From the NCBI GenBank assembly GCA_902558885.1, contig CACEFQ010000001.1:1-64000 (forward strand): DNA of 64,000 bases, written 5' to 3'. The stretch comes from an uncultured SAR116 cluster alpha proteobacterium (GTDB lineage Bacteria > Pseudomonadota > Alphaproteobacteria > Puniceispirillales > Marisalimonadaceae). This document shows positions 1-64,000 of this stretch, in pieces. Numbering within the stretch: the first letter of the stretch is position 1; each line of letters begins with the position of its first letter. The translations under genes and the position numbers were made by a program. The notes under the pieces were generated by a model. The model did no database searches. It saw nothing but the letters and a program-made list of their open reading frames with translations, and was not told the origin of the DNA.

Positions 1-2
1 TG

Positions 3-593
3 CTAATTGAAAATATTGAAAAAGAACACATTGCAAAAATGAGCGAAAAATATCAATCTTATATAGAAGAGAGATCAAAATATAATAACAGATTAAAAAG
101 ATATAAAGACAAATTATTAAGAAAAGTAATAAAGTCTCCAATAACAGGAATTATTCAAGAAATAAAATTTTTTACGCAAGGAGGAGTTGTTAAGCCTGGT
201 GAAGAAATAATGTCAATAGTTCCTCAAGATGAGCAACTCATTGTAGAAGCTAAATTGCCCGTATCAGATATAGGATATGTAAATTTATCCCAAGATGTTT
301 TAGTAAGACTTCAAGGTAATGAAGGCTTTGCATATGCTCCTATAAATGGCAAAATTAGTTTTATTAGTCCAGACACAAAACCCGATGATGAAGGTAAGTC
401 TTTTTATGTTATTCATGTTAAAACAGACGCAAAAGAATTTTATAATAAACAAAGTAATTATCTTCTTTATCCAGGATTAGTTGTTGATTGCAATATAATA
501 GTTGGAAAAAGAACCTTGCTTGAAAATATCTTTATACCTTTTAAGAGGTTTAAAAACAATTCATTCACAGAAAATGTATGGTTTTACAAATAA
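3..593 (+). CDS. HlyD-family type I secretion periplasmic adaptor, C-terminal part (5' end outside window)
   Basis: The reading frame is open to the left edge, so only the last ~196 residues are visible. They begin with a Lys/Glu-rich stretch like the end of the HlyD coiled-coil hairpin. A lipoyl/barrel-sandwich half follows (SPITGIIQEI, then GGVVKPGEEIMSIVPQDE), and then the beta-barrel domain (VEAKLPVSDIGYV). This order and the P-x-D-E signature are typical of membrane fusion proteins that link an inner-membrane ABC exporter to a TolC-type channel. The substrate is unknown; the ABC partner should lie to the left. It ends in a basic tail (NSFTENVWFYK). The Met at position 39 is internal, not the start. 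The family call is firm, the cargo unknown. Confidence 0.85.
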   Translation, partial: LIENIEKEHIAKMSEKYQSYIEERSKYNNRLKRYKDKLLRKVIKSPITGIIQEIKFFTQGGVVKPGEEIMSIVPQDEQLIVEAKLPVSDIGYVNLSQDVLVRLQGNEGFAYAPINGKISFISPDTKPDDEGKSFYVIHVKTDAKEFYNKQSNYLLYPGLVVDCNIIVGKRTLLENIFIPFKRFKNNSFTENVWFYK

Positions 594-665
594 TTTTATT
601 AATCTCTTCTTCAACTTGGTACAATACTTGCTTCTCTATATTTAAATATAATTATGGAGAAGAAA

Positions 666-896
666 ATGTATGGTATAAAAGTTTGGTCTTCTGCAAAAGA
701 GAATGACTGGTATTTATTAAGAGACATGAATGACGGAGTAGTTCATGTTTGGGATAAAAAAGAAGAAGTTGAACGGGTACAAAAAAATTTAAGTTGTAAA
801 AAATCAGTTATTACTAAAATTATGTCAAGTGTGATAATTGATAGAGCTCTAAATAAACGTAAGGAAGAAGAAAACTTAAAATATTTTCTAAAATAA
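666..896 (+). CDS. small hypothetical protein, 76 aa
   Basis: I do not recognise the family. The start at 666 (MYGIKVWSS) is preferred because GGAG at 656-659 lies a good distance upstream; an in-frame ATG at 654 would place that Shine-Dalgarno inside the gene. The product is soluble, without signal peptide or membrane segment. The N-terminal half (YGIKVWSSAKENDWYLLRD) looks like a compact beta-rich fold, and the C-terminal half is charged and probably helical. It stands alone between the HlyD gene and the YeiH gene, with its own ribosome site. Confidence 0.6.
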   Translation: MYGIKVWSSAKENDWYLLRDMNDGVVHVWDKKEEVERVQKNLSCKKSVITKIMSSVIIDRALNKRKEEENLKYFLK

Positions 897-946
897 AAAA
901 TTAAATTTTTCTGTTTTAATGTATCTTTTTTTGTTAATCATTTTTT

Positions 947-1978
947 ATGCATTTTATTAAGAAAAATATCATTGGTGCTATTACAATTTCTTGCTTAGTT
1001 GTTTTTTCTATTTTAATAAGTCAATTTTTATCTTCTCAAAATATATTAATTTCATCTGCCTTCATATGTATTTTTCTTGGTTTGATCTCAGGAAATATTT
1101 ATTCTTTCAAAAAGATTGAACCATTTATAAATTTTTGTTTAAAAAAACTATTAAGAATTGGAATAGCTTTTCTTGGTTTAAGTTTAAGTTTTACAGAACT
1201 TTTTAATTATGGCTTTACAGCTATTTTGTTAATTGTCATGAATATTATATTAGCATTTCTGATTATAAAATATCTATGTATTCTATTTAAAATACCCAAT
1301 GTTCTAGGTTATCTAATTACTATGGGCACGTGTATTTGTGGTGTAACAGCTGTGATCGCAACCTCTTCAATTATAAAAACTGATAAAGATCAAACTAGCT
1401 ATGCAGTAGGTGTTGTTACATTATTTGGAATTATTGCTGTGTTTTTTTATCCTTACATAGCAAACTATTATTTTCATTTGTCACCAGATCTTGCAGGTAT
1501 TTTTCTTGGCACAGCAATTCATGATACTGCTCAAGTAAGCGCTGCAAGTGTAATTTATTCTGATATGTATAATAGTGAAGAAGCTCTCAATTCTGCTATA
1601 ACTACAAAACTTTTAAGGAATTCTTTTTTAATAATTTTAATTCCTTTGATTGCTTATCTTTACAACAAAGAAAAAAAAGTCGATGTAAAAAGTTCAATCA
1701 AAGATTTTTTCCCATTTTTTGTTTTAGGATTTATAATCTTATCTTTTGTAAGAACATTAGGAGATCATTTATTTCTTGATAATGATATTTTGGATTACTG
1801 GAAATTTTCATTAGTTTTTTTCAAAGAAATCTCAATTTATTGTATTTTGTTTTCAATGGTGGCTCTTGGATTGCAAACAAATCTAAAAAGCATGTTTAAA
1901 CTTGGTTTAAAGCCATTGCTTATTGGATTTGTAGCATCAGCTACAGTTGGTGTGGTAAGTGTTGTGTATCTTTATTAA
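947..1978 (+). CDS. YeiH/UPF0324 family putative sulfate exporter
   Basis: A 343-residue, very hydrophobic protein with about ten predicted membrane segments, matching the Cons_hypoth698 (YeiH) family in length. Family hallmarks visible are GLISGN near residue 48, RIGIAFLGLSLSF, the glycine/cysteine-rich segment MGTCICGVTAVIATS around residues 125-140, and the polar in-membrane motif AIHDTAQVSAA around 190-200. The family is annotated as a putative sulfate or sulfonate-related exporter, mostly by context; the substrate is not established here. A TauD-like dioxygenase 2.5 kb downstream might hint at sulfonate metabolism, but the genes are not in one operon. It converges on the MFS gene with 18 bases between the stops. 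Confidence 0.8.
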   Translation: MHFIKKNIIGAITISCLVVFSILISQFLSSQNILISSAFICIFLGLISGNIYSFKKIEPFINFCLKKLLRIGIAFLGLSLSFTELFNYGFTAILLIVMNIILAFLIIKYLCILFKIPNVLGYLITMGTCICGVTAVIATSSIIKTDKDQTSYAVGVVTLFGIIAVFFYPYIANYYFHLSPDLAGIFLGTAIHDTAQVSAASVIYSDMYNSEEALNSAITTKLLRNSFLIILIPLIAYLYNKEKKVDVKSSIKDFFPFFVLGFIILSFVRTLGDHLFLDNDILDYWKFSLVFFKEISIYCILFSMVALGLQTNLKSMFKLGLKPLLIGFVASATVGVVSVVYLY

Positions 1979-1996
1979 ACTGTACTACTAAAGAAT

Positions 1997-3592
1997 TTAA
2001 TATGACAGTAATTTCAATTTTTTGACTATGTATGTTACTAAAATTGGAACAGTAAGAGTTAAAATACAAACAATAATTAATAAAATGCCAAGTTCTGAAT
2101 AGTCTGCTGGTATTTTTATAATTCCCATATCATTTTTTACTTCTCTGGTTATAACATATATTTGATTTAAATATTTAGTACCTAAATTACTTGCTGAAAG
2201 AGCTAAATTAGTAAAACTAGCTAAAACAGCAAAGAATGTGGCCTTTAAATGATTAGGGGCTGACTGGGCTATCCAAGCAAGAATAGGTATCATTGATACT
2301 TGGCCTAACGGACTCTCTAGTGCTGTATTAAAAATAGCGATAAAACGAGCATCTACAAATCCATTTGTAAATTTTGATGTGAATTCGTGAAACCCATAAA
2401 ACATTGCAATTGATGGTAAAATAAAGAAAGAGCCAGCAATAGAAAGTATAACTATTAATCTAGTCATTGAAGACTTTTCCATTAACGGCCTTAAAACAAA
2501 TATACCTAAAATAGTAAGGAAAGATGCTATTAATCCAAGTAAGGATAAAAACTCTTGATCAAAACCTAAAACATCTATTTCAAACCAACTTCCTCCTTGA
2601 CCGACACCTGGCATTGCTCTGAACACAAATATAATTATAGCAGTTCCAATTAACATTTTTTTTGCATTGGCATCTAATTCATTTGATAACTTAAATAGTA
2701 AAAACAAAATAATCATAAATGAACCAACGAAAACTATTTCTTGTGAAAGAGCCATTTTAGATGTTCCAACAAGTAGGGTGAATATTACAAAAAATATAGA
2801 GCCTATTATGATTAATAAATTGGGCTTAGTTACTTCTGGAATATTAAATATGATATTTGCAGCTTTTTTAGGATTAATACCATTACTAATAAGTAATTTA
2901 TACCTTTTTTGCTGATTAAAATATGATAAAAATATACCTGATACTGATATAATAGGCACTATTAAAGAGTATAAGTAAATATTTCCATATGCCGTGACTT
3001 TTTCTAATTCGGTCATATCTGAAGAGTTTGAAAAAACAAATAAATTTATCATTGACACAAGCAATGTACCAAAAATGATAGATACTCTTCCAAGAAGTTG
3101 CATTGAAACGTTCATAGACTTTAATTCATCAAAACTTATTTCATTCCCTTGGTCATCAGTTTTAGGTACAGCCTCAACTGTCATTGCATCAGCAACAACG
3201 TCTTGTAAAACAAATCCAATAGGTGCAAGCAAAGTTGAAATTACAAACCATGTTTCTGCATTAAAAATAGCAATCATTTCAGATTTATATTGAATAAGAA
3301 AAAACATAATTATACTACTAGCTGCCATTACAAGTGCACCTAATATCACAAGAATTGACTTAAACTTCCAAAGTATATCAACTAAGTGTCCCAAAGGCAT
3401 TTTTAATACCCACGGAAGACCAGCCCAAAAACCTAAACCAGCAAGAAAAACTGCAGATAGATCCAAATACTCTTTCACAAAAAAAAGACCAACTATATTT
3501 GTAATGCCTGAAACACCTGCGGCTAGATAAATCATTAAAGGTGGAACAAATGAAAATTTAAAAGAACCAAAAATTTTATAAAAATTTTTCAT
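1997..3592 (-). CDS. MFS transporter, resembling the BT1 (folate/biopterin transporter) family
   Basis: A 531-residue protein with about 12-14 hydrophobic segments. The N-terminus contains FFVKEYLDLSAVFLAGLGFWAGLPWVLKMPLGHLVD-like spacing: an F-x(2)-yL-x-L segment, then LPW-x(2)-K and G-x(2)-vD, followed later by QDVVADAMTVE. These match the BT1/FBT pattern (lPWtiKPlyG..sD and DalvVE) better than AmpG or sugar porters. Known BT1 members carry folate, biopterin or SAM; bacterial members are mostly uncharacterised. The gene runs opposite to the broken cyclase gene with an 80-base AT-rich divergent spacer. MFS membership is firm, the BT1 subfamily is my reading of motifs, and the substrate is unknown. 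Confidence 0.75.
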   Translation of the reverse strand: MKNFYKIFGSFKFSFVPPLMIYLAAGVSGITNIVGLFFVKEYLDLSAVFLAGLGFWAGLPWVLKMPLGHLVDILWKFKSILVILGALVMAASSIIMFFLIQYKSEMIAIFNAETWFVISTLLAPIGFVLQDVVADAMTVEAVPKTDDQGNEISFDELKSMNVSMQLLGRVSIIFGTLLVSMINLFVFSNSSDMTELEKVTAYGNIYLYSLIVPIISVSGIFLSYFNQQKRYKLLISNGINPKKAANIIFNIPEVTKPNLLIIIGSIFFVIFTLLVGTSKMALSQEIVFVGSFMIILFLLFKLSNELDANAKKMLIGTAIIIFVFRAMPGVGQGGSWFEIDVLGFDQEFLSLLGLIASFLTILGIFVLRPLMEKSSMTRLIVILSIAGSFFILPSIAMFYGFHEFTSKFTNGFVDARFIAIFNTALESPLGQVSMIPILAWIAQSAPNHLKATFFAVLASFTNLALSASNLGTKYLNQIYVITREVKNDMGIIKIPADYSELGILLIIVCILTLTVPILVTYIVKKLKLLSY

Positions 3593-3684
3593 TTAATTAA
3601 CCTTAAAGCTGTGTATTATTTCAAGATAAGTGTAATTATATTTATATATTAATAATATACTATTAAAATAATTTGGGTCCCCTA

Positions 3685-4344
3685 ATGATGTCAAACAAAG
3701 AAATTAATGGTAAGATAGTAGTAATACTTACCACTGATGTTGTTGGTTATAGCAAACATATGGAAAAAGACGAGGACGCTACTCTAGCTAGTCTTCATGA
3801 CTGCAATAAGATCATTGAGCCTCTGAAAAAAAAACAAAAAGGCCGTATCTTCAATACAGGAGGGGATTCTGTATTTGCCGAATTTCCTAGTGCCGTCGCT
3901 GCAGTTAATACAGCTGTAGAGTTCCAAAAGCAGATTAAAGACCGTAATGACAAAGATACAACTTAAGTTAAATTAGAATACCGTATAGGTATCAATATGG
4001 GAGATGTTGTTAAACAGGGTGATGCTAACCTTATGGGTGATGGTGTTAATGTAGCGGCTAGATTAGAGGCATTAGCTCAGCCAGGTGGTATAACTATATC
4101 CAAGAATGTTTATGATCTAGTAGCAAATAAGACGAAATATGAGTTCAATGATTTAGGAATACAGAAAGTAAAGCAGAACCAATTCCATGCTTATGATCTG
4201 ATGTTAGATCCATCACAAAAGAGAAAGCTTAAGACACAATCATCTAATGCCAAGATAATAGCCATGATAGGGGGTGCTATAGCTGCTGTTTTCATAGGAT
4301 TATTCTTCTCAGGTCTTCTAGAAAAGCAAAAGAAAAAGGATTGA
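3685..4344 (+). pseudogene. class III adenylate/guanylate cyclase-like protein interrupted by an in-frame TAA
   Basis: Two halves lie in the same frame, split by a single TAA at 3964-3966. The first half has the metal Asp in TTDVVGYS and the second Asp in NTGGDSVFAEF. The second half (3967-4344) continues without shift: YRIGINMGDV, then MGDGVNVAARLEAL with the Asn/Arg pair that stabilises the transition state, and a C-terminal transmembrane segment (IGGAIAAVFIGLFFSGLL). Homologues are usually one polypeptide, so this is either decayed, read through, or a sequence error. Start is ATG 3685 or 3688. Local G+C is higher than the neighbours (30 of 60 bases in 3841-3900, 27 of 60 in 4021-4080), suggesting transfer. 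A 30-codon TTG frame overlaps the stop (4341-4433) and could be a frameshifted tail. Confidence 0.75.
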
Positions 4345-4473
4345 CGCGAAAACGTTTAAGTTTATTTGTTAATTGTAAAAAAGTATTAGATGACTTTATT
4401 GAAAAGTTAAAACCACTAGGAAGTTTAGACTAATTACTTAATTGCTAATAGCTATTCCCTTTAAATAATGCAA

Positions 4474-5388
4474 TTAAATTTTAATATTATTTTTTGATCT
4501 TACTTCATTAGAAAATGGACCAAGAACAGGAACTTCACCTTCAACAGTTCCCCTAATCATTGCTCTTCTATATTTACCGTAATCATAAGGTATAACTCTA
4601 TGTAATAACACTCTATTATCCCACATTATAAGATCATTTTTTTTCCAATTATGAGTATAACAAAATTTAGGCTGGCTTATATAATCAACAAGCCATTTAT
4701 GTAATTCCTTACCTTGTTCTAAGCTCATTCCACCAATTTCTAAACTCGTATTAGAAGTAAAATAAAGAGATTTTCTAAAGTTTCTGTCAGGATGAACTCT
4801 AACTACAGGGTGAGTTACAGGTGGAAAATTAGATTTTTCTTCATAAGTTAGTTCTGGAAGACTAGGTTCTAATCTTCTTATATCGTTGTAAGAATGTACT
4901 TGATGAAGTGGTTGTAAAAGATTTTTTTTATCTTCTGGTAGATTATCATAAGCGGCTAACATGTTTGAAAATTGAGTTTGTCCTCCTTCTACTTCAGGGG
5001 GTAAAGTTTCTTGACCATAAAGAATAGAAAAAACAGATGGTAAATATCTGTAAGAGCTATCTGTATGCCACCTTGAATTATTTTTTTGGAGAATGACTCT
5101 TTGGTCATTAGGATCTAAATGTATACCATCTTCAGAAACATTAGAAACGTTAAATATTTCTATTTTCCCTTTGGTTTTATCTTTTTCTGGATAGGCTTCT
5201 AGTTTACCAAAGTTTTTTGTAAAAGCAGCAAGTGTATTGCCATCTAATTTTTGATTTTTAAAACATATGAAATGTTTATCTTGAATAGTTTTTTTAAGTA
5301 AATTCAATTCACCATACTCTATCAATTTTGAGCAATCAAAATTTGATACTTCTGCACCAAAATCGTCAGTTAAATTTTTAAAATCCAT
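4474..5388 (-). CDS. TauD/TfdA-family Fe(II)/2-oxoglutarate dioxygenase
   Basis: A 304-residue protein with the jelly-roll dioxygenase signature: the H-x-D metal pair at H108/D110 (RWHTDSSY), the distal His at H263 (WDNRVLLHRV) and the 2-oxoglutarate-binding Arg near R275 (YRRAMIRG). Length and motif spacing match TauD/TfdA. Such enzymes hydroxylate taurine, alkylsulfonates, aryloxyacetates and other organic acids; the substrate cannot be read from sequence. It is a single gene divergent from the VOC-SDR-enolase-type operon and may share its pathway. GGGGA about nine bases before the ATG supports the start. No ABC taurine importer lies adjacent. Confidence 0.85.
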   Translation of the reverse strand: MDFKNLTDDFGAEVSNFDCSKLIEYGELNLLKKTIQDKHFICFKNQKLDGNTLAAFTKNFGKLEAYPEKDKTKGKIEIFNVSNVSEDGIHLDPNDQRVILQKNNSRWHTDSSYRYLPSVFSILYGQETLPPEVEGGQTQFSNMLAAYDNLPEDKKNLLQPLHQVHSYNDIRRLEPSLPELTYEEKSNFPPVTHPVVRVHPDRNFRKSLYFTSNTSLEIGGMSLEQGKELHKWLVDYISQPKFCYTHNWKKNDLIMWDNRVLLHRVIPYDYGKYRRAMIRGTVEGEVPVLGPFSNEVRSKNNIKI

Positions 5389-5508
5389 CGTGAATTTTCC
5401 CCGTACAAAAACTCATTATTTAACTTTATTGAAATTGTTCTTTTTGTAAACATTTGTTAGATTAACAATTTCATGTTCATAATTATAAATAGAAAATAAG
5501 GATAATAA

Positions 5509-6342
5509 ATGAATTGGACAATTTTAAATGTCTCTATTCCTGTTTACGATTTACAAAAATCAAAACAATTTTATGATATGCTTATTGGTTATAATGAAAA
5601 CCAAAAATTACTTTACCAAAACTTATATAAAAATGAAGAAAGTATTTTTTTTGGTGATAAGGGATTTGGATTAAGATTGTTCAAACCAATTCCAGATCTA
5701 TCAATTTCAAATCATATTCAGAGTAGAAGAAGTTATATTACATTATTGGTAGATAACCTTGAAAACATCAAAGAAAAATTAGAACTCAAATATATAAAGT
5801 TTATTTATAAAAAATCAGACAATGGATTATTTAAGAGTTTATATGTTCAAGAGCCTTCATTAAATTTAATACATTTAGTTGAAAACACTTCTGGTTTTGA
5901 AGATCATATAAATGGTTGGTCGATGGGTTTGGATTGGGGAATTCATCACATGAATTTAGAATCTTTGGATGTTAGAGAGTCTATTTATTTTTTTTGTGAT
6001 TTGTTAGGTATGAAAGAAGGGCAATGGGTTGCACCAATTAATAAAGGTGATTTTAGTATTGATCCATCTGAATTAGCAATATTACCATTATCTGATAATA
6101 ATAGAGGATTACATGTTATAAAGCCTGATGATGGGTTTGGTTATAGAAATAATTTTGCACATAATCCATCAATTGCAGGGCATCCAGCATTCACGATTAA
6201 AAATTTATCGAATTTAACAGCTAAACTTGATGAAGAAAAAATTTTATACTCCGATGCCAAAGTATATGCAATGCCTGGGTTTCATCAGATTTATCTTTAT
6301 GACATTAATGCTAACATGTTAGAAATTAATCAAGCAGTCTAG
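5509..6342 (+). CDS. two-domain VOC (glyoxalase/extradiol dioxygenase-like) protein
   Basis: 277 residues forming two vicinal-oxygen-chelate repeats. The first starts at NVSIPVYDLQKSKQFYDMLIG (residues ~7-27). The second starts at WGIHHMNLESLDVRESIYFFCDLLG (~143-167) with a likely metal His pair H145/H146, and ends in PGFHQIYLYDINANMLEINQ, with the expected His and terminal Glu ligands. Two-domain VOC proteins include extradiol ring-cleaving dioxygenases and lactoylglutathione-type enzymes; the specific reaction is not recognisable. AAGGA precedes the ATG. It leads a run of co-directional genes (SDR, DUF2842, enolase superfamily) with 14 bases to the next gene, so it is probably the first gene of a catabolic operon. 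Confidence 0.75.
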   Translation: MNWTILNVSIPVYDLQKSKQFYDMLIGYNENQKLLYQNLYKNEESIFFGDKGFGLRLFKPIPDLSISNHIQSRRSYITLLVDNLENIKEKLELKYIKFIYKKSDNGLFKSLYVQEPSLNLIHLVENTSGFEDHINGWSMGLDWGIHHMNLESLDVRESIYFFCDLLGMKEGQWVAPINKGDFSIDPSELAILPLSDNNRGLHVIKPDDGFGYRNNFAHNPSIAGHPAFTIKNLSNLTAKLDEEKILYSDAKVYAMPGFHQIYLYDINANMLEINQAV

Positions 6343-6356
6343 TTTAAATTGAAAAA

Positions 6357-7142
6357 ATGATGAATAGGATTTTTAAAAATGTATGTGTTACTGGAGCTGG
6401 AAGTGGCATTGGTAGAGCTGTTGCGATTGCAATGAGCAATGAGGGGTATAATGTAACTTGTGCAGATATAAACTTAAAACAAGCTAACGAAACACTTGAA
6501 ATCATATTAAATAGTAATGGGTCTGGAATTTCAATTGAAACTGATGTTACTAAAATTAATGATATAGAAAATATGATCCTACAAACTGTTAAGCTTTTTG
6601 GTACAATTGATATTTTAGTAAATAATGCAGGAGTAACTAGAACATCGAATATCATGGATTTAACTGAAAAAGATTGGGATTGGATACATGATATTAATGC
6701 GAAAGGAACATTCTTTTGTTTACAGATAGCAGCTAATCAAATGATAAAGCAAAACAAAGGAGGAAGAATTATTAACATGGCCTCTGTAGGTGGAAAAGGC
6801 TTTGTAGATGTGTCTAATGCTATTTATGCCGCCAGCAAAGGTGCTGTAATTAGTTTGACAAAAACAGCAGCTCAAGAACTTGCAAAATACGAAATAACTG
6901 TAAATTCAATTTGCCCAGGTATTACATATACAAATATACTTTCAGATATAGTAAAGAAAAGAGCTTCAGAACAAAATAAAACTGAAGAAGAAATAATGAA
7001 ACATTATGTAAGAGATATCCCTTTAAATAGACCAAATAATCCAGAAGATATTGCATCAATGGTAGTTTTTTTGTCCTCTGAAGGTGCTAGAAATATTTCT
7101 GGTCAATCATATAATGTAGATGGTGGATTAATTCCAAGTTAA
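6357..7142 (+). CDS. SDR-family NAD(P)-dependent oxidoreductase (FabG-like)
   Basis: 261 residues, a classical short-chain dehydrogenase. TGAGSGIG at residues 12-19 is the Rossmann cofactor motif, NNAG at 89-92, with catalytic Ser143, Tyr157 and Lys161 (YAASK). The C-terminal NVDGGLIPS is the usual classical-SDR ending. An Asp at the end of beta-2 (ADINL) suggests a preference for NAD over NADP. It follows the VOC gene by 14 bases and precedes the DUF2842 and enolase-superfamily genes, so it probably oxidises a hydroxy-acid or sugar-acid intermediate of the same pathway. Two adjacent ATG codons (6357, 6360) are possible starts. Confidence 0.85.
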   Translation: MMNRIFKNVCVTGAGSGIGRAVAIAMSNEGYNVTCADINLKQANETLEIILNSNGSGISIETDVTKINDIENMILQTVKLFGTIDILVNNAGVTRTSNIMDLTEKDWDWIHDINAKGTFFCLQIAANQMIKQNKGGRIINMASVGGKGFVDVSNAIYAASKGAVISLTKTAAQELAKYEITVNSICPGITYTNILSDIVKKRASEQNKTEEEIMKHYVRDIPLNRPNNPEDIASMVVFLSSEGARNISGQSYNVDGGLIPS

Positions 7143-7167
7143 TTTAAGTTAAAGTTAGGATTTTAAT

Positions 7168-7371
7168 TTGAAAAGATGGCGTCATTTAATTGTGGTAATT
7201 GGAATAATCCCTTCATTAATTATTTATGTAGCATTTTTTATGTATATTTTTGATTATATAACAGGTTATCACTGGTCAATAGACTGGTTGATATACATTT
7301 TAGCAGGTTTCCTGTGGTTATATCCTGCAACTAAAGTTATAAAATGGTTAGCAGATAACGAAGCTCATTAA
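7168..7371 (+). CDS. DUF2842-like small inner-membrane protein, 67 aa
   Basis: Begins with TTG preceded by AGGA. A basic N-terminus (KRWRH) is followed by a hydrophobic helix (residues ~7-29) and a second helix (~40-55) ending in WLYPATKVIKWL. The Arg-rich start, the tyrosine after the first helix and the final G-x(2)-W-x(2)-P-A-x(3)-I-x-W motif match DUF2842, a family nearly confined to alphaproteobacteria. Function is unknown. It lies 25 bases after the SDR gene and 17 before the enolase-superfamily gene, an unusual position for this normally solitary gene. Confidence 0.65.
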   Translation: MKRWRHLIVVIGIIPSLIIYVAFFMYIFDYITGYHWSIDWLIYILAGFLWLYPATKVIKWLADNEAH

Positions 7372-7388
7372 AATGAAATAGGTTAAAT

Positions 7389-8486
7389 ATGAAAATAACT
7401 AATTTAGAGGTTTACGAATTAAAAGTACCATTTTCAATCGGCATAAAATCATCTTCGGCTGACTTTTTGAAACAAGATGGAATGGATTTTTGTGTTATCA
7501 AAATTGAAACAGATAAGGGTATTACTGGTTGGGGTGACGCATTTTCATTTAATTGTAGAAGAGCTGTTTCAGAAGTAATACTAAATATGGTTAAACCACA
7601 CCTAATTGGAAAAAACCCACTAGATGTGCAGAATATAAATTTTGAATTACAAAAAAAGCTACATCTTTTTGGACGTTATGGAATTACGATGTTTGCAATC
7701 AGTGGAGTAGATATAGCTTTGTGGGACATTGTAGCCAAAAATAGTAATTTACCATTGTGCAATATTTTAGGATCAGCAGGTGTTAAAAAGATACCCGCAT
7801 ATGCAAGCTTATGGCGCTATGAAAATAAGGAGGCAGTTAAAGATAGATGTTTATCCGCAAAAAATTTGGGATATAATTATATAAAATTACATGAAGTATT
7901 TACATCTGAAGTTAAAGCAGCAAGGGAAGCAGTTGGTGAAGATATCCCAATTATGGTTGATACAAATTGTCCATGGACAAAAGATGAAGCAAGACAAATA
8001 CTAAATAGTTGGGAAGAATTTAATTTATATTGGGTAGAGGAACCCATAAATCCACCAGAAGATTTTGAAAGTTTATCTAATATTAGATCTGAGTCACTTA
8101 TTCCATTAGCAGCAGGAGAAAATGCTTGTACATCATTTGAATTTAAAAAAATGTTTGAAGCTGAAGCTGTTGATTATGCTCAACCCAGTGTAACAAAAGT
8201 TGGTGGTATCACTGAATTTAATAAAGTTGTTTCAATTTCTCAAAGTTATGGAGTACAGGTAATGCCGCATTCTCCTTATTTTGGGCCCGGGTTTTTAGCT
8301 ACAATGCATCTTGCTCAATCAATGCCCAATCCAGGACTTTTAGAGAGGTTTTTTATTGACCTTGAGGCTTACCTATATCCTGAAGATATTTTTACTCCGA
8401 AAGATGGTTTTTTTAAAATTAATGGTGGTATAGGATTGGGATATGAACCTGATGTAAATGTATTAAAAGATTACATTGTAAAATAA
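7389..8486 (+). CDS. enolase-superfamily sugar-acid dehydratase/racemase (mandelate racemase-like)
   Basis: 365 residues with the two-domain layout of the superfamily: capping domain (1-~125) and a modified TIM barrel. The barrel carries Lys166-x-His168 at the end of the second strand (YIKLHE), metal ligands Asp191 (MVDTN), Glu217 (WVEEP) and Glu244 (AAGEN), and a His at 294 (MPHSPY) that could act as acid/base. In this superfamily these residues abstract the alpha proton of a carboxylate. The K-x-H pair departs from the common K-x-K, so the known activities (mandelate, glucarate, fuconate and similar) should not be copied over. It is the last gene of the VOC-SDR operon and converges on the DUF3726 gene with one base between the stops. 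Confidence 0.8.
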   Translation: MKITNLEVYELKVPFSIGIKSSSADFLKQDGMDFCVIKIETDKGITGWGDAFSFNCRRAVSEVILNMVKPHLIGKNPLDVQNINFELQKKLHLFGRYGITMFAISGVDIALWDIVAKNSNLPLCNILGSAGVKKIPAYASLWRYENKEAVKDRCLSAKNLGYNYIKLHEVFTSEVKAAREAVGEDIPIMVDTNCPWTKDEARQILNSWEEFNLYWVEEPINPPEDFESLSNIRSESLIPLAAGENACTSFEFKKMFEAEAVDYAQPSVTKVGGITEFNKVVSISQSYGVQVMPHSPYFGPGFLATMHLAQSMPNPGLLERFFIDLEAYLYPEDIFTPKDGFFKINGGIGLGYEPDVNVLKDYIVK

Positions 8487-8487
8487 A

Positions 8488-9108
8488 TTAATATCCTGCT
8501 CCAGATTTGGAAGTTTCACTTTCTGGCACATAAGTTTCAAAAGCCAGTGATTTTAATTTTTGCCAACATTGAGCGTTGAGTTTAGTAACATTTTTATTTT
8601 TTTTAAGATTAGTAAATTTAATATTTTTTTTCTTTATAAAATCATATGTTTTTAAGAAATAATAACTTGAAATTTTGGTATCTAAATTTGTATTAACATA
8701 TATTTCTTTATCTTTTGTAAATGCAATAATATCTTTTTGTTCATTTTCTAATATTAAATTAATTTTTTGTTCTTCTGCAATTATTCCCATAGCAGCAAGT
8801 AAAAATTTTGAGTTATCGATATAACCCTCCCAAGTTATTTTTTTTGCAGAAACATATTCTACTAAAAGCAATCCCAATAAAGCGGTAGCTAATGGTTTTT
8901 TGTTTGTATTTTTATTAATTGAAATACTTATTTTATTATTGTTATAAAGGTCTGCTGTTTTCAAAATTGATCCAAGAAAATATTGACCGTGTTGTGCCAA
9001 CCATTTTGCTTTGTTTGCACAGTCTTTAGCTAAACTCCATTCAATATTAACACTTCTGAGTGCTCTATAAGTTTCTGAGTATACCTCATTTAAAGATACA
9101 CTAATCAT
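8488..9108 (-). CDS. DUF3726-family protein
   Basis: 206 residues from the start chosen here (MISVSLNEVY), whose ATG lies two bases after the stop of the upstream 567-residue gene; an in-frame ATG 33 bases earlier would overlap that gene. The N-terminus (SLNEV, then A-K-D-C-A-N-K-A-KWLA-x-HG) and the C-terminus (ETYVPESETSKSGAGY) match the conserved ends of DUF3726, whose members usually end in a TYVP-x-SE-x-SR-x-GAG motif. Function is unknown; cytosolic, no membrane segment. Tight coupling to the 567-residue gene and the M19 homologue suggests the three work together. Confidence 0.7.
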   Translation of the reverse strand: MISVSLNEVYSETYRALRSVNIEWSLAKDCANKAKWLAQHGQYFLGSILKTADLYNNNKISISINKNTNKKPLATALLGLLLVEYVSAKKITWEGYIDNSKFLLAAMGIIAEEQKINLILENEQKDIIAFTKDKEIYVNTNLDTKISSYYFLKTYDFIKKKNIKFTNLKKNKNVTKLNAQCWQKLKSLAFETYVPESETSKSGAGY

Positions 9109-9110
9109 AA

Positions 9111-10814
9111 TTATACATTTGGTAAATTGGGAAAAAGCCAATCATTTACATTTGTTTTCCATAATTCATTTGGCAATGGGGCTCCTTGAAATAGAGTTAT
9201 TCTTGTCCATAGATCAGACTTAGGATCAAACTTTGAGGCTCCAAAAAAACTTAATTTACATCTTAAAATATCAATTGGTTTCATATCTTTACCAATTAAA
9301 TTATTTTGTATTTCACTGTATGGTAGTGATTTATTTATTATTATTCTCTTAATTATATTTCTTAATTCTGGTTGACTTACCATTACTTCAGAAGCTGTCA
9401 TATCATAAGGTAATTTATTCAGAATATTTAATGTTTTTTTTATCTGGTGAGCAATATCAAAAGGGAGTTGTTTATCTATTCCAGCATCTTTTTTTGTAAT
9501 ACCTAGACGTGGTTCTAATTTTGTTTGAGAAGTATACCAGAAACAATAATTTTCTGCAGGTTTGGTGGTGTCTATTTCAAGGGCCCATTTATAATTATCT
9601 TTAATAATATTTAAAATATCATTGACGTTAAAATCTATTAACACAGATTTTTGTTCTTTTGCTCCCATATTATTTATTAAGTCTTCAAATAACTCAGGAA
9701 ATGGTTCAATAAAGACAGAGTTAAGAATTTCTTGTGTTTCTAAAGTGATATCATCTTTATAAAAATCAAAAAGAGTTTTTATAGGATAATTAAAATTCAA
9801 AAGTTTAGTAAGATTTGTATTTTGTAAAATTTTTTTCAGGTCTAAATTAAGTTCGTTAATCTTTTTTGACTGTAGTTGATCATCAACTTTCCATTGTAAG
9901 CTGTATTTGAATGCTTCATGAATATAGTTAACAATTTTATTTTGTGTTTTTTTATCTAATCTCTTTATTGAGAAAACTCTTGATAGGGCTATTTCTCTGT
10001 TGTAGATCCATTGATGGATTAATTCTTGATGATTTACTAGAAATGGGGCCATCCCTAAACCTGTTGCATTGCCAACTCCTAAATGTTTTGCAAGATGTTT
10101 AGAGAGAGTTAGAAACTTTTTACCTCCTCTTTTTTTAGCTAAAAAATTAATTAATTCTATTGAAAAATATCTAATTAGATATACGGTCAACATTTCTGCT
10201 TGAAAAGGTTTTTCTAAAAATTCATTGCCTTTGGTATTAGAAAAATCTCCAATTCCAAATTTACCATTGCCATATACTGCAGTAGTTCTAATAAGATAAC
10301 CTACATCATTAATCAGTTTTTCAGATGGCTGTTTTCCAATTGATAAATCATTTAATACTTTTTCAAATATTCTTTGAGACTTGTTAGCTCTACTTAAAGT
10401 CAACTGTTTTGAATTGTGTCTTCCTGATTCCTGTATTTTTAAATTTTTGGATAATTGATTTAATTCATTTTTATTTGGGATACCCCTAAAAAGTGAGAAA
10501 GTCATATCCCATTTCTCAGCTATAACTCTATCAGTTCTTTCTTCATCATTAATAGAATGACAAAAGATTATGAGTGACAAAATTTCATTTTTAAAAATTA
10601 TTTTAATAATGGCACTTCCAATCCCATTATTATCAATATTCCATTGGTGAATTTCTATTTTGCTTTTTTGATACTTAAGATCATCTATAAGACGCCTTGT
10701 GAAAGATAGTCGTGTTTGATGAAAGCTTCCTAATCTATCAAGCTTCATTACAGTTGAGGGTGGTCTTATAGGATGGTTATACTCCAAATTATTTTGAGTG
10801 TTTTGAAAATTCAT
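9111..10814 (-). CDS. conserved-looking protein of unknown family, 567 aa
   Basis: I do not recognise a characterised domain. The protein is soluble, without signal peptide or membrane helices. Blocks that look strongly constrained are GRHNSKQLTL (131-140), RTTAVYGNGKFGIGDF (176-191), a Gly/His-rich block around 244-262 (HLGVGNATGLGMAPF, then NHQ), and a later SQTKLEPRLG block near residue 440. Density of Gly, His, Asn and Asp in these blocks suggests an enzyme. It starts four bases after the M19 stop and ends two bases before the DUF3726 start, so the three genes form one transcription unit. By context I infer a metabolic role; no specific function is proposed. Confidence 0.7.
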   Translation of the reverse strand: MNFQNTQNNLEYNHPIRPPSTVMKLDRLGSFHQTRLSFTRRLIDDLKYQKSKIEIHQWNIDNNGIGSAIIKIIFKNEILSLIIFCHSINDEERTDRVIAEKWDMTFSLFRGIPNKNELNQLSKNLKIQESGRHNSKQLTLSRANKSQRIFEKVLNDLSIGKQPSEKLINDVGYLIRTTAVYGNGKFGIGDFSNTKGNEFLEKPFQAEMLTVYLIRYFSIELINFLAKKRGGKKFLTLSKHLAKHLGVGNATGLGMAPFLVNHQELIHQWIYNREIALSRVFSIKRLDKKTQNKIVNYIHEAFKYSLQWKVDDQLQSKKINELNLDLKKILQNTNLTKLLNFNYPIKTLFDFYKDDITLETQEILNSVFIEPFPELFEDLINNMGAKEQKSVLIDFNVNDILNIIKDNYKWALEIDTTKPAENYCFWYTSQTKLEPRLGITKKDAGIDKQLPFDIAHQIKKTLNILNKLPYDMTASEVMVSQPELRNIIKRIIINKSLPYSEIQNNLIGKDMKPIDILRCKLSFFGASKFDPKSDLWTRITLFQGAPLPNELWKTNVNDWLFPNLPNV

Positions 10815-10818
10815 CTTT

Positions 10819-11790
10819 TTAAACTGACCTAAATGAGTTTCTAAAAAAATTTAACCAATTTTTACCTTTTATTTTATCAATTTCTTCTTCATTAAAACCA
10901 ATATTTTTTAAACCAGTTAAGATATTATTCCAGTCTCTGTTATCTCTAAACCAAGTTGGCATTTTGGGAAAACCTGGATTTGACGCAGAACCTTCACCAT
11001 ATTCAATATTTTTGGTCCATTTGCCTATTCTCATCCATTCTACAATACTATCAGGTTGATCTTGGCATAAATCTGATCCGAACCCTACGTGATTGATTCC
11101 CATAATATCAACTGTTTTTGCTATCATTGAACAAAAATCTTCCAATGAACAATTACTACTATTATTTAGGTGGTGTGGATAAAGTGAAAATCCTAAAATT
11201 CCTTCATTTTCAGCGAGTATAGATAAAACATTATTAGATTTATTTCTTTTAGCTGGATGCCAAAAAGACGGGTTGGCATGACTTATAACAATTGGTCTTT
11301 CGGATATTTCAATAGCTTGCAGAGTTGATTTTTCAGCAGAATGAGACATATCAACAACCATTCCAACTCTATTCATTTCTTTTATTACTTCTTTACCCAT
11401 TCTTGTAATACCTGGATCATTTTCTTCATAACAACCGGTGGCTAACAACGACTGATTATTATATGAAAGTTGCATAAACCTTCCGCCAAGTCTGTGAAGA
11501 ATTTCAATTAAACCAATATCATCCTCAATGGGTGATGGATTTTGAAATCCAAAAATTATTGCTGTTTTATTTCGTTTTTTTGCTATTTCAACATCTTCGG
11601 CAAAATATGCAGGCATTATTAATGAAGGATATTTCTCAAACCATCTATTCCATTGTTCAAAATTTGAAACTGTTTCTCTGAATTGTTCATGATAAGAAAT
11701 TGTTACATGTATAGCAGTGACATTAGAATCTCTTAACTCACTAAAAATTTTTTCAGACCAATTACAATATTGTAAACCATCGATAAGCAT
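10819..11790 (-). CDS. peptidase M19 (membrane dipeptidase) homologue with altered metal site
   Basis: 323 residues with the M19 TIM-barrel landmarks: LSYNNQSL (108-115), GITRMGKEVIKEMNR, VDMSHS with H150, VISHANP with H171, and GFGSDL with D240. Aligned by these anchors to human renal dipeptidase, H198, H219 and D288 are retained. The first-metal ligands H20 and D22 (canonical DGH-x-D) are Leu6 and Tyr8 (DGLQY), and the bridging E125 is Gln83 (FGFQN). A binuclear zinc dipeptidase is therefore unlikely; a mononuclear hydrolase or another lyase/isomerase activity is more plausible. It is the first gene of the operon with the 567-residue protein and DUF3726. No signal peptide, so cytosolic. Confidence 0.8.
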   Translation of the reverse strand: MLIDGLQYCNWSEKIFSELRDSNVTAIHVTISYHEQFRETVSNFEQWNRWFEKYPSLIMPAYFAEDVEIAKKRNKTAIIFGFQNPSPIEDDIGLIEILHRLGGRFMQLSYNNQSLLATGCYEENDPGITRMGKEVIKEMNRVGMVVDMSHSAEKSTLQAIEISERPIVISHANPSFWHPAKRNKSNNVLSILAENEGILGFSLYPHHLNNSSNCSLEDFCSMIAKTVDIMGINHVGFGSDLCQDQPDSIVEWMRIGKWTKNIEYGEGSASNPGFPKMPTWFRDNRDWNNILTGLKNIGFNEEEIDKIKGKNWLNFFRNSFRSV

Positions 11791-11929
11791 GTAAAAAAAT
11801 TATCATATTTATTCATTAAGGTGAATTATTTAATTGCTCTAGTTTTTTTAGTTAGAATAACTTGTTATTACTTGAATTTTACTATTCAATAGATTTAATA
11901 AAATTTGTTTTTAAAAGTGAGAAATTTAA

Positions 11930-12976
11930 TTGAATTATAAATTTTTAGGCAACTCTGACTTAAAGGTTTCAACGTATTGTCTTGGTACTATGACATTTGG
12001 AGAGACAACTTCTGAAGAAGATGGTCATTATCAACTGGATGAGTCAGTAGCATCAGGAATTAATTTTATTGATACAGCTGAAATGTATCCTACATGTCCT
12101 TTAAGACCTGAAACCACTGGTGATACTGAAATTATAGTTGGAAATTGGATTGCAAAAAATAAATCTAAAAGATCTTCGATAGTGCTTGCAACTAAAGTTT
12201 CTGGTAAAGGCTATATGGCAGTAAGAAATGGTGAAGGTATAAATGCCGAATCTTTAAAAATTGCAGTTGAAGGAAGCTTAAAAAAACTTAAAACTGACTA
12301 TATTGACTTATATCAACTTCACTGGCCAGACAGAGGTTCATACCATTTTAGACAAAATTGGAATTATGATCCTACCAAACAAAATTACAATGAAATTAAA
12401 GAAAATCTACAAGGTGTTATAAATTCTTTATCTGAACTTCAGAAAGAAGGTAAAATTAGATATCTTGGACTGTCAAACGAAACCTGTTGGGGTACACTAC
12501 AATTTATTAAATTTTTAAAAGATTTTCCAAATCTTAAGTTAGTTTCCACTCAGAATGAGTATAGCTTGCTGTGTAGATTATACGACCTAGATATGGCAGA
12601 AATGTCTCATCATGAAGATATAAGCTTATTAGCATATTCACCGCTCGCGGGTGGATTTTTGACTGGTAAATACATGAATAATAATGTGCCAAAAAATTCT
12701 CGATTATCTAGAGTTCCAAGTCTATTCGGAAGAGTTAATGAAAATTCTTCTTTAGCAGTTTCTGAATATGTGTCTTTATCTAAAAAATATCAAATTGATC
12801 CAGTACACATGGCTATTGCCTTTTGTAATCAAAGACCTTTTATGGGCTCAGTTATTTTTGGAGCTACTGACAATACACAATTTAAAAATATTTTAAAAGG
12901 TGTAGACGTTATACTTTCTGAAGAAATCATGTTAGAAATTAATCAATTATATAAAAAATTTCCTATTACTTTCTAA
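11930..12976 (+). CDS. aldo/keto reductase (Tas-like)
   Basis: 348 residues. The AKR tetrad is visible: Asp48 and Tyr53 (NFIDTAEMYP), Lys89 (LATKVSG) and His131 (YQLHWPDR). The insertion TCPLRPETTG after the tyrosine and the overall length are like E. coli Tas. These proteins reduce aldehydes or ketones with NADPH in the cytosol; the physiological substrate is open. The start is TTG at 11930 (MNYKFLGNSDLKVS), the only position giving the standard N-terminal strand. It is divergent from the M19 operon with 139 AT-rich bases between, and its stop abuts the serine hydrolase stop. Confidence 0.85.
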   Translation: MNYKFLGNSDLKVSTYCLGTMTFGETTSEEDGHYQLDESVASGINFIDTAEMYPTCPLRPETTGDTEIIVGNWIAKNKSKRSSIVLATKVSGKGYMAVRNGEGINAESLKIAVEGSLKKLKTDYIDLYQLHWPDRGSYHFRQNWNYDPTKQNYNEIKENLQGVINSLSELQKEGKIRYLGLSNETCWGTLQFIKFLKDFPNLKLVSTQNEYSLLCRLYDLDMAEMSHHEDISLLAYSPLAGGFLTGKYMNNNVPKNSRLSRVPSLFGRVNENSSLAVSEYVSLSKKYQIDPVHMAIAFCNQRPFMGSVIFGATDNTQFKNILKGVDVILSEEIMLEINQLYKKFPITF

Positions 12977-14182
12977 TTAGACTAAAGCATTTCCAATTTC
13001 CTTAAACACAGAAAACATCAACTCTTCTGTTTTTATATTAATGGGATCAGATGCTGAAGACATTCTAATTATTGTAAGTTCTTTTTTAGGATTAATCCAA
13101 ATATTCTGACCATGTATACCTATTGCACAGAATTCGTTTTCATCAAAACCTGTTTGATACCATTTTGATCTATAATTTCCATGAGGAAACCTTTCCAATT
13201 TGTCTTGATTTAAATAGCTCGAATTATCTTTGTATTTCTTTATATCATCTATCCAATTTTCTGGAACAATTTGCCCATTTTTATTTGTACCATTATTTCG
13301 TACCATCTCTGAAATTAATAACAAGTCGTATGGTGATATACTAATTCCACCTGCCGATCTAGTAGCACCAAATCTATCCAACGTGACATCTGCATGATTT
13401 GTTATTCCTGAGGGTTTGAATAATAAAGCAGACATGATTTTAGAATATTTTTCTCCTGAAACTCTTTCAATTATCCAACCCAACAAATCGCTATGTGGAG
13501 AGCAATAATGATATTTGTTTCCGTGCAAATCTGTAGATTTTGGAATAGTTGAAAGAAATTCATGTAAACCACTTAAATTTTTTACATCATTATTTGAAGG
13601 TATATCCCATCCTGTAGAGGATCTATACCTTTGAAATATTTCAGCTTTTCCTGAATAATCTTCTATAAAATTAGATGCTACATTCATATCAAGTACGTTT
13701 CTTATTGTTGCATCTTCATAAGCTGTACCAATTGTTTCTGGTAATATTTTAGATACAGTGATATTCACATCAATTAATTTTTTATCTACTAAAATACCTG
13801 TTAACAAACTAGTCAGTGATTTGGAAATTGAAAATATAATGTGGGGTGTTTCATAAGTTGTAAAATTATTAAAAAATTCAAAAACTAATTTTCCTTTGTG
13901 CATAACAAGAAAACTGTCAGTATTGCAATCAACTAAAATATCTTCTAATTTTTTTTCAGTATTATTATGAGAAATCTTAATATCATTTAAGTCTACCAAT
14001 TTTTTGATAACATCTATTCTTTTTTTGGGATCAAACATAATTGGTGACGTGGGAATGATGCTTCTCACGTTTGTAAATGCCCAAACATTATAAGGATATT
14101 TTCTCCAATTTTCTAACGTAACTTGGTATTCTCGTGGTGGAGGACTACCTTTCATAATTTTATTTGTATCTAATTTAACCAT
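12977..14182 (-). CDS. beta-lactamase/transpeptidase-like serine hydrolase (class C-type fold)
   Basis: 401 residues of the PF00144 family. The S-x-x-K nucleophile pair is Ser118/Lys121 (FSISKSLTS). The second motif is Tyr226-Cys-Ser228 (YHYCSPHSDLLGW), a variant of Y-x-N that is common in esterase-type members. A late HGQNIWINP segment would be the third motif. No signal peptide is apparent, so a cytosolic esterase, amidase or lactonase is more likely than a beta-lactamase acting in the periplasm. Single gene, converging on the aldo/keto reductase with no bases between stops. Substrate unknown. Confidence 0.8.
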   Translation of the reverse strand: MVKLDTNKIMKGSPPPREYQVTLENWRKYPYNVWAFTNVRSIIPTSPIMFDPKKRIDVIKKLVDLNDIKISHNNTEKKLEDILVDCNTDSFLVMHKGKLVFEFFNNFTTYETPHIIFSISKSLTSLLTGILVDKKLIDVNITVSKILPETIGTAYEDATIRNVLDMNVASNFIEDYSGKAEIFQRYRSSTGWDIPSNNDVKNLSGLHEFLSTIPKSTDLHGNKYHYCSPHSDLLGWIIERVSGEKYSKIMSALLFKPSGITNHADVTLDRFGATRSAGGISISPYDLLLISEMVRNNGTNKNGQIVPENWIDDIKKYKDNSSYLNQDKLERFPHGNYRSKWYQTGFDENEFCAIGIHGQNIWINPKKELTIIRMSSASDPINIKTEELMFSVFKEIGNALV

Positions 14183-14281
14183 TTATTATTTCTACAAAAC
14201 ATTTTTAAAAAAATAATTACATTTGACAAATATCTAAATTAAACATACCCCATTATAATCCTAATAAATGAAGAGATACTA

Positions 14282-15493
14282 ATGAATTTAACATTTAACG
14301 ATATAAAAAACATTCATAAAAAAATTAAACACAATGTGAAATGGACTGAAACAACGTTCACATCTTCTATTTCAGAAAAATTAGGTATTAATACCTTTTT
14401 AAAGTTAGAAAATAGACAGCATACTGGCGCATTTAAAATAAGAGGGTCTTATTCAAAATTATTATCTTTGTCAGAAGCAGAAAAGAAAGCTGGGGTAATT
14501 GCCATGTCAGCTGGCAATCATGCACAGGGATTGGCTTATATTTCTAATAAAATGAATATTAAATCAAATATTGTTATGCCTGAAGGCACACCATTTACTA
14601 AAATTAGAAGGACACAAAATTTTGGTGGTAATGTAATTATCAAAGGTCAAGATTTAAATGAATCATATCAACATGTTCAAGACTTAATATCAAACAATGG
14701 ATTTATAGAGGTACATCCATACAATGACCTTAACGTGATTTCAGGGCAAGGTACAATTTCATATGAAATGATTACTGATTGTAATGAAATTGATGTTTTG
14801 TTAGTTCCTGTAGGTGGAGGGGGGTTAATTGCTGGTTGCTCACTAGCAGCTAAACATATGAAAAGAGATATTGAAGTTATAGGTGTAGAATCTGATCTCT
14901 ACCCATCATTGTCTAATAAAATGTTTAATAAGAAATCAAGGTGTAAGGGTTCCACTTTAGCAGAAGGTATTGCAGTAGCAGAAATAGGTGAAATTCCTTT
15001 TTCAATATTAAAGGATTTTGTTGATGATGTTTTAACTGTTTCTGATAAATCTATTGAAAGAGCAATTGCAATGTTAGCAGAGCATGAAAAAATAGTTGTT
15101 GAAGGAGCAGGTGCTACAGGTTTGGCAGCTTTAATACAACATGGTACAAAGTTTAAAAATAAAAAAATTGGAATTGTCATCTGTGGAGGTAATATTGACT
15201 CTAAAGTTTTATCTTCAATTTTGATGAGAGATCTAGTGAGATCGGGTCAAGTAACAACTTTGGGTATTACTATGCCTGACAAACCTGGTCAATTACAGAT
15301 TATTTCCAAAATTTGTGCTGTAAACGGTGCAAATGTCCTACAAGTTGAACACAGCAGGTTTGCTATGGATTTATCAGCTAGTTTAGCAAAATTAAATATA
15401 ACTATTGAAACACAGAATGCTTCTCATCTTAAAAAAATTATAAAAGAAATTGAAACAAACGATTTGCCAGTTAATATCGAAGGTATTATTTAA
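14282..15493 (+). CDS. ilvA: threonine ammonia-lyase (threonine dehydratase) with C-terminal ACT domain
   Basis: 403 residues. PLP-dependent fold type II: the Schiff-base lysine is K52 in TGAFKIRGSYSK, and the phosphate-binding loop GGGG is at 178-181. An ACT regulatory domain runs from about residue 325 (TTLGITMPDKPGQLQ) to the end. Length and single ACT-like domain match the TdcB/short-IlvA type rather than the 510-residue IlvA with two regulatory domains. It deaminates threonine (often also serine) to 2-oxobutyrate, feeding isoleucine synthesis or degradation. No ilv genes adjoin; it stands alone, converging on the metallophosphoesterase gene. Confidence 0.9.
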   Translation: MNLTFNDIKNIHKKIKHNVKWTETTFTSSISEKLGINTFLKLENRQHTGAFKIRGSYSKLLSLSEAEKKAGVIAMSAGNHAQGLAYISNKMNIKSNIVMPEGTPFTKIRRTQNFGGNVIIKGQDLNESYQHVQDLISNNGFIEVHPYNDLNVISGQGTISYEMITDCNEIDVLLVPVGGGGLIAGCSLAAKHMKRDIEVIGVESDLYPSLSNKMFNKKSRCKGSTLAEGIAVAEIGEIPFSILKDFVDDVLTVSDKSIERAIAMLAEHEKIVVEGAGATGLAALIQHGTKFKNKKIGIVICGGNIDSKVLSSILMRDLVRSGQVTTLGITMPDKPGQLQIISKICAVNGANVLQVEHSRFAMDLSASLAKLNITIETQNASHLKKIIKEIETNDLPVNIEGII

Positions 15494-15494
15494 T

Positions 15495-16550
15495 TTATAT
15501 TTTGCCTAATTTTAGATATACAATTTCATTTTTTGAACCAAGTCTTATCTTTGGTCCCCAGCATGCCACACCTGAACTTACATATAGGTTTGAGTTACCC
15601 TTATTATATAAACCATAAATAAATTTGAATTTTAATTTTACTATAAAATTAAAAGGAAATATTTGCCCATTGTGAGTATGACCTGATAACATAAGGTAAT
15701 TTATACAATTTATTTTTTGCCAAATATCTGGTTTATGACAGACAAACAAATTAAATAAATTATTATCACAAAGCTTGTTTGCAAAATTAATTTTTGAACT
15801 TTCTGTCTGGTTATCATCAATACCAATGAGATTAATACCATCAATTTCTATTTTATTATTTTTTAAATGATTAATATTAAAGGATGCTAGTTGATTGATT
15901 TTATTTTGATAGTCTTTTAAATAATATTCGTGATTACCACTTACAAAATAAATTGGTTTATTAATTTCCTTAAGAATATTTAGATCTTTAAAATTAAAAG
16001 AACTAGAGTCAATCAAATCACCTCCAATCAATAAGAAATCAAAGTTAAGTTTATTAATTTTTTTTACAATTTTTACTAGGTGTTTTTTATTGTTAGTACC
16101 AAGATGAACATCACTTATAAATAATATTTGATGATTTTTATTAATACTTGATGATTTTATGTCTATTTCTTTAATATTAATGGTTCTAGCGTTGTATGAA
16201 CCATACAAGTAAATCAAAATTATAAATATCAGAGAACTTATTCCAAGGAATAATGTGCTGATTTCTAAAACATAATTAAAAACAACACATATGGATATTA
16301 TAATAAAACTGATAAAACCAATTCCTAAACCTTCATAAACAAAGATTTTTAATGGTTTGAAAGTACTATGTGATCTTAAATAGTATAATATTAATATATA
16401 AAATATCAGGGTGTTAATCAGAGAATATTGAAAAGATTGTGTTTGATTCAATAGTAATTTATTAAGTATTTCGAATGGAAAAACATAAAATAAATAAGTG
16501 ATCATTAAAAAAATAACATTAAATAAGATCCTGTAGATATTTTTTTTCAT
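15495..16550 (-). CDS. membrane-anchored metallophosphoesterase (YkuE/YaeI-like)
   Basis: 351 residues from ATG 16550, which sits one base after the photolyase stop; an upstream in-frame ATG would overlap that gene. Four hydrophobic segments fill the first ~130 residues. The calcineurin-like domain then shows all metal motifs: ISDVHLG, GGDLIDSS, GNHEYY and a final SGHTHNGQ. Relatives with this architecture include YkuE/YaeI-type phosphoesterases, some of which hydrolyse UDP-diacylglucosamine in lipid A synthesis, but membrane topology alone does not prove that here. Probably co-transcribed with the photolyase. Confidence 0.8.
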   Translation of the reverse strand: MKKNIYRILFNVIFLMITYLFYVFPFEILNKLLLNQTQSFQYSLINTLIFYILILYYLRSHSTFKPLKIFVYEGLGIGFISFIIISICVVFNYVLEISTLFLGISSLIFIILIYLYGSYNARTINIKEIDIKSSSINKNHQILFISDVHLGTNNKKHLVKIVKKINKLNFDFLLIGGDLIDSSSFNFKDLNILKEINKPIYFVSGNHEYYLKDYQNKINQLASFNINHLKNNKIEIDGINLIGIDDNQTESSKINFANKLCDNNLFNLFVCHKPDIWQKINCINYLMLSGHTHNGQIFPFNFIVKLKFKFIYGLYNKGNSNLYVSSGVACWGPKIRLGSKNEIVYLKLGKI

Positions 16551-16551
16551 T

Positions 16552-17988
16552 TTAAGGTATTTTAGTTTTTGCAAATGCGTCTAGAGCATGTTGTCTTGAA
16601 CTTTTAATATCTACAATAGGTTTTGGATAATTTTTACCGAGCGTAACGCCTGCTTTTTCCAAAATATCATCAGGCGCCTCCCATGGATTAAAAAGGTATT
16701 TATTTGGAACTAATGCCAATTCTGGAACAAATTTTCTAGTATATTTGCCATTGGCATCAAACTTAACACCTTGTGTAACTGGATTAAAAATTCTAAAATA
16801 TGGCGCAGCATCAGCACCACATCCAGCTACCCATTGCCAACTTGCACTATTGCTTGCTAAATCTGCATCAACTAAACAATCCCAAAACCATCTTTCTCCT
16901 TCTTGCCAATGTGTAAGTAAATTTTTTACTAAAAAAGATCCAACAATCATCCTAAGTCGATTATGCATATATCCAGTTGACCATAGCTCTCTCATACCAG
17001 CATCTACTATAGGATATCCAGTTTGACCAGTTTTCCATGCTAACAGATATTCTGAGTTATTAATCCAAGGAAAATTATCAAATTTTGTTTGTAGATTTAT
17101 TTTTGGTAATTCAGGATAAAAATACAATAAATAATTTGAAAATTCTCTCCATCCCATTTCAGACAAAAAAATTTCAGTATCTTTTTGATGTTTTATTCCC
17201 ATTTGATTTAGGTCTTTTACGGCATGCCAAACCGTATTGGGAGAAATTTCACCCCAATGTAAATGTGGAGATAGTCTAGATACATTCTTCTTATTTGGAA
17301 AATTTCTACCTTCTTTATATCCATCTAACTCAGTATCAATAAATTGGTTAAGCCTTGCAGTTGCAGCTTTTTCACCAATCTGCCAACTTTTCAATATTTT
17401 ATTTTTCCAATTAAGCCTTGGTAATAAATGTAAATCATCGAGTTTCAAACTTCTAAATTTTTTTAACTCAAAGTAATTAATACTTTTTGGTTTTTCTTGA
17501 GGTCTTCTTGGTTCTTTTGCATTTAAACAACCTCGTCTAAAATAAGGAGTGAAAACTTTGTAATTTGTTTTGTCTTCTTTGAGTATATTCCATGGTTCCC
17601 ATAAGAGTGAGCTATTAAATGAGTATGTTTCTATTTCTAATTTCTTTAAATTAGTTTTTATTTTTTTATCTCTTCTGATGACCCATGGTTCATAAATTCT
17701 ATTCCAATATATTTTATTTATTGTTTCTAGTTGACATATTTTAAATAATATTTCTTCTGGATCACCTTTGGCTATTACCAATTTGTTTTGGAATTGTTTA
17801 TCAAGCTCTTTTAAAGATTGATGAAGCCAAACCCTCCCAGCTTGTCCAATTTTGTGATCCTTAGAATTAACATCATCAAGAATATAAAGTGGAATTATTG
17901 AACCATTTTTAACAGACGCAATTAGTGCTGGATTGTCGTGTAATCTTAAGTCTTGTCTTACCCAATATATACTAGCGTTTGCGCTCAT
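16552..17988 (-). CDS. phrB: deoxyribodipyrimidine photolyase (class I CPD photolyase)
   Basis: 478 residues. The N-terminal antenna-binding domain opens with IYWVRQDLRLHDNPAL. The C-terminal FAD domain carries SRLSPHLHWGEISP, TGYPIVDAGMRELW, and the highly conserved DADLASNSASWQWVAG and YFRIFNP blocks lining the FAD pocket. This set is diagnostic of class I CPD photolyases, which use blue light and reduced FAD to split pyrimidine dimers. The light-harvesting cofactor cannot be decided by eye. The following gene starts one base after the stop. A photolyase fits life in sunlit surface water. Confidence 0.93.
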   Translation of the reverse strand: MSANASIYWVRQDLRLHDNPALIASVKNGSIIPLYILDDVNSKDHKIGQAGRVWLHQSLKELDKQFQNKLVIAKGDPEEILFKICQLETINKIYWNRIYEPWVIRRDKKIKTNLKKLEIETYSFNSSLLWEPWNILKEDKTNYKVFTPYFRRGCLNAKEPRRPQEKPKSINYFELKKFRSLKLDDLHLLPRLNWKNKILKSWQIGEKAATARLNQFIDTELDGYKEGRNFPNKKNVSRLSPHLHWGEISPNTVWHAVKDLNQMGIKHQKDTEIFLSEMGWREFSNYLLYFYPELPKINLQTKFDNFPWINNSEYLLAWKTGQTGYPIVDAGMRELWSTGYMHNRLRMIVGSFLVKNLLTHWQEGERWFWDCLVDADLASNSASWQWVAGCGADAAPYFRIFNPVTQGVKFDANGKYTRKFVPELALVPNKYLFNPWEAPDDILEKAGVTLGKNYPKPIVDIKSSRQHALDAFAKTKIP

Positions 17989-18129
17989 TTTATTTTGCTT
18001 TTAAAAGTTATAAATATTCTTTGTCTTATTAATAAATTAAATTAAGGTTTTGGTTGAAGTACATATTTGGTGTTTTTTTTACTGTATATCAATAGATAAT
18101 AATTAAAAATTTATTTTATGAGGAGTTAC

Positions 18130-19302
18130 ATGTCATATCAAAAACCTTATCAAGGTTTAAAAGTTATAGATTTTTCTCAAGGTGTTGCTGGTCCATATTG
18201 CGGAATGCTTTTGGCTCAACACGGCGCAGAGGTAATTAAGATAGAACCTAAAGATGGTGATTGGGCAAGAAATCTTGGACAGGAGTATGGAGAACATTCT
18301 GCTTTTTCGGTAGCAGCTAACTTAGGTAAAAAAAGTATTATAATTGATTTGAAGAATAAAAAAAGCCAATCTATTTTAGATAAAATTATTAAACAATCCG
18401 ATATTTTTATTGAAGGGTTTCGACCAGGGGTAATAACACGTCTTGGTTATGATTATGACAGGCTAAAAAAAATAAATCCAAAATTAATTTATTTATCTAT
18501 ATCAGGGTTTGGACAAATTGGACCTATGAGTCAGAAGCCTGCTATGGATCCTGTTCTTCAAGCTTTTACAGGTTTTATGTCAGAAAACAAAGGCCCAGAC
18601 GATATTCCTCATAGAACACCTGTTATTATATTTGATATGACTACTGCTTTATACGCAACTCAGTTAATATCAGCATCCTTATATGCAAGAATAAATGAGA
18701 GGTTTGGAAGAAAGATTGAAATAAGCCTAATGGAAGCAGCGGCGGCAATGCAATCTATAAGACTTATGAGTGGATATATGGAAGGGCCTTATACTCATGC
18801 TTCATCTCCCTCTGGAACATTTAAAACCAAAGATGGTTGGATACAGATTATAGTTGTAAAAAATCATGAATTCCTCAAATTTTGTAATGCTATTGGTTGG
18901 AAAAAATTTATTAACGATAAACGTTTTGTAAATAATGCAGAAAGAAGAAAACATGAAGCAATTCTTTCAAAAGAAGTCCAAAAACTATTTATTAAAGAAA
19001 AAACTGACTATTGGAAAAACTTACTTAACAATTATGAAGTTCAAAACGAAAAGGTACAAAACTACAAAGAATTTATAGAAAGTGAGCAAACAAAAGCATT
19101 AGATTTAATTTCTTGGTTAAAACAACCATCTACTGAAGAAATATGGCCAGTTCCAAATATTCCAGGGATGCCAAAATTAACAAATGATAATGAACTTTCT
19201 AAAGCACCATCTTTAGGTCAGCATTCAAAAGAAATTTTGAAATCTTTAGGTTATAAAGATCGTCAGATAGATGATCTTATTAAAGAAGAAGTTATAAAAT
19301 AA
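18130..19302 (+). CDS. family III CoA-transferase (CaiB/BaiF)
   Basis: 390 residues from ATG 18130, which has GAGGAG just upstream; the ATG at 18118 would put that site inside the gene. From this start the catalytic aspartate of the family falls at D169 (IIFDMTTALYA), the same number as in CaiB and formyl-CoA transferase. N-terminal GLKVIDFSQGVAGPYCGMLL and AEVIKIEP are the standard CoA-binding opening. It transfers CoA between carboxylates; donor and acceptor cannot be inferred. A hot-dog acyl-CoA hydratase (26093-26941) and a 3-hydroxyisobutyrate-dehydrogenase-like gene nearby could share a pathway. Single gene, convergent with a tiny membrane ORF. Confidence 0.88.
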   Translation: MSYQKPYQGLKVIDFSQGVAGPYCGMLLAQHGAEVIKIEPKDGDWARNLGQEYGEHSAFSVAANLGKKSIIIDLKNKKSQSILDKIIKQSDIFIEGFRPGVITRLGYDYDRLKKINPKLIYLSISGFGQIGPMSQKPAMDPVLQAFTGFMSENKGPDDIPHRTPVIIFDMTTALYATQLISASLYARINERFGRKIEISLMEAAAAMQSIRLMSGYMEGPYTHASSPSGTFKTKDGWIQIIVVKNHEFLKFCNAIGWKKFINDKRFVNNAERRKHEAILSKEVQKLFIKEKTDYWKNLLNNYEVQNEKVQNYKEFIESEQTKALDLISWLKQPSTEEIWPVPNIPGMPKLTNDNELSKAPSLGQHSKEILKSLGYKDRQIDDLIKEEVIK

Positions 19303-19303
19303 A

Positions 19304-19408
19304 TTATAATATTCCAGTGATAGTAAATAGTAGAGGAAAAAAAATTATCACTGCTAAAATTGTTTCTGATTTAAAGCTTTCAGTAAACGTGTATTCATCT
19401 TTACTCAT
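19304..19408 (-). CDS. putative 34-aa single-pass membrane protein
   Basis: Too short for routine calling. It reads MSKDEYTFTESFKSE, then a hydrophobic helix ILAVIIFFPLLFTITGIL at the very C-terminus, i.e. a tail-anchored layout. AAGGAA lies seven bases before the ATG, a better ribosome site than many neighbours have. The stop sits two bases from the CoA-transferase stop. Function unknown. It starts 99 bases from, and runs opposite to, another tiny membrane ORF at 19508. Coding status is inferred only from ribosome site plus amphipathic/hydrophobic organisation. Confidence 0.45.
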   Translation of the reverse strand: MSKDEYTFTESFKSETILAVIIFFPLLFTITGIL

Positions 19409-19507
19409 AATCTATTCCTTTTGTTTTTTTATTACTTTATTTTTTTTTTTATAGAATTCAAGTCTTTTTAAATTTATTATAGTTTAATTAAGAGTTAGGG
19501 GGTAGTC

Positions 19508-19630
19508 ATGACTTTCATATTTGGAATAATAATTGCTGCATTAGTTTTTTTCTTTTCAAATGAAATTCAAGAAATTATGGTTACAACTGGTTTAAGAGAC
19601 TATTTGGTAAGTTGGCTTCAATCTTGGTGA
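19508..19630 (+). CDS. putative 40-aa membrane protein
   Basis: An ATG preceded by a TTAGGGGG ribosome-like site opens a 40-codon frame. It has an N-terminal hydrophobic helix (TFIFGIIIAALVFFF) and a soluble tail ending in DYLVSWLQSW. It is not a family I recognise. It lies in the 419-base stretch between the CoA-transferase and GMC oxidoreductase genes, divergent from the 34-aa ORF. The rest of that stretch (19409-19507 and 19631-19721) is AT-rich spacer with poly-T tracts and nothing else I can name. Confidence 0.4.
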   Translation: MTFIFGIIIAALVFFFSNEIQEIMVTTGLRDYLVSWLQSW

Positions 19631-19721
19631 TTTCTGATAATTTTTGTAATTGTATAAAAATAATCTTTAATTATTATCAATTCTTAAAGATAATTCTAAT
19701 TTAATAATTTGGACCTTAATA

Positions 19722-21362
19722 ATGATCAATAATTTTGACTACATCGTAGTAGGAGCAGGTTCTTCTGGTTGTGTTTTGGCCAATAGACTAAGTGCAGATG
19801 GAAAAAAATCAGTATGTTTGTTAGAAGCAGGACCTCCTGATTGGAACCCTTTTATACATATTCCAGCTGGATTTATTAAAACACTTGTAAATCCAAATGT
19901 GAACTGGTTGTTTAAAGCTGAACCTAGTTGGGGCACAGATGGAAGAATAATAGATATTCCAAGAGGTAAGACACTGGGTGGATCAAGCTCAATTAATGGT
20001 ATGGTTTTTAATAGAGGACAAAATCTAGATTTTGATACTTGGGCTCAAAAAGGTAACAAAGGTTGGAGTTATTCGGATTTACTTCCATATTTTAAAAAGT
20101 ATGAAAAAAGATATGGTGTATATGATGAAACTTACAGAGGAACAAAAGGAGAATTACCCATAACTGATCTCGAATACCGAGATCCATTATGTGAAGCTTT
20201 CATAAAAGGTGCAATAGAAAATGGAATACCATTAAATAAAGACTATAATGGTGAATTCCAAGAAGGGGTCTCGTATGTACAACGAAACACACGAGGAAGA
20301 TTTAGAGTAAGTGCAGCAAAAGCATTTTTGAATCCAGCAAAATCCAGAAGTAATCTTCAAATTATAACAAATGCATTTGTAACAAAAATTACTTTTAAAA
20401 ACAAAACAGCTACAGGTGTAGAATACTTTAAAGGTGGTAGAAGAGGTGAAAAGGTTAATCTTTTAGCAAATAAAGAGGTGATTTTATCATCAGGAGTTAT
20501 TAAATCACCTCATTTACTTCATATGTCAGGTATTGGTCCAGCTGAAGATCTTCAAAAAATAGGTATTGATGTTGTTCACGATCTAAAAGGTGTTGGAATG
20601 AACTTAAGAGATCATTTCGCTCCAAGATTAACAGCGAGAGCAAAAAATGTTGAGACCATAAATGAAAAAGCTAGAGGAATAAAACTTCTAAGAGAAATTG
20701 GAAAGTACGTTATTGGTAAACAATCAATAGTTAACTTGAGTCCTACATTAGTATATTGTTTTTGGCACTCTAATGAAGAAATTAAAAATCACGATCTTCA
20801 AATGACTTTTACTCCAGCATCATACAAAGAAGGTGTTCAATCAACTTTAGATACTGAGCCTGGATTTACTGTAACTGCATGGCAGCAAAGACCAGAATCA
20901 CTTGGTTGGATTAAATCTAAAAATAATGATCCATTCGATTCACCAATTATCCAACCCAATTACTTAGATGCAGAAGAAGACAAAAGAGTTGTAGTAGCTG
21001 GATTAAAATTATCTAGAAGACTAATGAATTCTAAAGCTCTATCAAATTATTTTGATTATGAAGTTTATCCTGGAATAGAAAAAGAAAGTGATGAAGAATT
21101 ACTTCAAGTTGCGAGAGAAAGAGGAACAACAACTTATCATCAGATGGGAACATGTAGAATGGGTCCAAAATCAGATCCAACAGCAGTTGTAGATCATAAT
21201 CTTAAAATCTATGGCTTAAAAAATATTAGGGTTGTTGATGCTTCGATTATGCCAACAATGCTCTCTGCCAATTTACACTCTGGAGCTACATTAATAGGAG
21301 AAAAAGGTTCAGATTTAGTGCTTGGTAACGAACCAATTGATCCAATATTGTTAAATTATTAA
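19722..21362 (+). CDS. GMC-family FAD oxidoreductase (choline/alcohol dehydrogenase-like)
   Basis: 546 residues. The FAD Rossmann motif GAGSSGCVLANRLS is at 11-24. GGSSSINGMVFNRG is GMC signature 1, and SSGVIKSPHLLHMSGIGP is signature 2. The active-site base sits in TYHQMGTCRMG near residue 470, with the second conserved segment SANLHSGATLIGEKG. This is the layout of choline dehydrogenase and PEG/alcohol dehydrogenases. No betaine aldehyde dehydrogenase (betB) is adjacent, so choline should not be assumed as substrate. The GST-like gene follows by 24 bases and is probably co-transcribed. Confidence 0.88.
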   Translation: MINNFDYIVVGAGSSGCVLANRLSADGKKSVCLLEAGPPDWNPFIHIPAGFIKTLVNPNVNWLFKAEPSWGTDGRIIDIPRGKTLGGSSSINGMVFNRGQNLDFDTWAQKGNKGWSYSDLLPYFKKYEKRYGVYDETYRGTKGELPITDLEYRDPLCEAFIKGAIENGIPLNKDYNGEFQEGVSYVQRNTRGRFRVSAAKAFLNPAKSRSNLQIITNAFVTKITFKNKTATGVEYFKGGRRGEKVNLLANKEVILSSGVIKSPHLLHMSGIGPAEDLQKIGIDVVHDLKGVGMNLRDHFAPRLTARAKNVETINEKARGIKLLREIGKYVIGKQSIVNLSPTLVYCFWHSNEEIKNHDLQMTFTPASYKEGVQSTLDTEPGFTVTAWQQRPESLGWIKSKNNDPFDSPIIQPNYLDAEEDKRVVVAGLKLSRRLMNSKALSNYFDYEVYPGIEKESDEELLQVARERGTTTYHQMGTCRMGPKSDPTAVVDHNLKIYGLKNIRVVDASIMPTMLSANLHSGATLIGEKGSDLVLGNEPIDPILLNY

Positions 21363-21386
21363 TTACAGTTTTATAAGAGGAAAATT

Positions 21387-22259
21387 GTGACAAAATCAGA
21401 AAAATATGTGCCTCCAAAAAAATGGGTTTGGGATAAAGAAAATGGTGGAAAATTTGCAAATATTAATAGGCCAATCTCTGGTAGCACCCATGTAAAAGAT
21501 CTTCCAATTGGCGAACATCCATTTCAACTTTACTCTCAAGGAACACCAAATGGAGTCAAAGTTACAATTATGCTTGAAGAACTGCTTAATTTGGGTATTC
21601 AAGAAGCTGAGTATGATGCGTGGTTAATAAGGATTGGCGATGGGGATCAATTTGGTTCTGGTTTTGTAGAAATTAATCCAAATTCAAAAATACCAAGTTT
21701 GTTAGATAGATCTGAAAATGAGCCTATAAGAATTTTTGAATCTGGTTCAATATTATTATATTTAGCTGATAAATTTAATAAATTCATTCCTAAAAAATTT
21801 GAAAATAGGACAGAATGTCTTAACTGGTTATTTTGGCAAATGGCAAGTACACCTTATTTAGGAGGAGGTTTTGGTCATTTTTATGCTTATGCTCCAGAAA
21901 AATATGAATATCCAATTGATCGATTTGCTATGGAAGTTAAAAGACAATTAGATGTTCTAGATAAATTACTATCTGACAAAAATTTTATTTGTTGTGAAGA
22001 ATATACTATAGCTGATATATCAATTTGGTCATGGTATGGAGCCTTAGTATTAGGCAGGTTGTATAACGCAGAAGAATTTTTGGATGTAAAAACATACAAA
22101 AATGTTCTGCGATGGGCAAAAAAAATTAATGATAGACAGGCTGTCAAAAGAGGGATCATGGTAAATAAAATTAAAGGTAATCCATCATCTCAGCTTCATG
22201 AAAGACATAGTTCATCTGACTTCATACATAAAACTCAAGATAAATTAGAAAAATTATAA
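21387..22259 (+). CDS. yghU: glutathione S-transferase family protein, YghU type
   Basis: 290 residues from GTG, with AGAGGA six bases upstream. The long N-terminal extension (YVPPKKWVWDKENGGKFANI, then NRPISG) before the thioredoxin-like domain is characteristic of YghU/YfcG-type Nu-class enzymes, as is the HPFQLYSQGTPNGVKVTIMLEE segment. An all-alpha domain follows from about residue 130. Nu-class GSTs bind two glutathiones and have disulfide-bond reductase and peroxidase activity. It follows the GMC gene and could protect against or process its aldehyde/peroxide products. Subfamily call is good. Confidence 0.85.
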   Translation: MTKSEKYVPPKKWVWDKENGGKFANINRPISGSTHVKDLPIGEHPFQLYSQGTPNGVKVTIMLEELLNLGIQEAEYDAWLIRIGDGDQFGSGFVEINPNSKIPSLLDRSENEPIRIFESGSILLYLADKFNKFIPKKFENRTECLNWLFWQMASTPYLGGGFGHFYAYAPEKYEYPIDRFAMEVKRQLDVLDKLLSDKNFICCEEYTIADISIWSWYGALVLGRLYNAEEFLDVKTYKNVLRWAKKINDRQAVKRGIMVNKIKGNPSSQLHERHSSSDFIHKTQDKLEKL

Positions 22260-22267
22260 ATTTTTTT

Positions 22268-23026
22268 TTATAATTCTTCAATTCCCAGATCTGCAATATA
22301 TCTTCTGTGCCATGTTGGACTAATTGTTAACTCGTTTATACATACATGCCTAGGCATCTGACATAAGAATGCTATTGTTTCACCTAAATCATCTGGTTGT
22401 AACATTTTATTTTTTTGTTCAATAGAGAGTTTTTTCGGACGTTTGTCTAATATTGCTGTTGAAACTTCACCTGGGCATAATGCAGTAGCTCTAATACCAA
22501 GATTACAATATTTCATATTAATCGTTTCTGTCATAGCGTTGAGCGCATGTTTCGAAGAAGTATATGACACACCCGATAATAAACTTACATGGTTACCAGA
22601 CCATGAAGATACATTAATAATTAACCCATCTTTTTTATCTTTCATAAATGGTATAACTGCCTTGCAGCAGTAAAATAAACCATTAATGTTGGTTTGTATT
22701 ACTTGGTCCCATTCATTTTCATCAATATTATCCCAATCTCTTTTTTCTATATTAATTCCAGCACAATTTACTAAAACATCTATATGCTCAATTTCATTTT
22801 TTAATGTATAAATAAGATCTCTTACAGATTGTTTATTAGAAATATCAACAGGTTTTATTTCAGTATCTCTATCACATTTATAAGCTGTATCTTGAAGAGT
22901 TTGAATATTTCTACCTGATAAAATTACTTTCATACCAAGTTTAGATAATTTTATAGCCGCATCTTGTCCAATACCTGATCCTGCACCTGTTATCCAGGCT
23001 ACTTTATTTTTTAAATTTCTTATCAT
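22268..23026 (-). CDS. SDR-family oxidoreductase
   Basis: 252 residues, classical SDR: TGAGSGIG at 13-20, NCAGINIEKRDWDNI near 88, a catalytic Ser in NVSSWSG and YTSSK as the Tyr/Lys pair. A serine-rich pocket and the C-terminal PTWHRRYIADLGIEEL, lacking the usual DGG ending, set it apart from FabG-type members. It is followed upstream by another SDR gene on the same strand with 34 bases between, so the pair is likely one operon. The substrate is unknown. It converges on the YghU gene with eight bases between stops. Confidence 0.82.
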   Translation of the reverse strand: MIRNLKNKVAWITGAGSGIGQDAAIKLSKLGMKVILSGRNIQTLQDTAYKCDRDTEIKPVDISNKQSVRDLIYTLKNEIEHIDVLVNCAGINIEKRDWDNIDENEWDQVIQTNINGLFYCCKAVIPFMKDKKDGLIINVSSWSGNHVSLLSGVSYTSSKHALNAMTETINMKYCNLGIRATALCPGEVSTAILDKRPKKLSIEQKNKMLQPDDLGETIAFLCQMPRHVCINELTISPTWHRRYIADLGIEEL

Positions 23027-23060
23027 TTATTTTACCCTCATATATTATGCATAAATAAAT

Positions 23061-23864
23061 CTACTGTGCTGTTAAGCCCCCATCAACAACAAGACTAGAA
23101 CCTGTCATAAAACTTGAAGCGTCAGAGGATAAGAATAAAATTGTTTTAGCGACTTCATCAGCTGTCCCAAGACGACCAATAGGTGTTTGATTAATACCTG
23201 AAGAATAAGATTCTTCTGCTGTCATTCCTGGATTTTGATTAATCCTTGCATTAGCAACTTGTTTTCCCATTTCAGTGTCAATTATACCTGGATGTACTTG
23301 ATTAATTCTAATAGGATAATTTTTTTTTCCAAAATATATAGCCATTGATTTTGTGAAAGTAGTAATCCCGCCTTTTGTCATTGAATATAATGGGTCAAGT
23401 TGAGAGCCAACAAGACCAGCCACAGAGCTTAAATTAATTATAGTACTTCCAAATTTTGTTTTCTTTCCTGCATCTGTCAATAAGGGCACTAAATGTTTAA
23501 TGCCAAGAAAAACTCCTGTTAAATTAATTGATATTAGTTTTTGATATTCTTCTTGTGAAACACTATCAATATCTTTGCCAATCCAAATACCCGCATTATT
23601 TACTAATATATCAACTAAGATTTTTTTATTTTTTAAAACATTTGAAAAATCAATCCATTCAATCTCATTAGAAACATTTATTTGATAAAAATCTGATTTA
23701 ACACCTAATTCAGAAACTTCTTTTACGGTCTTTAAACCTTCATGTTTATCGATATCTAATATATATACATTTGCTCCAGCATTTGCCAAAGCAACACAAA
23801 CACTTTTACCAATCCCTTTTGATCCACCTGTGACTATTGCGTTTTTGCCTTTTAAATCTCTCAA
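23061..23864 (-). CDS. SDR-family oxidoreductase (classical, FabG/cyclopentanol dehydrogenase-like)
   Basis: 267 residues from a TTG with AAGGAA upstream. Motifs: TGGSKGIG at 12-19, an Asp-rich end of beta-2 (ILDIDKHEG) indicating NAD preference, NNAGIWIG, NLSSVAG, YSMTK for the catalytic Tyr/Lys, and the typical C-terminal SSLVVDGGLTAQ. It resembles alcohol dehydrogenases acting on small secondary alcohols, but the family is too broad to assign a substrate. First gene of a two-SDR unit. The 198 bases upstream to the divergent FrnE-like gene are AT-rich with no structure I can name. Confidence 0.84.
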   Translation of the reverse strand: MRDLKGKNAIVTGGSKGIGKSVCVALANAGANVYILDIDKHEGLKTVKEVSELGVKSDFYQINVSNEIEWIDFSNVLKNKKILVDILVNNAGIWIGKDIDSVSQEEYQKLISINLTGVFLGIKHLVPLLTDAGKKTKFGSTIINLSSVAGLVGSQLDPLYSMTKGGITTFTKSMAIYFGKKNYPIRINQVHPGIIDTEMGKQVANARINQNPGMTAEESYSSGINQTPIGRLGTADEVAKTILFLSSDASSFMTGSSLVVDGGLTAQ

Positions 23865-24062
23865 ATTATTTCCTTTTCATAAAAATTATTTAAAAATTTT
23901 ATTTGTTAATATCATATTCATAAGTCTATATATTTTGATAAATTTTGAAATCTTAATTTGTTTTTCATAATAAATCATAATCAAGATTTTTATTTTTATT
24001 AAATTTACAATTTAAAAATTTCTATCTAGTGTAAATTTAATTGTTCAAATTTTAGGTATCAT

Positions 24063-24677
24063 ATGAGTTCTTATAAATTAGAAGTGTTCACTGATTACGT
24101 ATGTCCTTGGTGCTATCTTGGTGATTCAAGAGTTAAAAAATTAAAAAAAGTATTTAATATAGGTATAGAAATAATTCACTTTCCATTGCACCCTGATACC
24201 CCAAAAGAAGGTAAATCTTTATTAGATCTGTTTGGTACCAATCAAGAAGATATTGATAATAAGAATCAAAACATGAAAAATTTGATGTCCAATGAAAATC
24301 TCCCTTACAGGAATCGAACTCATACTTTTAATAGTAGACTAGCGCAAGAAATAAGCTCTTGGGCTCAATCTTTAGATAATGAAACATCAATTCATGATAA
24401 TTTCTTTGAAGCATATTTTGTTAAGGGATTAAATATTGGTTTAGAAAGCGTAATATTGGAAATTGTAGCAAAATCAGGATTAGATGAGAATGAGGCTAAT
24501 GATATAATAAAAAATCGAACATTTAAAAGTTCAGTTGACAAAGACTGGCAAAAATCCAGAACATGCGGTGTTACTGGAGTTCCTACTTATGTATATAATA
24601 GTCATAGTGTTGTTGGTGCGCAACCATTTGAAAATCTAGTTGAATTTTTAAATCATTTTGGTGTTCCCAAATTATAA
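24063..24677 (+). CDS. DsbA-family thiol oxidoreductase, FrnE-like
   Basis: 204 residues. Thioredoxin-fold opening (LEVFTDYVCPWCYLGDSR) with the C14-P-W-C17 redox pair, a helical insertion, and the cis-proline loop in GVTGVPTYVYN. No signal peptide, so it acts in the cytosol, as FrnE-type members do. Those members are cytosolic isomerase/oxidoreductases related to 2-hydroxychromene-2-carboxylate isomerase. The C-x-x-C pair favours redox over isomerase function. The flavodoxin-like gene begins 13 bases after the stop, suggesting a small redox operon. Confidence 0.85.
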   Translation: MSSYKLEVFTDYVCPWCYLGDSRVKKLKKVFNIGIEIIHFPLHPDTPKEGKSLLDLFGTNQEDIDNKNQNMKNLMSNENLPYRNRTHTFNSRLAQEISSWAQSLDNETSIHDNFFEAYFVKGLNIGLESVILEIVAKSGLDENEANDIIKNRTFKSSVDKDWQKSRTCGVTGVPTYVYNSHSVVGAQPFENLVEFLNHFGVPKL

Positions 24678-24690
24678 ATATGATTTTAAT

Positions 24691-25155
24691 ATGAAGAAAA
24701 AAAACATTTTATTTATCCATCATTCTCCATCTGAAAATACCAAAAAATTATCTAAGCTTGTAGAAAACAAGATTAAAACTGTAAACTCAAATATAAATTT
24801 AAAAATGCTAAATTTGAACGAGGCAAGTACATCCTCTTTTAAAGAAATAGATGGTCTAATAATTGGAACAACTGAAAACTTTGGATACATGTCAGGTTTA
24901 ACAAAAGATTTTTTTGATAGATGTTATAATGATTTAAAAGGCAAAACAGAAGGTCTTCCTATTATTTACTATATTCGAGCAGGATTGGATGGGGAAGGTT
25001 GCAAAGTTGCTTTAAATAAAATTTTAACAGGTTTACGATGGAAACAGGTTTTACCCCCTTTAATACTCAAAGGTTCTTGGCAACAAGGTTATATGAAACA
25101 ATTAGAAAAATTTGTTTTAACTTTTGCCAGTGGTATCGAATTAGGCATTTACTAA
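24691..25155 (+). CDS. flavodoxin-like/NAD(P)H-dependent FMN reductase family protein
   Basis: 154 residues from ATG 24691 (MKKKNILFIHHSPSENTKKL). An in-frame ATG 33 bases earlier would overlap the FrnE-like gene and adds a non-family leader. The FMN phosphate loop is HSPSENTKKL; GLIIGTTENFGYMSGLTKDFFDRCY is the flavin-contact region seen in NADPH-dependent FMN reductases and NAD(P)H oxidoreductases. Likely binds FMN in the cytosol; redox partner unknown. Its stop codon overlaps that of the convergent dehydrogenase gene by four bases. Confidence 0.7.
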   Translation: MKKKNILFIHHSPSENTKKLSKLVENKIKTVNSNINLKMLNLNEASTSSFKEIDGLIIGTTENFGYMSGLTKDFFDRCYNDLKGKTEGLPIIYYIRAGLDGEGCKVALNKILTGLRWKQVLPPLILKGSWQQGYMKQLEKFVLTFASGIELGIY

Positions 25156-25997
25156 TTATTTGGAAATGTTGGAATATTTTTTAATCCATTCAAAAGAGCA
25201 TTTTGAAAATTAACCATTGCATCGTTAGTACTAGAATTTGAATTAGCTAATCCATCCAAAAAACTTCTTACATCTTTTTCTAAAATTGCAATTGTATTAT
25301 CTGTGTTATAGTTTTCTTTAGCCCAATCTATATTTTCTAAATTTTCACTAAACCAAGTTTGACCTGATGAACTATTTAAAATTTTTAGTAATTGATTAGT
25401 TGTGATATTTAAATTTTTAGCCTCAGATAGGACATGTCTTACAGCTAAAACTGAACAAGATGCTACAAAATTATTTAAAACTTTAACAGACATCCCAGAA
25501 CCAAATTCTCCAATATGATAAATTTTATCACCTAAAATATTTAAAATTGGTAAAATTTTTTCAAACTCATTTACCTTAGATCCAACCATAAAAGTTAGTG
25601 ATGCATCTTGTGCTCTCATTGGAGCTCCTGACATTGGCGCTTCTATCATTGTAATATTATCAGGTGATTGTAGAAAAAATTTTTTTAAAAAGGCAGGAGA
25701 TAGTGTTGAACATATTATAATTGTTTTAGGTGAATTTAATTTAAAAAGTCCATTATGACCTTCACAAAGTTCTAATGTCTGATCTATATCTCTAACTGCA
25801 CTTAAAATAATATCTGATTTATCAAAAAACTCTGCTTTTGATGAGATGAATTTATCTTTTAAAGTAGGAAAATTATCTTTTGATCGTATATCATATCCAA
25901 TAGCTTTGATTCTATTTTTCAACAGAACTTCCAACATAGGTAGTCCCATAGTTCCACATCCTGCAATTCCAATATTTAATTTTAGAATATCGTTCAT
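25152..25997 (-). CDS. 3-hydroxyisobutyrate dehydrogenase-family NAD(P)-dependent oxidoreductase
   Basis: 281 residues from ATG 25997, which has GAGG six bases upstream. The N-terminal GIAGCGTMGLPM is the cofactor motif of the beta-hydroxyacid dehydrogenases. EAPMSGAPMRAQDASLTFMVG is the substrate-binding stretch, and the catalytic lysine is in GSGMSVKVLNN. Family members include HIBADH (valine), tartronate semialdehyde reductase and phenylserine dehydrogenase-like enzymes; choice between them is not possible here. The divergent neighbour is a hot-dog acyl-CoA hydratase, consistent with a branched acid pathway. Confidence 0.8.
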   Translation of the reverse strand: MNDILKLNIGIAGCGTMGLPMLEVLLKNRIKAIGYDIRSKDNFPTLKDKFISSKAEFFDKSDIILSAVRDIDQTLELCEGHNGLFKLNSPKTIIICSTLSPAFLKKFFLQSPDNITMIEAPMSGAPMRAQDASLTFMVGSKVNEFEKILPILNILGDKIYHIGEFGSGMSVKVLNNFVASCSVLAVRHVLSEAKNLNITTNQLLKILNSSSGQTWFSENLENIDWAKENYNTDNTIAILEKDVRSFLDGLANSNSSTNDAMVNFQNALLNGLKNIPTFPNN

Positions 25998-26092
25998 ATT
26001 TATCCTCAATTATTTGCTATAGTTAACTTGTTTTAGATTATAATTTTTAATATATTAAATAAAATTTATCTAAAATCACAAAAGAAATCATA

Positions 26093-26941
26093 ATGAATGT
26101 TGACGTAAACGAACTAAAATCTTGGATAGGTAATGAAGAAACTACATTCGATGAAGTAACAAAATCGTTGGAATCTAGGTTTAGAGCAACGCTTGATATT
26201 GATCCAGATGACCCAAAAAATGGTGAAATAGCTTCATCTGGCTTACATTGGGCGCTAGGACCAGCTGTTGTTAGATCCTCTTTGCTTGGAAAAGACTCTC
26301 ATCCAAAAAAAGGAGATTTTTTACCTCCTGTCCCTCTTCCTAGAAGAATGTGGGCTGGATGTCGAACACATTTTTTTCATTCATTGAAAATAGGCGATGA
26401 AGTAAAAAAAATATCTAAGGTGATAGATATCAATTTAAAAAATGGCAAGTCAGGTATGTTATGTTTTGTAACAGCAAAATATCAGTTTTTTGTAAAAGAT
26501 AAGCTAATGATAGAAGAAGAGCATGATCTTGTTTATAGAGATATAGAAAAAACAAAAAATATTGTGATTATTAAAAATGATTTACCATTTGAAAAGTCGG
26601 ATTATGAAGAAAAAATTTATACACATCCAACAATGTTGTTCAGATATTCAGCAATTACATTTAATGGTCATAGAATTCATTATGATTACCCTTATTCCAC
26701 TGAAGAAGAAGGATATAAAGATTTAGTATTTCATGGGCCACTTCAAGCAACTCTTATGTTAAGAGCAGCAGAAAAATATAAAAAAGCAAAAGCGCATTTT
26801 TTCTCACATAGAGGCGTTGCACCTGTATATGCAAATGACAATTTATTTATTAATATTGAAAATAGTGAAAATGGTAATCTGAATTGCTTTACGAGTACAA
26901 AAGATGCAGGCATTACAATGAAGGGTGAAGCAAAATTTTAA
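26093..26941 (+). CDS. FAS1-like/MaoC hot-dog acyl-CoA hydratase (mesaconyl-C4-CoA hydratase/HTD2-like)
   Basis: 282 residues. The N-terminal half carries the FAS1-like hot-dog features of this family (GLHWALGPAVVRSSLLGKD, PLPRRMWAG). The C-terminal half has the MaoC-type active site: FRYSAITFNGHRIHYDYPY followed by VFHGPLQATLM. Relatives hydrate unsaturated acyl-CoAs: mesaconyl-C4-CoA in the 3-hydroxypropionate cycle, or 3-hydroxyacyl thioesters in mitochondria. In Proteobacteria they often sit with CaiB-type CoA-transferases, and one lies 7 kb upstream. Substrate not assignable. The glutathione reductase gene follows by 24 bases. Confidence 0.8.
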   Translation: MNVDVNELKSWIGNEETTFDEVTKSLESRFRATLDIDPDDPKNGEIASSGLHWALGPAVVRSSLLGKDSHPKKGDFLPPVPLPRRMWAGCRTHFFHSLKIGDEVKKISKVIDINLKNGKSGMLCFVTAKYQFFVKDKLMIEEEHDLVYRDIEKTKNIVIIKNDLPFEKSDYEEKIYTHPTMLFRYSAITFNGHRIHYDYPYSTEEEGYKDLVFHGPLQATLMLRAAEKYKKAKAHFFSHRGVAPVYANDNLFINIENSENGNLNCFTSTKDAGITMKGEAKF

Positions 26942-26965
26942 ATAATTTTTTATTCTGGAGATTTT

Positions 26966-28324
26966 ATGTCAGATTTTGATTATGATCTTATTGTAATTGG
27001 CGCTGGTTCAGGTGGTACGAGAACGGCTAGAATTTCAGCATCTTATGGAGCAAAAACTCTTGTCATTGAAGGAGATAGAGCTGGTGGCACCTGTGTTTTA
27101 AGAGGATGTGTGCCTAAAAAATTATTAGTATACGCGTCTCAATTTACAGAACAAGTATTAGATGCAGAAGGTTTTGGTTGGCAAATTGATAACTTTCAAA
27201 GTAATTGGAATGACTTAATTATAAAAAAAAATAAAGAATTAGACAGGCTTCACGAAATATATGTAAAATTAATTAAAAATGCTGGCTGTGAACTGATTTC
27301 TGGTTGGGGTAAAATTATTGGACCTAATACTGTTTCAATTACAAAAAGTAATAATGAAATTATCGAGTTGTCATCAAAAAAAATAATGATTTCGGTAGGA
27401 GGTGAACCTTCTTTCCCAACCTTTGATGGTAATCACTATATGATTAATTCTGATAAAGCTCTAGATTTAACTGATCTTCCTAAATCAATTGTTATATATG
27501 GTTCTGGTTATATAGCCGTTGAGTTTGCAGGTATATTTAACGGTTTTGGAGTTGATACTCATCTTGTTTTTAGAGCTGATATGGTTTTAAGAGGCTTTGA
27601 TAAAGATATAAGGCAGTTTTTGATGACATCTATGAAGCAAAAGGGAATAACAATACACAATGGAGTTACAATTTCAAAAATTGAAAAGAATAACAAAAAC
27701 TATAATATTAAATTATCTAACGGAAAAAAAATTGATGTTGAAACTGTTATGGGTGCAACTGGCAGATTGCCAAACGTGTTAAATCTTGGATTAAATGAGG
27801 TTGGTGTAAAAACGGGAAGTCGTGGTGAGATAATAGTAAATAAACAAAGTCAGACTAATATTAAATCGATATTTGCAATTGGGGATGTAACAGATAAAAT
27901 TACATTGACACCTGTAGCTATTGCAGAAGGACATACTTTTGCAGATAGAGAATTTGGAGGATTTAAAAGATTTATTTCTTACGAAAATGTTCCTAGTGCT
28001 GTTTTTAGTCAACCATCCATTGCAGTTGTAGGTCTAAGTTTTGATGAAGCTATAAAGAATGGTATAAATGCAAGAGAGTATAAAAGTGAATTCAGAGCTT
28101 TAAAAAATACAATATCTGGAAATCTTGAGAGAACTCTAATGAAACTTGTTGTCAACGAAAAAACACAAAAAGTTATTGGAGCTCATATGATTGGCCCAGA
28201 TTCTGCAGAAATAATTCAAGGAATTGCAATAGCAATTAAAGCAGGAGCATTGAAGTCTGATTTTGACAATACTATAGGCATCCATCCCTCGTCTGCTGAA
28301 GAGTTTGTCACTATGAGATCTTAG
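26966..28324 (+). CDS. gor: glutathione-disulfide reductase
   Basis: 452 residues. FAD motif GAGSGGTRTARI; redox-active disulfide C43/C48 (GGTCVLRGCVPKKL), where the LRGCVPKK form is typical of alphaproteobacterial and plant glutathione reductases. NADPH-binding segment YGSGYIAVEFAGIF, FAIGDVTD, and the dimer-partner active site HPSSAEEF (H440, E445). It reduces GSSG with NADPH in the cytosol and supports the glutaredoxin (37021-37347) and GST encoded in the same window. GGAG lies upstream of the ATG. Confidence 0.93.
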   Translation: MSDFDYDLIVIGAGSGGTRTARISASYGAKTLVIEGDRAGGTCVLRGCVPKKLLVYASQFTEQVLDAEGFGWQIDNFQSNWNDLIIKKNKELDRLHEIYVKLIKNAGCELISGWGKIIGPNTVSITKSNNEIIELSSKKIMISVGGEPSFPTFDGNHYMINSDKALDLTDLPKSIVIYGSGYIAVEFAGIFNGFGVDTHLVFRADMVLRGFDKDIRQFLMTSMKQKGITIHNGVTISKIEKNNKNYNIKLSNGKKIDVETVMGATGRLPNVLNLGLNEVGVKTGSRGEIIVNKQSQTNIKSIFAIGDVTDKITLTPVAIAEGHTFADREFGGFKRFISYENVPSAVFSQPSIAVVGLSFDEAIKNGINAREYKSEFRALKNTISGNLERTLMKLVVNEKTQKVIGAHMIGPDSAEIIQGIAIAIKAGALKSDFDNTIGIHPSSAEEFVTMRS

Positions 28325-28423
28325 TGATAAACTAAACTCATTATTTGAAGAAAAAGTTAAATTCTGTTATTTGAGAATTGTTGGTTAAAGTTTTGTATTG
28401 ATTTTGTATTTAAAGGAAAAGTC

Positions 28424-29809
28424 ATGATTGATTGGAAAATAGATAGCTGGAGAAAACTTCCTATTAAGCAAGTGCCCAAATATAATGATCTTACTAAAGT
28501 AAATAGTGTGGAAAAGGAATTATCTATTAGACCACCATTAGTTTTTGCTGAAGAAGCTAGAAGATTAAGAAAAAGGATGGCTGATGTAGCAGAGGGTAAT
28601 GCTTTTTTATTACAAGGGGGTGATTGTGCTGAGTCTTTTGCTGAACATAACGCTAATAATATAAGAGATAGTTTTAGAGTATTGTTGCAAATGGCTGTTG
28701 TTCTCACTTTTGGATCAGCTTTACCTGTTGTTAAAATAGGAAGATTAGCTGGCCAATACTCTAAGCCTAGATCATCTCCTTTTGAAGAAATAAACAATGT
28801 CTCTTTACCTAGTTATAGAGGCGACATGGTCAATGACATGGCATTTGATAAAAAAGCAAGAGAGCCTGATCCAGAACGTCTTCTACAAGTTTATGACAAA
28901 TCTGCTTCAACTTTAAATTTATTAAGAGCGTTTGCAAGTGGAGGTATGGCGGATTTAACAAAGTTGCACGAATGGAACCTAGAGTTTGTTAGTGGTACTA
29001 AAGAGGCAGAAAAATATAAAGAGTTGGCAGCTCAGATAACTTCCTCTCTTGAGTTTATGAAAGCGTGTGGTATGACACCTGAAAATACTACCCAACTTTG
29101 TGAAACGGAATTTTATACATCTCATGAGGGATTGTTACTTAATTATGAAGAAGCCCTAACTAGAAAAGACACCATCACAGAAGAGAAAGGCTGGTTTGCT
29201 ACATCTGCTCACATGTTATGGATTGGCGATAGAACAAGAGATATTGATGAAGCTCATGTAGAATATATGAGGGGAATAGCAAATCCAATAGGGCTAAAAT
29301 GTGGGCCATCCACAGAACCTGATGATTTACTAAGATTAATTGAAAAGCTTAATCCACTCAATCAAGCAGGTCGATTAACTTTGATTACAAGAATGGGCTC
29401 TTCAGAAATAAATAAAAAATTAAAACCATTAATATCAGCAGTCAAAAGGTCTGGATTGATTGTAGGTTGGTGTAGTGATCCAATGCATGGAAACACAGTC
29501 AAAGCCTCTTCAGGATTTAAAACTAGAAAGATGGATGACATTATGACGGAGGTTAGAGGTTTTTTCGAGGTTCATAATGAAATGAATACCATCCCAGGTG
29601 GAGTGCATTTTGAGATGACTGGACAAAATGTAACAGAGTGCGTTGGTGGTGTGTATGAAGTTAATGAATCAAATTTAGCTGATCGATATCACACTCATTG
29701 TGATCCTAGGCTTAATGCAACACAATCACTAGAACTAGCTTTTTTAGTTGCTGATTTGTTAACAGAAAATAGAAACAATGTAAAAAAGCAAATAGTAGCT
29801 GTATCTTAA
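28424..29809 (+). CDS. class II 3-deoxy-D-arabino-heptulosonate-7-phosphate synthase
   Basis: 461 residues, the plant/Mycobacterium-type (AroAII) enzyme of the first shikimate step, joining phosphoenolpyruvate and erythrose 4-phosphate. [17 protein letters not shown] is the standard N-terminus. C68 in [11 protein letters not shown] is the metal cysteine; RIGR-like [29 protein letters not shown] and [10 protein letters not shown] are further conserved blocks, as is [15 protein letters not shown]. Metal-dependent cytosolic enzyme. AAAGGAAAA precedes the ATG. The pncB-like gene starts nine bases after the stop, a core-gene operon. Confidence 0.93.
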
Positions 29810-29818
29810 GGTATAAAA

Positions 29819-31000
29819 TTGGTTAATAATAAAAAAAATCATAATCTTAATATTGTACAAAAAGATACTTGGCCAGTGGATTTAAGACCTAATCCAATTC
29901 AATTAGCAACGGTTACAGATACTTATTTTTTAAGAACAAAGAATATTGTGGCTTCATATGGAGACACTGAGGTTACATATGCAATTTTTATGAGAAGGCC
30001 AGTAATTTCTGCTTTAAATCCAGCTATAGTTTGGCTTAACCAAATTATAAAAGAGAGAAAAGGTAGCGTTAATATAAAACGCTGCTTTGCTGAAGGTTCG
30101 GATGTTGGTGCTGGAGAACCTTTATTGTACATATCAGGTTCGTTTTTATTATTAGTTGATTTAGAAACCGCATTACTTCAAAAAATTGGGGCTACATGTG
30201 TTGCTGCTTATAATGCAAAATCCATGGTTGAAAGTTTACCAAAGACTTCATTTTTAGCTATGGATGCAAGACATTGTGCTGGTGCTGATATGGCAGACTT
30301 AATGGCATATGGCGCTCATGTTGGTTCTAAAAGGGTCAAATCAGAAGCCGAAGCAATTGGATTTATTGGATGTGCAACAGACAAAACTGCATATTTATTT
30401 GAAAACACCAAGGGATTAGGCACAATGCCTCATGCATTGATAGGTTATGCTGGATCAACATTAAAAGCGGCACAAATGTTTCATTCTACCTGGCCAGACG
30501 AACCTCTGACAGTTCTAATTGATTATTTTGGTAAAGAAATAACAGATGGTTTGATGGTTTGCAGATCATTTAAAAGTTTGGCAGATAAACACTCTTTATC
30601 ACTCAGAATAGATACTCATGGTGGAAGATATATTGAAGGACTTGATGTGGCTGGTTCATATGCGGTTTTAGAAAGAAATGCTCCACAAGCTATTCGTGGC
30701 TATAGAACTGAACAAGAGCTTCGTTATTTAATTGGCACAGGAGTGTCTGCAGCCGCTGTGTGGCATTTGAGAGAAATACTTGATAATGCTGGTTTTGAAA
30801 AGGTTAAAATTGTTGCTTCAAGTGGATTTGGGCCAGAGAAGTGTAAGGTTTTTTCACTTGCAAAAGTACCTGTTAATGTTATAGGGACAGGATCGTATTT
30901 ACCTAGTCGTTGGTCAGAAACCTACGCAACGGCTGATATAATTTCTTATGGCGGCAAGTCACAAGTTAAACTTGGAAGAGAGTTTTTGCTGAAGCGGTAA
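29819..31000 (+). CDS. pncB: nicotinate phosphoribosyltransferase-like protein
   Basis: 393 residues from a TTG preceded by AAGG at the right distance. Early LATVTDTYFL and YGDTEVTYAIFMRR, central RHCAGADMADLMAYG, the barrel loop RIDTHGGRYIEGLD and late GFGPEKCKVF / NVIGTGSYLPSRW resemble the quinolinate/nicotinate phosphoribosyltransferase fold. The GTGS near the end is a phosphate-binding loop. The next gene is NAD synthetase, so salvage of nicotinate to NaMN followed by amidation to NAD is coherent. Residues around the phosphorylated histidine of classic PncB are not obvious to me, so it may be the shorter, distinct subfamily. Confidence 0.78.
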   Translation: MVNNKKNHNLNIVQKDTWPVDLRPNPIQLATVTDTYFLRTKNIVASYGDTEVTYAIFMRRPVISALNPAIVWLNQIIKERKGSVNIKRCFAEGSDVGAGEPLLYISGSFLLLVDLETALLQKIGATCVAAYNAKSMVESLPKTSFLAMDARHCAGADMADLMAYGAHVGSKRVKSEAEAIGFIGCATDKTAYLFENTKGLGTMPHALIGYAGSTLKAAQMFHSTWPDEPLTVLIDYFGKEITDGLMVCRSFKSLADKHSLSLRIDTHGGRYIEGLDVAGSYAVLERNAPQAIRGYRTEQELRYLIGTGVSAAAVWHLREILDNAGFEKVKIVASSGFGPEKCKVFSLAKVPVNVIGTGSYLPSRWSETYATADIISYGGKSQVKLGREFLLKR

Positions 31001-31012
31001 TTATTCTAATAA

Positions 31013-32683
31013 ATGAGTCAATTATTGAAAAATAAAATGAAAATAGCACTTGCCCAATTAAATCCCAAAGTAGGAGATGTTAAAGGAAATATTTCTAAAC
31101 TTATTTCAATCAGAAATGATTTGAGTAAGGATGTAGATATTATTGTTGTTCCTGAATTATATGTTACTGGATATCCAATTGACGATTTAGTTCTAAGAAA
31201 TGATTTCTTAGAGCTTGTAGAGCATGAAATTAGCGACCTAGCTAAATTAACTAATGATGGGAAAGCTGCTATAATTCTTGGATCTCCAAGAAAAGATGAA
31301 AATAAAATTAGAAATTCTGTTTTTGTTTTGGATCAAGGTAGAATTCTATCATTTAGGGATAAACATAATCTTCCAAATACTGGAGTATTTGATGAACAAC
31401 GAATTTTTACACCTGGTTCCTTGTCAGGCCCAGTTAAAGTTAGAGAAACATTAATTGGATTGCCAATATGTGAAGATATTTGGAATGAAACAGTGATAGA
31501 ATGTCTGTCTGAAACAGGAGCTGAGATAATTATTTCAATTAATGCTTCTCCATACACAACAAAAAAAATTGATCAAAGGATGTCTGTTGCAGTTTCAAGA
31601 GTTTTTGAATCAAAATTACCTTTAATTTACCTGAATAGGGTAGGAGGTCAAGACGAATTAGTTTTTGATGGTTCATCTTTTTGTCTAAGTCATAATGGAG
31701 AATTAACAGTACAACTAAATGACTTCAAAGAAGAAATATTGAATATAGATTTATATAAAAATAATAATAAATGGAATTTTAAAAAAAACATTAAAAATAT
31801 CTCTTCTAACATTGAGGCATTGTATAAGTCTCTAGTTGTAAGCGTAAGGGATTATGTTCACAACAACGGTTTTCCAGGTGTTGTACTTGGTATGTCAGGT
31901 GGTGTTGATTCAGCACTAGTGGCTGCGATAGCAACTGATGCTTTGGGACCAAATTTAGTAAAAGCAATTATGATGCCAAGTCCATATACTAGTAAAGAAA
32001 GTCTTGAAGATGCTGAAATGGCTTCATCTTATCTTGGAATTAATTACTCATATTTAGATATCAAAGAAGGTATGAATACTATTGATCAAATTTTATTAAA
32101 TTTCAATGGACCAAAGATATCACCAGGTATCACTGAAGAAAATATTCAATCTAGAATTAGAGGATTACTATTAATGGCAATATCAAATAAATATGGATCA
32201 ATGGTATTAGCTACAGGAAATAAGTCAGAATACGCTGTTGGATACGCAACATTATATGGGGATATGTGTGGTGGGTTTGCGGTTATAAAAGATGTCTGGA
32301 AGAGTGATGTTTTCAAATTATGCAAATGGAGAAATTTAAACAAACCAGTAGAATTTTTAGGACCTAAGGGAATTGTGATACCAGATAGAATAATTACTAA
32401 ACCACCTAGTGCAGAATTAAGAGAAGATCAAAAAGATACAGATAGCTTGCCAGAATATGATATCCTTGACGTTATTTTAAAAAAATTAGTTGAAGATGAT
32501 CATTCATTAGATGAAATAGTAAAAGAAGGCTTTGATTTAAATGATGTAAAAAAAATCTCAATGTTGTTATCTAAATCAGAGTATAAAAGATTTCAGTCAG
32601 CACCTGGACCAAAAGTTACTGAAAAAGCTTTTGGTAGGGATAGAAGGTATCCGCTAACTAGTGGTTTTAGGAATTGGAATTAA
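31013..32683 (+). CDS. nadE: glutamine-dependent NAD+ synthetase
   Basis: 556 residues. The N-terminal nitrilase-type glutaminase domain has its triad E48 (VPELYVTGYP), K117 (FRDKHNLP) and C153 (GLPICEDIW). The C-terminal synthetase domain starts near 275 with the ATP-pyrophosphatase loop GMSGGVDSAL; TGNKSEYAVGYATLYGD and ELREDQKDTDSLP are family blocks. It makes NAD from deamido-NAD, ATP and glutamine. An in-frame ATG at 31037 (MKIALAQLNP) is an equally credible start by family comparison. Sits in a run pncB-like, nadE, gltX, cysS, trmJ. Confidence 0.94.
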   Translation: MSQLLKNKMKIALAQLNPKVGDVKGNISKLISIRNDLSKDVDIIVVPELYVTGYPIDDLVLRNDFLELVEHEISDLAKLTNDGKAAIILGSPRKDENKIRNSVFVLDQGRILSFRDKHNLPNTGVFDEQRIFTPGSLSGPVKVRETLIGLPICEDIWNETVIECLSETGAEIIISINASPYTTKKIDQRMSVAVSRVFESKLPLIYLNRVGGQDELVFDGSSFCLSHNGELTVQLNDFKEEILNIDLYKNNNKWNFKKNIKNISSNIEALYKSLVVSVRDYVHNNGFPGVVLGMSGGVDSALVAAIATDALGPNLVKAIMMPSPYTSKESLEDAEMASSYLGINYSYLDIKEGMNTIDQILLNFNGPKISPGITEENIQSRIRGLLLMAISNKYGSMVLATGNKSEYAVGYATLYGDMCGGFAVIKDVWKSDVFKLCKWRNLNKPVEFLGPKGIVIPDRIITKPPSAELREDQKDTDSLPEYDILDVILKKLVEDDHSLDEIVKEGFDLNDVKKISMLLSKSEYKRFQSAPGPKVTEKAFGRDRRYPLTSGFRNWN

Positions 32684-32707
32684 AATTTTTACAAACTAGG
32701 AAAATTA

Positions 32708-34039
32708 ATGATTAAAGTTCGATTTGCACCAAGTCCAACAGGGTATTTACATATTGGAAATTTTAGAACCGCATTAGTTAACTTTTTGTTTGCTAAGAGT
32801 AAAAATGGTCACTTTATGCTTAGAATTGATGATACTGACAATGAAAGGTCATCCAAAGAATATGAAGATGCTATCAAAGAAGATTTAACTTGGATGAATA
32901 TAAATTGGGATAGTATAGAAAGGCAATCTTCTAGACTTTTATCTTATAAAGAAGCTTTAGAAACTTTATTAGAAAAAAAACGTGCATATCCATGTTTTGA
33001 AACAGCGGAAGAACTATCCTTAAAAAGAAAAAGCCAACTATCTTCTGGAAAACCACCGATTTATGATAGGTCTGCATTAAAATTATCAGACTCAGATGTT
33101 GCTGATTTGAAGTCTAAAGGAAAAAAACCACATTATAGATTTTTACTTAATCATGAAGACGTGAATTGGAATGATCTTGTAAAGGGTAAAAGTAAATATA
33201 ATATGTCTAATTTGTCAGATCCAGTTATATTAAGAGAAGATGGAAGAGTTATTTATACTTTAGCTTCAGTAGTTGACGATATTCAATTTGATGTAACAGA
33301 TATTTTAAGAGGTGAAGATCACATGACAAATTCAGCTGCTCAAATACAGTTATTTGAAGCATTAGGATCATTCCCACCAAAAATGGGTCATTTGTCACTA
33401 TTGACTGATAATACTGGATCAGGTCTTTCAAAAAGACTTGGGAGTTTATCACTTCGAGAATTAAGAAGTCAGGGATTTCAACCAATGGCAATTTCTTCCT
33501 TGTTGGCCAAAATTGGAACTTCAGATTCAATTGATATTTTTAAAGACATGAAACAAATTTTTAAAAGTTTTGATATTACTAAATTTGGAAATTCAAAGCC
33601 AAAATTTGATAAAACAGAATTGTCAGCTTTGAATTCTAAGTTTTTTCAACTGTTAGATTATACGGATATTAGTCATCAATTAAATATATTAGATCTTAAA
33701 ATCACTAACGAATTTTGGAATTTAATCAGAGGAAATATAAATAATTTAGAAGATGTAAAGTTTTGGTGGAACATTGTTTATGGAGATATTAAAGAGGTTC
33801 CACATGATAAAGATTTTAATAAATTAGCATTGCAAACACTTCCTAAAGATAGATTTGACAAAAACACTTGGTCGGTTTGGACTAACTCTCTTATGAAAGA
33901 AAGTGGTAAAAAAGGTAAAGAACTTTTCAAACCACTAAGATTATGCCTTACAGGTCAGAATAATGGGCCAGAAATGGCAAATTTAGTCATAATGATGGGG
34001 AAAGATAAAATTAAAGAAAGATTAAATAATAATAACTAA
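32708..34039 (+). CDS. gltX: glutamyl-tRNA synthetase
   Basis: 443 residues, class I synthetase. HIGH motif at 15-18 (TGYLHIGNFRTAL), then FMLRIDDTDNERS, ILRGEDHMTNSAAQI, and the second signature as GSGLSKRLG rather than KLSKR with full context. Alphaproteobacteria often carry two GltX paralogues. The altered KMSKS region and the compact length suggest the GltX2 type, which may charge only a subset of tRNA (for example tRNA-Gln for the amidotransferase route); this is an inference. The next gene cysS follows by 26 bases. Confidence 0.9.
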   Translation: MIKVRFAPSPTGYLHIGNFRTALVNFLFAKSKNGHFMLRIDDTDNERSSKEYEDAIKEDLTWMNINWDSIERQSSRLLSYKEALETLLEKKRAYPCFETAEELSLKRKSQLSSGKPPIYDRSALKLSDSDVADLKSKGKKPHYRFLLNHEDVNWNDLVKGKSKYNMSNLSDPVILREDGRVIYTLASVVDDIQFDVTDILRGEDHMTNSAAQIQLFEALGSFPPKMGHLSLLTDNTGSGLSKRLGSLSLRELRSQGFQPMAISSLLAKIGTSDSIDIFKDMKQIFKSFDITKFGNSKPKFDKTELSALNSKFFQLLDYTDISHQLNILDLKITNEFWNLIRGNINNLEDVKFWWNIVYGDIKEVPHDKDFNKLALQTLPKDRFDKNTWSVWTNSLMKESGKKGKELFKPLRLCLTGQNNGPEMANLVIMMGKDKIKERLNNNN

Positions 34040-34065
34040 ATTTTTAAAAATAAATAAATCTCAAA

Positions 34066-35439
34066 ATGATTGAATTAAATTTATATAATACACTTCAAAG
34101 GCGTTTGTCTATTTTTCAGCCTATTGATATAAAAAATATAAGATTATATGCATGTGGACCAACTGTTTATGATTTTATACATATTGGTAATGCAAGACCT
34201 TTAGTTGTTTTTGATGTTTTAGTTAGATTACTTAGAATAATATATCCCAAAGTTACATACGTAAGAAACATAACTGATATTGATGACAAAATTAATAAAA
34301 GAGCTTTTGAAAAAAAAATAAATATTTCAGAATTGACTAATGAAACAATAAAAAATTTTCATAGAGATTCTCATTCGTTGGGTAATTTGAAACCTGATTT
34401 TGAACCAAAAGCCACTGATCATATATCTGAAATGATAGAAATGATAGAAACATTAATTTCAAACGGTTTTGCTTATGTTTCATCAGGCAATGTTTTGTTT
34501 GCTGTTGAAAAATATAAAAATTATGGTGCTTTGTCAGGTAGGTCACTTGATGAGATGATATCTGGATCAAGGGTTGAAATTGCTGAATACAAAGAAAATC
34601 CTGGAGACTTTATTTTATGGAAACCATCTTCCAAAAAACTTCCTGGATGGGATAGTCCATGGGGTAGGGGTCGTCCAGGTTGGCATATAGAATGTTCAGC
34701 AATGAGTAAAAAGTATTTAGGGACAAAATTTGATATTCATGCTGGTGGATTAGACTTGATTTTTCCACACCATGAAAATGAAATCGCTCAGTCTTGTTGT
34801 GCCAATAAATCCGATATAATGGCCAATTACTGGTTGCATAATGGTTACGTTACTTCTGATGGTGAGAAAATGTCAAAATCGCTAGGTAATTTTGCTACCA
34901 TAAATAATTTGTTGTTAAATTTTAGGGGCGAAGCAATTAGATATGCGTTAATTCAAGCTCAGTACAGGGCTCCTTTAAGCTTTAGTCATAAATCTTTAGA
35001 TGAAGCTACTAAATCACTATCTAGACTTTATAGAGCTGTTGAAGGCTTTGAAGTAAATGATGGGCAAGACACTCAAATAATTGATAATCTTTGTGATGAT
35101 TTAAATTCACCTAAAGCTCTTGCTAGATTACATTATCTTGCTGATGAAGCTAATAAAGGAAGTAAAGAATGTGCTCAAAAGTTAAAAAATTCATCTAATA
35201 TTTTAGGAATTTTATGCAATTCTACAGAAGATTGGTTTAAATTTGGACAAATAAATTCAAACGAAGCAGTAAAAAACTCTGCCATCACAGAAAAAGAAAT
35301 CGATGAACTCATTATAAAACGTAAAATTGCAAAAGAAAATAAAGAGTACAAAAAAGCAGATCAAATTAGAGAACAATTACTAGAAAAAAATATACAATTA
35401 GAAGATAAACCTGATAGAACAGTCTGGAGAAGACTTTAA
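34066..35439 (+). CDS. cysS: cysteinyl-tRNA synthetase
   Basis: 457 residues. Zinc-site cysteine and HIGH region in YACGPTVYDFIHIGNARP, RNITDIDDKINKRA, WHIECSAMSKKYLG, HAGGLDLIFPHHENEIAQS and KMSKSLGNF are all canonical CysS blocks in correct order. The C-terminal anticodon-binding part ends in IQLEDKPDRTVWRR, as most CysS do (LED...GT.WR). Charges tRNA-Cys in the cytosol. Core-gene operon with gltX upstream and trmJ 14 bases downstream. Confidence 0.95.
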   Translation: MIELNLYNTLQRRLSIFQPIDIKNIRLYACGPTVYDFIHIGNARPLVVFDVLVRLLRIIYPKVTYVRNITDIDDKINKRAFEKKINISELTNETIKNFHRDSHSLGNLKPDFEPKATDHISEMIEMIETLISNGFAYVSSGNVLFAVEKYKNYGALSGRSLDEMISGSRVEIAEYKENPGDFILWKPSSKKLPGWDSPWGRGRPGWHIECSAMSKKYLGTKFDIHAGGLDLIFPHHENEIAQSCCANKSDIMANYWLHNGYVTSDGEKMSKSLGNFATINNLLLNFRGEAIRYALIQAQYRAPLSFSHKSLDEATKSLSRLYRAVEGFEVNDGQDTQIIDNLCDDLNSPKALARLHYLADEANKGSKECAQKLKNSSNILGILCNSTEDWFKFGQINSNEAVKNSAITEKEIDELIIKRKIAKENKEYKKADQIREQLLEKNIQLEDKPDRTVWRRL

Positions 35440-35453
35440 ACTCAGATGAATTT

Positions 35454-36215
35454 ATGATTGAACTTAATCCATATATAATTTTATCAAAACCACAACTTGG
35501 TGAAAATATTGGTTCTACTGCTCGTGCAATGAAAAATTTTGGTGTAAAAAATCTTTTACTAGTTCAACCTAGAGATGGTTGGCCTAATAATTCTGCCTTT
35601 GCGCCTGCAGCGGGTGCAGACGATGTTTTAAATCAAGCAAAATTATATGATTCAATAAGTGAATCTACTAAAACAATTTCTTTGTTATTTGCAACAACTG
35701 CAAGAAAGCGTGTTGTTGGTACAAAATCTTTAAGTATCTTCAAAGCAATAGAGAAATCATTTGAACATGTTGTAAATGGCGGCAAAGTTGGATTTTTATT
35801 TGGTCCTGAGCAATCTGGATTATCAAATGATGATGTTGTCCAAGCAGATTACACAATTTCAATTCCAATTAATAAAGAATTTTCATCATTAAATATATCT
35901 CAAGCGGTTTTATTAATTTGTTGGGAATGGCACAAAAAAAAACTGTCTTTTTTAAAAGAAGATAACAATTTGGTTAAAATTAATAAAAAATTAAAAAAAA
36001 GCAATGAACTCTCTAATGTTGGTGACAGAGAATATTTTTACAAACAATTAGACGAGCTTTTAAGTAAATCAGGGTTTTTTTATTCATCTGAAATGGCTCC
36101 TGTTGTTAAAAGAAACATCAGAAGTTTATTTAATAGGGCCTCATTAACTCACCAAGATCTAAGAACACTTCATGGTATTATTAGATCATTATCAGGAACT
36201 TCAAATCGTACTTGA
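35454..36215 (+). CDS. trmJ: TrmJ-type tRNA 2'-O-methyltransferase (SpoU/TrmH family)
   Basis: 253 residues. SPOUT fold: motif 1 is PQLGENIGSTARAMKNFGV, where Asn and the following Arg act in catalysis; motif 2 is FLFGPEQSGLSNDDV, and motif 3 is ISIPINKEFSSLNISQAVLL, which forms the SAM knot. These proteins methylate the ribose of position 32 in tRNA (TrmJ) or other RNAs in related paralogues. The Lys-rich C-terminal extension (160-253) is typical of TrmJ. Location just before rpsD is conserved in alphaproteobacteria. Its stop overlaps the presumed rpsD promoter. Confidence 0.85.
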   Translation: MIELNPYIILSKPQLGENIGSTARAMKNFGVKNLLLVQPRDGWPNNSAFAPAAGADDVLNQAKLYDSISESTKTISLLFATTARKRVVGTKSLSIFKAIEKSFEHVVNGGKVGFLFGPEQSGLSNDDVVQADYTISIPINKEFSSLNISQAVLLICWEWHKKKLSFLKEDNNLVKINKKLKKSNELSNVGDREYFYKQLDELLSKSGFFYSSEMAPVVKRNIRSLFNRASLTHQDLRTLHGIIRSLSGTSNRT

Positions 36216-36239
36216 CATTTTATTTAATGATAGTATTTT
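36212..36239 (+). promoter_or_regulatory. probable sigma70 promoter of rpsD
   Basis: TTGACA at 36212-36217 is a perfect -35 box, followed after 16 bases by TATTTT at 36234-36239. The -35 box overlaps the trmJ stop codon. Transcription would begin near 36246, giving an rpsD leader of about 100 bases. Assigned by eye only. Confidence 0.55.
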
Positions 36240-36261
36240 GCAATTTCATTTCCGATAAAGT

Positions 36262-36332
36262 GGATAATAGTATGGTACTATCTATCCCGAAGTTTAGCTT
36301 CTGGTTGGAATAATCTACTACTTTTAAGTAGT
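36262..36332 (+). promoter_or_regulatory. structured 5' leader of rpsD (three consecutive hairpins)
   Basis: Three potential stems lie in tandem between the promoter and the ribosome site. Stem 1 (36262-36287) pairs GGATA with TATCC and TAGTA with TACTA around a TGG loop, with a small internal bulge. Stem 2 (36289-36301) is GAAG/CTTC around TTTAG. Stem 3 (36317-36332) is ACTACT/AGTAGT around TTTA, ending six bases before the AAAGG ribosome site. S4 is a known translational autoregulator in other bacteria, so an autoregulatory leader is plausible. No poly-T follows the stems, so this is not a terminator. Confidence 0.5.
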
Positions 36333-36349
36333 TACACAAAGGTTTAAAA

Positions 36350-36976
36350 ATGCCTAAGTCAGATCACAAAAGAACAAGTTCAAAACATAAAATTGATAGA
36401 AGATTAGGAGTCAATTTATGGGGGCGACCAAAATCTCCCCTAAATGATAGAGAATACGCACCAGGTCAGCATGGTCAAAGAAGAAAAAAACCCACAGATT
36501 ACGGTGTTCAATTAATGGCTAAACAAAAATTAAAAGGGTATTACGGTAATATTGGTGAAAAACAATTCAAAAAATACTATACAGCTGCAGTTCGTAAAAA
36601 AGGTGACACTGGTGCAAATTTGATTGGTATTTTAGAATGTAGACTAGATGCTATCCTTTACAGAATGAAGTTGGCACCAACTGTATTTGCCTGTCGTCAA
36701 TTGATTAATCATGGTCATGTAATGGTGAACGGAAGTAGATGTAATATACCTTCTAGAATGATCAATGTAGGCGAAGTTATTTCCTTGAAGGATAAAGCAA
36801 AGAATATTCCAGCAGTAATTGAAGCAACAACTCTTCCTGAAAGAGATGTTCCTGAATATGTTGAAGTTAATCACTCTAAATTCACTGGATCTTTACTAAG
36901 AATTCCTATGCCAGACGATGTTCCTTATCCAGTACAGATGGAAACTAACTTAGTTATCGAATTTTATTCACGTTAA
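36350..36976 (+). CDS. rpsD: 30S ribosomal protein S4
   Basis: 208 residues. [18 protein letters not shown] and [20 protein letters not shown] are the N-terminal rRNA-binding segments, and the S4 RNA-binding domain ([11 protein letters not shown], then [13 protein letters not shown]) spans ~95-160. The C-terminus VIEFYSR is the standard ending (typically ..EFYSR). S4 nucleates 30S assembly on the 16S 5' domain. Monocistronic by position: own promoter and leader upstream, and the convergent grxD gene begins 44 bases after the stop. AAAGG seven bases before the ATG. Confidence 0.97.
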
Positions 36977-37020
36977 TAAGGTTTGTTAAAAGTAAAATTT
37001 CAAAAATCAAAAATAGCTTA

Positions 37021-37347
37021 TTATGTGGAGATACCTTTCTCTTTAAAATACTGAATTAGTTCTCCACTTTCGTGCATTTCTCTGATAATATCACAACCAC
37101 CAATAAATTCTTTCTTTACATATAATTGTGGTATAGTAGGCCAATCTGAAAATTCTTTAATGCCCTCTCTTATTTCAGGATCTTCAAGAACGTTAACACT
37201 ATTGTACTTAATTCCCATATGGCTTAAAACTCCAACAACTGCCGCAGAAAACCCGCATTGAGGCATAACTGGAGTACCTTTCATGAATAGCAAAACATCA
37301 TTTTCATCAATTATATTCTGAATTTTATCTTTTGTACTTTGTTCCAT
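37021..37347 (-). CDS. grxD: monothiol glutaredoxin, Grx4 type
   Basis: 108 residues. Active site C31-G-F-S34 ([14 protein letters not shown]), KGTPVMPQ and the glutathione-binding [19 protein letters not shown] segment are diagnostic. Grx4 proteins bind a bridging [2Fe-2S] cluster with glutathione and work with BolA in iron-sulfur trafficking and iron sensing. The bolA gene lies 11 bases upstream in the same operon, which matches that partnership. Last gene of the purB-to-grxD transcription unit. Confidence 0.95.
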
Positions 37348-37358
37348 TTAATTCTCCT

Positions 37359-37595
37359 TTATTCTTTAGGGGCAGATGTATTCAAAGCTAATGCATGTAA
37401 TTCTTTTCCCATTCTACCACCCATAGCATTGTAAACCATTTGATGTTGTTGCACACGAGTTTTACCTCTAAATTCTTCAGCAATAATTTGCGCTGCATAA
37501 TGATCTCCATCACCACGTAAATCATCAATAATAACTTTTGCATTTGGAAAAGCTTTAATAATTAGTTCTTCTATCTCTGATGCTTTCATAGCCAT
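37359..37595 (-). CDS. bolA: BolA-family protein
   Basis: 78 residues covering only the compact BolA fold. FPNAKVIIDDLRGDGDHYAAQIIAEEFRGKTRVQQHQMVYNA-type features include the GD-x-HY segment and the conserved C-terminal region with H in ELHALALNT, one of the likely cluster ligands. It partners with the adjacent Grx4. Start may be the first or the third residue (both Met). Sits 21 bases after purL, the arrangement seen across alphaproteobacteria. Confidence 0.92.
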   Translation of the reverse strand: MAMKASEIEELIIKAFPNAKVIIDDLRGDGDHYAAQIIAEEFRGKTRVQQHQMVYNAMGGRMGKELHALALNTSAPKE

Positions 37596-37616
37596 TTTAC
37601 AAACTTAACCTTGTTG

Positions 37617-39908
37617 TTAATCACCCATCATTGAAGGTATTGTTTTTTCATTTATTTTTTTTATCTCATTAATAGATATAGTAGCAATATCTTTTAAATT
37701 CAAGTTACTGCTTGAATTAGTTTGTCCAAGAACAAAGAAATCAACATTATTTTCCTTTAAGATTAACTTTACTTTTTTAATATCTTTTGTTGCAATAATT
37801 ATTCTTGCTTGATCCTCACCAAAACACCATGATTGAAGTAAAGGGTCATAACTATTACAATTAATTAGGTTACTAGGTAAATTAATATTTAATCCTAAAT
37901 TATATTTAAATAACATTTCACAAACTGTTGTCAGTAAGCCACCGTCTGAAATATCATGAGCAGCTGTCAGAAGTTTTTTTTCATTCAATTTTAATAAAAT
38001 TTCAATAACTTTTTTTTCATTTTCTAAATTTATTGGTGGAGGTGCTCCGTCATATTTTTTATTAATAACTTCTTGATAGATACTACAACCAATCCAACCT
38101 GTTTCAAAATTGACAGATTGTCCAAGGACAAGCAACACATTATCTAGTTTTGCACTTATTGCTAGAGAATTTTCAACTTCATCTATTGCTCCTACCATAC
38201 CAATAACTGGAGTTGGAAGAATACTCTTACCATTAGTTTCATTATAAAGAGAAACATTTCCTGATACAATTGGAGTACCTAAAAAAGAAGCAGCTTCTGA
38301 AATTCCTTTTATAGACCCTACAATTTCTCCCATAACATTTTTCTTATCAGGATTTCCAAAGTTTAAGTTATTTGTTATTGCTAGTGGTTTTGCACCTGAA
38401 GAAGCTATATTTCGTGCTGCTTCACAAACTGCTTGCATACCTCCAATTATAGGGTCTGATTTAACATAACGTGGCGTGCAATCAGTTGTAATAGCAAGAC
38501 CTTTCCCATAAGATTCTTTTTTTTCCGTACCATGGATTTTCACTATTGAAGCGTCGCTCTCACCATTTGTAAAAATTGTGTCGCCCATTACTGAGCTATC
38601 ATATTGTTCCCAAATCCATTTCTTACTAGATATATTTGGATTTTTAAAAATTGTTTTTAATATATCAATTATTGTAAGATTGATTTTGAGATCTGATGGT
38701 TTTAATACTTTTTTATCAGTTTTTATTTCGTAAGGTTTATTATATTCAGGAGCGTCTTCGACAAGAGGTTCTAGAGGTAAATTGCACGCTTCAAAACCAT
38801 CTTTAGTAAGAATTAATCTTCCTGTATTTGTAACTTCTCCAATAATAGCAAAATCGAGATCCCATTTATCAAAAATTGATTTTGCTTTTTCCTCTGATCC
38901 TGGTTTTAAAATCATTAACATTCTTTCTTGACTTTCTGAAAGCATGATTTCGTAGCTAGTCATCTTATCTTCTCTAGTAGGCACTAAATCTAAATTTAAA
39001 TTCATACCTAATGATCCCTTAGAAGCCATCTCAACACTAGAGCTTGTTAAGCCAGCTGCTCCCATGTCTTGAATAGATAAAACAGCATCTGTATTCATTA
39101 ATTCTAGACAGGCCTCTAATAGTAATTTCCCTGTAAATGGATCTCCAACTTGAACAGTTGGTCTTTTTTCAGCACTGTTTTCTGTAAATTCTGTAGAAGC
39201 CATTGTAGCTCCATGTATTCCATCTCTTCCTGTTTTTGCACCTACATATATGACTGGGTTACCAGCGCCTGTTGCTGCCGAATAGAATATTCTATCTTTT
39301 TTTGCAAGACCAACTGCCATTGCATTCACTAGAATATTACCATCATAAGATTTATCAAAGTTTGTTTCACCACCAACTGTTGGAATTCCTATACAATTAC
39401 CATATCCACCGATTCCTTTTACTACACCAGAAACAAGATGTTTTGTTAAAGGTTGATCTGGAGGTCCAAATCTCAATGCATTCATGAGAGCTATAGGTCT
39501 AGCACCCATTGTAAAAACATCTCTTAAAATTCCGCCCACACCAGTTGCTGAACCTTGATAAGGTTCTATAAATGAAGGGTGGTTGTGTGACTCTATTTTA
39601 AAAACAGCAGCTAGATTTTGCCCTATATCAATTACACCAGCATTTTCTCCAGGACCTTGTATCACGTGACTAGCCTCTGTTGGTAAAGTTTTTAACCATT
39701 TTTTTGAACTTTTATAAGAGCAATGTTCTGAAAACATCGCAGAAAAAACTCCTAATTCTGTCATATTTGGAGTTTTATCAATTTTTTTACAAATTAAATC
39801 ATATTCATTTTTAGTTAAACCCATATCTAAAGCATCTTCAAGTTTACTTTTTTGTTGAGCTAAATACTCGTTTTTGTTTATTTTTAAGAGTTTTAATTGT
39901 GGTTCCAT
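37617..39908 (-). CDS. purL: phosphoribosylformylglycinamidine synthase subunit PurL (small type)
   Basis: 763 residues, the size of the small PurL that needs PurS and Pur[55 protein letters not shown]-type [15 protein letters not shown] and [14 protein letters not shown] are canonical blocks; [10 protein letters not shown] in the C-terminal half forms the second ATP-grasp-like site. Together with the adjacent PurQ (glutaminase) and PurS it converts FGAR to FGAM with glutamine and ATP in purine synthesis. Starts seven bases after purQ. Confidence 0.97.
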
Positions 39909-39914
39909 TATTAT

Positions 39915-40607
39915 TTAACCAATAATTTGTTTAACGCAATTTGTTAGAAGTTTTAAACCATCTGTTCCACCGTGTAGATAGTTTATAGCTCTTTCTGGGT
40001 GTGGCATCATTCCTAAAACTCTTCCATTGGTGGATAGAATGCCAGCTATGTCATCTGATGATCCGTTCGGATTATAATTTTTTTCACTGTTATTTTGTTT
40101 ACTATATTTTAAAGCAATTCTTCCTTCTTCTTTCAGTTGTTTTAATAATTCTTTAGGAGCAAAATAATTCCCTTCATTATGAGCAACTGGAATCTTTAGA
40201 CATTCACCTATTTTAAAACCAGAGAGAAAAGGGTTTTTCATACAATTTTGGACTTCTAATGTTGTTTCTCTGCAAGTAAATAGGAGTTTCTTGTTTCTTA
40301 TAAGAGATCCAGGGAGTATTTTAGCTTCAATTAAAATTTGAAAACCATTACATACACCTAATACTGTGCCACCGCGACTTATATGATTTTTAATTGAACT
40401 TATTACTGGAGATCTAGCAGCCAAAGCGCCGCATCTAAGGTAATCTCCAAAGGTAAATCCACCTGGGACAACGATTAAATCTAAATTAGGAAAATCATTT
40501 TCTTTATGCCAAATTTTGATTGGAGTTTTCCCTGTAATTTGCCTGAGAGCAACAATCATATCTCTATCACAATTAGAACCTGGAAATATTACAACACCTG
40601 AACGCAA
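39915..40607 (-). CDS. purQ: phosphoribosylformylglycinamidine synthase subunit PurQ
   Basis: 230 residues, class I glutamine amidotransferase. FPGSNCDRDM and VVPGGFTFGDYLRCG open the domain. The nucleophile is C86 (GVCNGFQIL), and the His/Glu of the triad are H203/E205 (MMPHPERA). It hydrolyses glutamine and passes ammonia to PurL. Seven bases separate it from purS upstream and six from purL downstream. Confidence 0.96.
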   Translation of the reverse strand: MRSGVVIFPGSNCDRDMIVALRQITGKTPIKIWHKENDFPNLDLIVVPGGFTFGDYLRCGALAARSPVISSIKNHISRGGTVLGVCNGFQILIEAKILPGSLIRNKKLLFTCRETTLEVQNCMKNPFLSGFKIGECLKIPVAHNEGNYFAPKELLKQLKEEGRIALKYSKQNNSEKNYNPNGSSDDIAGILSTNGRVLGMMPHPERAINYLHGGTDGLKLLTNCVKQIIG

Positions 40608-40614
40608 AATTTTT

Positions 40615-40860
40615 TTAATCCTTTAAGATATTTATTTCATAATTTTCAATAACAGTGTTTACTAACAGCTCTTCGCACATTTTCTTAGCTTGTGTAAGAA
40701 CTTCATCTTCACTATTTTGATCCAAATTTAAAATAATTTGTTTGCCAGTCCTTACATCACTACAATGTTCAAAACCTAGGTTATTTAAAGAAGACTTTAT
40801 AGCTTGTCCTTCTGGATCTAAAACACCTTCTTTAAGAGATACATTTACAATAACTTTCAT
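40615..40860 (-). CDS. purS: phosphoribosylformylglycinamidine synthase subunit PurS
   Basis: 81 residues. VNVSLKEGVLDPEGQAIKSSL and the middle DVRTGKQIILNLD match PurS, the small dimeric protein that bridges PurL and PurQ in organisms lacking the fused large PurL. Translationally tight with purC (11 bases) and purQ (7 bases). Its presence fits the short PurL next to it. Confidence 0.94.
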   Translation of the reverse strand: MKVIVNVSLKEGVLDPEGQAIKSSLNNLGFEHCSDVRTGKQIILNLDQNSEDEVLTQAKKMCEELLVNTVIENYEINILKD

Positions 40861-40871
40861 AATAACTCTCT

Positions 40872-41639
40872 TTATTTTACTAATTCGGGTTTGGCCCTAG
40901 AGTAATTTTTTTTCTCAGGAAGAATACCTAATCTATTTGCAACTTCTTGATATGCCTCTTTTAAACCACCTAATTCTTGTCTGAATAAATCTTTGTCCAT
41001 TTTCTTATTAGTGTTAATGTCCCATAATCTACAATTGTCGGGGCTTATTTCGTCAGCTAATAGTAAAATTGAATTACCATCTTCAGAATAATATCTTCCA
41101 AACTCAATTTTAAAATCTACAAGTTTAAGACCTATTCCAAAAAACAAACCTCTTAAAAAATCGTTAATCCTTAGACCGTACTCTTGCATTTCATCCAATT
41201 CATCTCGAGTACCCCATTCAAAATTAATTATATGATCTTCGTTAATAAGTGGATCACCTAACTCATCTTTTTTTAAATAATGTTCAATTAAGGGTCTTGA
41301 AAAAACACTACCTTCTTTTAAGCCAAGTCTTTTTACAATTGAGCCGGCTGCAATGTTTCTAACTACAAATTCTACAGGTATGATTTCAACTTTTCTTACC
41401 AGTTGTTCTCTCATATTTAATTTTTTGATATAATGTGTTGGTATACCAATTTCATTTATTTTTTTCATCAAGTAGTCAGAAATAGAATTATTTAAAACTC
41501 CTTTACCATTAATTATGGAGTGTTTTTCAGCATTATTAGCTGTAGCATCATCTTTAAAATATTGTATTACTGTATCTGAAGTAGGGCCTTCAAAAATTGT
41601 TTTAGCTTTACCATCATATAAAATTTTCTTTTTAGACAT
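40872..41639 (-). CDS. purC: phosphoribosylaminoimidazole-succinocarboxamide (SAICAR) synthase
   Basis: 255 residues. LYDGKAKTIFEG is the ATP-binding N-terminus; FKDDATANNAEKH, IPVEFVVRNIAAGS and LADEISPDNCRLWD are the conserved signatures. Joins CAIR and aspartate with ATP. Length is the usual bacterial monofunctional size. The stop is 11 bases before purS. The basic C-terminal tail (NYSRAKPELVK) is typical of alphaproteobacterial PurC. Confidence 0.96.
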   Translation of the reverse strand: MSKKKILYDGKAKTIFEGPTSDTVIQYFKDDATANNAEKHSIINGKGVLNNSISDYLMKKINEIGIPTHYIKKLNMREQLVRKVEIIPVEFVVRNIAAGSIVKRLGLKEGSVFSRPLIEHYLKKDELGDPLINEDHIINFEWGTRDELDEMQEYGLRINDFLRGLFFGIGLKLVDFKIEFGRYYSEDGNSILLLADEISPDNCRLWDINTNKKMDKDLFRQELGGLKEAYQEVANRLGILPEKKNYSRAKPELVK

Positions 41640-41654
41640 AGATTAATTATCCTT

Positions 41655-42962
41655 TTAATCAAAAACTCTATCAAATATATAATCAACATGAACAAAATGT
41701 TGATCTAAATTGAATAATTTATCTATTTCGGTTTCATTAAGATATTTAATTACCTTTTTATCTTTTTTTAACAAATCTTTGTAAATATTCTTTCTTTTAT
41801 GTTCTGGAGTTTCCCAAACTTTCATAGCATTTTCTTGTACCATTTCATAGGCATCTTCTCTACTGGCACCTTTCTGGGTTAATGCAAGTAATACTTGTTG
41901 TGAGTGAACAAGACCACCAAGTTTTTCTAGATTTGTTAACATTGTATCAGGATAAATCAGTAAGTTTTCAATTACATTGTTTAGTCTTTGCAAAGCGAAG
42001 TCTAGAGTTATAGTAGCATCTGGTGCAATCATTCTTTCTACGGATGAATGAGAAATATCTCGCTCATGCCATAAAGAAACATTTTCTAAAGCTGGTATAA
42101 CTGAAGATCTAACTAATCTTGCTAATCCAGTCAAATTTTCTGTGAGCACTGGGTTTCGCTTGTGTGGCATTGCACTTGAGCCCTTTTGACCTTGTGAGAA
42201 ATATTCTTCTGCTTCCCTAACTTCAGTTCTTTGCAGATGTCTGATTTCTGTTGCTAAGCGTTCAACACTAGAAGCGATTATTGCAAGGGTTGAAAAAAAC
42301 ATTGCATGTCTATCTCTTGGAATAATTTGTGTTGAAACATCTTCAGGCATTAAATCCATTTTTTTAGATACGTAATTTTCTACAAATGGATCTATATGAG
42401 CAAAAGTTCCAACTGCTCCTGATATAGCACATGTACTAATTTCTTTTTTTGCTTCAATTAATCTTTTTTTATTTCGTTTGAATTCAGCATAGTAACCGGC
42501 AAGTTTTAAACCAAATGTAATTGGTTCTGCATGAATACCATGAGATCTTCCAATTGTAACTGTATGTTTATGTTCAAACGAACGTTTTTTTAATGTTTTT
42601 AGTAATTTATCAATATCATTTAATAAAATGTCTGATGCATTTCGCAATTGTATGGAAAAAGTAGTATCCAAAATATCAGAAGATGTCATACCTTGATGAA
42701 TAAACCTTGCATCTTCTCCAATATATTCTGCTAGATTAGTTAAAAATGCAATTACATCATGTTTAGTGGTTTTTTCAATTTCATCTATTTTATTTATATC
42801 AAACTTTCCTTTTTTCCATATTATTTCTGCAGATTTTTTTGGTATTACGCCTAATTCTGCTTGAGCATCACAAGCATGAGCTTCAAGTTGGAACCATATA
42901 TTAAATTTCTCCCCTTGAGACCAAATCTTAACCATCTCTTTTCTTGAATATCTTTCAATCAT
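41655..42962 (-). CDS. purB: adenylosuccinate lyase
   Basis: 435 residues of the fumarase/aspartase superfamily. The signature loop is KGSSAMPHKRNPVLTEN. Other blocks are TKHDVIAFL, FIHQGMTSSDILDTT, and GRSHGIHAEPI with the catalytic His. It splits SAICAR and adenylosuccinate to release fumarate, two steps of purine synthesis. It is the first gene of the purine-bolA-grxD operon; its 5' side faces a 121-base AT-rich spacer with a TA dinucleotide run, which probably holds the operon promoter. Confidence 0.96.
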   Translation of the reverse strand: MIERYSRKEMVKIWSQGEKFNIWFQLEAHACDAQAELGVIPKKSAEIIWKKGKFDINKIDEIEKTTKHDVIAFLTNLAEYIGEDARFIHQGMTSSDILDTTFSIQLRNASDILLNDIDKLLKTLKKRSFEHKHTVTIGRSHGIHAEPITFGLKLAGYYAEFKRNKKRLIEAKKEISTCAISGAVGTFAHIDPFVENYVSKKMDLMPEDVSTQIIPRDRHAMFFSTLAIIASSVERLATEIRHLQRTEVREAEEYFSQGQKGSSAMPHKRNPVLTENLTGLARLVRSSVIPALENVSLWHERDISHSSVERMIAPDATITLDFALQRLNNVIENLLIYPDTMLTNLEKLGGLVHSQQVLLALTQKGASREDAYEMVQENAMKVWETPEHKRKNIYKDLLKKDKKVIKYLNETEIDKLFNLDQHFVHVDYIFDRVFD

Positions 42963-43083
42963 TTCAAAACCTAAATTAAATTTTTAAGAAATTTTTATAT
43001 TATTTTTTAAACTATTTTCTTATAATGAATAATAAAATTTATATATATATATATTTTGTTTTTAACTTTAATACGAGAATAAA

Positions 43084-43254
43084 ATGATTATTGGTACAGT
43101 TTTAAAAAATGCGATAAAAATTTTAGCAACTAATCCAGATGCAAGAAAAAAAGCTGGAGAGTTGGCTTTTAAAGGTTATCAAAAAGCTAAACCAATTATC
43201 AAAGAAACTTCACAATCTCTAAAAAATACTATTAAAGAAAATTTAAAAAAATAA
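43084..43254 (+). CDS. small basic protein, 56 aa, unknown
   Basis: An ATG frame of 56 codons between purB and map, divergent from purB. The sequence (MIIGTVLKNAIKIL, NPDARKKAGELAF, later PIIKETSQSLKNTIKENLKK) is amphipathic and lysine-rich, with a conserved-looking NPDARKKA motif. No hydrophobic anchor or signal peptide. Small proteins of this type occur in alphaproteobacteria, but I cannot name a family. The regular codon pattern and absence of other genes in this 307-base stretch support it as real. Its stop lies 15 bases from the convergent map stop. Confidence 0.6.
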   Translation: MIIGTVLKNAIKILATNPDARKKAGELAFKGYQKAKPIIKETSQSLKNTIKENLKK

Positions 43255-43269
43255 ATAAAAATCTAATTT

Positions 43270-44058
43270 TCAAATTGGGTAATCTGGTTGTGTAAAACCT
43301 TTAGGAGAATTCGTAAAAACTTCATATCCGTTTGAAGTTACCCCTATACTGTGTTCAAATTGAGCCGATAAACTTTTGTCACGAGTTACTGCAGTCCATC
43401 CATCAGATAGAATTTTGACATCATATTTTCCTGAATTAATCATAGGCTCAATGGTAAAAATCATACCTTCTTCAAGAACATCTCCAGTATTTGGTTTACC
43501 ATAGTGTAAGATTGTTGGTGGTGCGTGAAAAACTTTTCCAAGACCATGACCTGTAAAATCTCTTACAACTGATAATCCATTTTTCTCAGCGTGACTTTGA
43601 ATTGCATGACCAATATCTCCTGTTGTACTTCCTGGTTTTACTGTTTCGATTCCTAGCCAAAGGCACTCATAAGTTACTTTAGTTAAGAACTTTGCTTTCC
43701 TTGATGGTTCTCCTACAAAATACATTCTGCTTGTATCACCATACCATCCGTTGAGAATCACAGTTACATCAATGTTAAGAATGTCTCCTTCGTCAAGAAT
43801 TTTGTCCCCAGGTATACCATGACAAACAACATGATTTACAGAAATACATGTTGATTTAGGAAAACCTCTATAATTCAATGGTGCTGGTATAGCATTATTT
43901 TTTAAAATATAATCATGACATAAATCATTTAGATACCCAGTAGAAACACCGCTTTTCACATAAGATGTTATATAATCTAAAACTTCTGCAGCTAGTTTTC
44001 CTGCAGCATGCATTTTTAAAAATGAGTTGTTGTCATATTGTACTATTTTATTTTTCAT
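43270..44058 (-). CDS. map: methionine aminopeptidase type I
   Basis: 262 residues. All five metal ligands are in place: two Asp in LNIDVTVILNGWYGDTSRMYFVG, a His in FTGHGLGKVFHAPP, a Glu in MIFTIEPM and a Glu in SAQFEHSIGVT. CISVNHVVCHGIPG is the type I substrate segment. It removes the initiator methionine from nascent proteins. Divergent from the CinA-like gene with a 97-base AT-rich spacer. No N-terminal zinc-finger extension. Confidence 0.96.
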   Translation of the reverse strand: MKNKIVQYDNNSFLKMHAAGKLAAEVLDYITSYVKSGVSTGYLNDLCHDYILKNNAIPAPLNYRGFPKSTCISVNHVVCHGIPGDKILDEGDILNIDVTVILNGWYGDTSRMYFVGEPSRKAKFLTKVTYECLWLGIETVKPGSTTGDIGHAIQSHAEKNGLSVVRDFTGHGLGKVFHAPPTILHYGKPNTGDVLEEGMIFTIEPMINSGKYDVKILSDGWTAVTRDKSLSAQFEHSIGVTSNGYEVFTNSPKGFTQPDYPI

Positions 44059-44155
44059 TTTAACTAAAACTTTGTTTATATATGATGATAATAATTTGTA
44101 ACATATATTTATAAATATTTACGTACAATATTAATTTTTATTAAGGATTTTCTTT

Positions 44156-44929
44156 ATGGTGGCAACGGCAGGTATAATAATTATTGGTGATGAAATTTTA
44201 TCTGGAAGAACTAAAGATACTAATATTAATTGGATTGCGGCTCAATTAGATGATTTAGGTATTAGGTTAAAAGAAGCCAGAATTGTTCCTGACGATTCAA
44301 CTACTATAATCAAAACAATTCAAGTTTTTACAAATAAATATACATATGTTTTTTCTTGTGGTGGAATTGGTCCTACTCACGATGATATTACTACAGAGTG
44401 TGTTGCTAAGGCTTTCAATCAAAAGCTATATAAAGACTCAGAAGCTATGAGAAGATTAAAATTACATTATGAGGGTGCAAACATAGAATTTAATGAAGCT
44501 CGTCAAAAAATGGCAATTGTACCAAATAATTCTGAGTTAATAGATAATCCAGTTTCAGCTGCACCTGGTTATAGGATTGAAAATCTTTTTGTTTTTGCGG
44601 GTGTTCCAAAAATAATGCAGAGTATGTTTCATTCAATTTTGAGTGAGTTAACAGGTGGCAAGAAACTTAAATCAAAAACTGTATCAAGCAACATTGGAGA
44701 AGGTCTGATAGCAAAGGACTTAGAAAAAATAGAAAATGAATTTTTAAACGTGAAAATTGGCTCATATCCATATTTTAAACCAGGTAGTTTCGGAACGTCT
44801 ATTGTGTTAAGATCAGAAGATGAATTATCATTAAAAAAAGCTTCTGAAGCAATTTTAGAAATTGTCATAAAATTAGGTGGAAAAGGGAAAATTTTTGACG
44901 GCAATGAGATTGATGATAGATCTTTATAA
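44156..44929 (+). CDS. MoCF_biosynth domain protein, CinA N-terminal-like
   Basis: 257 residues of the molybdopterin-binding (MoaB/MogA-like) fold as found in the N-terminal half of CinA: IIIGDEILSGRTKDTNINWIA and SCGGIGPTHDDITTE. The C-terminal nicotinamide-mononucleotide deamidase domain of full CinA is absent, as in many alphaproteobacterial proteins annotated competence/damage-inducible protein A. The isolated domain is linked to ADP-ribose/nucleotide pyrophosphatase activity in some relatives, but this is not shown here. Abuts the rhomboid gene stop with no gap. Confidence 0.85.
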   Translation: MVATAGIIIIGDEILSGRTKDTNINWIAAQLDDLGIRLKEARIVPDDSTTIIKTIQVFTNKYTYVFSCGGIGPTHDDITTECVAKAFNQKLYKDSEAMRRLKLHYEGANIEFNEARQKMAIVPNNSELIDNPVSAAPGYRIENLFVFAGVPKIMQSMFHSILSELTGGKKLKSKTVSSNIGEGLIAKDLEKIENEFLNVKIGSYPYFKPGSFGTSIVLRSEDELSLKKASEAILEIVIKLGGKGKIFDGNEIDDRSL

Positions 44930-45649
44930 TTATTTTGAATTAGGAACAGAACCACCTAATATTTTATTTTTTTGAGTAGTTTTATTTTTCATTATATTAA
45001 TCAATAAAACCCCTGATATAAATCCACCAATATGTGCTGCATATGCAACACCACCTGAATTTAATTCAGTTCCACTAAAACTAATAAATTGAATGATTAT
45101 CCATCCTCCAAGAACAATAAAAGCTCTTATTCTAATTACTTTTATATAAATTATAAACCAGAATAAGACTTTTATATTTGCCTTAGGGTATAAAACTAAA
45201 TATCCTCCAAGTACACCAGCAATTGCTCCTGATGCCCCAATCATTGGTATTGTTGATGTAGGATCAATTATAGCTTGAGTTAAAGCTGCAACAATTCCAG
45301 TTAATAGATAAAAAATTATAAATTTTAATTTTCCTAAACTTTCTTCAATATTATCGCCAAAAATGTAAAGATAGGTCATATTTCCAATTACATGCATCCA
45401 ACCATCATGTAAAAACATGGAAGTGAAAATTGATAAAGAAGGGGGTATGATTTTAAGAGCTCCAGATAACTCAGAATATCCAAATAATATGGATGGTATC
45501 ATCCCAAAACTTATAAAAGTCTGTTCCTTTACATATGCAGGATCAAAAATTTGATTAAGAAAAATAGATGAACAAGTGAATATTATTAACCAAGAAATAA
45601 TTGGTTTATTGTTTGTAGGATTTTCATCTGCAAATGGAAAAAAAAACAT
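44930..45649 (-). CDS. rhomboid-family intramembrane serine protease
   Basis: 239 residues with six or seven hydrophobic segments. Catalytic Ser140 in GASGAIAG and His206 in AAHIGGFISG form the dyad; HDGWMHVIGNMTYLYIFGDNIEE contains the HxxxN-type oxyanion region after the L1 loop. It cleaves transmembrane substrates within the inner membrane; substrate unknown. Its ATG directly follows the panC stop without a gap, so the two are translationally coupled. Confidence 0.93.
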   Translation of the reverse strand: MFFFPFADENPTNNKPIISWLIIFTCSSIFLNQIFDPAYVKEQTFISFGMIPSILFGYSELSGALKIIPPSLSIFTSMFLHDGWMHVIGNMTYLYIFGDNIEESLGKLKFIIFYLLTGIVAALTQAIIDPTSTIPMIGASGAIAGVLGGYLVLYPKANIKVLFWFIIYIKVIRIRAFIVLGGWIIIQFISFSGTELNSGGVAYAAHIGGFISGVLLINIMKNKTTQKNKILGGSVPNSK

Positions 45650-46492
45650 TTAAAATTCAATATTATCAATCAATCTAGTGTTGTTTATTGTAACAGATCC
45701 TAGAAAAACTTTATTACCTTCAAAATTATTTTTTGAGATAATATTAAGTTCGCTATCTCTCAATTCAAAATAATCAGGCAATAAGTCTTTAGATACTAAA
45801 AATGAATTGGCGTTATCTAATATTTCCTCTAACTCTTCTCTTTTCTGATAAGAATTCACACTAATTTGAAGACACTTAAATAAATTAGCAGCCATTTCCA
45901 ATTCTTTTTTAGACAGATAATTATTTCTTGAAGATAGGGCAATACCATTTTTTGATCTTACTATAGGAGCTTTTATAAGAGAAATTTGAGGATGTAATGA
46001 TATAGCCATTTTTTTTATTAAAATTTGTTGTTGATAATCTTTTGCGCCAAAGACGGCTACATCTGGATTAATTAATTCAAATAATCTATTAACTACAGTC
46101 AAAACTCCATCAAAATGACCAGGTCTAATTTTTCCACAAAGCTCAGATCCAAGATTTCCAGAATCTAAACTTTTTACTTTTTCAATTTTTGAAAATACTT
46201 CATTACCATTTTTAGGAATGAATAAAATATCACAATTTTCTTTTTTTAATTTTTCTATATCTAATTTTTCAGTTCTTGGATATTTCTTAAAGTCTTCATT
46301 TTTACCAAATTGAAGGGGATTAACAAAGATTGTTGTAATCGTTTTGGATGCATTTAGTTTAGCTAATTTTATTAAAGATAAATGTCCATCATGTAAATTA
46401 CCCATAGTAGGAATTAATGCTAATTTACCTGGACGTTTAGAAAATATTTCTAGGGTTTTATATAGTTCTTCTCTTGTACGAGTAATAACCAT
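45650..46492 (-). CDS. panC: pantothenate synthetase
   Basis: 280 residues. PTMGNLHDGHLSLI is the ATP-binding HIGH-like motif, then FVNPLQFGKNEDFKKYPR, VFGAKDYQQ and ALSSRNNYL, all PanC hallmarks. Condenses pantoate with beta-alanine for CoA synthesis. No panB or panD is in the window. The 5' end lies 47 bases from the 3' end of tRNA-Leu on the same strand, so panC might be reached by tRNA transcription. Confidence 0.95.
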   Translation of the reverse strand: MVITRTREELYKTLEIFSKRPGKLALIPTMGNLHDGHLSLIKLAKLNASKTITTIFVNPLQFGKNEDFKKYPRTEKLDIEKLKKENCDILFIPKNGNEVFSKIEKVKSLDSGNLGSELCGKIRPGHFDGVLTVVNRLFELINPDVAVFGAKDYQQQILIKKMAISLHPQISLIKAPIVRSKNGIALSSRNNYLSKKELEMAANLFKCLQISVNSYQKREELEEILDNANSFLVSKDLLPDYFELRDSELNIISKNNFEGNKVFLGSVTINNTRLIDNIEF

Positions 46493-46539
46493 TAATATAA
46501 TGACCTATATGATTTGTTTGATATCAAAAACAAATTATA

Positions 46540-46626
46540 TGGTACGAGCGGGGGGACTTGAACCCCCACGTCCTTATCGGACTCTGGATTTTAAGTCCAG
46601 TGCGTCTACCATTCCGCCACGCTCGC
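46540..46626 (-). tRNA. tRNA-Leu (anticodon UAA)
   Basis: On the minus strand the acceptor GCGAGCG pairs with CGCTCGT (final G-U), followed by A and an encoded CCA (46540-46542). The anticodon stem CTGGA/TCCAG holds loop CTTAAAA, anticodon TAA. A long variable arm (GTCC/GGAC) is present, as expected for a class II leucine tRNA. The T-arm is GGGGG-TTCAAGT-CCCCC. Confidence 0.95.
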
Positions 46627-46733
46627 AAAACCATATGACTGTTGTGTAACTTAGCTTTTTGGCTAAGGCAAGTTTTTTTATAGATTTAAATATTAATTTT
46701 TATATAGTTTGAATTATTAATTTGGAGAATAAT

Positions 46734-47834
46734 ATGTTTGAAAATAAATTGGGTAGTAAGATTGAAGGTGAAGAATATTTAGTTCTTCATGAATTTGCTA
46801 AAAAGGCTAAAGCAAAACTTTCTAGAGAAACTTGGGATTATCTAATTGGAGCTGCTGAAACTGAAACAACCTTTAAAAGAAATAGATTTGCTCTCGACAG
46901 TTTAGCATTTAGACCAAGGGTATTAAGAGACGTGGAAAATGTTGATATATCCACTAACTTGGTTGGACATTCTTTAAGAATGCCGGTAATTCTTGCACCT
47001 ATAGGTTCAATGCAAGATTTTGTAGAAGGGGCAGGAATTGCTCCAACAATTGCAGCATCTGAATTTGGTATACTGCACATGATAAGCTCTACTTGTATGC
47101 CAGGGTTGGAAGAGGTTGCTAAAAGCGTTAATTATCCAAAATTATTTCAATTATATGTTAGAGGTGACCAAAATTGGGTTGATGATCAGATCAAAAGTGC
47201 AATTGACTTTAATTACTCAGGTATATGTCTAACAGTTGACTTAGATGCTTATGGAAGAAGAGAAAGAGATCTTGCTAAAAGGTATAGAACAACATCAAGA
47301 CAAAGCGCAAGTGGCTTTGAGTATCAAATGCGTTTTTCATGGAAAGATATTGATAGGATTAAATCTTATTGTGACTTACCTATCATAATTAAGGGTATAG
47401 CTACTAAAGAGGATGCATTATTAGCAATTAAACATGGTGTTGAAATAATTTATGTTTCCAACCATGGTGGAAGACAATTAGATTTTGGAGTTGGTGGGTT
47501 AAATGTTTTACCAGAAATTGTTGAGACAGTTGATAATAAAGCCAAGATTATTTTTGATGGAGGTATAATGCGAGGTACTGATGTATTAAAGGCAATTGCA
47601 TTAGGCGCAAATTGTGTTGGTATCGGAAGGCTTCAAGGGTTTGCAGCAGCTGCTGGAGGATCAAAAGCTATTTTTCGAATGCTTGAATTACTAGAAACAG
47701 AAATTCTGACAGGCTTAAGGTTGCTAGGATTAAATTCACTGTCAGAACTTGATCACACTTATTTAAGCAAAGATTATGCATTTGATTCAAAAGATGTGTT
47801 AAGTGCTTTCCCTTTGATTGACGAAGGATATTAA
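46734..47834 (+). CDS. FMN-dependent alpha-hydroxy-acid oxidase/dehydrogenase
   Basis: 366 residues from ATG 46734, with GGAG seven bases upstream; an in-frame TTG at 46722 would contain that site. TIM-barrel FMN enzyme of the glycolate oxidase/L-lactate dehydrogenase family: RPRVLRDVENVDISTNLVG, the active-site His/Arg in VSNHGGRQLD, and phosphate-binding FDGGIMRGTDVLKAIALGA / CVGIGR. Family members oxidise glycolate, lactate, mandelate or similar acids. Substrate is not decidable by eye. Single gene, convergent with the HD-domain gene. Confidence 0.88.
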   Translation: MFENKLGSKIEGEEYLVLHEFAKKAKAKLSRETWDYLIGAAETETTFKRNRFALDSLAFRPRVLRDVENVDISTNLVGHSLRMPVILAPIGSMQDFVEGAGIAPTIAASEFGILHMISSTCMPGLEEVAKSVNYPKLFQLYVRGDQNWVDDQIKSAIDFNYSGICLTVDLDAYGRRERDLAKRYRTTSRQSASGFEYQMRFSWKDIDRIKSYCDLPIIIKGIATKEDALLAIKHGVEIIYVSNHGGRQLDFGVGGLNVLPEIVETVDNKAKIIFDGGIMRGTDVLKAIALGANCVGIGRLQGFAAAAGGSKAIFRMLELLETEILTGLRLLGLNSLSELDHTYLSKDYAFDSKDVLSAFPLIDEGY

Positions 47835-47841
47835 AATATTT

Positions 47842-48450
47842 TTAGATTATTTCTTGAAATCTCTTTAAAAATTGTTTTTGAACATCATTTGCTGATAGCG
47901 CAACTATAATTTGAGGTTTGGAATTCAAATTTGGTTTTTTAATTATTTTTGAGGCTTCTTTTTCTTCATAACCAGCTAGATCAACAGCTTCAAACCAAGC
48001 TAGAGATTTGTCAATTTTTTTAATTTTAGATTCTATATGTCTTGGAAGTAAAGCTGGCAACCCAAACCTAAGATAAATTGCTTTCATTAAATTATCTTCG
48101 ACAAATCGATAACTGTTATTGAGAGCATATTTAAATGGTGTGATTAAATCTCCTATCACATACTCTGGTGCATCATGAAGGAGAGCGGCTAAATTCCATT
48201 TTTTATCTAAATCTGGATATTCAATGTTGAAAAGTTCTTCAACTAATACAGAGTGCTGAGCAACTGAATAAGGGTATTTACCAGTCGTTTGACCATTCCA
48301 TCTTGTAACTCTTGATAGTCCCAAAGCGATATCTTCAATTTCTATGTCAAATGGGGACGGAGATAAAATATCAAGCTTTCTACCTGATAACATTCTTTGC
48401 CAGGCTCTTTGATTAATTTTTTTTAGAGGTTTAATATTTTTGTTCTGCAT
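47842..48450 (-). CDS. HD-domain phosphohydrolase (YfbR-like)
   Basis: 202 residues. Metal motif distributed as in YfbR-type HD proteins: SVAQHSVLVEEL, then LAALLHDAPEYVIGD, with a later Asp in KIDKSLAWFEAVDLAG. It is short and has no partner domain, which fits a nucleotide phosphatase (YfbR is a 5'-deoxynucleotidase) or general phosphohydrolase. GKYPYSVAQH and LHDAPEY are particularly like YfbR/alphaproteobacterial relatives. Single gene; its ATG is 12 bases from the divergent downstream gene. Confidence 0.8.
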   Translation of the reverse strand: MQNKNIKPLKKINQRAWQRMLSGRKLDILSPSPFDIEIEDIALGLSRVTRWNGQTTGKYPYSVAQHSVLVEELFNIEYPDLDKKWNLAALLHDAPEYVIGDLITPFKYALNNSYRFVEDNLMKAIYLRFGLPALLPRHIESKIKKIDKSLAWFEAVDLAGYEEKEASKIIKKPNLNSKPQIIVALSANDVQKQFLKRFQEII

Positions 48451-48462
48451 AAAAAAAATGTA

Positions 48463-49221
48463 TTGATTTATTATTCATTAAATATAAAAGATAAAAAAAA
48501 AAATTTTCAAGGTTTAATTTTGGACTTTTATCAAGCACAAAACAAGTATAGGCAAAAACAGTTTAGATCAATATTAAATTATTTTTTCAAAATTTTAATG
48601 TTTATCATTGCCATTTTTATTGGATGGTGGCTAGGTAACCGTGATAAATTGGTTCTAATACAAGAAAATGAAAAAATAATTAATGATTTTAATGATCAAA
48701 AAATTGAATTAGATAGAAAATTAACTGACATAAGATTAAAGCTTAAAGAAGCAAATTTAGCACTTAATACTCAAAACATAAAGAATAAAGACACTGACTT
48801 TGGTAGAGATGCAAAAAACATTCTTGCATCTAATTTAGCTAAGGGTGTTCCTGAAAAGGATATAATCGATGCATTGAGATTACTTGGTTATAACAAAACT
48901 TGTAGTAAATTTGATTATAAAGAGTTAGCTGTTTCAACAGAATCTTTTATACCACCTGAAAATACTTTATTATTATTATCAGGTGGATTAAAAGTAAAAG
49001 TTGAAGGTAATATTTCGGACACAGCAACTAATAATCCTTATTTTGATCCATCTCAACCAATTAGAGTTATATTTATTTATTTAGGTAATAATGATATAAT
49101 TGAAGGAAATTTACCAATTACAAGAAACATTATGGCTGGAAAGTTCTCAGTAAAAATAAAAATATTAAAATCAAAGGTAAGAGGGGCTGTAATAGTTCAA
49201 TATCAAAATTGTAAAATTTAA
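48463..49221 (+). CDS. hypothetical membrane-anchored coiled-coil protein, 252 aa
   Basis: I do not recognise the family. A basic N-terminus is followed by one membrane helix at ~44-62 (LMFIIAIFIGWWLG) and then a charged coiled-coil stretch to ~110 (QENEKIINDFNDQKIELDRK and beyond). A globular beta-rich C-terminal half follows, with two cysteines (KTCSKFDY and the last residues YQNCKI) that could form a disulfide in the periplasm. The start TTG at 48463 is uncertain; no ATG lies upstream of the helix in frame. Topology predicts a periplasmic C-terminus. Confidence 0.6.
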   Translation: MIYYSLNIKDKKKNFQGLILDFYQAQNKYRQKQFRSILNYFFKILMFIIAIFIGWWLGNRDKLVLIQENEKIINDFNDQKIELDRKLTDIRLKLKEANLALNTQNIKNKDTDFGRDAKNILASNLAKGVPEKDIIDALRLLGYNKTCSKFDYKELAVSTESFIPPENTLLLLSGGLKVKVEGNISDTATNNPYFDPSQPIRVIFIYLGNNDIIEGNLPITRNIMAGKFSVKIKILKSKVRGAVIVQYQNCKI

Positions 49222-49233
49222 TATATTAGTAAT

Positions 49234-50001
49234 GTGAATAATTTGAAAATTAATAATTTAGAACAAAAATCTGCAATTGTGACTGGTGCAAGTGAGGGGA
49301 TTGGTGCTGCTTTTTCAAAATTATTAATTAAAAAAGGGTGGAAAGTTACTGGAATTAGTCGTAGTGCTAGTAAATTGAAAGCAATCAGCAAAAGTCTTCC
49401 ATCAAATGAACAGTCATTTAAATATTTTTCATGTGATGTACAAGATTTTAAAAAATTGAAATCTATAGCGAAAGAAATTGAAGCTCCTGACCTGCTTCTT
49501 TTGAATGCTGGTATTTATTCACCTGTGAATGCATCTGAAATCAATCTAGATCTTTATAAAAAACATTTAAATATAAATTACCTTGGTGTCTTGAACAGTT
49601 ATGAGGCATTTTTACCAGGTTTAATAAGAAAACAAAATGGTAACATAATTATTATGTCTAGTGTTTCTGGGTGGATTGGGTTACCTAAAGCTGCTGCATA
49701 TGGACCGACTAAGGCTGCTTTAAGGTCATTTGCTCAGTCTGCTCGTTATGATTTAAATCCTAAAGGTATAAAAGTACAATTATGCAGCCCTGGCTTTGTA
49801 GAAACACAAGCAACCTCAATAAATGATTTTTATATGCCAGGTTTAATGAATGTTAATGAAGCTGCTAATTTAATTTTCAAGCATATGAGTTCAAATAAAT
49901 TTGAATTTTCCTTTCCATTATCATTTTCTCTTTTTATGAAGATCTTTAGCTATTTACCTGATAAGATTTCTTCTTATTTAATAAAAAAATTTATAATTTA
50001 A
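49234..50001 (+). CDS. SDR-family oxidoreductase of a lipid-modification cluster
   Basis: 255 residues. TGASEGIGAAF is the cofactor loop, LNAG the fold motif, SSVSGWIG the Ser region and YGPTKAAL the Tyr/Lys pair. The C-terminus ends in hydrophobic, basic residues (ISSYLIKKFII) rather than the DGG type, suggesting membrane association. Start GTG 49234, or a TTG nine bases later. A SnoaL-like gene follows 9 bases downstream. SDR, SnoaL, FAD oxidoreductase, DUF1365 and CFA-type genes are recurrent neighbours in photo-oxidative-stress loci of other Proteobacteria. Confidence 0.8.
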   Translation: MNNLKINNLEQKSAIVTGASEGIGAAFSKLLIKKGWKVTGISRSASKLKAISKSLPSNEQSFKYFSCDVQDFKKLKSIAKEIEAPDLLLLNAGIYSPVNASEINLDLYKKHLNINYLGVLNSYEAFLPGLIRKQNGNIIIMSSVSGWIGLPKAAAYGPTKAALRSFAQSARYDLNPKGIKVQLCSPGFVETQATSINDFYMPGLMNVNEAANLIFKHMSSNKFEFSFPLSFSLFMKIFSYLPDKISSYLIKKFII

Positions 50002-50010
50002 AACTTTGAA

Positions 50011-50436
50011 ATGGAAAAAAGTGTAGTTAAAAAATATATCTATTTATTTAGTAATCTTTCCCCTGATAATATTAATGAATTTGATGATATAATTTCTGAA
50101 GATATAATATTTATAGATCCATTTAATAATATTAAAGGAATAAATGCTTTTAAAAACATTTTTTATCATATGTTCGAAAATGTAAAAGAGCCTAAGTTTT
50201 TCATTCTTGACTATTCAATGAATAAACAAAGAGTGTTTTTGAAATGGAAAATGACTTTCTTTGCATTTAAGTCTTTGCAGACTATTGAAGGTATGAGTGA
50301 ATTGGTACTAAATGATGCTGGAAAAGTGGTATCTCATATTGACTATTGGGATTCATTAAATGGTATCTTCATTAAAATACCATTTATTGGTTATTTCTAT
50401 AAAATAAGCTTGTTTTTATTTAAATCAAAAACTTAA
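50011..50436 (+). CDS. SnoaL/NTF2-like protein
   Basis: 141 residues with an NTF2-like cone fold pattern: N-terminal helices, IISEDIIFIDPFNNIKGINAF, FLKWKMTFFAFKSL and a final sheet with HIDYWDS containing the usual late Asp/Tyr. These small proteins act as isomerases, cyclases or binding partners. It ends in a hydrophobic tail (IPFIGYFYKISLFLF). Paired with the upstream SDR. Its stop overlaps the convergent CFA-type gene stop by four bases. Confidence 0.7.
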   Translation: MEKSVVKKYIYLFSNLSPDNINEFDDIISEDIIFIDPFNNIKGINAFKNIFYHMFENVKEPKFFILDYSMNKQRVFLKWKMTFFAFKSLQTIEGMSELVLNDAGKVVSHIDYWDSLNGIFIKIPFIGYFYKISLFLFKSKT

Positions 50437-51605
50437 TTAATATTCAATTTTATTTGCTTTAAATCAATATTGTTTGATAAGAAACCGCCTTCACAATACG
50501 ATAAATAATAATTCCACATTAATTTGAAAGTTTCATCAAATCCAAGATCTTCAATCTTTTCCCAATTATTATTAAATCTTTTATTCCAAATATTTAATGT
50601 TTTTGCGTAATCATCTGAAAAACTATATACACTTTCAACTTTAAGGTAATTTTTAGTTGCAATATTTCTAAGTATTTTAAAAGAGGGCAACATCCCCCCA
50701 GGAAAAATATATTTTTGAATAAAGTCTGGGTTATTTTTATAAACATCATATATTTTATCATCAATTGTAATTAATTGTAGTCCAACTTTTCCATCTGGAT
50801 TTAAAACTTTTCTTATTTTACTAAAAAATTTGTCCCAATATTCTTTTCCTACAGCTTCGAACATTTCAATTGATAATACTTTATCAAATTTGCCATCAAT
50901 ATTTCGATAATCGCAATATCTTATATCAATTTTGTTTTCTAAATGGGCTTTTTTAATTCTTTTTTTAGCAAAATTATATTGCTCTTTTGAAATTGTAATT
51001 GCAGTTATATTACAATCATATTCTTTACCTAGAAATTCAGAAAAACCACCCCAACCACAACCAATTTCTAATATATTGTCACCATCTTTAATCGAAACTA
51101 ATTCTGCGAGTTTTTTATATTTATTTGTTTGAGCAGTTTCTAGATCATCAGTTGATTTTAAAAAAATTGCAGAAGAATAAGTCATAGATTTATCTAGCCA
51201 ATAACTATAAAATTTGTTTCCTAAATCATAGTGATAAGAGATATTTTTTTTTGCTTGATGTTGACTATTTTTATTTTTGAAATGAGAAAACTTATTAAAA
51301 AAATTCTTAAGCATAGAAACTTTGAAAGTATCTTCAGCTTCATCATTATTTAGAGCAAAATAATGCATTAAAGCTGTCAAGTTTGAAGATGTTAATCTTT
51401 TGGCCATGTATAATTCTGCAAATTTAACAGCACCACCACTTATAATTTCTTTAACAACACTGTCATCAGCAATTTTTAAATTTGCTTTAGGGCCAGTTTT
51501 GTTCGCTAATATTTTTTGAATTTTCCCGTTTGGCCATTCTATCTCAATTGACCCATAAGGAAATTTTTTAATACCATTTAAAAATAAATTATTCCAAAAA
51601 TTCAT
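50433..51605 (-). CDS. cyclopropane-fatty-acid synthase-family methyltransferase
   Basis: 390 residues. SAM motif ILEIGCGWGGFSEFLG, YHYDLGNKFYSYWLDKSMTYSSA, SIEMFEAVGKEYW and the late FPGGMLPS are canonical Cfa/CMAS blocks. Enzymes of this group methylate the double bond of unsaturated acyl chains in phospholipids to cyclopropane or methyl-branched products. It ends a three-gene unit with DUF1365 and the FAD oxidoreductase; those neighbours point to the stress-lipid subgroup rather than housekeeping Cfa. Product type is inferred only. Confidence 0.88.
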   Translation of the reverse strand: MNFWNNLFLNGIKKFPYGSIEIEWPNGKIQKILANKTGPKANLKIADDSVVKEIISGGAVKFAELYMAKRLTSSNLTALMHYFALNNDEAEDTFKVSMLKNFFNKFSHFKNKNSQHQAKKNISYHYDLGNKFYSYWLDKSMTYSSAIFLKSTDDLETAQTNKYKKLAELVSIKDGDNILEIGCGWGGFSEFLGKEYDCNITAITISKEQYNFAKKRIKKAHLENKIDIRYCDYRNIDGKFDKVLSIEMFEAVGKEYWDKFFSKIRKVLNPDGKVGLQLITIDDKIYDVYKNNPDFIQKYIFPGGMLPSFKILRNIATKNYLKVESVYSFSDDYAKTLNIWNKRFNNNWEKIEDLGFDETFKLMWNYYLSYCEGGFLSNNIDLKQIKLNIN

Positions 51606-51635
51606 TAATCTTTAACCTATTATTTAAATTAATAG

Positions 51636-52457
51636 TCACTCTTTTGATTCTTCAATTCCGAATGAATGTTTAACTTTTTCACTAGGAGGGATTTTGTGCA
51701 GATTTATCCTTTTAAACCAGAGAATAAATGCTTGTAAATGAATATTTATCCAAATTTTACCTGGATAAATAGAATATGTTAAAAATGCCCTTAAAATATT
51801 CAAATTATTGAATTTTATTTCTTTCAATTTCATGTTCGCTAAAAAAACTTTTTGATTATGCAAAGAATATTCTACAGAGATCATAATCAAATCTTGGACA
51901 TATTTTGCTAATAATTTATAATTTCCTTTTTTTGGATAAAACGGAGATACAAATAGTTTTTTAGAAGTTTTTTGAGAACTAATTTTTTGATTAATGTTTC
52001 GTAAAACATAATGGTGCATATCTCCAAATGTGTTTCTGACTTCAAAAACAGAGTGAATAAGTAATCCTTTATTATTATAACAAAAATAAACTGAAAGTGG
52101 ATTAAATCCAAAATTTAAAACTTTTGGGAAAGTTAATAATTTTATCTTATGAATTACTTCTTTATCTTTGGTTCTGTTGATACATAAATTCTTAATAAAT
52201 TGATAAAGATCATGAGATGTTGAAAACTTAGATTGATTGCCGTGTTTTGAGGCACTCCAAGTTAGTAGATTAAATTTTTCTAAAGAAAACAATGAAGGGT
52301 ATTTTGATATATTTTTTTGAGGTTTGATTTTTAAATCAATTAATATTGCATTTGTTCGGTTTTTAAAGAAATGCTTTTTTTTACCATATCTTTCGTGGTT
52401 TATATTTGCTTCAAAAAATTTAATATCACCAGTAAAAGGTTTCATTTTTAAACTCAA
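51636..52457 (-). CDS. DUF1365-family protein
   Basis: 273 residues. The N-terminal FEANINHERYGKKKHFFKNRTN and later FNPLSVYFCYN, VFEVRNTFGDMHHY and FVSPFYPKKGNYKL are the recognisable DUF1365 blocks; FNP-x-S-x-Y-x-CY and the H-x-Y stretch look catalytic. Function is unknown, but the family co-occurs with amine-oxidase-like FAD proteins and CFA synthases. It lies one base after the FAD oxidoreductase gene and 30 before the CFA gene. A frame overlapping on the same strand (51908-52111) is a shadow. Confidence 0.82.
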   Translation of the reverse strand: MSLKMKPFTGDIKFFEANINHERYGKKKHFFKNRTNAILIDLKIKPQKNISKYPSLFSLEKFNLLTWSASKHGNQSKFSTSHDLYQFIKNLCINRTKDKEVIHKIKLLTFPKVLNFGFNPLSVYFCYNNKGLLIHSVFEVRNTFGDMHHYVLRNINQKISSQKTSKKLFVSPFYPKKGNYKLLAKYVQDLIMISVEYSLHNQKVFLANMKLKEIKFNNLNILRAFLTYSIYPGKIWINIHLQAFILWFKRINLHKIPPSEKVKHSFGIEESKE

Positions 52458-52458
52458 A

Positions 52459-53718
52459 TTATTTAATTTTCCATGGCAATTTTATATCAAAATATTTTGT
52501 AACCTCGACAGCTGATGATATTCCATCTTCGTGGAAACCATACCCTAACCAAGCACCTACATAATAAATATTATCTTTTCCTTGAATGTCATTTATTTGA
52601 ATTTGAGCCAGGTTAGTATTTTTATTAAAAATAGGGTGTTCATATATAATTTTTTTATGAATTAGTGATTTCTTAGGTATTATAAAAGGGTTTAGGCTAA
52701 CAAATAAATTTAATGATGTATTTAAATCTTGTAGTTGATTCATCCAATAAGTTGTTGATGATTTTCCATTTTTATTAGATATATAATTCCAGCTAGACCA
52801 GGTTTTGTGATTTCTTGGCATGGTTGATGGATCTGAGTGTAAAATAACTGTATTTTTCTGGTACTGAAATTTACTTAAAATTTCAGTTGATTTTTTATCT
52901 AAATCTTTGATCAGTTTCAAGGTTTGGTCAGGATGAGTGGCCATTATAATTTTATCAAAAATTTCATAACTTTGATCATATTCAATTTTAATTTTTTTTC
53001 TTTTTGAAGTAATAGAAGTAATTTTTGTATTTAATAAAAATTTATTGTTTTTATTCTGTTTGATTGTTTTGATAACTTTTTTGACGTATTGTATAGATCC
53101 TTCTTTAACTGTTCTCCATTGAGGTCTAATAAAAAAATTAATTAATTGATGATTTTTAAAAAAAGTAAGTAAATTTTTTGCAGGGAATGTTAATATTTTT
53201 TTTTCTGGACAGGACCAAATTGCAGACGACATTGGTATTAAATGATCATTTACAAATTCATCACTAAATTTACATCTTTTTAGGTAATCTTTTAAATTTT
53301 CATTTTCTTTTACATTAAAAGCATATTTATAACCAAAAATAAAAAATCTAATAATATCTATTAACATTTTATAAAATTTTAAATTAAAGTAATTCTTTTT
53401 TTGTGCAAACATCCCTGCCAACGAACCTGAATATTCTAATTCACCATTTCTTGCAGATACTGCAAAGGACATGTTTGATTCTATGGTTTCTACATTTAGA
53501 TGTTTAAAAAAACCAATTAGATTTGGATAATTCAATTTATTGAATACTATAAACCCAGTATCAACATTAATAGTTGAGTTCTTATTTTTAATTTCAACAG
53601 TATTGGCATGACCGCCGAATCTTTTATCTATTTCAAACATTGTTATGTTGTGTTTTTGAGACAATAGTAAAGCAGCAGATAGTCCTGATATTCCAGAACC
53701 AATTATAGCAATTTTCAT
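52459..53718 (-). CDS. FAD-dependent amine-oxidase-like oxidoreductase
   Basis: 419 residues. N-terminal dinucleotide motif IIGSGISGLSAALLL followed by FEIDKRFGGHANTV, VDTGFIVFNKLNYPNL, and a C-terminal FAD segment NIYYVGAWLGYGFHEDGISSA. This is the flavin-containing amine oxidase/desaturase-like family that travels with DUF1365 and CFA genes. The substrate is probably a membrane lipid acyl chain by context, not an amine. First gene of the three-gene minus-strand unit. Confidence 0.83.
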   Translation of the reverse strand: MKIAIIGSGISGLSAALLLSQKHNITMFEIDKRFGGHANTVEIKNKNSTINVDTGFIVFNKLNYPNLIGFFKHLNVETIESNMSFAVSARNGELEYSGSLAGMFAQKKNYFNLKFYKMLIDIIRFFIFGYKYAFNVKENENLKDYLKRCKFSDEFVNDHLIPMSSAIWSCPEKKILTFPAKNLLTFFKNHQLINFFIRPQWRTVKEGSIQYVKKVIKTIKQNKNNKFLLNTKITSITSKRKKIKIEYDQSYEIFDKIIMATHPDQTLKLIKDLDKKSTEILSKFQYQKNTVILHSDPSTMPRNHKTWSSWNYISNKNGKSSTTYWMNQLQDLNTSLNLFVSLNPFIIPKKSLIHKKIIYEHPIFNKNTNLAQIQINDIQGKDNIYYVGAWLGYGFHEDGISSAVEVTKYFDIKLPWKIK

Positions 53719-53741
53719 TTATTTGGAGCTCTATATTAGTT

Positions 53742-53918
53742 TTATTGTAATTTTTTTAATCCAGTTCTAGGAGTGCATTTATCTGTAAACATTTGTTCAA
53801 ACATTGATTCTTTGCAATTTAAATGATCAGGCATTTTCATACCTGACTGTTCTCTATAAATTGAAGCAATTACCAATACTGAAATTAATACTGCTAATAT
53901 CCACATGTTTCTAGACAT
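53742..53918 (-). CDS. small membrane protein, 58 aa, unknown
   Basis: From ATG 53918 (MSRNMWILAVL), with AAGGAA just upstream; an earlier in-frame TTG would overlap the YcgN gene. One N-terminal hydrophobic helix (residues ~5-20) and a tail with two cysteines (HLNCKESMFEQMFTDKCTPR) that may lie in the periplasm. No family recognised. Sits between the YcgN-type gene and the FAD oxidoreductase gene on the same strand. Confidence 0.55.
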   Translation of the reverse strand: MSRNMWILAVLISVLVIASIYREQSGMKMPDHLNCKESMFEQMFTDKCTPRTGLKKLQ

Positions 53919-53932
53919 TTTTTTCCTTATAT

Positions 53933-54373
53933 TTACCAATTATAGATATAATTTGGTAAGTTTTTTGTTTTAACCTTTTTTTCATTTGTTACCTTATTTT
54001 TCACACTATTACCACTTTTTACAATTTCTTCATTGTTTCCGCATACAAGTGGATGCCATTTTGGTAATTGACCGCCCTGATCAAGAATTTTATAAGCACA
54101 AGTTTCTGGCATCCATTTTAGATTTTTTAAGTTTTGAGGAGATAAAATTTTACAGTCTGGCACTAAAGCCTTTCTGTTTATATAATCTTTACATAGCGCA
54201 GTTTTTTCGCATAAAAGCTTGCAAGATACATTTGTATAATAAATTTCTTGTGTGTCAAAATCTTCAAGTTTAACTACGCAACATTTCCCACATCTATCAC
54301 ATAAGGATTCCCATTCACTAGGGGTCATATCTTTTAATGACTTAGTTTTCCAATACATTATTAAAAATTTCAT
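53933..54373 (-). CDS. YcgN-family cysteine-cluster protein (UPF0260)
   Basis: 146 residues. WKTKSLKDMTPSEWESLCDRCGKCC, YYTNVSCKLLC, CKDYINRKALVPDC and the late KWHPLVCGN reproduce the UPF0260 pattern, with conserved Cys residues resembling a metal or Fe-S site. The reaction is unknown. A Lys/Asn-rich tail after residue ~120 is poorly conserved. The start may be the sixth residue (second Met), which gives the family's usual (M)-x-W-K-T-K opening. Confidence 0.85.
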   Translation of the reverse strand: MKFLIMYWKTKSLKDMTPSEWESLCDRCGKCCVVKLEDFDTQEIYYTNVSCKLLCEKTALCKDYINRKALVPDCKILSPQNLKNLKWMPETCAYKILDQGGQLPKWHPLVCGNNEEIVKSGNSVKNKVTNEKKVKTKNLPNYIYNW

Positions 54374-54432
54374 AAATATTATATTTTATTAAATAAATTT
54401 AATAAATTTCTGTTAATTGTTAAAGATATAAA

Positions 54433-56241
54433 ATGAAAAATATTTTAAAAAAATCACATCTTTCAATTTCTCCTGAATTAGGAATTTATTCAAACTTATA
54501 TAAAGATATTTATTTTGATAAAAACAATGGAATAAAAGAAACTGAGCATAATTTCATTAAGGCAAATAATTTAGCTTCACGTTTTAAAAAATCCGATGAA
54601 TTCATAATATCTGAGTTAGGATTTGGTACAGGTTTGAGTTTTTTACTTACCTTGAAACTATGGAAAGAAACTAAAAAACGAAATGCTAAATTAATTTATA
54701 TTAGTTTTGAGAGCGCTCCATTAACAAAAATTGAGTTAAATAATGTATATAAAAAAGTAAGCGGAGTAAAAATACTTTTTAATCAATTAATAAAAAAATT
54801 ACCAATCTTATATCAGTCAACACATAGAATATTTTTTGAGTCAGAAAATGTTGAATTAATTTTAATTTATGATGACTTCAACAGTCTAAAAAATTTTAAA
54901 TTTAAAGCAGATGCATGGTTTTTAGATGGTTTTGCTCCCAAAAAGAATAAATCTGCTTGGAATTCAAAACTTTTTGAACAAATTTATTTATCTACAAAAT
55001 TTAAAGGAACTTTTAGTACATTTACTTCTGCAGGGCACGTAAGAAGAGGATTGTCTAATTCAGGATTTTCTGTATCAAAAGTGGTTGGTTTTGGAAATAA
55101 AAAAGAAAGTTTAATAGGGATAAAGAAACCTTTATTAAGTAAAATTAATAAAGTATCAGGTTCTAAAAAATTTATAGGACCAGTAGCTATAATAGGATCT
55201 GGTATTTCAGGTGCTTCCTTAGCTTATTCACTAAGAAAAAGAAATATAGAATGTTTTGTCGTAGATAAATCTTCTAAATATGCAAGTGGAGCAAGTGGAA
55301 ATAAGTTGGCACTTCAAATGCCAAAATTAACATTGGATAATTCCCCCTATGGATTACTCTCTTTGGAGGCTTTTACTTATTCAAGAAATCTTGCCAAAAA
55401 TCTTAATTCAATTCCTCCTTCTAATGGGCTTATTGTTTTACCTTCAAGGGAAAGAGATCAAGTTAAATATTTAAAACTTTTACAAAATAATTGGCCACTA
55501 GATTTGATTTCAAATAAAGTAGATAACGTTAAGTTCCTTGAAAATATAAATTATGTATACATGAAATCATCAGGAATATTGGATAATAAAAAATTTATAA
55601 AAAATTTAATTAAAGATGTTAAATTTGTAGCAAATTTTGATGTAAAAAAAGTTATCAATACTAAAGACCAACTTAAATTATTAATTGATGATAAAGGTAA
55701 TAGTTTAAAAGCTAAAACTGTAATTTGGGCAAATGGGTACGAGATGAAAAATCTAAGTAATAACGTACCCATCAATTCAATTTCTGGACAAGTAACTTAT
55801 TTAAAAGAAAATAAAGCATGTAATAATTTTAAATTAAATTTTAGCTATGGTCATCATTTCTCACAAGCTTTTGGAGGCTATCATCAAATAGGATCATCAT
55901 TCAACAGAAATGAAGATAAAAATTACAAAGAAATAGATCAAATTAATAATTTAAATTCTATTCCAGAATTTTTAAAAAAAATAATTAAAGATTTTAACAG
56001 TGAAATAAAATATAGAGTAAGCATAAGAGCAAGCACAAAAGATAGAATACCATTTTTCTGTAGTCTGGAAACTGTAATAAACAAAAATACAAAAAACGAA
56101 TACTTATTAGGAGGTATGGGATCTTGGGGTTTTGTTTATGCTCCCTTATATGCTGAATTTTTAGTTAAAAGTCTTTTAAATGAACCTCTTGTAATTAATT
56201 CTAATATGGAGCGTTTATTAGGAGTTAATAGACTTTTATAA
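54433..56241 (+). CDS. mnmC: bifunctional tRNA mnm5s2U biosynthesis protein MnmC
   Basis: 602 residues with both catalytic parts. The N-terminal methyltransferase (1-~235) has ISELGFGTGLSFLLTLKLW, the motif before DAWFLDGFAPKKNKSAWN, and TSAGHVRRGL. The C-terminal FAD oxidoreductase starts at ~248 with VAIIGSGISGASLAYSLRKR and has YASGASGNKLALQMPKL. The pair removes the carboxymethyl group from cmnm5s2U34 and methylates the resulting amine, finishing the wobble modification. Order and fusion match E. coli MnmC. Convergent with the amidohydrolase gene. Confidence 0.92.
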   Translation: MKNILKKSHLSISPELGIYSNLYKDIYFDKNNGIKETEHNFIKANNLASRFKKSDEFIISELGFGTGLSFLLTLKLWKETKKRNAKLIYISFESAPLTKIELNNVYKKVSGVKILFNQLIKKLPILYQSTHRIFFESENVELILIYDDFNSLKNFKFKADAWFLDGFAPKKNKSAWNSKLFEQIYLSTKFKGTFSTFTSAGHVRRGLSNSGFSVSKVVGFGNKKESLIGIKKPLLSKINKVSGSKKFIGPVAIIGSGISGASLAYSLRKRNIECFVVDKSSKYASGASGNKLALQMPKLTLDNSPYGLLSLEAFTYSRNLAKNLNSIPPSNGLIVLPSRERDQVKYLKLLQNNWPLDLISNKVDNVKFLENINYVYMKSSGILDNKKFIKNLIKDVKFVANFDVKKVINTKDQLKLLIDDKGNSLKAKTVIWANGYEMKNLSNNVPINSISGQVTYLKENKACNNFKLNFSYGHHFSQAFGGYHQIGSSFNRNEDKNYKEIDQINNLNSIPEFLKKIIKDFNSEIKYRVSIRASTKDRIPFFCSLETVINKNTKNEYLLGGMGSWGFVYAPLYAEFLVKSLLNEPLVINSNMERLLGVNRLL

Positions 56242-56242
56242 T

Positions 56243-57070
56243 TTATTCAGCTGCTTCCCTTTGAGAGTATCCAAAATTATTAAATATTTCAGAAAATATT
56301 TTTTGCAAATAATCAATCTTATGTATTTTAAGATTTGTTTCGTCCATATATAATGATCTATTAATTTCGATTTGAATTGTTTCAATGCCTATTAATGGAT
56401 TGCCATAATGCCTAGTTATATAACCACCTGCGTATGGATTATTGATTTCAACCTTAAGACCAAATTTTTCAAAACGGTTTTTAATATTATAAATTAGATT
56501 TTCAGATGAACTTTTGCCAAAATTATTTCCTAAAACAATATCAGGTTTAATTTTAAAATGCTTTAAAGCTTTAGAGGGCATAGTATGAAGATCAAAATGA
56601 TAACAAAAACCAAATTTTTTTAATAAAAATTCTAATTGCTTTGATAAAGATTTATGAAAGGGATCATAATATTCTTCCAGCATTTTTTTTGAATATGAGA
56701 TTGATAACTTTGTTTTAAAAATTGATTTATTAGAAATAATTTTAGGAAAAACACCTAAACCATATGAAAGCATTTTTTTTTCATCAGGTTGCCCAATTAT
56801 GACAACTTCATTGAACATATCATTATCTATTGACTTTCTAGATCTATTTACATCCACTACAGCTCTAGAACATTTTGCAATTAAAATATCAACACTTTCT
56901 TTTTTTATTAATTTTAAAATTTTATCTGATTGATAATCTTCAATTTTTCTTATTTTATCTAAGTCTAATTTTATATATTTTTTAAAAAGTTCTGGATAAA
57001 AACTTCCTGAATGTGGCACCGTTATTAAAACTGGATTTTTGGGGTTCTTTCTAATACTGTAAGTTACCAT
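56243..57070 (-). CDS. N-formylglutamate amidohydrolase family protein
   Basis: 275 residues. ITVPHSGSFYPELF is the conserved opening; VDVNRSRKSIDND, CYHFDLHTMPSKA and GGYITRHYGNP are family landmarks, with His/Asp/Glu side chains suited to zinc binding. Members hydrolyse N-formylglutamate at the end of histidine degradation or related formyl/amide substrates. No hut genes are nearby, so the histidine role is unproven. Divergent from the aminotransferase gene. Confidence 0.85.
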   Translation of the reverse strand: MVTYSIRKNPKNPVLITVPHSGSFYPELFKKYIKLDLDKIRKIEDYQSDKILKLIKKESVDILIAKCSRAVVDVNRSRKSIDNDMFNEVVIIGQPDEKKMLSYGLGVFPKIISNKSIFKTKLSISYSKKMLEEYYDPFHKSLSKQLEFLLKKFGFCYHFDLHTMPSKALKHFKIKPDIVLGNNFGKSSSENLIYNIKNRFEKFGLKVEINNPYAGGYITRHYGNPLIGIETIQIEINRSLYMDETNLKIHKIDYLQKIFSEIFNNFGYSQREAAE

Positions 57071-57160
57071 ATGGTTTCTATAGTTTATTTCGTTTATTAG
57101 TTCAAATCAAAAAGTGTACTATAACATATGTATTAAAAATTTTTATTTGAAAGATTTTCT

Positions 57161-58378
57161 ATGAGATATTTTGATATTCAAACACCTGCACTTGATGCAA
57201 CAAGACTTATGTTCAAAGAATTAGAAAGTGATAAGAGAACTTCTAAAATTGACTTGGGAATAGGTATATATAGAGATAAAAAAGGTGAGGCTCCTGTCTT
57301 TAAAGCAGTAAAAAAAGCTGAAACTTTATTATTACAAACTGAAGTTTCTAAATCTTATAAAACGCCTGCTGGAAACTCTGAATACTGTAAAAATATTTTA
57401 AAATTGGTTTTAGGAAAAGATATTCTTAATGAAAGAAGCAATAAAGTTGGCGCAATACAAATACCTGGAGCAGGATCTGGTTTAAGAATTGCTGGAGAAC
57501 TTATAAAAAGTAAATTAAAAAATAAAATAATATCTATCCCCAATCCGACATGGGGACAACAAACTTTTATGTTTCAAAAATCTGGTCTGAAAATCACAAA
57601 ACATAGTTATTACGATGACACAAACAATTTCTTAAATTTTGAAGATATGGTTTTAGATTTAAAGAAATTAAAGTCTGGTGATGCATTATTATTACATGGA
57701 TGTTGCCATAATCCAACGGGTGCTGACTTGAATACTGATCAATGGGAAGAAGTTGCTAAAATATGTAAAAAAAATGGAATTGTTCCCTTTATAGATTTAG
57801 TTTACCAAGGTTTGGGTAGAGGTGTTGATGAAGATGTTCTAGGTATTAGAAAATTAGTTAAAATTGTACCTGAAGTAATAATAACAATTTCATCTAGTAA
57901 AACTTTTGGTGTTTATAGAGACCGATGTGGACTGATTGCAGTCATTACTGACTCCGATAAAGTAAATAGTGACTCTTTAGAAACAATGTTAAGTGAAATT
58001 GCTCGTGAGCTTTATTTCCATCCACCAGATCATGCAGCTGAAATAATAAATATTTTATTTGATGATAAAATTTTAAAAAATGAATGGCTATTAGAAATTA
58101 GTAGAATGCAGAAAAGAATAGTTTCTCTAAGAGAAAAATTTTCAAAAAGTTTGCAAAACAAATTACAAACAGATTACTTTAGCTTTTTAAATGTTCAAAA
58201 TGGTATGTTTTCACTTTTGCCTATTTCTGAAGAAGGAATAATGACATTAAGAAAAGAAAATGGAATATACTTAATGCCTGATGGGCGTATAAATATAGCT
58301 TCTTTGCCAGAAAATAAAATAGATTTTATAGCATCTAAAATTTGCATGTTAAAAGAATTTAAAAATAGGAAGAGTTAA
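57161..58378 (+). CDS. class I aspartate/aromatic amino acid aminotransferase
   Basis: 405 residues, fold type I PLP enzyme of the AspC/TyrB subgroup. IDLGIGIYRDKKGEAPVFKAV at the start, SIPNPTWGQQTFMF with W131, HGCCHNPTGADL with N184, DLVYQGLGRG with D212 and Y215, and the Schiff-base lysine K247 in SSSKTFGVYRDRCG. It exchanges amino groups between aspartate or aromatic amino acids and 2-oxoglutarate. Single long gene followed by the thioesterase gene two bases after the stop. Confidence 0.9.
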   Translation: MRYFDIQTPALDATRLMFKELESDKRTSKIDLGIGIYRDKKGEAPVFKAVKKAETLLLQTEVSKSYKTPAGNSEYCKNILKLVLGKDILNERSNKVGAIQIPGAGSGLRIAGELIKSKLKNKIISIPNPTWGQQTFMFQKSGLKITKHSYYDDTNNFLNFEDMVLDLKKLKSGDALLLHGCCHNPTGADLNTDQWEEVAKICKKNGIVPFIDLVYQGLGRGVDEDVLGIRKLVKIVPEVIITISSSKTFGVYRDRCGLIAVITDSDKVNSDSLETMLSEIARELYFHPPDHAAEIINILFDDKILKNEWLLEISRMQKRIVSLREKFSKSLQNKLQTDYFSFLNVQNGMFSLLPISEEGIMTLRKENGIYLMPDGRINIASLPENKIDFIASKICMLKEFKNRKS

Positions 58379-58379
58379 T

Positions 58380-58823
58380 TTGCAAAAAAATCCTACAAAT
58401 CGAAGTGATTATAATTATTTTTCCAAAATGAACACAAGGTGGAATGACAATGATATTTATGGTCACTTAAATAATGTAATTTATTATGAGTTATTTGACA
58501 CTGTAGTTAACAAATGGTTAATAAAGAACAATTTAATTGATATTAAAAACGGGAATAATATTGGCCTTATAGTTCAATCAGGATGTAATTACTTCTCTTC
58601 GTTTGAATATCCAGAAGATATCGACGCAGGAATAAGAGTAACAAAAATTGGAAATAGTTCCGTCAGATATGAAGTGGGTTTATTTAAACCAAATGATGAT
58701 TTAGCATCTGCAGATGGATTTTTCATTCACGTATATGTTGATAGAGTTAGCAATAAACCAATAAATTTAGATTATGAATTTAAAAAAAAATTAGATACAA
58801 TTTACGTTGATGTAAATAATTAA
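58380..58823 (+). CDS. YbgC/4-hydroxybenzoyl-CoA thioesterase-like hot-dog protein
   Basis: 147 residues from TTG 58380, preceded by AGGAAG inside the aminotransferase end. MNTRWNDNDIYGHLNNVIYYELFD is the hot-dog thioesterase signature, with an Asp before the GH-x-NN segment acting as base. It cleaves acyl-CoA thioesters in the cytosol; chain type unknown. Likely co-transcribed with the aminotransferase. Overlaps the stop of the convergent cyclophilin-like gene by four bases. Confidence 0.82.
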   Translation: MQKNPTNRSDYNYFSKMNTRWNDNDIYGHLNNVIYYELFDTVVNKWLIKNNLIDIKNGNNIGLIVQSGCNYFSSFEYPEDIDAGIRVTKIGNSSVRYEVGLFKPNDDLASADGFFIHVYVDRVSNKPINLDYEFKKKLDTIYVDVNN

Positions 58824-59191
58824 AGTTTTTCTATTTTTACAATCTCGTTTTCTTTAATTGTTTCAATATAACTTTTTTCGAAATTACTGTCTGCCCAAAT
58901 ATTACAAGGTGAAATTAATCTAATTTCATTTTCCTTTGAAACTGGAGTTTTACCATAACCAATAGCAATAGCTGACCCTCCATTCCAGAATGCTATTTCT
59001 CCAAACTCAACTACTGCCCTAGCATTATCCTCTAGTTCAACATCAACAGGGGTTTCAAAATAAATCTCTTCCCCCCATTTTTTTACTGTTGAAGTAAAAG
59101 GTAATGCTTCATAAATCATATCTGCTGTTGGTGTATCTCGTAGCTTTAAAACTAAGTTTTTATCTTTAAATTTGAGAACAATTTTTTTCAT
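58820..59191 (-). CDS. cyclophilin-like fold protein
   Basis: 123 residues from ATG 59191 (MKKIVLKFKDKNLVL). An upstream in-frame ATG 48 bases earlier would add a Cys-rich, non-family leader. PTADMIYEALPFTSTVKKWGEEIYFETP and EVEFGEIAFWNGGSAIAIGYGKTP-type segments match the TM1367/cyclophilin_like family (PF04126), a small beta barrel related to prolyl isomerases but without the classical catalytic arginine motif. Function unknown. The tRNA-Val gene begins 66 bases beyond its start in the opposite direction. Confidence 0.75.
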   Translation of the reverse strand: MKKIVLKFKDKNLVLKLRDTPTADMIYEALPFTSTVKKWGEEIYFETPVDVELEDNARAVVEFGEIAFWNGGSAIAIGYGKTPVSKENEIRLISPCNIWADSNFEKSYIETIKENEIVKIEKL

Positions 59192-59257
59192 AAATAATTT
59201 ACTTTTTTTAATTGCTAATATAATACAATTATAACACAATTTTTTTAATTATAAAAT

Positions 59258-59332
59258 GGGACTATAGCTCAGCGGGAGAGCACTTCGTTGACATCGAAGG
59301 GGTCACTGGTTCAATCCCAGTTAGTCCCACCA
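59258..59332 (+). tRNA. tRNA-Val (anticodon GAC)
   Basis: GGGACTA pairs with TAGTCCC, then A and an encoded CCA (59330-59332). Anticodon stem CTTCG/CGAAG with loop TTGACAT gives anticodon GAC. T-arm is CTGG-TTCAATC-CCAG. The last 25 bases of this gene are repeated exactly at 60460-60484, which marks this gene as a probable integration target. Confidence 0.95.
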
Positions 59333-59333
59333 T
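59308..59333 (+). repeat. attL-like direct repeat inside tRNA-Val
   Basis: 26 bases (GGTTCAATCCCAGTTAGTCC, then CACCAT) covering the T-loop to CCA end of tRNA-Val plus one base. An identical copy occurs 1152 bases to the right. Identity ends abruptly on both sides. Confidence 0.8.
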
Positions 59334-59344
59334 TTATTTTAGTT

Positions 59345-60193
59345 TTATTTAGTTGCTGAAACATAATTTAGACAAGCCTTGTAAGTTATCTTACCATTTT
59401 TTTGTCTTTTCTTAGACATCGCTTCTATTTCTTTTTTTATACTTAAAAGTTTATAGTCTGATAAATCCTCTTCTGCTAGTAATCTAGCTCCCATGCCTAA
59501 GTTCAAAAGAAGCTCAGCATCTTTTTTAACAGTATCTTGTGTTGAAATTGAGGTATATATTTCTTCAACTTTAATATTTTTAAAACCAGAATTATTTAAA
59601 ATCTCTTCAATATATTCTTTGTCATTAAAGGCAAAAGGACCAGGATCTCTTGTTAATTTTGGATATTCTTTATTAATGTGTCGTAGAATTATATTTGTTG
59701 CAGCAGTATGGAATTCATTTTCCATCAAATTTGTCCAACATACAAAATTTAGAGAACCTCCAATTTTTATTGATTTGTTGATATTTTGAAAAGCGTGAAT
59801 AGGGTTTTTAAAAAACATAACTCCAAATCTTGATATAACTTTATTAAAATTATTTTTTTCAAAATCAAAGTTTTCAGCATCACAATTTTTAAAATCTAAA
59901 TTTTTTATTTTTGAATATTTACTTTTTGCTAAATCCAACAAAAGGTTAGAAATATCAGCTCCCAACACATAACCACTTTCTCCAACTAACTGAGATGCCT
60001 CAAAAGATGTTTGTCCACCTCCACATCCTATATCTAAAACTTTGTCACCCTCTTCGATATTAGTTTTTAAAAAAAGTGCTTTTGTTAAAATAGTTAGTCT
60101 TTCATTCATAGAATTATCATTGTCTACCCACTTATGACCATATTTTTTATTCCAATATTCAGATTGCTCATGATTAATGATAGTAGATGACAT
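59345..60193 (-). CDS. class I SAM-dependent methyltransferase
   Basis: 282 residues. VLDIGCGGGQTSFEAS is motif I, GADIS the acidic end of beta-2, NCDAENFDF motif II, and FGVMFFKNPIHAFQNI the motif III region. The fold resembles UbiE/ubiquinone-type and other Methyltransf_25 enzymes; substrate unknown. GFKNIKVEEIYTSIS follows the usual C-terminal strand pattern. It is the only full gene between the duplicated tRNA-Val ends. Its stop is 11 bases from the left repeat and it is transcribed toward the tRNA. Confidence 0.85.
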   Translation of the reverse strand: MSSTIINHEQSEYWNKKYGHKWVDNDNSMNERLTILTKALFLKTNIEEGDKVLDIGCGGGQTSFEASQLVGESGYVLGADISNLLLDLAKSKYSKIKNLDFKNCDAENFDFEKNNFNKVISRFGVMFFKNPIHAFQNINKSIKIGGSLNFVCWTNLMENEFHTAATNIILRHINKEYPKLTRDPGPFAFNDKEYIEEILNNSGFKNIKVEEIYTSISTQDTVKKDAELLLNLGMGARLLAEEDLSDYKLLSIKKEIEAMSKKRQKNGKITYKACLNYVSATK

Positions 60194-60321
60194 TATAAAT
60201 CTCTCTAAGTATGTATTTTAAAACATGATCATTAATTAAATATCAAAATGCAAACTAATTTTAGATTTAATAATTAATTAAGTAATTAGGAAAAGAGCAT
60301 AGGGTGTAACAGGTATGAAAT

Positions 60322-60410
60322 AGTCTGTTAAAATAAATTTTGATTTGCAGATTCATAATTAGTAAAATTTTTCAACAAAAGGATTGTTTTATGAGTCTGC
60401 AAAAGTCTGT
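60322..60410. repeat. cluster of AGTCTG-type repeats next to the right tRNA fragment
   Basis: AGTCTGT at 60322-60328, AATCTGC (minus strand) at 60347-60353, AGTCTGC at 60394-60400 and AGTCTGT at 60404-60410. The second and third are part of a 13-bp near-perfect inverted repeat (60344-60356 versus 60391-60403, 12 of 13 matching). Spacing and position 50-140 bases inside the right tRNA fragment resemble integrase arm-type sites. The surrounding 60194-60459 is otherwise AT-rich with no recognisable gene. Confidence 0.35.
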
Positions 60411-60489
60411 ACCTAAAAATAAAACCATATATTTCAATATCTTACAGAGTCAAACGATAGGTTCAATCCCAGTTAGTCCCACCATCTAA
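60391..60489 (+). CDS. 32-codon frame running into the tRNA-Val fragment (possible gene remnant)
   Basis: ATG with AAGGA eight bases upstream, reading MSLQKSVPKNKTIYF, then a short tail encoded by the orphan tRNA fragment (GSIPVSPTI) and stopping just beyond it. The good ribosome site contrasts with a tail that cannot be a natural protein end. This looks like the truncated start of a gene cut at the integration boundary, for example a lost element gene. It may also be noise. Confidence 0.3.
   Translation: MSLQKSVPKNKTIYFNILQSQTIGSIPVSPTI
60460..60485 (+). repeat. attR-like direct repeat: orphan 3' end of tRNA-Val
   Basis: Exact second copy of the 26 bases at 59308-59333. Upstream sequence (CAAACGATA) bears no similarity to the rest of tRNA-Val, so this is not a decayed second tRNA gene in full. 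Confidence 0.8.
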
Positions 60490-60531
60490 AAACTTAAATA
60501 ATGATTAAATTTTAGTCAGTTTCTTTTTTTT

Positions 60532-60562
60532 TTGACATGTAAATTTAAATTTTAATTATAAT
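60532..60562 (+). promoter_or_regulatory. probable promoter of the GYD-domain gene
   Basis: TTGACA (60532-60537) and TATAAT (60557-60562) are both perfect boxes, with a rather long 19-base spacer. The start would lie about 25 bases before the ATG at 60594. It sits just outside the right tRNA fragment, so the downstream gene keeps its own promoter. Confidence 0.45.
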
Positions 60563-60593
60563 ATGATTTTATAGATAAAAAGAGGAGGTATTT

Positions 60594-60917
60594 ATGAAAT
60601 TTATTATTTTAGGAAAATATACTAAACAAGGTACAGATGGGTGGTTAGACAACCCCGACGAGGACCGACGTGCAATGGTAAGTTCTTTGTCTGAAAAAAT
60701 TGGTGGTAAATTAATTGATTTGTCATACACAAGAGGTATTTATGATGTAGTTGCTACTGTAGAAGCTCCTAACTCTGATATCATGACATCTTTGAAGCTA
60801 TCAATGATGAAAACTGGTGCAATCGCAGAATTAACAATTCTTGAAGATATAGATTTAAACGCGATTGCCAGAGAGGGTGCAAAAATGATTGGTTTGTACA
60901 AAGCTCCCGGTAATTAG
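60594..60917 (+). CDS. GYD-domain protein
   Basis: 107 residues. MKFIILGKYTKQGTDGWLDNP, then GGKLIDLSYTRGIYDVVATVEAP matches the GYD family (PF08734), which forms small ferredoxin-like, probably oligomeric proteins of unknown function. The ribosome site AGGAGGT at 60584-60590 is nearly a perfect anti-SD match, uncommon in this AT-rich window, implying strong translation. Own promoter upstream. Cytosolic. First gene to the right of the duplicated tRNA end. Confidence 0.8.
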   Translation: MKFIILGKYTKQGTDGWLDNPDEDRRAMVSSLSEKIGGKLIDLSYTRGIYDVVATVEAPNSDIMTSLKLSMMKTGAIAELTILEDIDLNAIAREGAKMIGLYKAPGN

Positions 60918-61030
60918 TTACTTGCTTTTTTAATTTAGTTTTTTGATAACTCATTATTTTCAATCTAAGTTTTACAATTTATTAATTATTAATTAATGTA
61001 AATTTAAGTTTATTAGATTAAAATAATTAT

Positions 61031-62368
61031 ATGAAAAAAGCTACTGAAAATAGCATATTATCTTTCAAAGATGAACTTCATGCTAGGCCTTACATTAAGT
61101 TAGGTAATAACTTAAGAACCTTTCATTTTGCTTATTTAATTAAAGAGAATGACGAAAAGAAAAGTTGGAATTACCTAGACAAATTTTTGAGAAAAATTAA
61201 TTTTCAAAAATTACCTAATGAATCATCAAAATATTGGGTAGCAGAAGGAAAAGACTTAACTGTAAGATATGAGTGTCATACAGAATTCATTTCTTTAACC
61301 CTAATATATCCTAACAAAATTGAAAATAAAAATAAGCCTAAATTATTTGATGAAAATTTTTTAAATCTTTTACCAATTGAGTTTTTAGAAAATTTTCCAG
61401 GAGATCATTTTTTATCTACATGGATTGAGATGGTGCCATCAAATTTTAATTTCAGACCAATTGATATTGAAGATTATTTTTATCACGACAACTTTGCTGG
61501 CTCTAATGTGGCAGAAGACGGTGCTAATGTATTTATGTCATTTAAATCTGATAGAACAGACTTTCTTGGATCTGGTTTTAGAAGAGTTTTTATTCAAAAC
61601 AAAAATCTCAGAACAAGAAGAACGGGTAGACTTTTACAGAGAATTGTTGAGCTTGAAACTTATCAAGTACTTTCTTTACTAGGATTACCTCAGGTTAGGC
61701 AAGAAACATCACATTTAAGCAATCTAGAAAAACAAATTACTGAAATTACAAAATCTGTATCGAAAACAGCAAAAAAAAATTTAACCAAAAAATCGATTGA
61801 CTATCCTGATTATCAGCAAGATTTAAATGAATTATCTTATGTAGTAGCAAAAATTGAAGAAATAGATTCTTCAACAAACTATCGATTATCTGCAACTGCC
61901 GCTTATTACAAACTTGTTGAACAAAGAATACAAGATTTAAGAGAAGAGCGTTTAGAATCATTCCAAACAAGTTATGAATTTCTTAGTAGAAGGTTACAGC
62001 CTGCAATAAGAACTACTGAAGCCTTTTCAAGAAGATTAGAATCCTTGGCAACAAGAGCACAAAGGGCAGATAATTTAGTAAGAACTCAAATTGAAATGGG
62101 TGTGCAGATTCAAAATAAAAATTTGTTAGAATCAATGGAATTGAGAGCAAGAGCTCAATTACGTTTACAAGAAACTGTAGAATCTTTATCTATAGTTGCA
62201 ATTACTTACTATATAGTTGGTCTTTTAAGTACTTTGGTTGACCCAATAAATTTTGAAAAATTTTTTATAAGTAAAACAGTTTTTTTAGCGTTATGTGTCC
62301 CAATCATATTAATTCTTATTTGGTATATCGCAAAAATGGTCAGAAAAAAAATTAACAAGATAACATAA
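61031..62368 (+). CDS. DUF3422-family membrane protein
   Basis: 445 residues. The N-terminal FKDELHARPYIKLGNNLRTFHFAYL opening is diagnostic for DUF3422. A globular N-terminal domain is followed by a helical section rich in charged residues (~190-385, with RLQPAIRTTEAFSRRLESLA and TRAQRADNLVRTQIEMG). Two membrane helices lie at the C-terminus (~392-412 and 418-438), ending in a basic tail. The family is widespread in Proteobacteria with unknown function; the build suggests a membrane-anchored sensor or scaffold facing the cytosol. Confidence 0.85.
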   Translation: MKKATENSILSFKDELHARPYIKLGNNLRTFHFAYLIKENDEKKSWNYLDKFLRKINFQKLPNESSKYWVAEGKDLTVRYECHTEFISLTLIYPNKIENKNKPKLFDENFLNLLPIEFLENFPGDHFLSTWIEMVPSNFNFRPIDIEDYFYHDNFAGSNVAEDGANVFMSFKSDRTDFLGSGFRRVFIQNKNLRTRRTGRLLQRIVELETYQVLSLLGLPQVRQETSHLSNLEKQITEITKSVSKTAKKNLTKKSIDYPDYQQDLNELSYVVAKIEEIDSSTNYRLSATAAYYKLVEQRIQDLREERLESFQTSYEFLSRRLQPAIRTTEAFSRRLESLATRAQRADNLVRTQIEMGVQIQNKNLLESMELRARAQLRLQETVESLSIVAITYYIVGLLSTLVDPINFEKFFISKTVFLALCVPIILILIWYIAKMVRKKINKIT

Positions 62369-62409
62369 ATTTTTTAATTTATTTAAATACTTATTTGTTC
62401 AAAGGCAAC

Positions 62410-62862
62410 ATGGTGTACAAACTTAATACTAACAATAAAGATTATATTTCAATTAAATTTTGGTTCTTAGAGTGGGAGAAGTATGTGCAGAATAAAAATT
62501 ATTCATCAGCTATGAAATTATTTGAAAATGATGTTGTTAGTTTTGGTACTTGGATGGATATTGTTCAAGGTTTAGATCAGCTAAAATTAAATCAATGGAA
62601 AAATATTTGGCCTACTATAAGTAACTTTAAATTTTTAACAGATACGCTTTTTATTCAATTATCTCCAGATAAATTGTTTGCCAACTCTATTATAATTTGG
62701 GATTCTATTGGATATAAAAATGATGGTATTTCGTTTGAAAGAACAGGAAGAGCGACAGTAACACTAAAAAGAGATAACTTAAATTCTAATTGGAAGGGAA
62801 TACATACGCATTTTTCACTAAACAGAGGTGTTCCTCAACAATCATTTGGAAATTTTAAATAA
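62410..62862 (+). CDS. NTF2/SnoaL-like protein
   Basis: 150 residues from ATG 62410, which has AAAGG five bases upstream; the frame is open five codons earlier from TTG 62395. LEWEKYVQNKNYSSAMKLFENDVVSFGTWMDIVQGLDQLKLNQW is the helix-and-strand opening of NTF2-like folds, with later FERTGRATVTLKR and KGIHTHFSLNRG. The family groups isomerases, hydratases and binding proteins. No partner gene is adjacent. The tRNA-Pro gene follows 46 bases downstream. Confidence 0.65.
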   Translation: MVYKLNTNNKDYISIKFWFLEWEKYVQNKNYSSAMKLFENDVVSFGTWMDIVQGLDQLKLNQWKNIWPTISNFKFLTDTLFIQLSPDKLFANSIIIWDSIGYKNDGISFERTGRATVTLKRDNLNSNWKGIHTHFSLNRGVPQQSFGNFK

Positions 62863-62908
62863 AGTTGTTGTTTTTTATCTTTCAAAGATACTAAATAAAA
62901 AAATATTT

Positions 62909-62985
62909 CGGGCCATAGCGCAGCCTGGTAGCGCGTCCGTCTGGGGGGCGGGAGGTCACAGGTTCAAATCCTGTTGGCCCGACCA
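62909..62985 (+). tRNA. tRNA-Pro (anticodon GGG)
   Basis: CGGGCCA pairs with TGGCCCG, then A and an encoded CCA (62983-62985). The anticodon stem TCCGT/GCGGG closes with two wobble pairs around loop CTGGGGG, giving anticodon GGG. T-arm ACAGG-TTCAAAT-CCTGT. The gene is complete; no duplicated fragment of it was seen elsewhere. Confidence 0.93.
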
Positions 62986-63031
62986 AAAAAATAAATTAAT
63001 AAATAAAGTTAAAATAAGAATATAAATAACT

Positions 63032-63595
63032 ATGATAAAAACAATTTTTACAATTTTATTTTTTCTTTTATTAATTGTTGAAACAAATGCTAAAGAAAGT
63101 TTCATATCATTAGAAAAACTTAAAAATCATGATATAAATAAAGTTATTTTTTTAAGGCATGCCTTAGCTCCAGGTAATGGAGATCCTCCAAATTTTAATG
63201 TTAATGATTGTTATACTCAAAGAAATCTTGATAAGGCTGGAATAGTTCAAAGCAGAATGATTGGGCAATCTTTTAAAAATATAGGTATTAAATTTTCAAA
63301 AATTTACTCAAGTTTTTGGTGTAGGTGTAAAGACACAGCAATGAATATGGAAGTTGGTGAATTCAAAACACACTTGGGTTTAAATTCCTTTTATGAAAAA
63401 CATGCTGATAGAGAGACTACATTAAGAAAATTAAATAATTTAATTAAGGGTTTTAATAAATTAGGCGGACCATACTTGTTGGTTACTCACTACGTTAATA
63501 TTTTAGCTTTTACAGGTTTATCAACTTCAAGCGGAGGTATGGTTGCATATGATCTTAACACAAAAGTATCAACTCATATTAAATTAAATGACTAA
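63032..63595 (+). CDS. exported histidine-phosphatase (phosphoglycerate-mutase-like) protein
   Basis: 187 residues. A clear signal peptide (TIFTILFFLLLIVETNA, cut near residue 20) precedes KVIFLRHALAPGNGDPP, where R-H-A replaces R-H-G; the His is the phospho-acceptor. SSFWCRCKDTA is the second active-site stretch and LLVTHYVNILAFTG the second catalytic His. Exported members of this family act on periplasmic phosphomonoesters. The cysteines (CYTQRN, CRCKD) may form a disulfide. Single gene; overlaps the next convergent stop by four bases. Confidence 0.82.
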   Translation: MIKTIFTILFFLLLIVETNAKESFISLEKLKNHDINKVIFLRHALAPGNGDPPNFNVNDCYTQRNLDKAGIVQSRMIGQSFKNIGIKFSKIYSSFWCRCKDTAMNMEVGEFKTHLGLNSFYEKHADRETTLRKLNNLIKGFNKLGGPYLLVTHYVNILAFTGLSTSSGGMVAYDLNTKVSTHIKLND

Positions 63596-64000
63596 TTTTT
63601 TTTATTTTCGCTATCTTTTATAATTTCATACTCGCCATCGATCACTTCACTCGTTTGAGACTTAGTCTTGAACCTGTTCATACTCTGTTGTGAATTTGTG
63701 TTTACAAATTCATTAATATTATTTTTTTGAGGTTTTGTTTTATTTTTTGATTTCATTTTAAAATTAAAGATTTGTTTTGGAAAAATAAATAGAAGACTTG
63801 GCAAAGTAAATAATATTGCAAAAATTAAATGCCATTCTAAAACATTAATTATACCAAAAAACACACCTATAGTTAAAAGTAAAAATGTAAATCTATAGAA
63901 AATACTAAATAAAATAATTACCCAGGCAAAAAAAGTTCCATATTGATAAGGTTCCATTAAGAATTGTATTCCTAAAAAACCAACGACCACATAGAAACAA
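63592..64000 (-). CDS. membrane protein with charged C-terminal tail, 5' end outside window
   Basis: The frame is open to the right edge, so the true start may lie outside; the GTG at 63990 is only an internal possibility. About 135 visible residues: three hydrophobic helices (around YGTFFAWVIILFSIFY, then TFLLLTIGVFFGIINVL and HLIFAILFTLPSLLFIF) and a long polar tail (NKTKPQKNNINEFVNTN onward) ending in DGEYEIIKDSENKKN. No family recognised. Confidence 0.6.
   Translation of the reverse strand, partial: CFYVVVGFLGIQFLMEPYQYGTFFAWVIILFSIFYRFTFLLLTIGVFFGIINVLEWHLIFAILFTLPSLLFIFPKQIFNFKMKSKNKTKPQKNNINEFVNTNSQQSMNRFKTKSQTSEVIDGEYEIIKDSENKKN

Follow-up and report, generated by a model that had tools for sequence, protein, structure and literature searches.

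An integrase-less one-gene cassette with a phage attachment arm behind tRNA-Val in a SAR116 genome, probably moved by a phage integrase

What could have placed a single gene between two copies of a tRNA end, when nothing between them encodes a recombinase? The question arises in a draft SAR116 genome (1.65 Mb, 36 contigs, 76% complete), of which the window, i.e., the whole 64-kb stretch analyzed here, is the first 64 kb of contig C1. A 26-bp core at the end of tRNA-Val(GAC) recurs exactly 1,152 bp downstream (97% identity over 29 bp), and ARAGORN finds a complete tRNA only at the left copy (Table 1). With up to three mismatches allowed, these are the only two core matches within the window, against an expectation of 0.00 (mean of 100 dinucleotide-preserving shuffles). 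The bounded segment measures ~1.15 kb, and its single substantial gene, on the minus strand, encodes a SAM methyltransferase (MT). A 98-aa plus-strand open reading frame lies inside the MT gene, and a further 266 bp of the segment hold no listed gene of at least 60 aa. The original prediction, made from the sequence, had claimed just such a duplication, with the complete tRNA on the left copy only, around a one-gene segment without a recombinase, and it stands on both counts. The MT stop codon lies 11 bp past the tRNA-side core, and there is therefore no P' arm on that side. Among the matches listed, tRNA-Val(GAC) is 100% identical over 76-78 bp in 20 genomes of the genus.

Table 1. Features at the tRNA-Val locus, in window coordinates
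Feature	Position	Strand	Basis
tRNA-Val(GAC), integration target (attB)	59258..59332	+	ARAGORN
Left (tRNA-side) 26-bp core copy	59308..59333	+	Repeat comparison
Cargo: 282-aa class I SAM methyltransferase (MT)	59345..60193	-	ORF and domain searches
Box GCATAGGGTGTAACAGGT; switch point of arm types 1/2 between same-gene cassettes	60297..60314	+	Alignment
Phage-type P arm, type 2	60298..60459	+	Alignment to phage contig L170
Putative integrase arm site WAGTCTG, -139 from core	60321..60327	+	Motif picked by eye
Putative integrase arm site WAGTCTG, -57 from core	60403..60409	+	Motif picked by eye
Right (distal) 26-bp core copy	60460..60485	+	Repeat comparison
GYD-domain gene, first of right flank; G036 has the same core junction	60594..60917	+	
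tRNA-Pro(GGG), right-hand limit of the region that varies among relatives	62909..62985	+	ARAGORN

The key feature was absent from the original prediction: a phage P arm of ~160 bp lies directly before the distal repeat. It is identical to the arm of phage contig L170 at 151 of 162 aligned positions (93%), and the arm-site motifs of both lie equally far from the core. A pattern of the arm end plus core matched seven viral contigs (L137-L143), and a second pattern from the arm start matched the same seven, in none of which ARAGORN finds a tRNA; phage contigs with arm, core and P' and without the tRNA do exist. One of them, L140, encodes a 395-aa tyrosine integrase that starts ~450 bp past the core (PF00589, 4.6e-14; phrog_1, 2.1e-31), in the neighborhood of lysozyme-like, HTH and replication-initiation-like proteins, and this integrase, used as a query, yielded 16 viral loci. 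L170, retrieved with the window-type arm pattern, carries a second arm type and encodes a tyrosine integrase. A second arm plus core was absent from the eight viral contigs with a tRNA-Val-type attP (L137-L143 and L170); the two pieces in the arm search of L141 are both from one arm. By motifs chosen by eye from alignments, type 1 has GTCTWGT at about -139, -117, -65, -55, +159 and +170 from the core, and type 2 has WAGTCTG at about -139, -57, +158 and +168. The window has the type-2 motif at both P positions and at none of the P' positions; a further WAGTCTG on the tRNA side, at +120, is internal to MT and is regarded as a chance occurrence. Some arm motifs have been lost in other host units. 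In the phages, the box GCATAGGGTGTAACAGGT apparently spans the last small gene's stop codon and the beginning of the P arm. The attL/attR footprint of a tyrosine recombinase, seen at the outset around cargo without such an enzyme, is supported by these data, and the recombinase that fits is a temperate-phage integrase.

We infer that the phage arms are integrase binding sites mainly because of a natural exchange, in which an arm-type-specific integrase domain has been swapped between two tRNA specificities. Fifteen of the 16 phage integrases were aligned (L184, a fragment, was omitted; L173 and L174 are incomplete). Residues 1-70 are 74-98% identical within type 1, 76-97% within type 2 and 42-57% between types, a grouping that holds whichever tRNA is in attP. 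Residues 71-180 are 84-100% identical per tRNA target and 36-43% between Val and Lys, and residues 181-395 are 91-100% identical per target and 55-66% between Val and Lys. Across the 15 integrases, the N-terminal domain (1-70) tracks arm type and the remainder tracks the attP tRNA, with the arm labels of L177 and L178, which have no attP core on their piece, taken from the N terminus alone. One mismatch occurs among the 13 loci with readable attP: L180 has type-1 P' sites with a type-2 P arm and N-terminal domain. This stretch (L180:883-1250) is a recombinant or a chimeric contig. In P, L179 and L180 both carry the variant CGTCTGT.

Other cargo at the same site had been proposed as a thing to look for, and relatives indeed carry different cargo behind the same tRNA. 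Forty regions were compared, 27 of them oriented, giving 28 sequences with the window. An aminotransferase gene is present in 22 of the 28; in each of them it lies to the left either of tRNA-Val itself or of an additional copy of that tRNA, an island intervening. The gene content from tRNA-Val to tRNA-Pro varies. The tRNA 3' end recurs, detached from the tRNA body and always in one orientation, in the window, G031, G034, G001, G023, G016 (three) and G029, and alignment shows ~160-200 bp to the left of these copies that are common to all. Enclosed by two such copies, or by the tRNA and a copy, are MT in the window, G031 and G016; a TctA transporter, two ComA-like proteins and one protein without a Pfam match in G034, G001 and G016; and a winged-helix-domain methyltransferase with a cyclase-TPR protein in G023. 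Nor do all relatives share one arrangement, the outcome named as counting against an inserted element: there is other cargo, and the same MT sits in other positions and lineages. The segment from tRNA to distal site is fully assembled in six cases (the window, G031, G034, G001, G013 and G023), as are two inner units of G016, and a homolog of the phage integrase is absent from all eight. Among the named genomes scanned, the pattern matched three records, the SAR116 single-cell genomes AG-321-K23 and AG-321-A13 and the MAG BS30m-G7, and the distal site is laid out like the window's in two single-cell genomes. Distal cores and arm sites are degraded in several relatives, and many units may therefore be immobile.

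The cargo itself matches assorted SAM methyltransferases in Pfam, NCBIfam and PDB, with none of the 25 NCBIfam matches listed reaching its cut-off. PADLOC matches MT residues 34-159 to mad2 (1.3e-18); a defence role was rejected, with the match read as a common methyltransferase domain and not as function. Searches of viral_contigs that reach close relatives only found none of MT, and likewise none of the cyclase-TPR and TctA proteins.

Has the cassette moved between lineages? At the amino acid level, the window MT is 94% identical to those of G031 and G016, against 60-78% for left and 56-84% for right flanking genes in the same comparison. Its dS is 0.12 (G031) and 0.15 (G016), with dN/dS of ~0.2, against a dS of 0.85-1.19 for five flanking genes (c3, c4, c0, c1 and c15). 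By these measures, the MT cassette has crossed lineages. Four genomes (G014, G004, G009 and G019) share 91-97% identity with the window in the three genes to the left of the tRNA, and no close MT relative occurs in what has been assembled of them (best E no stronger than 1e-11). No empty site of the kind sought by the original prediction, with a full tRNA-Val directly before the CTAAAAACTTAA junction and the GYD promoter, was found in the regions compared, so cassette replacement in G036 serves as substitute evidence. This genome is 97.8% identical in nucleotides to the window over 60736-63500 and has the same right junction, core followed by CTAAAAACTTAA and then GYD, preceded by a cyclase-TPR unit with a type-1 arm instead of the MT unit.

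Contig C9 of G016 reads arm-core, transporter unit, type-2 arm-core, MT, type-1 arm-core, methyltransferase c8; G031 reads tRNA, MT, type-1 arm-core, c8; and G034 reads tRNA, transporter unit, type-1 arm-core, c8. The G016 order would follow from that of G031 if new units enter beside the tRNA; for this, the G016 tRNA-Val, on contig C1, is presumed to adjoin C9. The same cargo occurs with either arm type and the change falls at GCATAGGGTGTAACAGGT, which suggests exchange with phages in that common box. Separately, the DUF3422 gene (window:61031-62368) has a dS of 1.0 against G009 and 0.09 against G036, and c0, c1 and c15 around it have a dS of 0.06-0.15 between the window and G009; the right flank is a mosaic as well.

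How far does the system extend? An arm model, R1, trained on nine sites from seven of the genomes that it matches, found 15 of 40 genus genomes at E <= 0.01, including G027, where the sole match is the tRNA itself. Order-wide, at E <= 0.001, it found 17 of 136 genomes, namely the same 15 and two marginal ones (3e-4 and 7e-4) among the 96 outside the genus. A P' probe derived from L140 matched 16 of 40 genus genomes. Fourteen P' loci were examined, one per genome and leaving out the weak matches of G015 and G024, and all 14 lie behind tRNA-Val or tRNA-Lys: three behind tRNA-Val or a copy of it (G016, G035 and G062) and 11 behind tRNA-Lys(TTT), the window's own genome included. A second model for tRNA-Lys arms, R2, matched 33 of 40 genomes and was left out of the counts because many weak matches cover only its second half; in the cases checked, these weak matches are the tRNA-Lys gene itself. 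We take the window cassette to belong to a tandem tRNA-linked system in one SAR116 genus, seen at tRNA-Val and tRNA-Lys. The phage integrase has no homolog in any of the 40 genus genomes, whose completeness of 52-100% limits this negative, and accordingly an intact prophage of the family was not encountered in them; as a positive control, the same query matched five of five phage records, down to 54% identity.

Some units may have kept both P' and P: G029, the first G016 unit and G035. In G016, a 272-bp stretch that starts at the tRNA-Val end matches L140 with 93% identity as far as ~210 bp before the integrase; the sequences then diverge, and the contig ends soon after. Its contig C9 starts with two open reading frames that match none of 17 viral loci compared, followed by 280 bp of phage-like sequence with P arm and core. 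Contig C159 of G029 begins with a 39-bp match to the phage P' region and continues with a 1,399-aa SAM-NACHT protein, a GIY-YIG protein, 322 aligned bp that are 92% identical to L170 (P arm and core), and tRNA-Pro. G035 shows a tRNA-Val copy and, behind it, a P' region with 93% identity over 228 bp, then an acyltransferase gene and an arm that has decayed. Contig ends or decay affect these three and the tRNA-Lys unit of the window's genome.

Several further elements at these tRNA genes deserve mention. Outside the window, contig C1 of the same genome has a second, decayed unit of the same kind (C1:109771-112748, i.e., L190:3772-6749), consisting of tRNA-Lys(TTT), a short P' remnant, cytochrome c, a GSDH-family dehydrogenase and a degraded P arm. 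The SAM-NACHT ATPase of G029 (L102:95-4291), the cargo of a phage-arm-bearing unit, has a C-terminal sigma70 region-4-like stretch and weak, partial PADLOC matches. A class III cyclase-TPR protein (~620-660 aa) is a recurrent first cargo at both tRNA-Lys and tRNA-Val sites (L212:502-2397, L216, L218, L220, L213, L127 and L185). Larger islands with their own integrase, of cluster c11, occur at tRNA-Val in L117, L125, L128, L133, L134, L136 and L099 (from G019, G013, G009, G035, G014, G016 and G030, respectively), and in the bounded ones the duplicated part of the tRNA (about positions 8 to 53/64) is longer than in the cassettes.

We consider it probable that the segment is an integrase-less cassette, composed of core, one MT gene, phage P arm and core, and that its mover is a phage tyrosine integrase. 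The enzyme that joins and releases it would most likely be that of temperate phages with the same tRNA core and arms. A phage with a matching integrase would integrate at tRNA-Val beside the cassette, giving the order tRNA-core-P'-phage-P-core-MT-P-core. The far P-core would then be a usable attR, and after integrase binding, excision between it and the tRNA-side attL would remove phage and cassette together, so that the cassette would be co-mobilized in cis and packaged. In a new host, the phage may leave via its own near P-core while the cassette stays. A lambda-type reaction needs a P' arm on the attL side. Without one, the window's tRNA-side junction would not be used as attL, and co-mobilization in cis is therefore likelier than movement alone; units possibly with P' and P (G029, the first G016 unit and G035) could also move in trans, as small circles. 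Neither an excised circle nor an empty site nor a phage-plus-cassette molecule was seen in the sequences compared.

Movement in trans was part of the original prediction, which had offered a minimal satellite or cargo cassette. Cargo without a recombinase is what we find, but the missing P' arm makes carriage beside an integrated phage the likelier course. As a satellite, the segment would be a 1.15-kb circle excised and integrated by the integrase of an infecting phage. The P arm and both cores are intact, as this would require, and G016, G029 and G035 have P' and P sequence around non-phage genes. Yet the window has neither P' arm nor P' sites on its tRNA side, contig ends break the G016 and G029 units, and the distal arm of G035 is degraded, so that we think a satellite unlikely. 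The missing P' arm would also suit a dead remnant, i.e., a tRNA-Val prophage reduced to its right end, where ordinary recombination brought a host gene into the gap; such a unit would now be passed on by inheritance or by homologous recombination in its flanks only. Degraded sites in many relatives, the failure to find an integrase homolog in host genomes (0/40) and the short phage sequence that persists beyond the arm in some units agree with such decay. It accounts poorly for the same cargo at different array positions with both arm types, for different cargo before an identical junction, for an MT unit with its left boundary at the core and its arm switch at a fixed box, and for the well-kept distal core and arm of the window; a remnant is, in our judgment, distinctly unlikely.

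The c11 integrase, which sits beside tRNA-Val copies in large islands, is another conceivable mover. The one member tested belongs to the Phage_integrase family (1.9e-23), and cluster members occur in seven oriented regions. The bounded c11 islands, however, duplicate other stretches of the tRNA (left copies 1-53 or 1-64, right copies from 8-11), and the sequence left of their right copies is of another kind, which leaves c11 very improbable. The genome is a draft in 36 contigs, which might invite the thought of an assembly error or a chance repeat; with no match expected in shuffles, the same junction in G036 and the same layout in single-cell genomes, we give this hardly any credence.

The cassette carried by a phage integrase remains our preferred reading, and the footprint, the phage-like arm, the correspondence of arm and integrase domain, and the exchange of MT can all be read from the sequences. 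The integrase-less cassette bearing a phage attachment arm is real, and phages would be its movers. Is this a phage-run cassette system outside integrons, in which SAR116 temperate phages move integrase-less arrays of host cassettes? We regard the case for this wider claim as evenly balanced. If it is true, metabolic and defence cassettes would be loaded, transported and released by phages at two tRNA genes, through integrases that combine an interchangeable N-terminal domain for reading the arm with a remainder specific to the tRNA. Such cassettes would account for additive islands that lack a local recombinase in streamlined plankton. If confirmed, this would be a route for the spread of metabolic and defence genes among open-ocean bacteria.

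Comparison with known systems draws on the accessible portions of the papers cited. In that literature, which largely leaves out subscription papers, we found no report of integrase-less cassettes with a phage attachment arm, nor of this SAR116 system. Tycheposons likewise bring cargo to tRNA genes of streamlined marine bacteria; they are described with a tyrosine recombinase (as cited in PMC10872708), whereas the window segment has none. PICI and PICMI are, like the cassette, small host-integrated elements, and the cassette too would depend on a phage; according to the PICMI paper, satellite excision requires satellite-encoded integrases (PMC10803314), and the window unit encodes no integrase, replication or packaging gene. 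It differs from a defective prophage in that the segment contains no phage genes, its phage likeness being confined to the arm. CALIN are gene-plus-site units without a local integrase (PMC11389934), as is the SAR116 unit, but here a phage P arm with a tRNA core, instead of attC, would account for the boundaries, and the proposed enzyme is a phage integrase, not IntI. A Riemerella study, whose title reports phage-integrase-guided integration of a genomic island (PMC9745183), is a possible precedent for the use of a phage integrase, with no integrase-less island described in the part accessible.

Two further parallels are additive islands and CIMEs. Additive islands of Methylophilaceae comprise cassettes of 330 bp to 42 kb with 1-63 CDS and tRNA-end repeats (PMC10872708), and tRNA-linked cassettes with such repeats are also known in “Ca. 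Actinomarinales” and Alteromonas (PMC7771536, PMC4119200). The SAR116 cassettes resemble them in varying among relatives behind a tRNA, with tRNA-end repeats; no mover is named there, in the portions accessible, whereas the SAR116 case has a phage arm and a matching integrase. CIMEs, and also the Dehalococcoides ssrA islands without an integration module, have att-type repeats, no recombinase and a tandem arrangement at one target (PMC5704250, PMC3146451), and accretion is known for ICEs and CIMEs (PMC5704250). The window segment is likewise bounded by attL/attR-type sites, albeit with no P' arm at its tRNA-side junction, and lacks integration and transfer genes of its own. In contrast to CIMEs, its arm matches temperate-phage contigs and not an ICE or IME, and the unit is a single gene of 1.15 kb, for which transfer in cis is proposed. 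As for accretion, G016 has tandem units on one contig, with no intact phage beside any unit. We propose that the cassette would work like a CIME with a phage in the place of the ICE, and in the SAR116 case it is the attachment arm that links tRNA-linked cassettes with one specific phage family.
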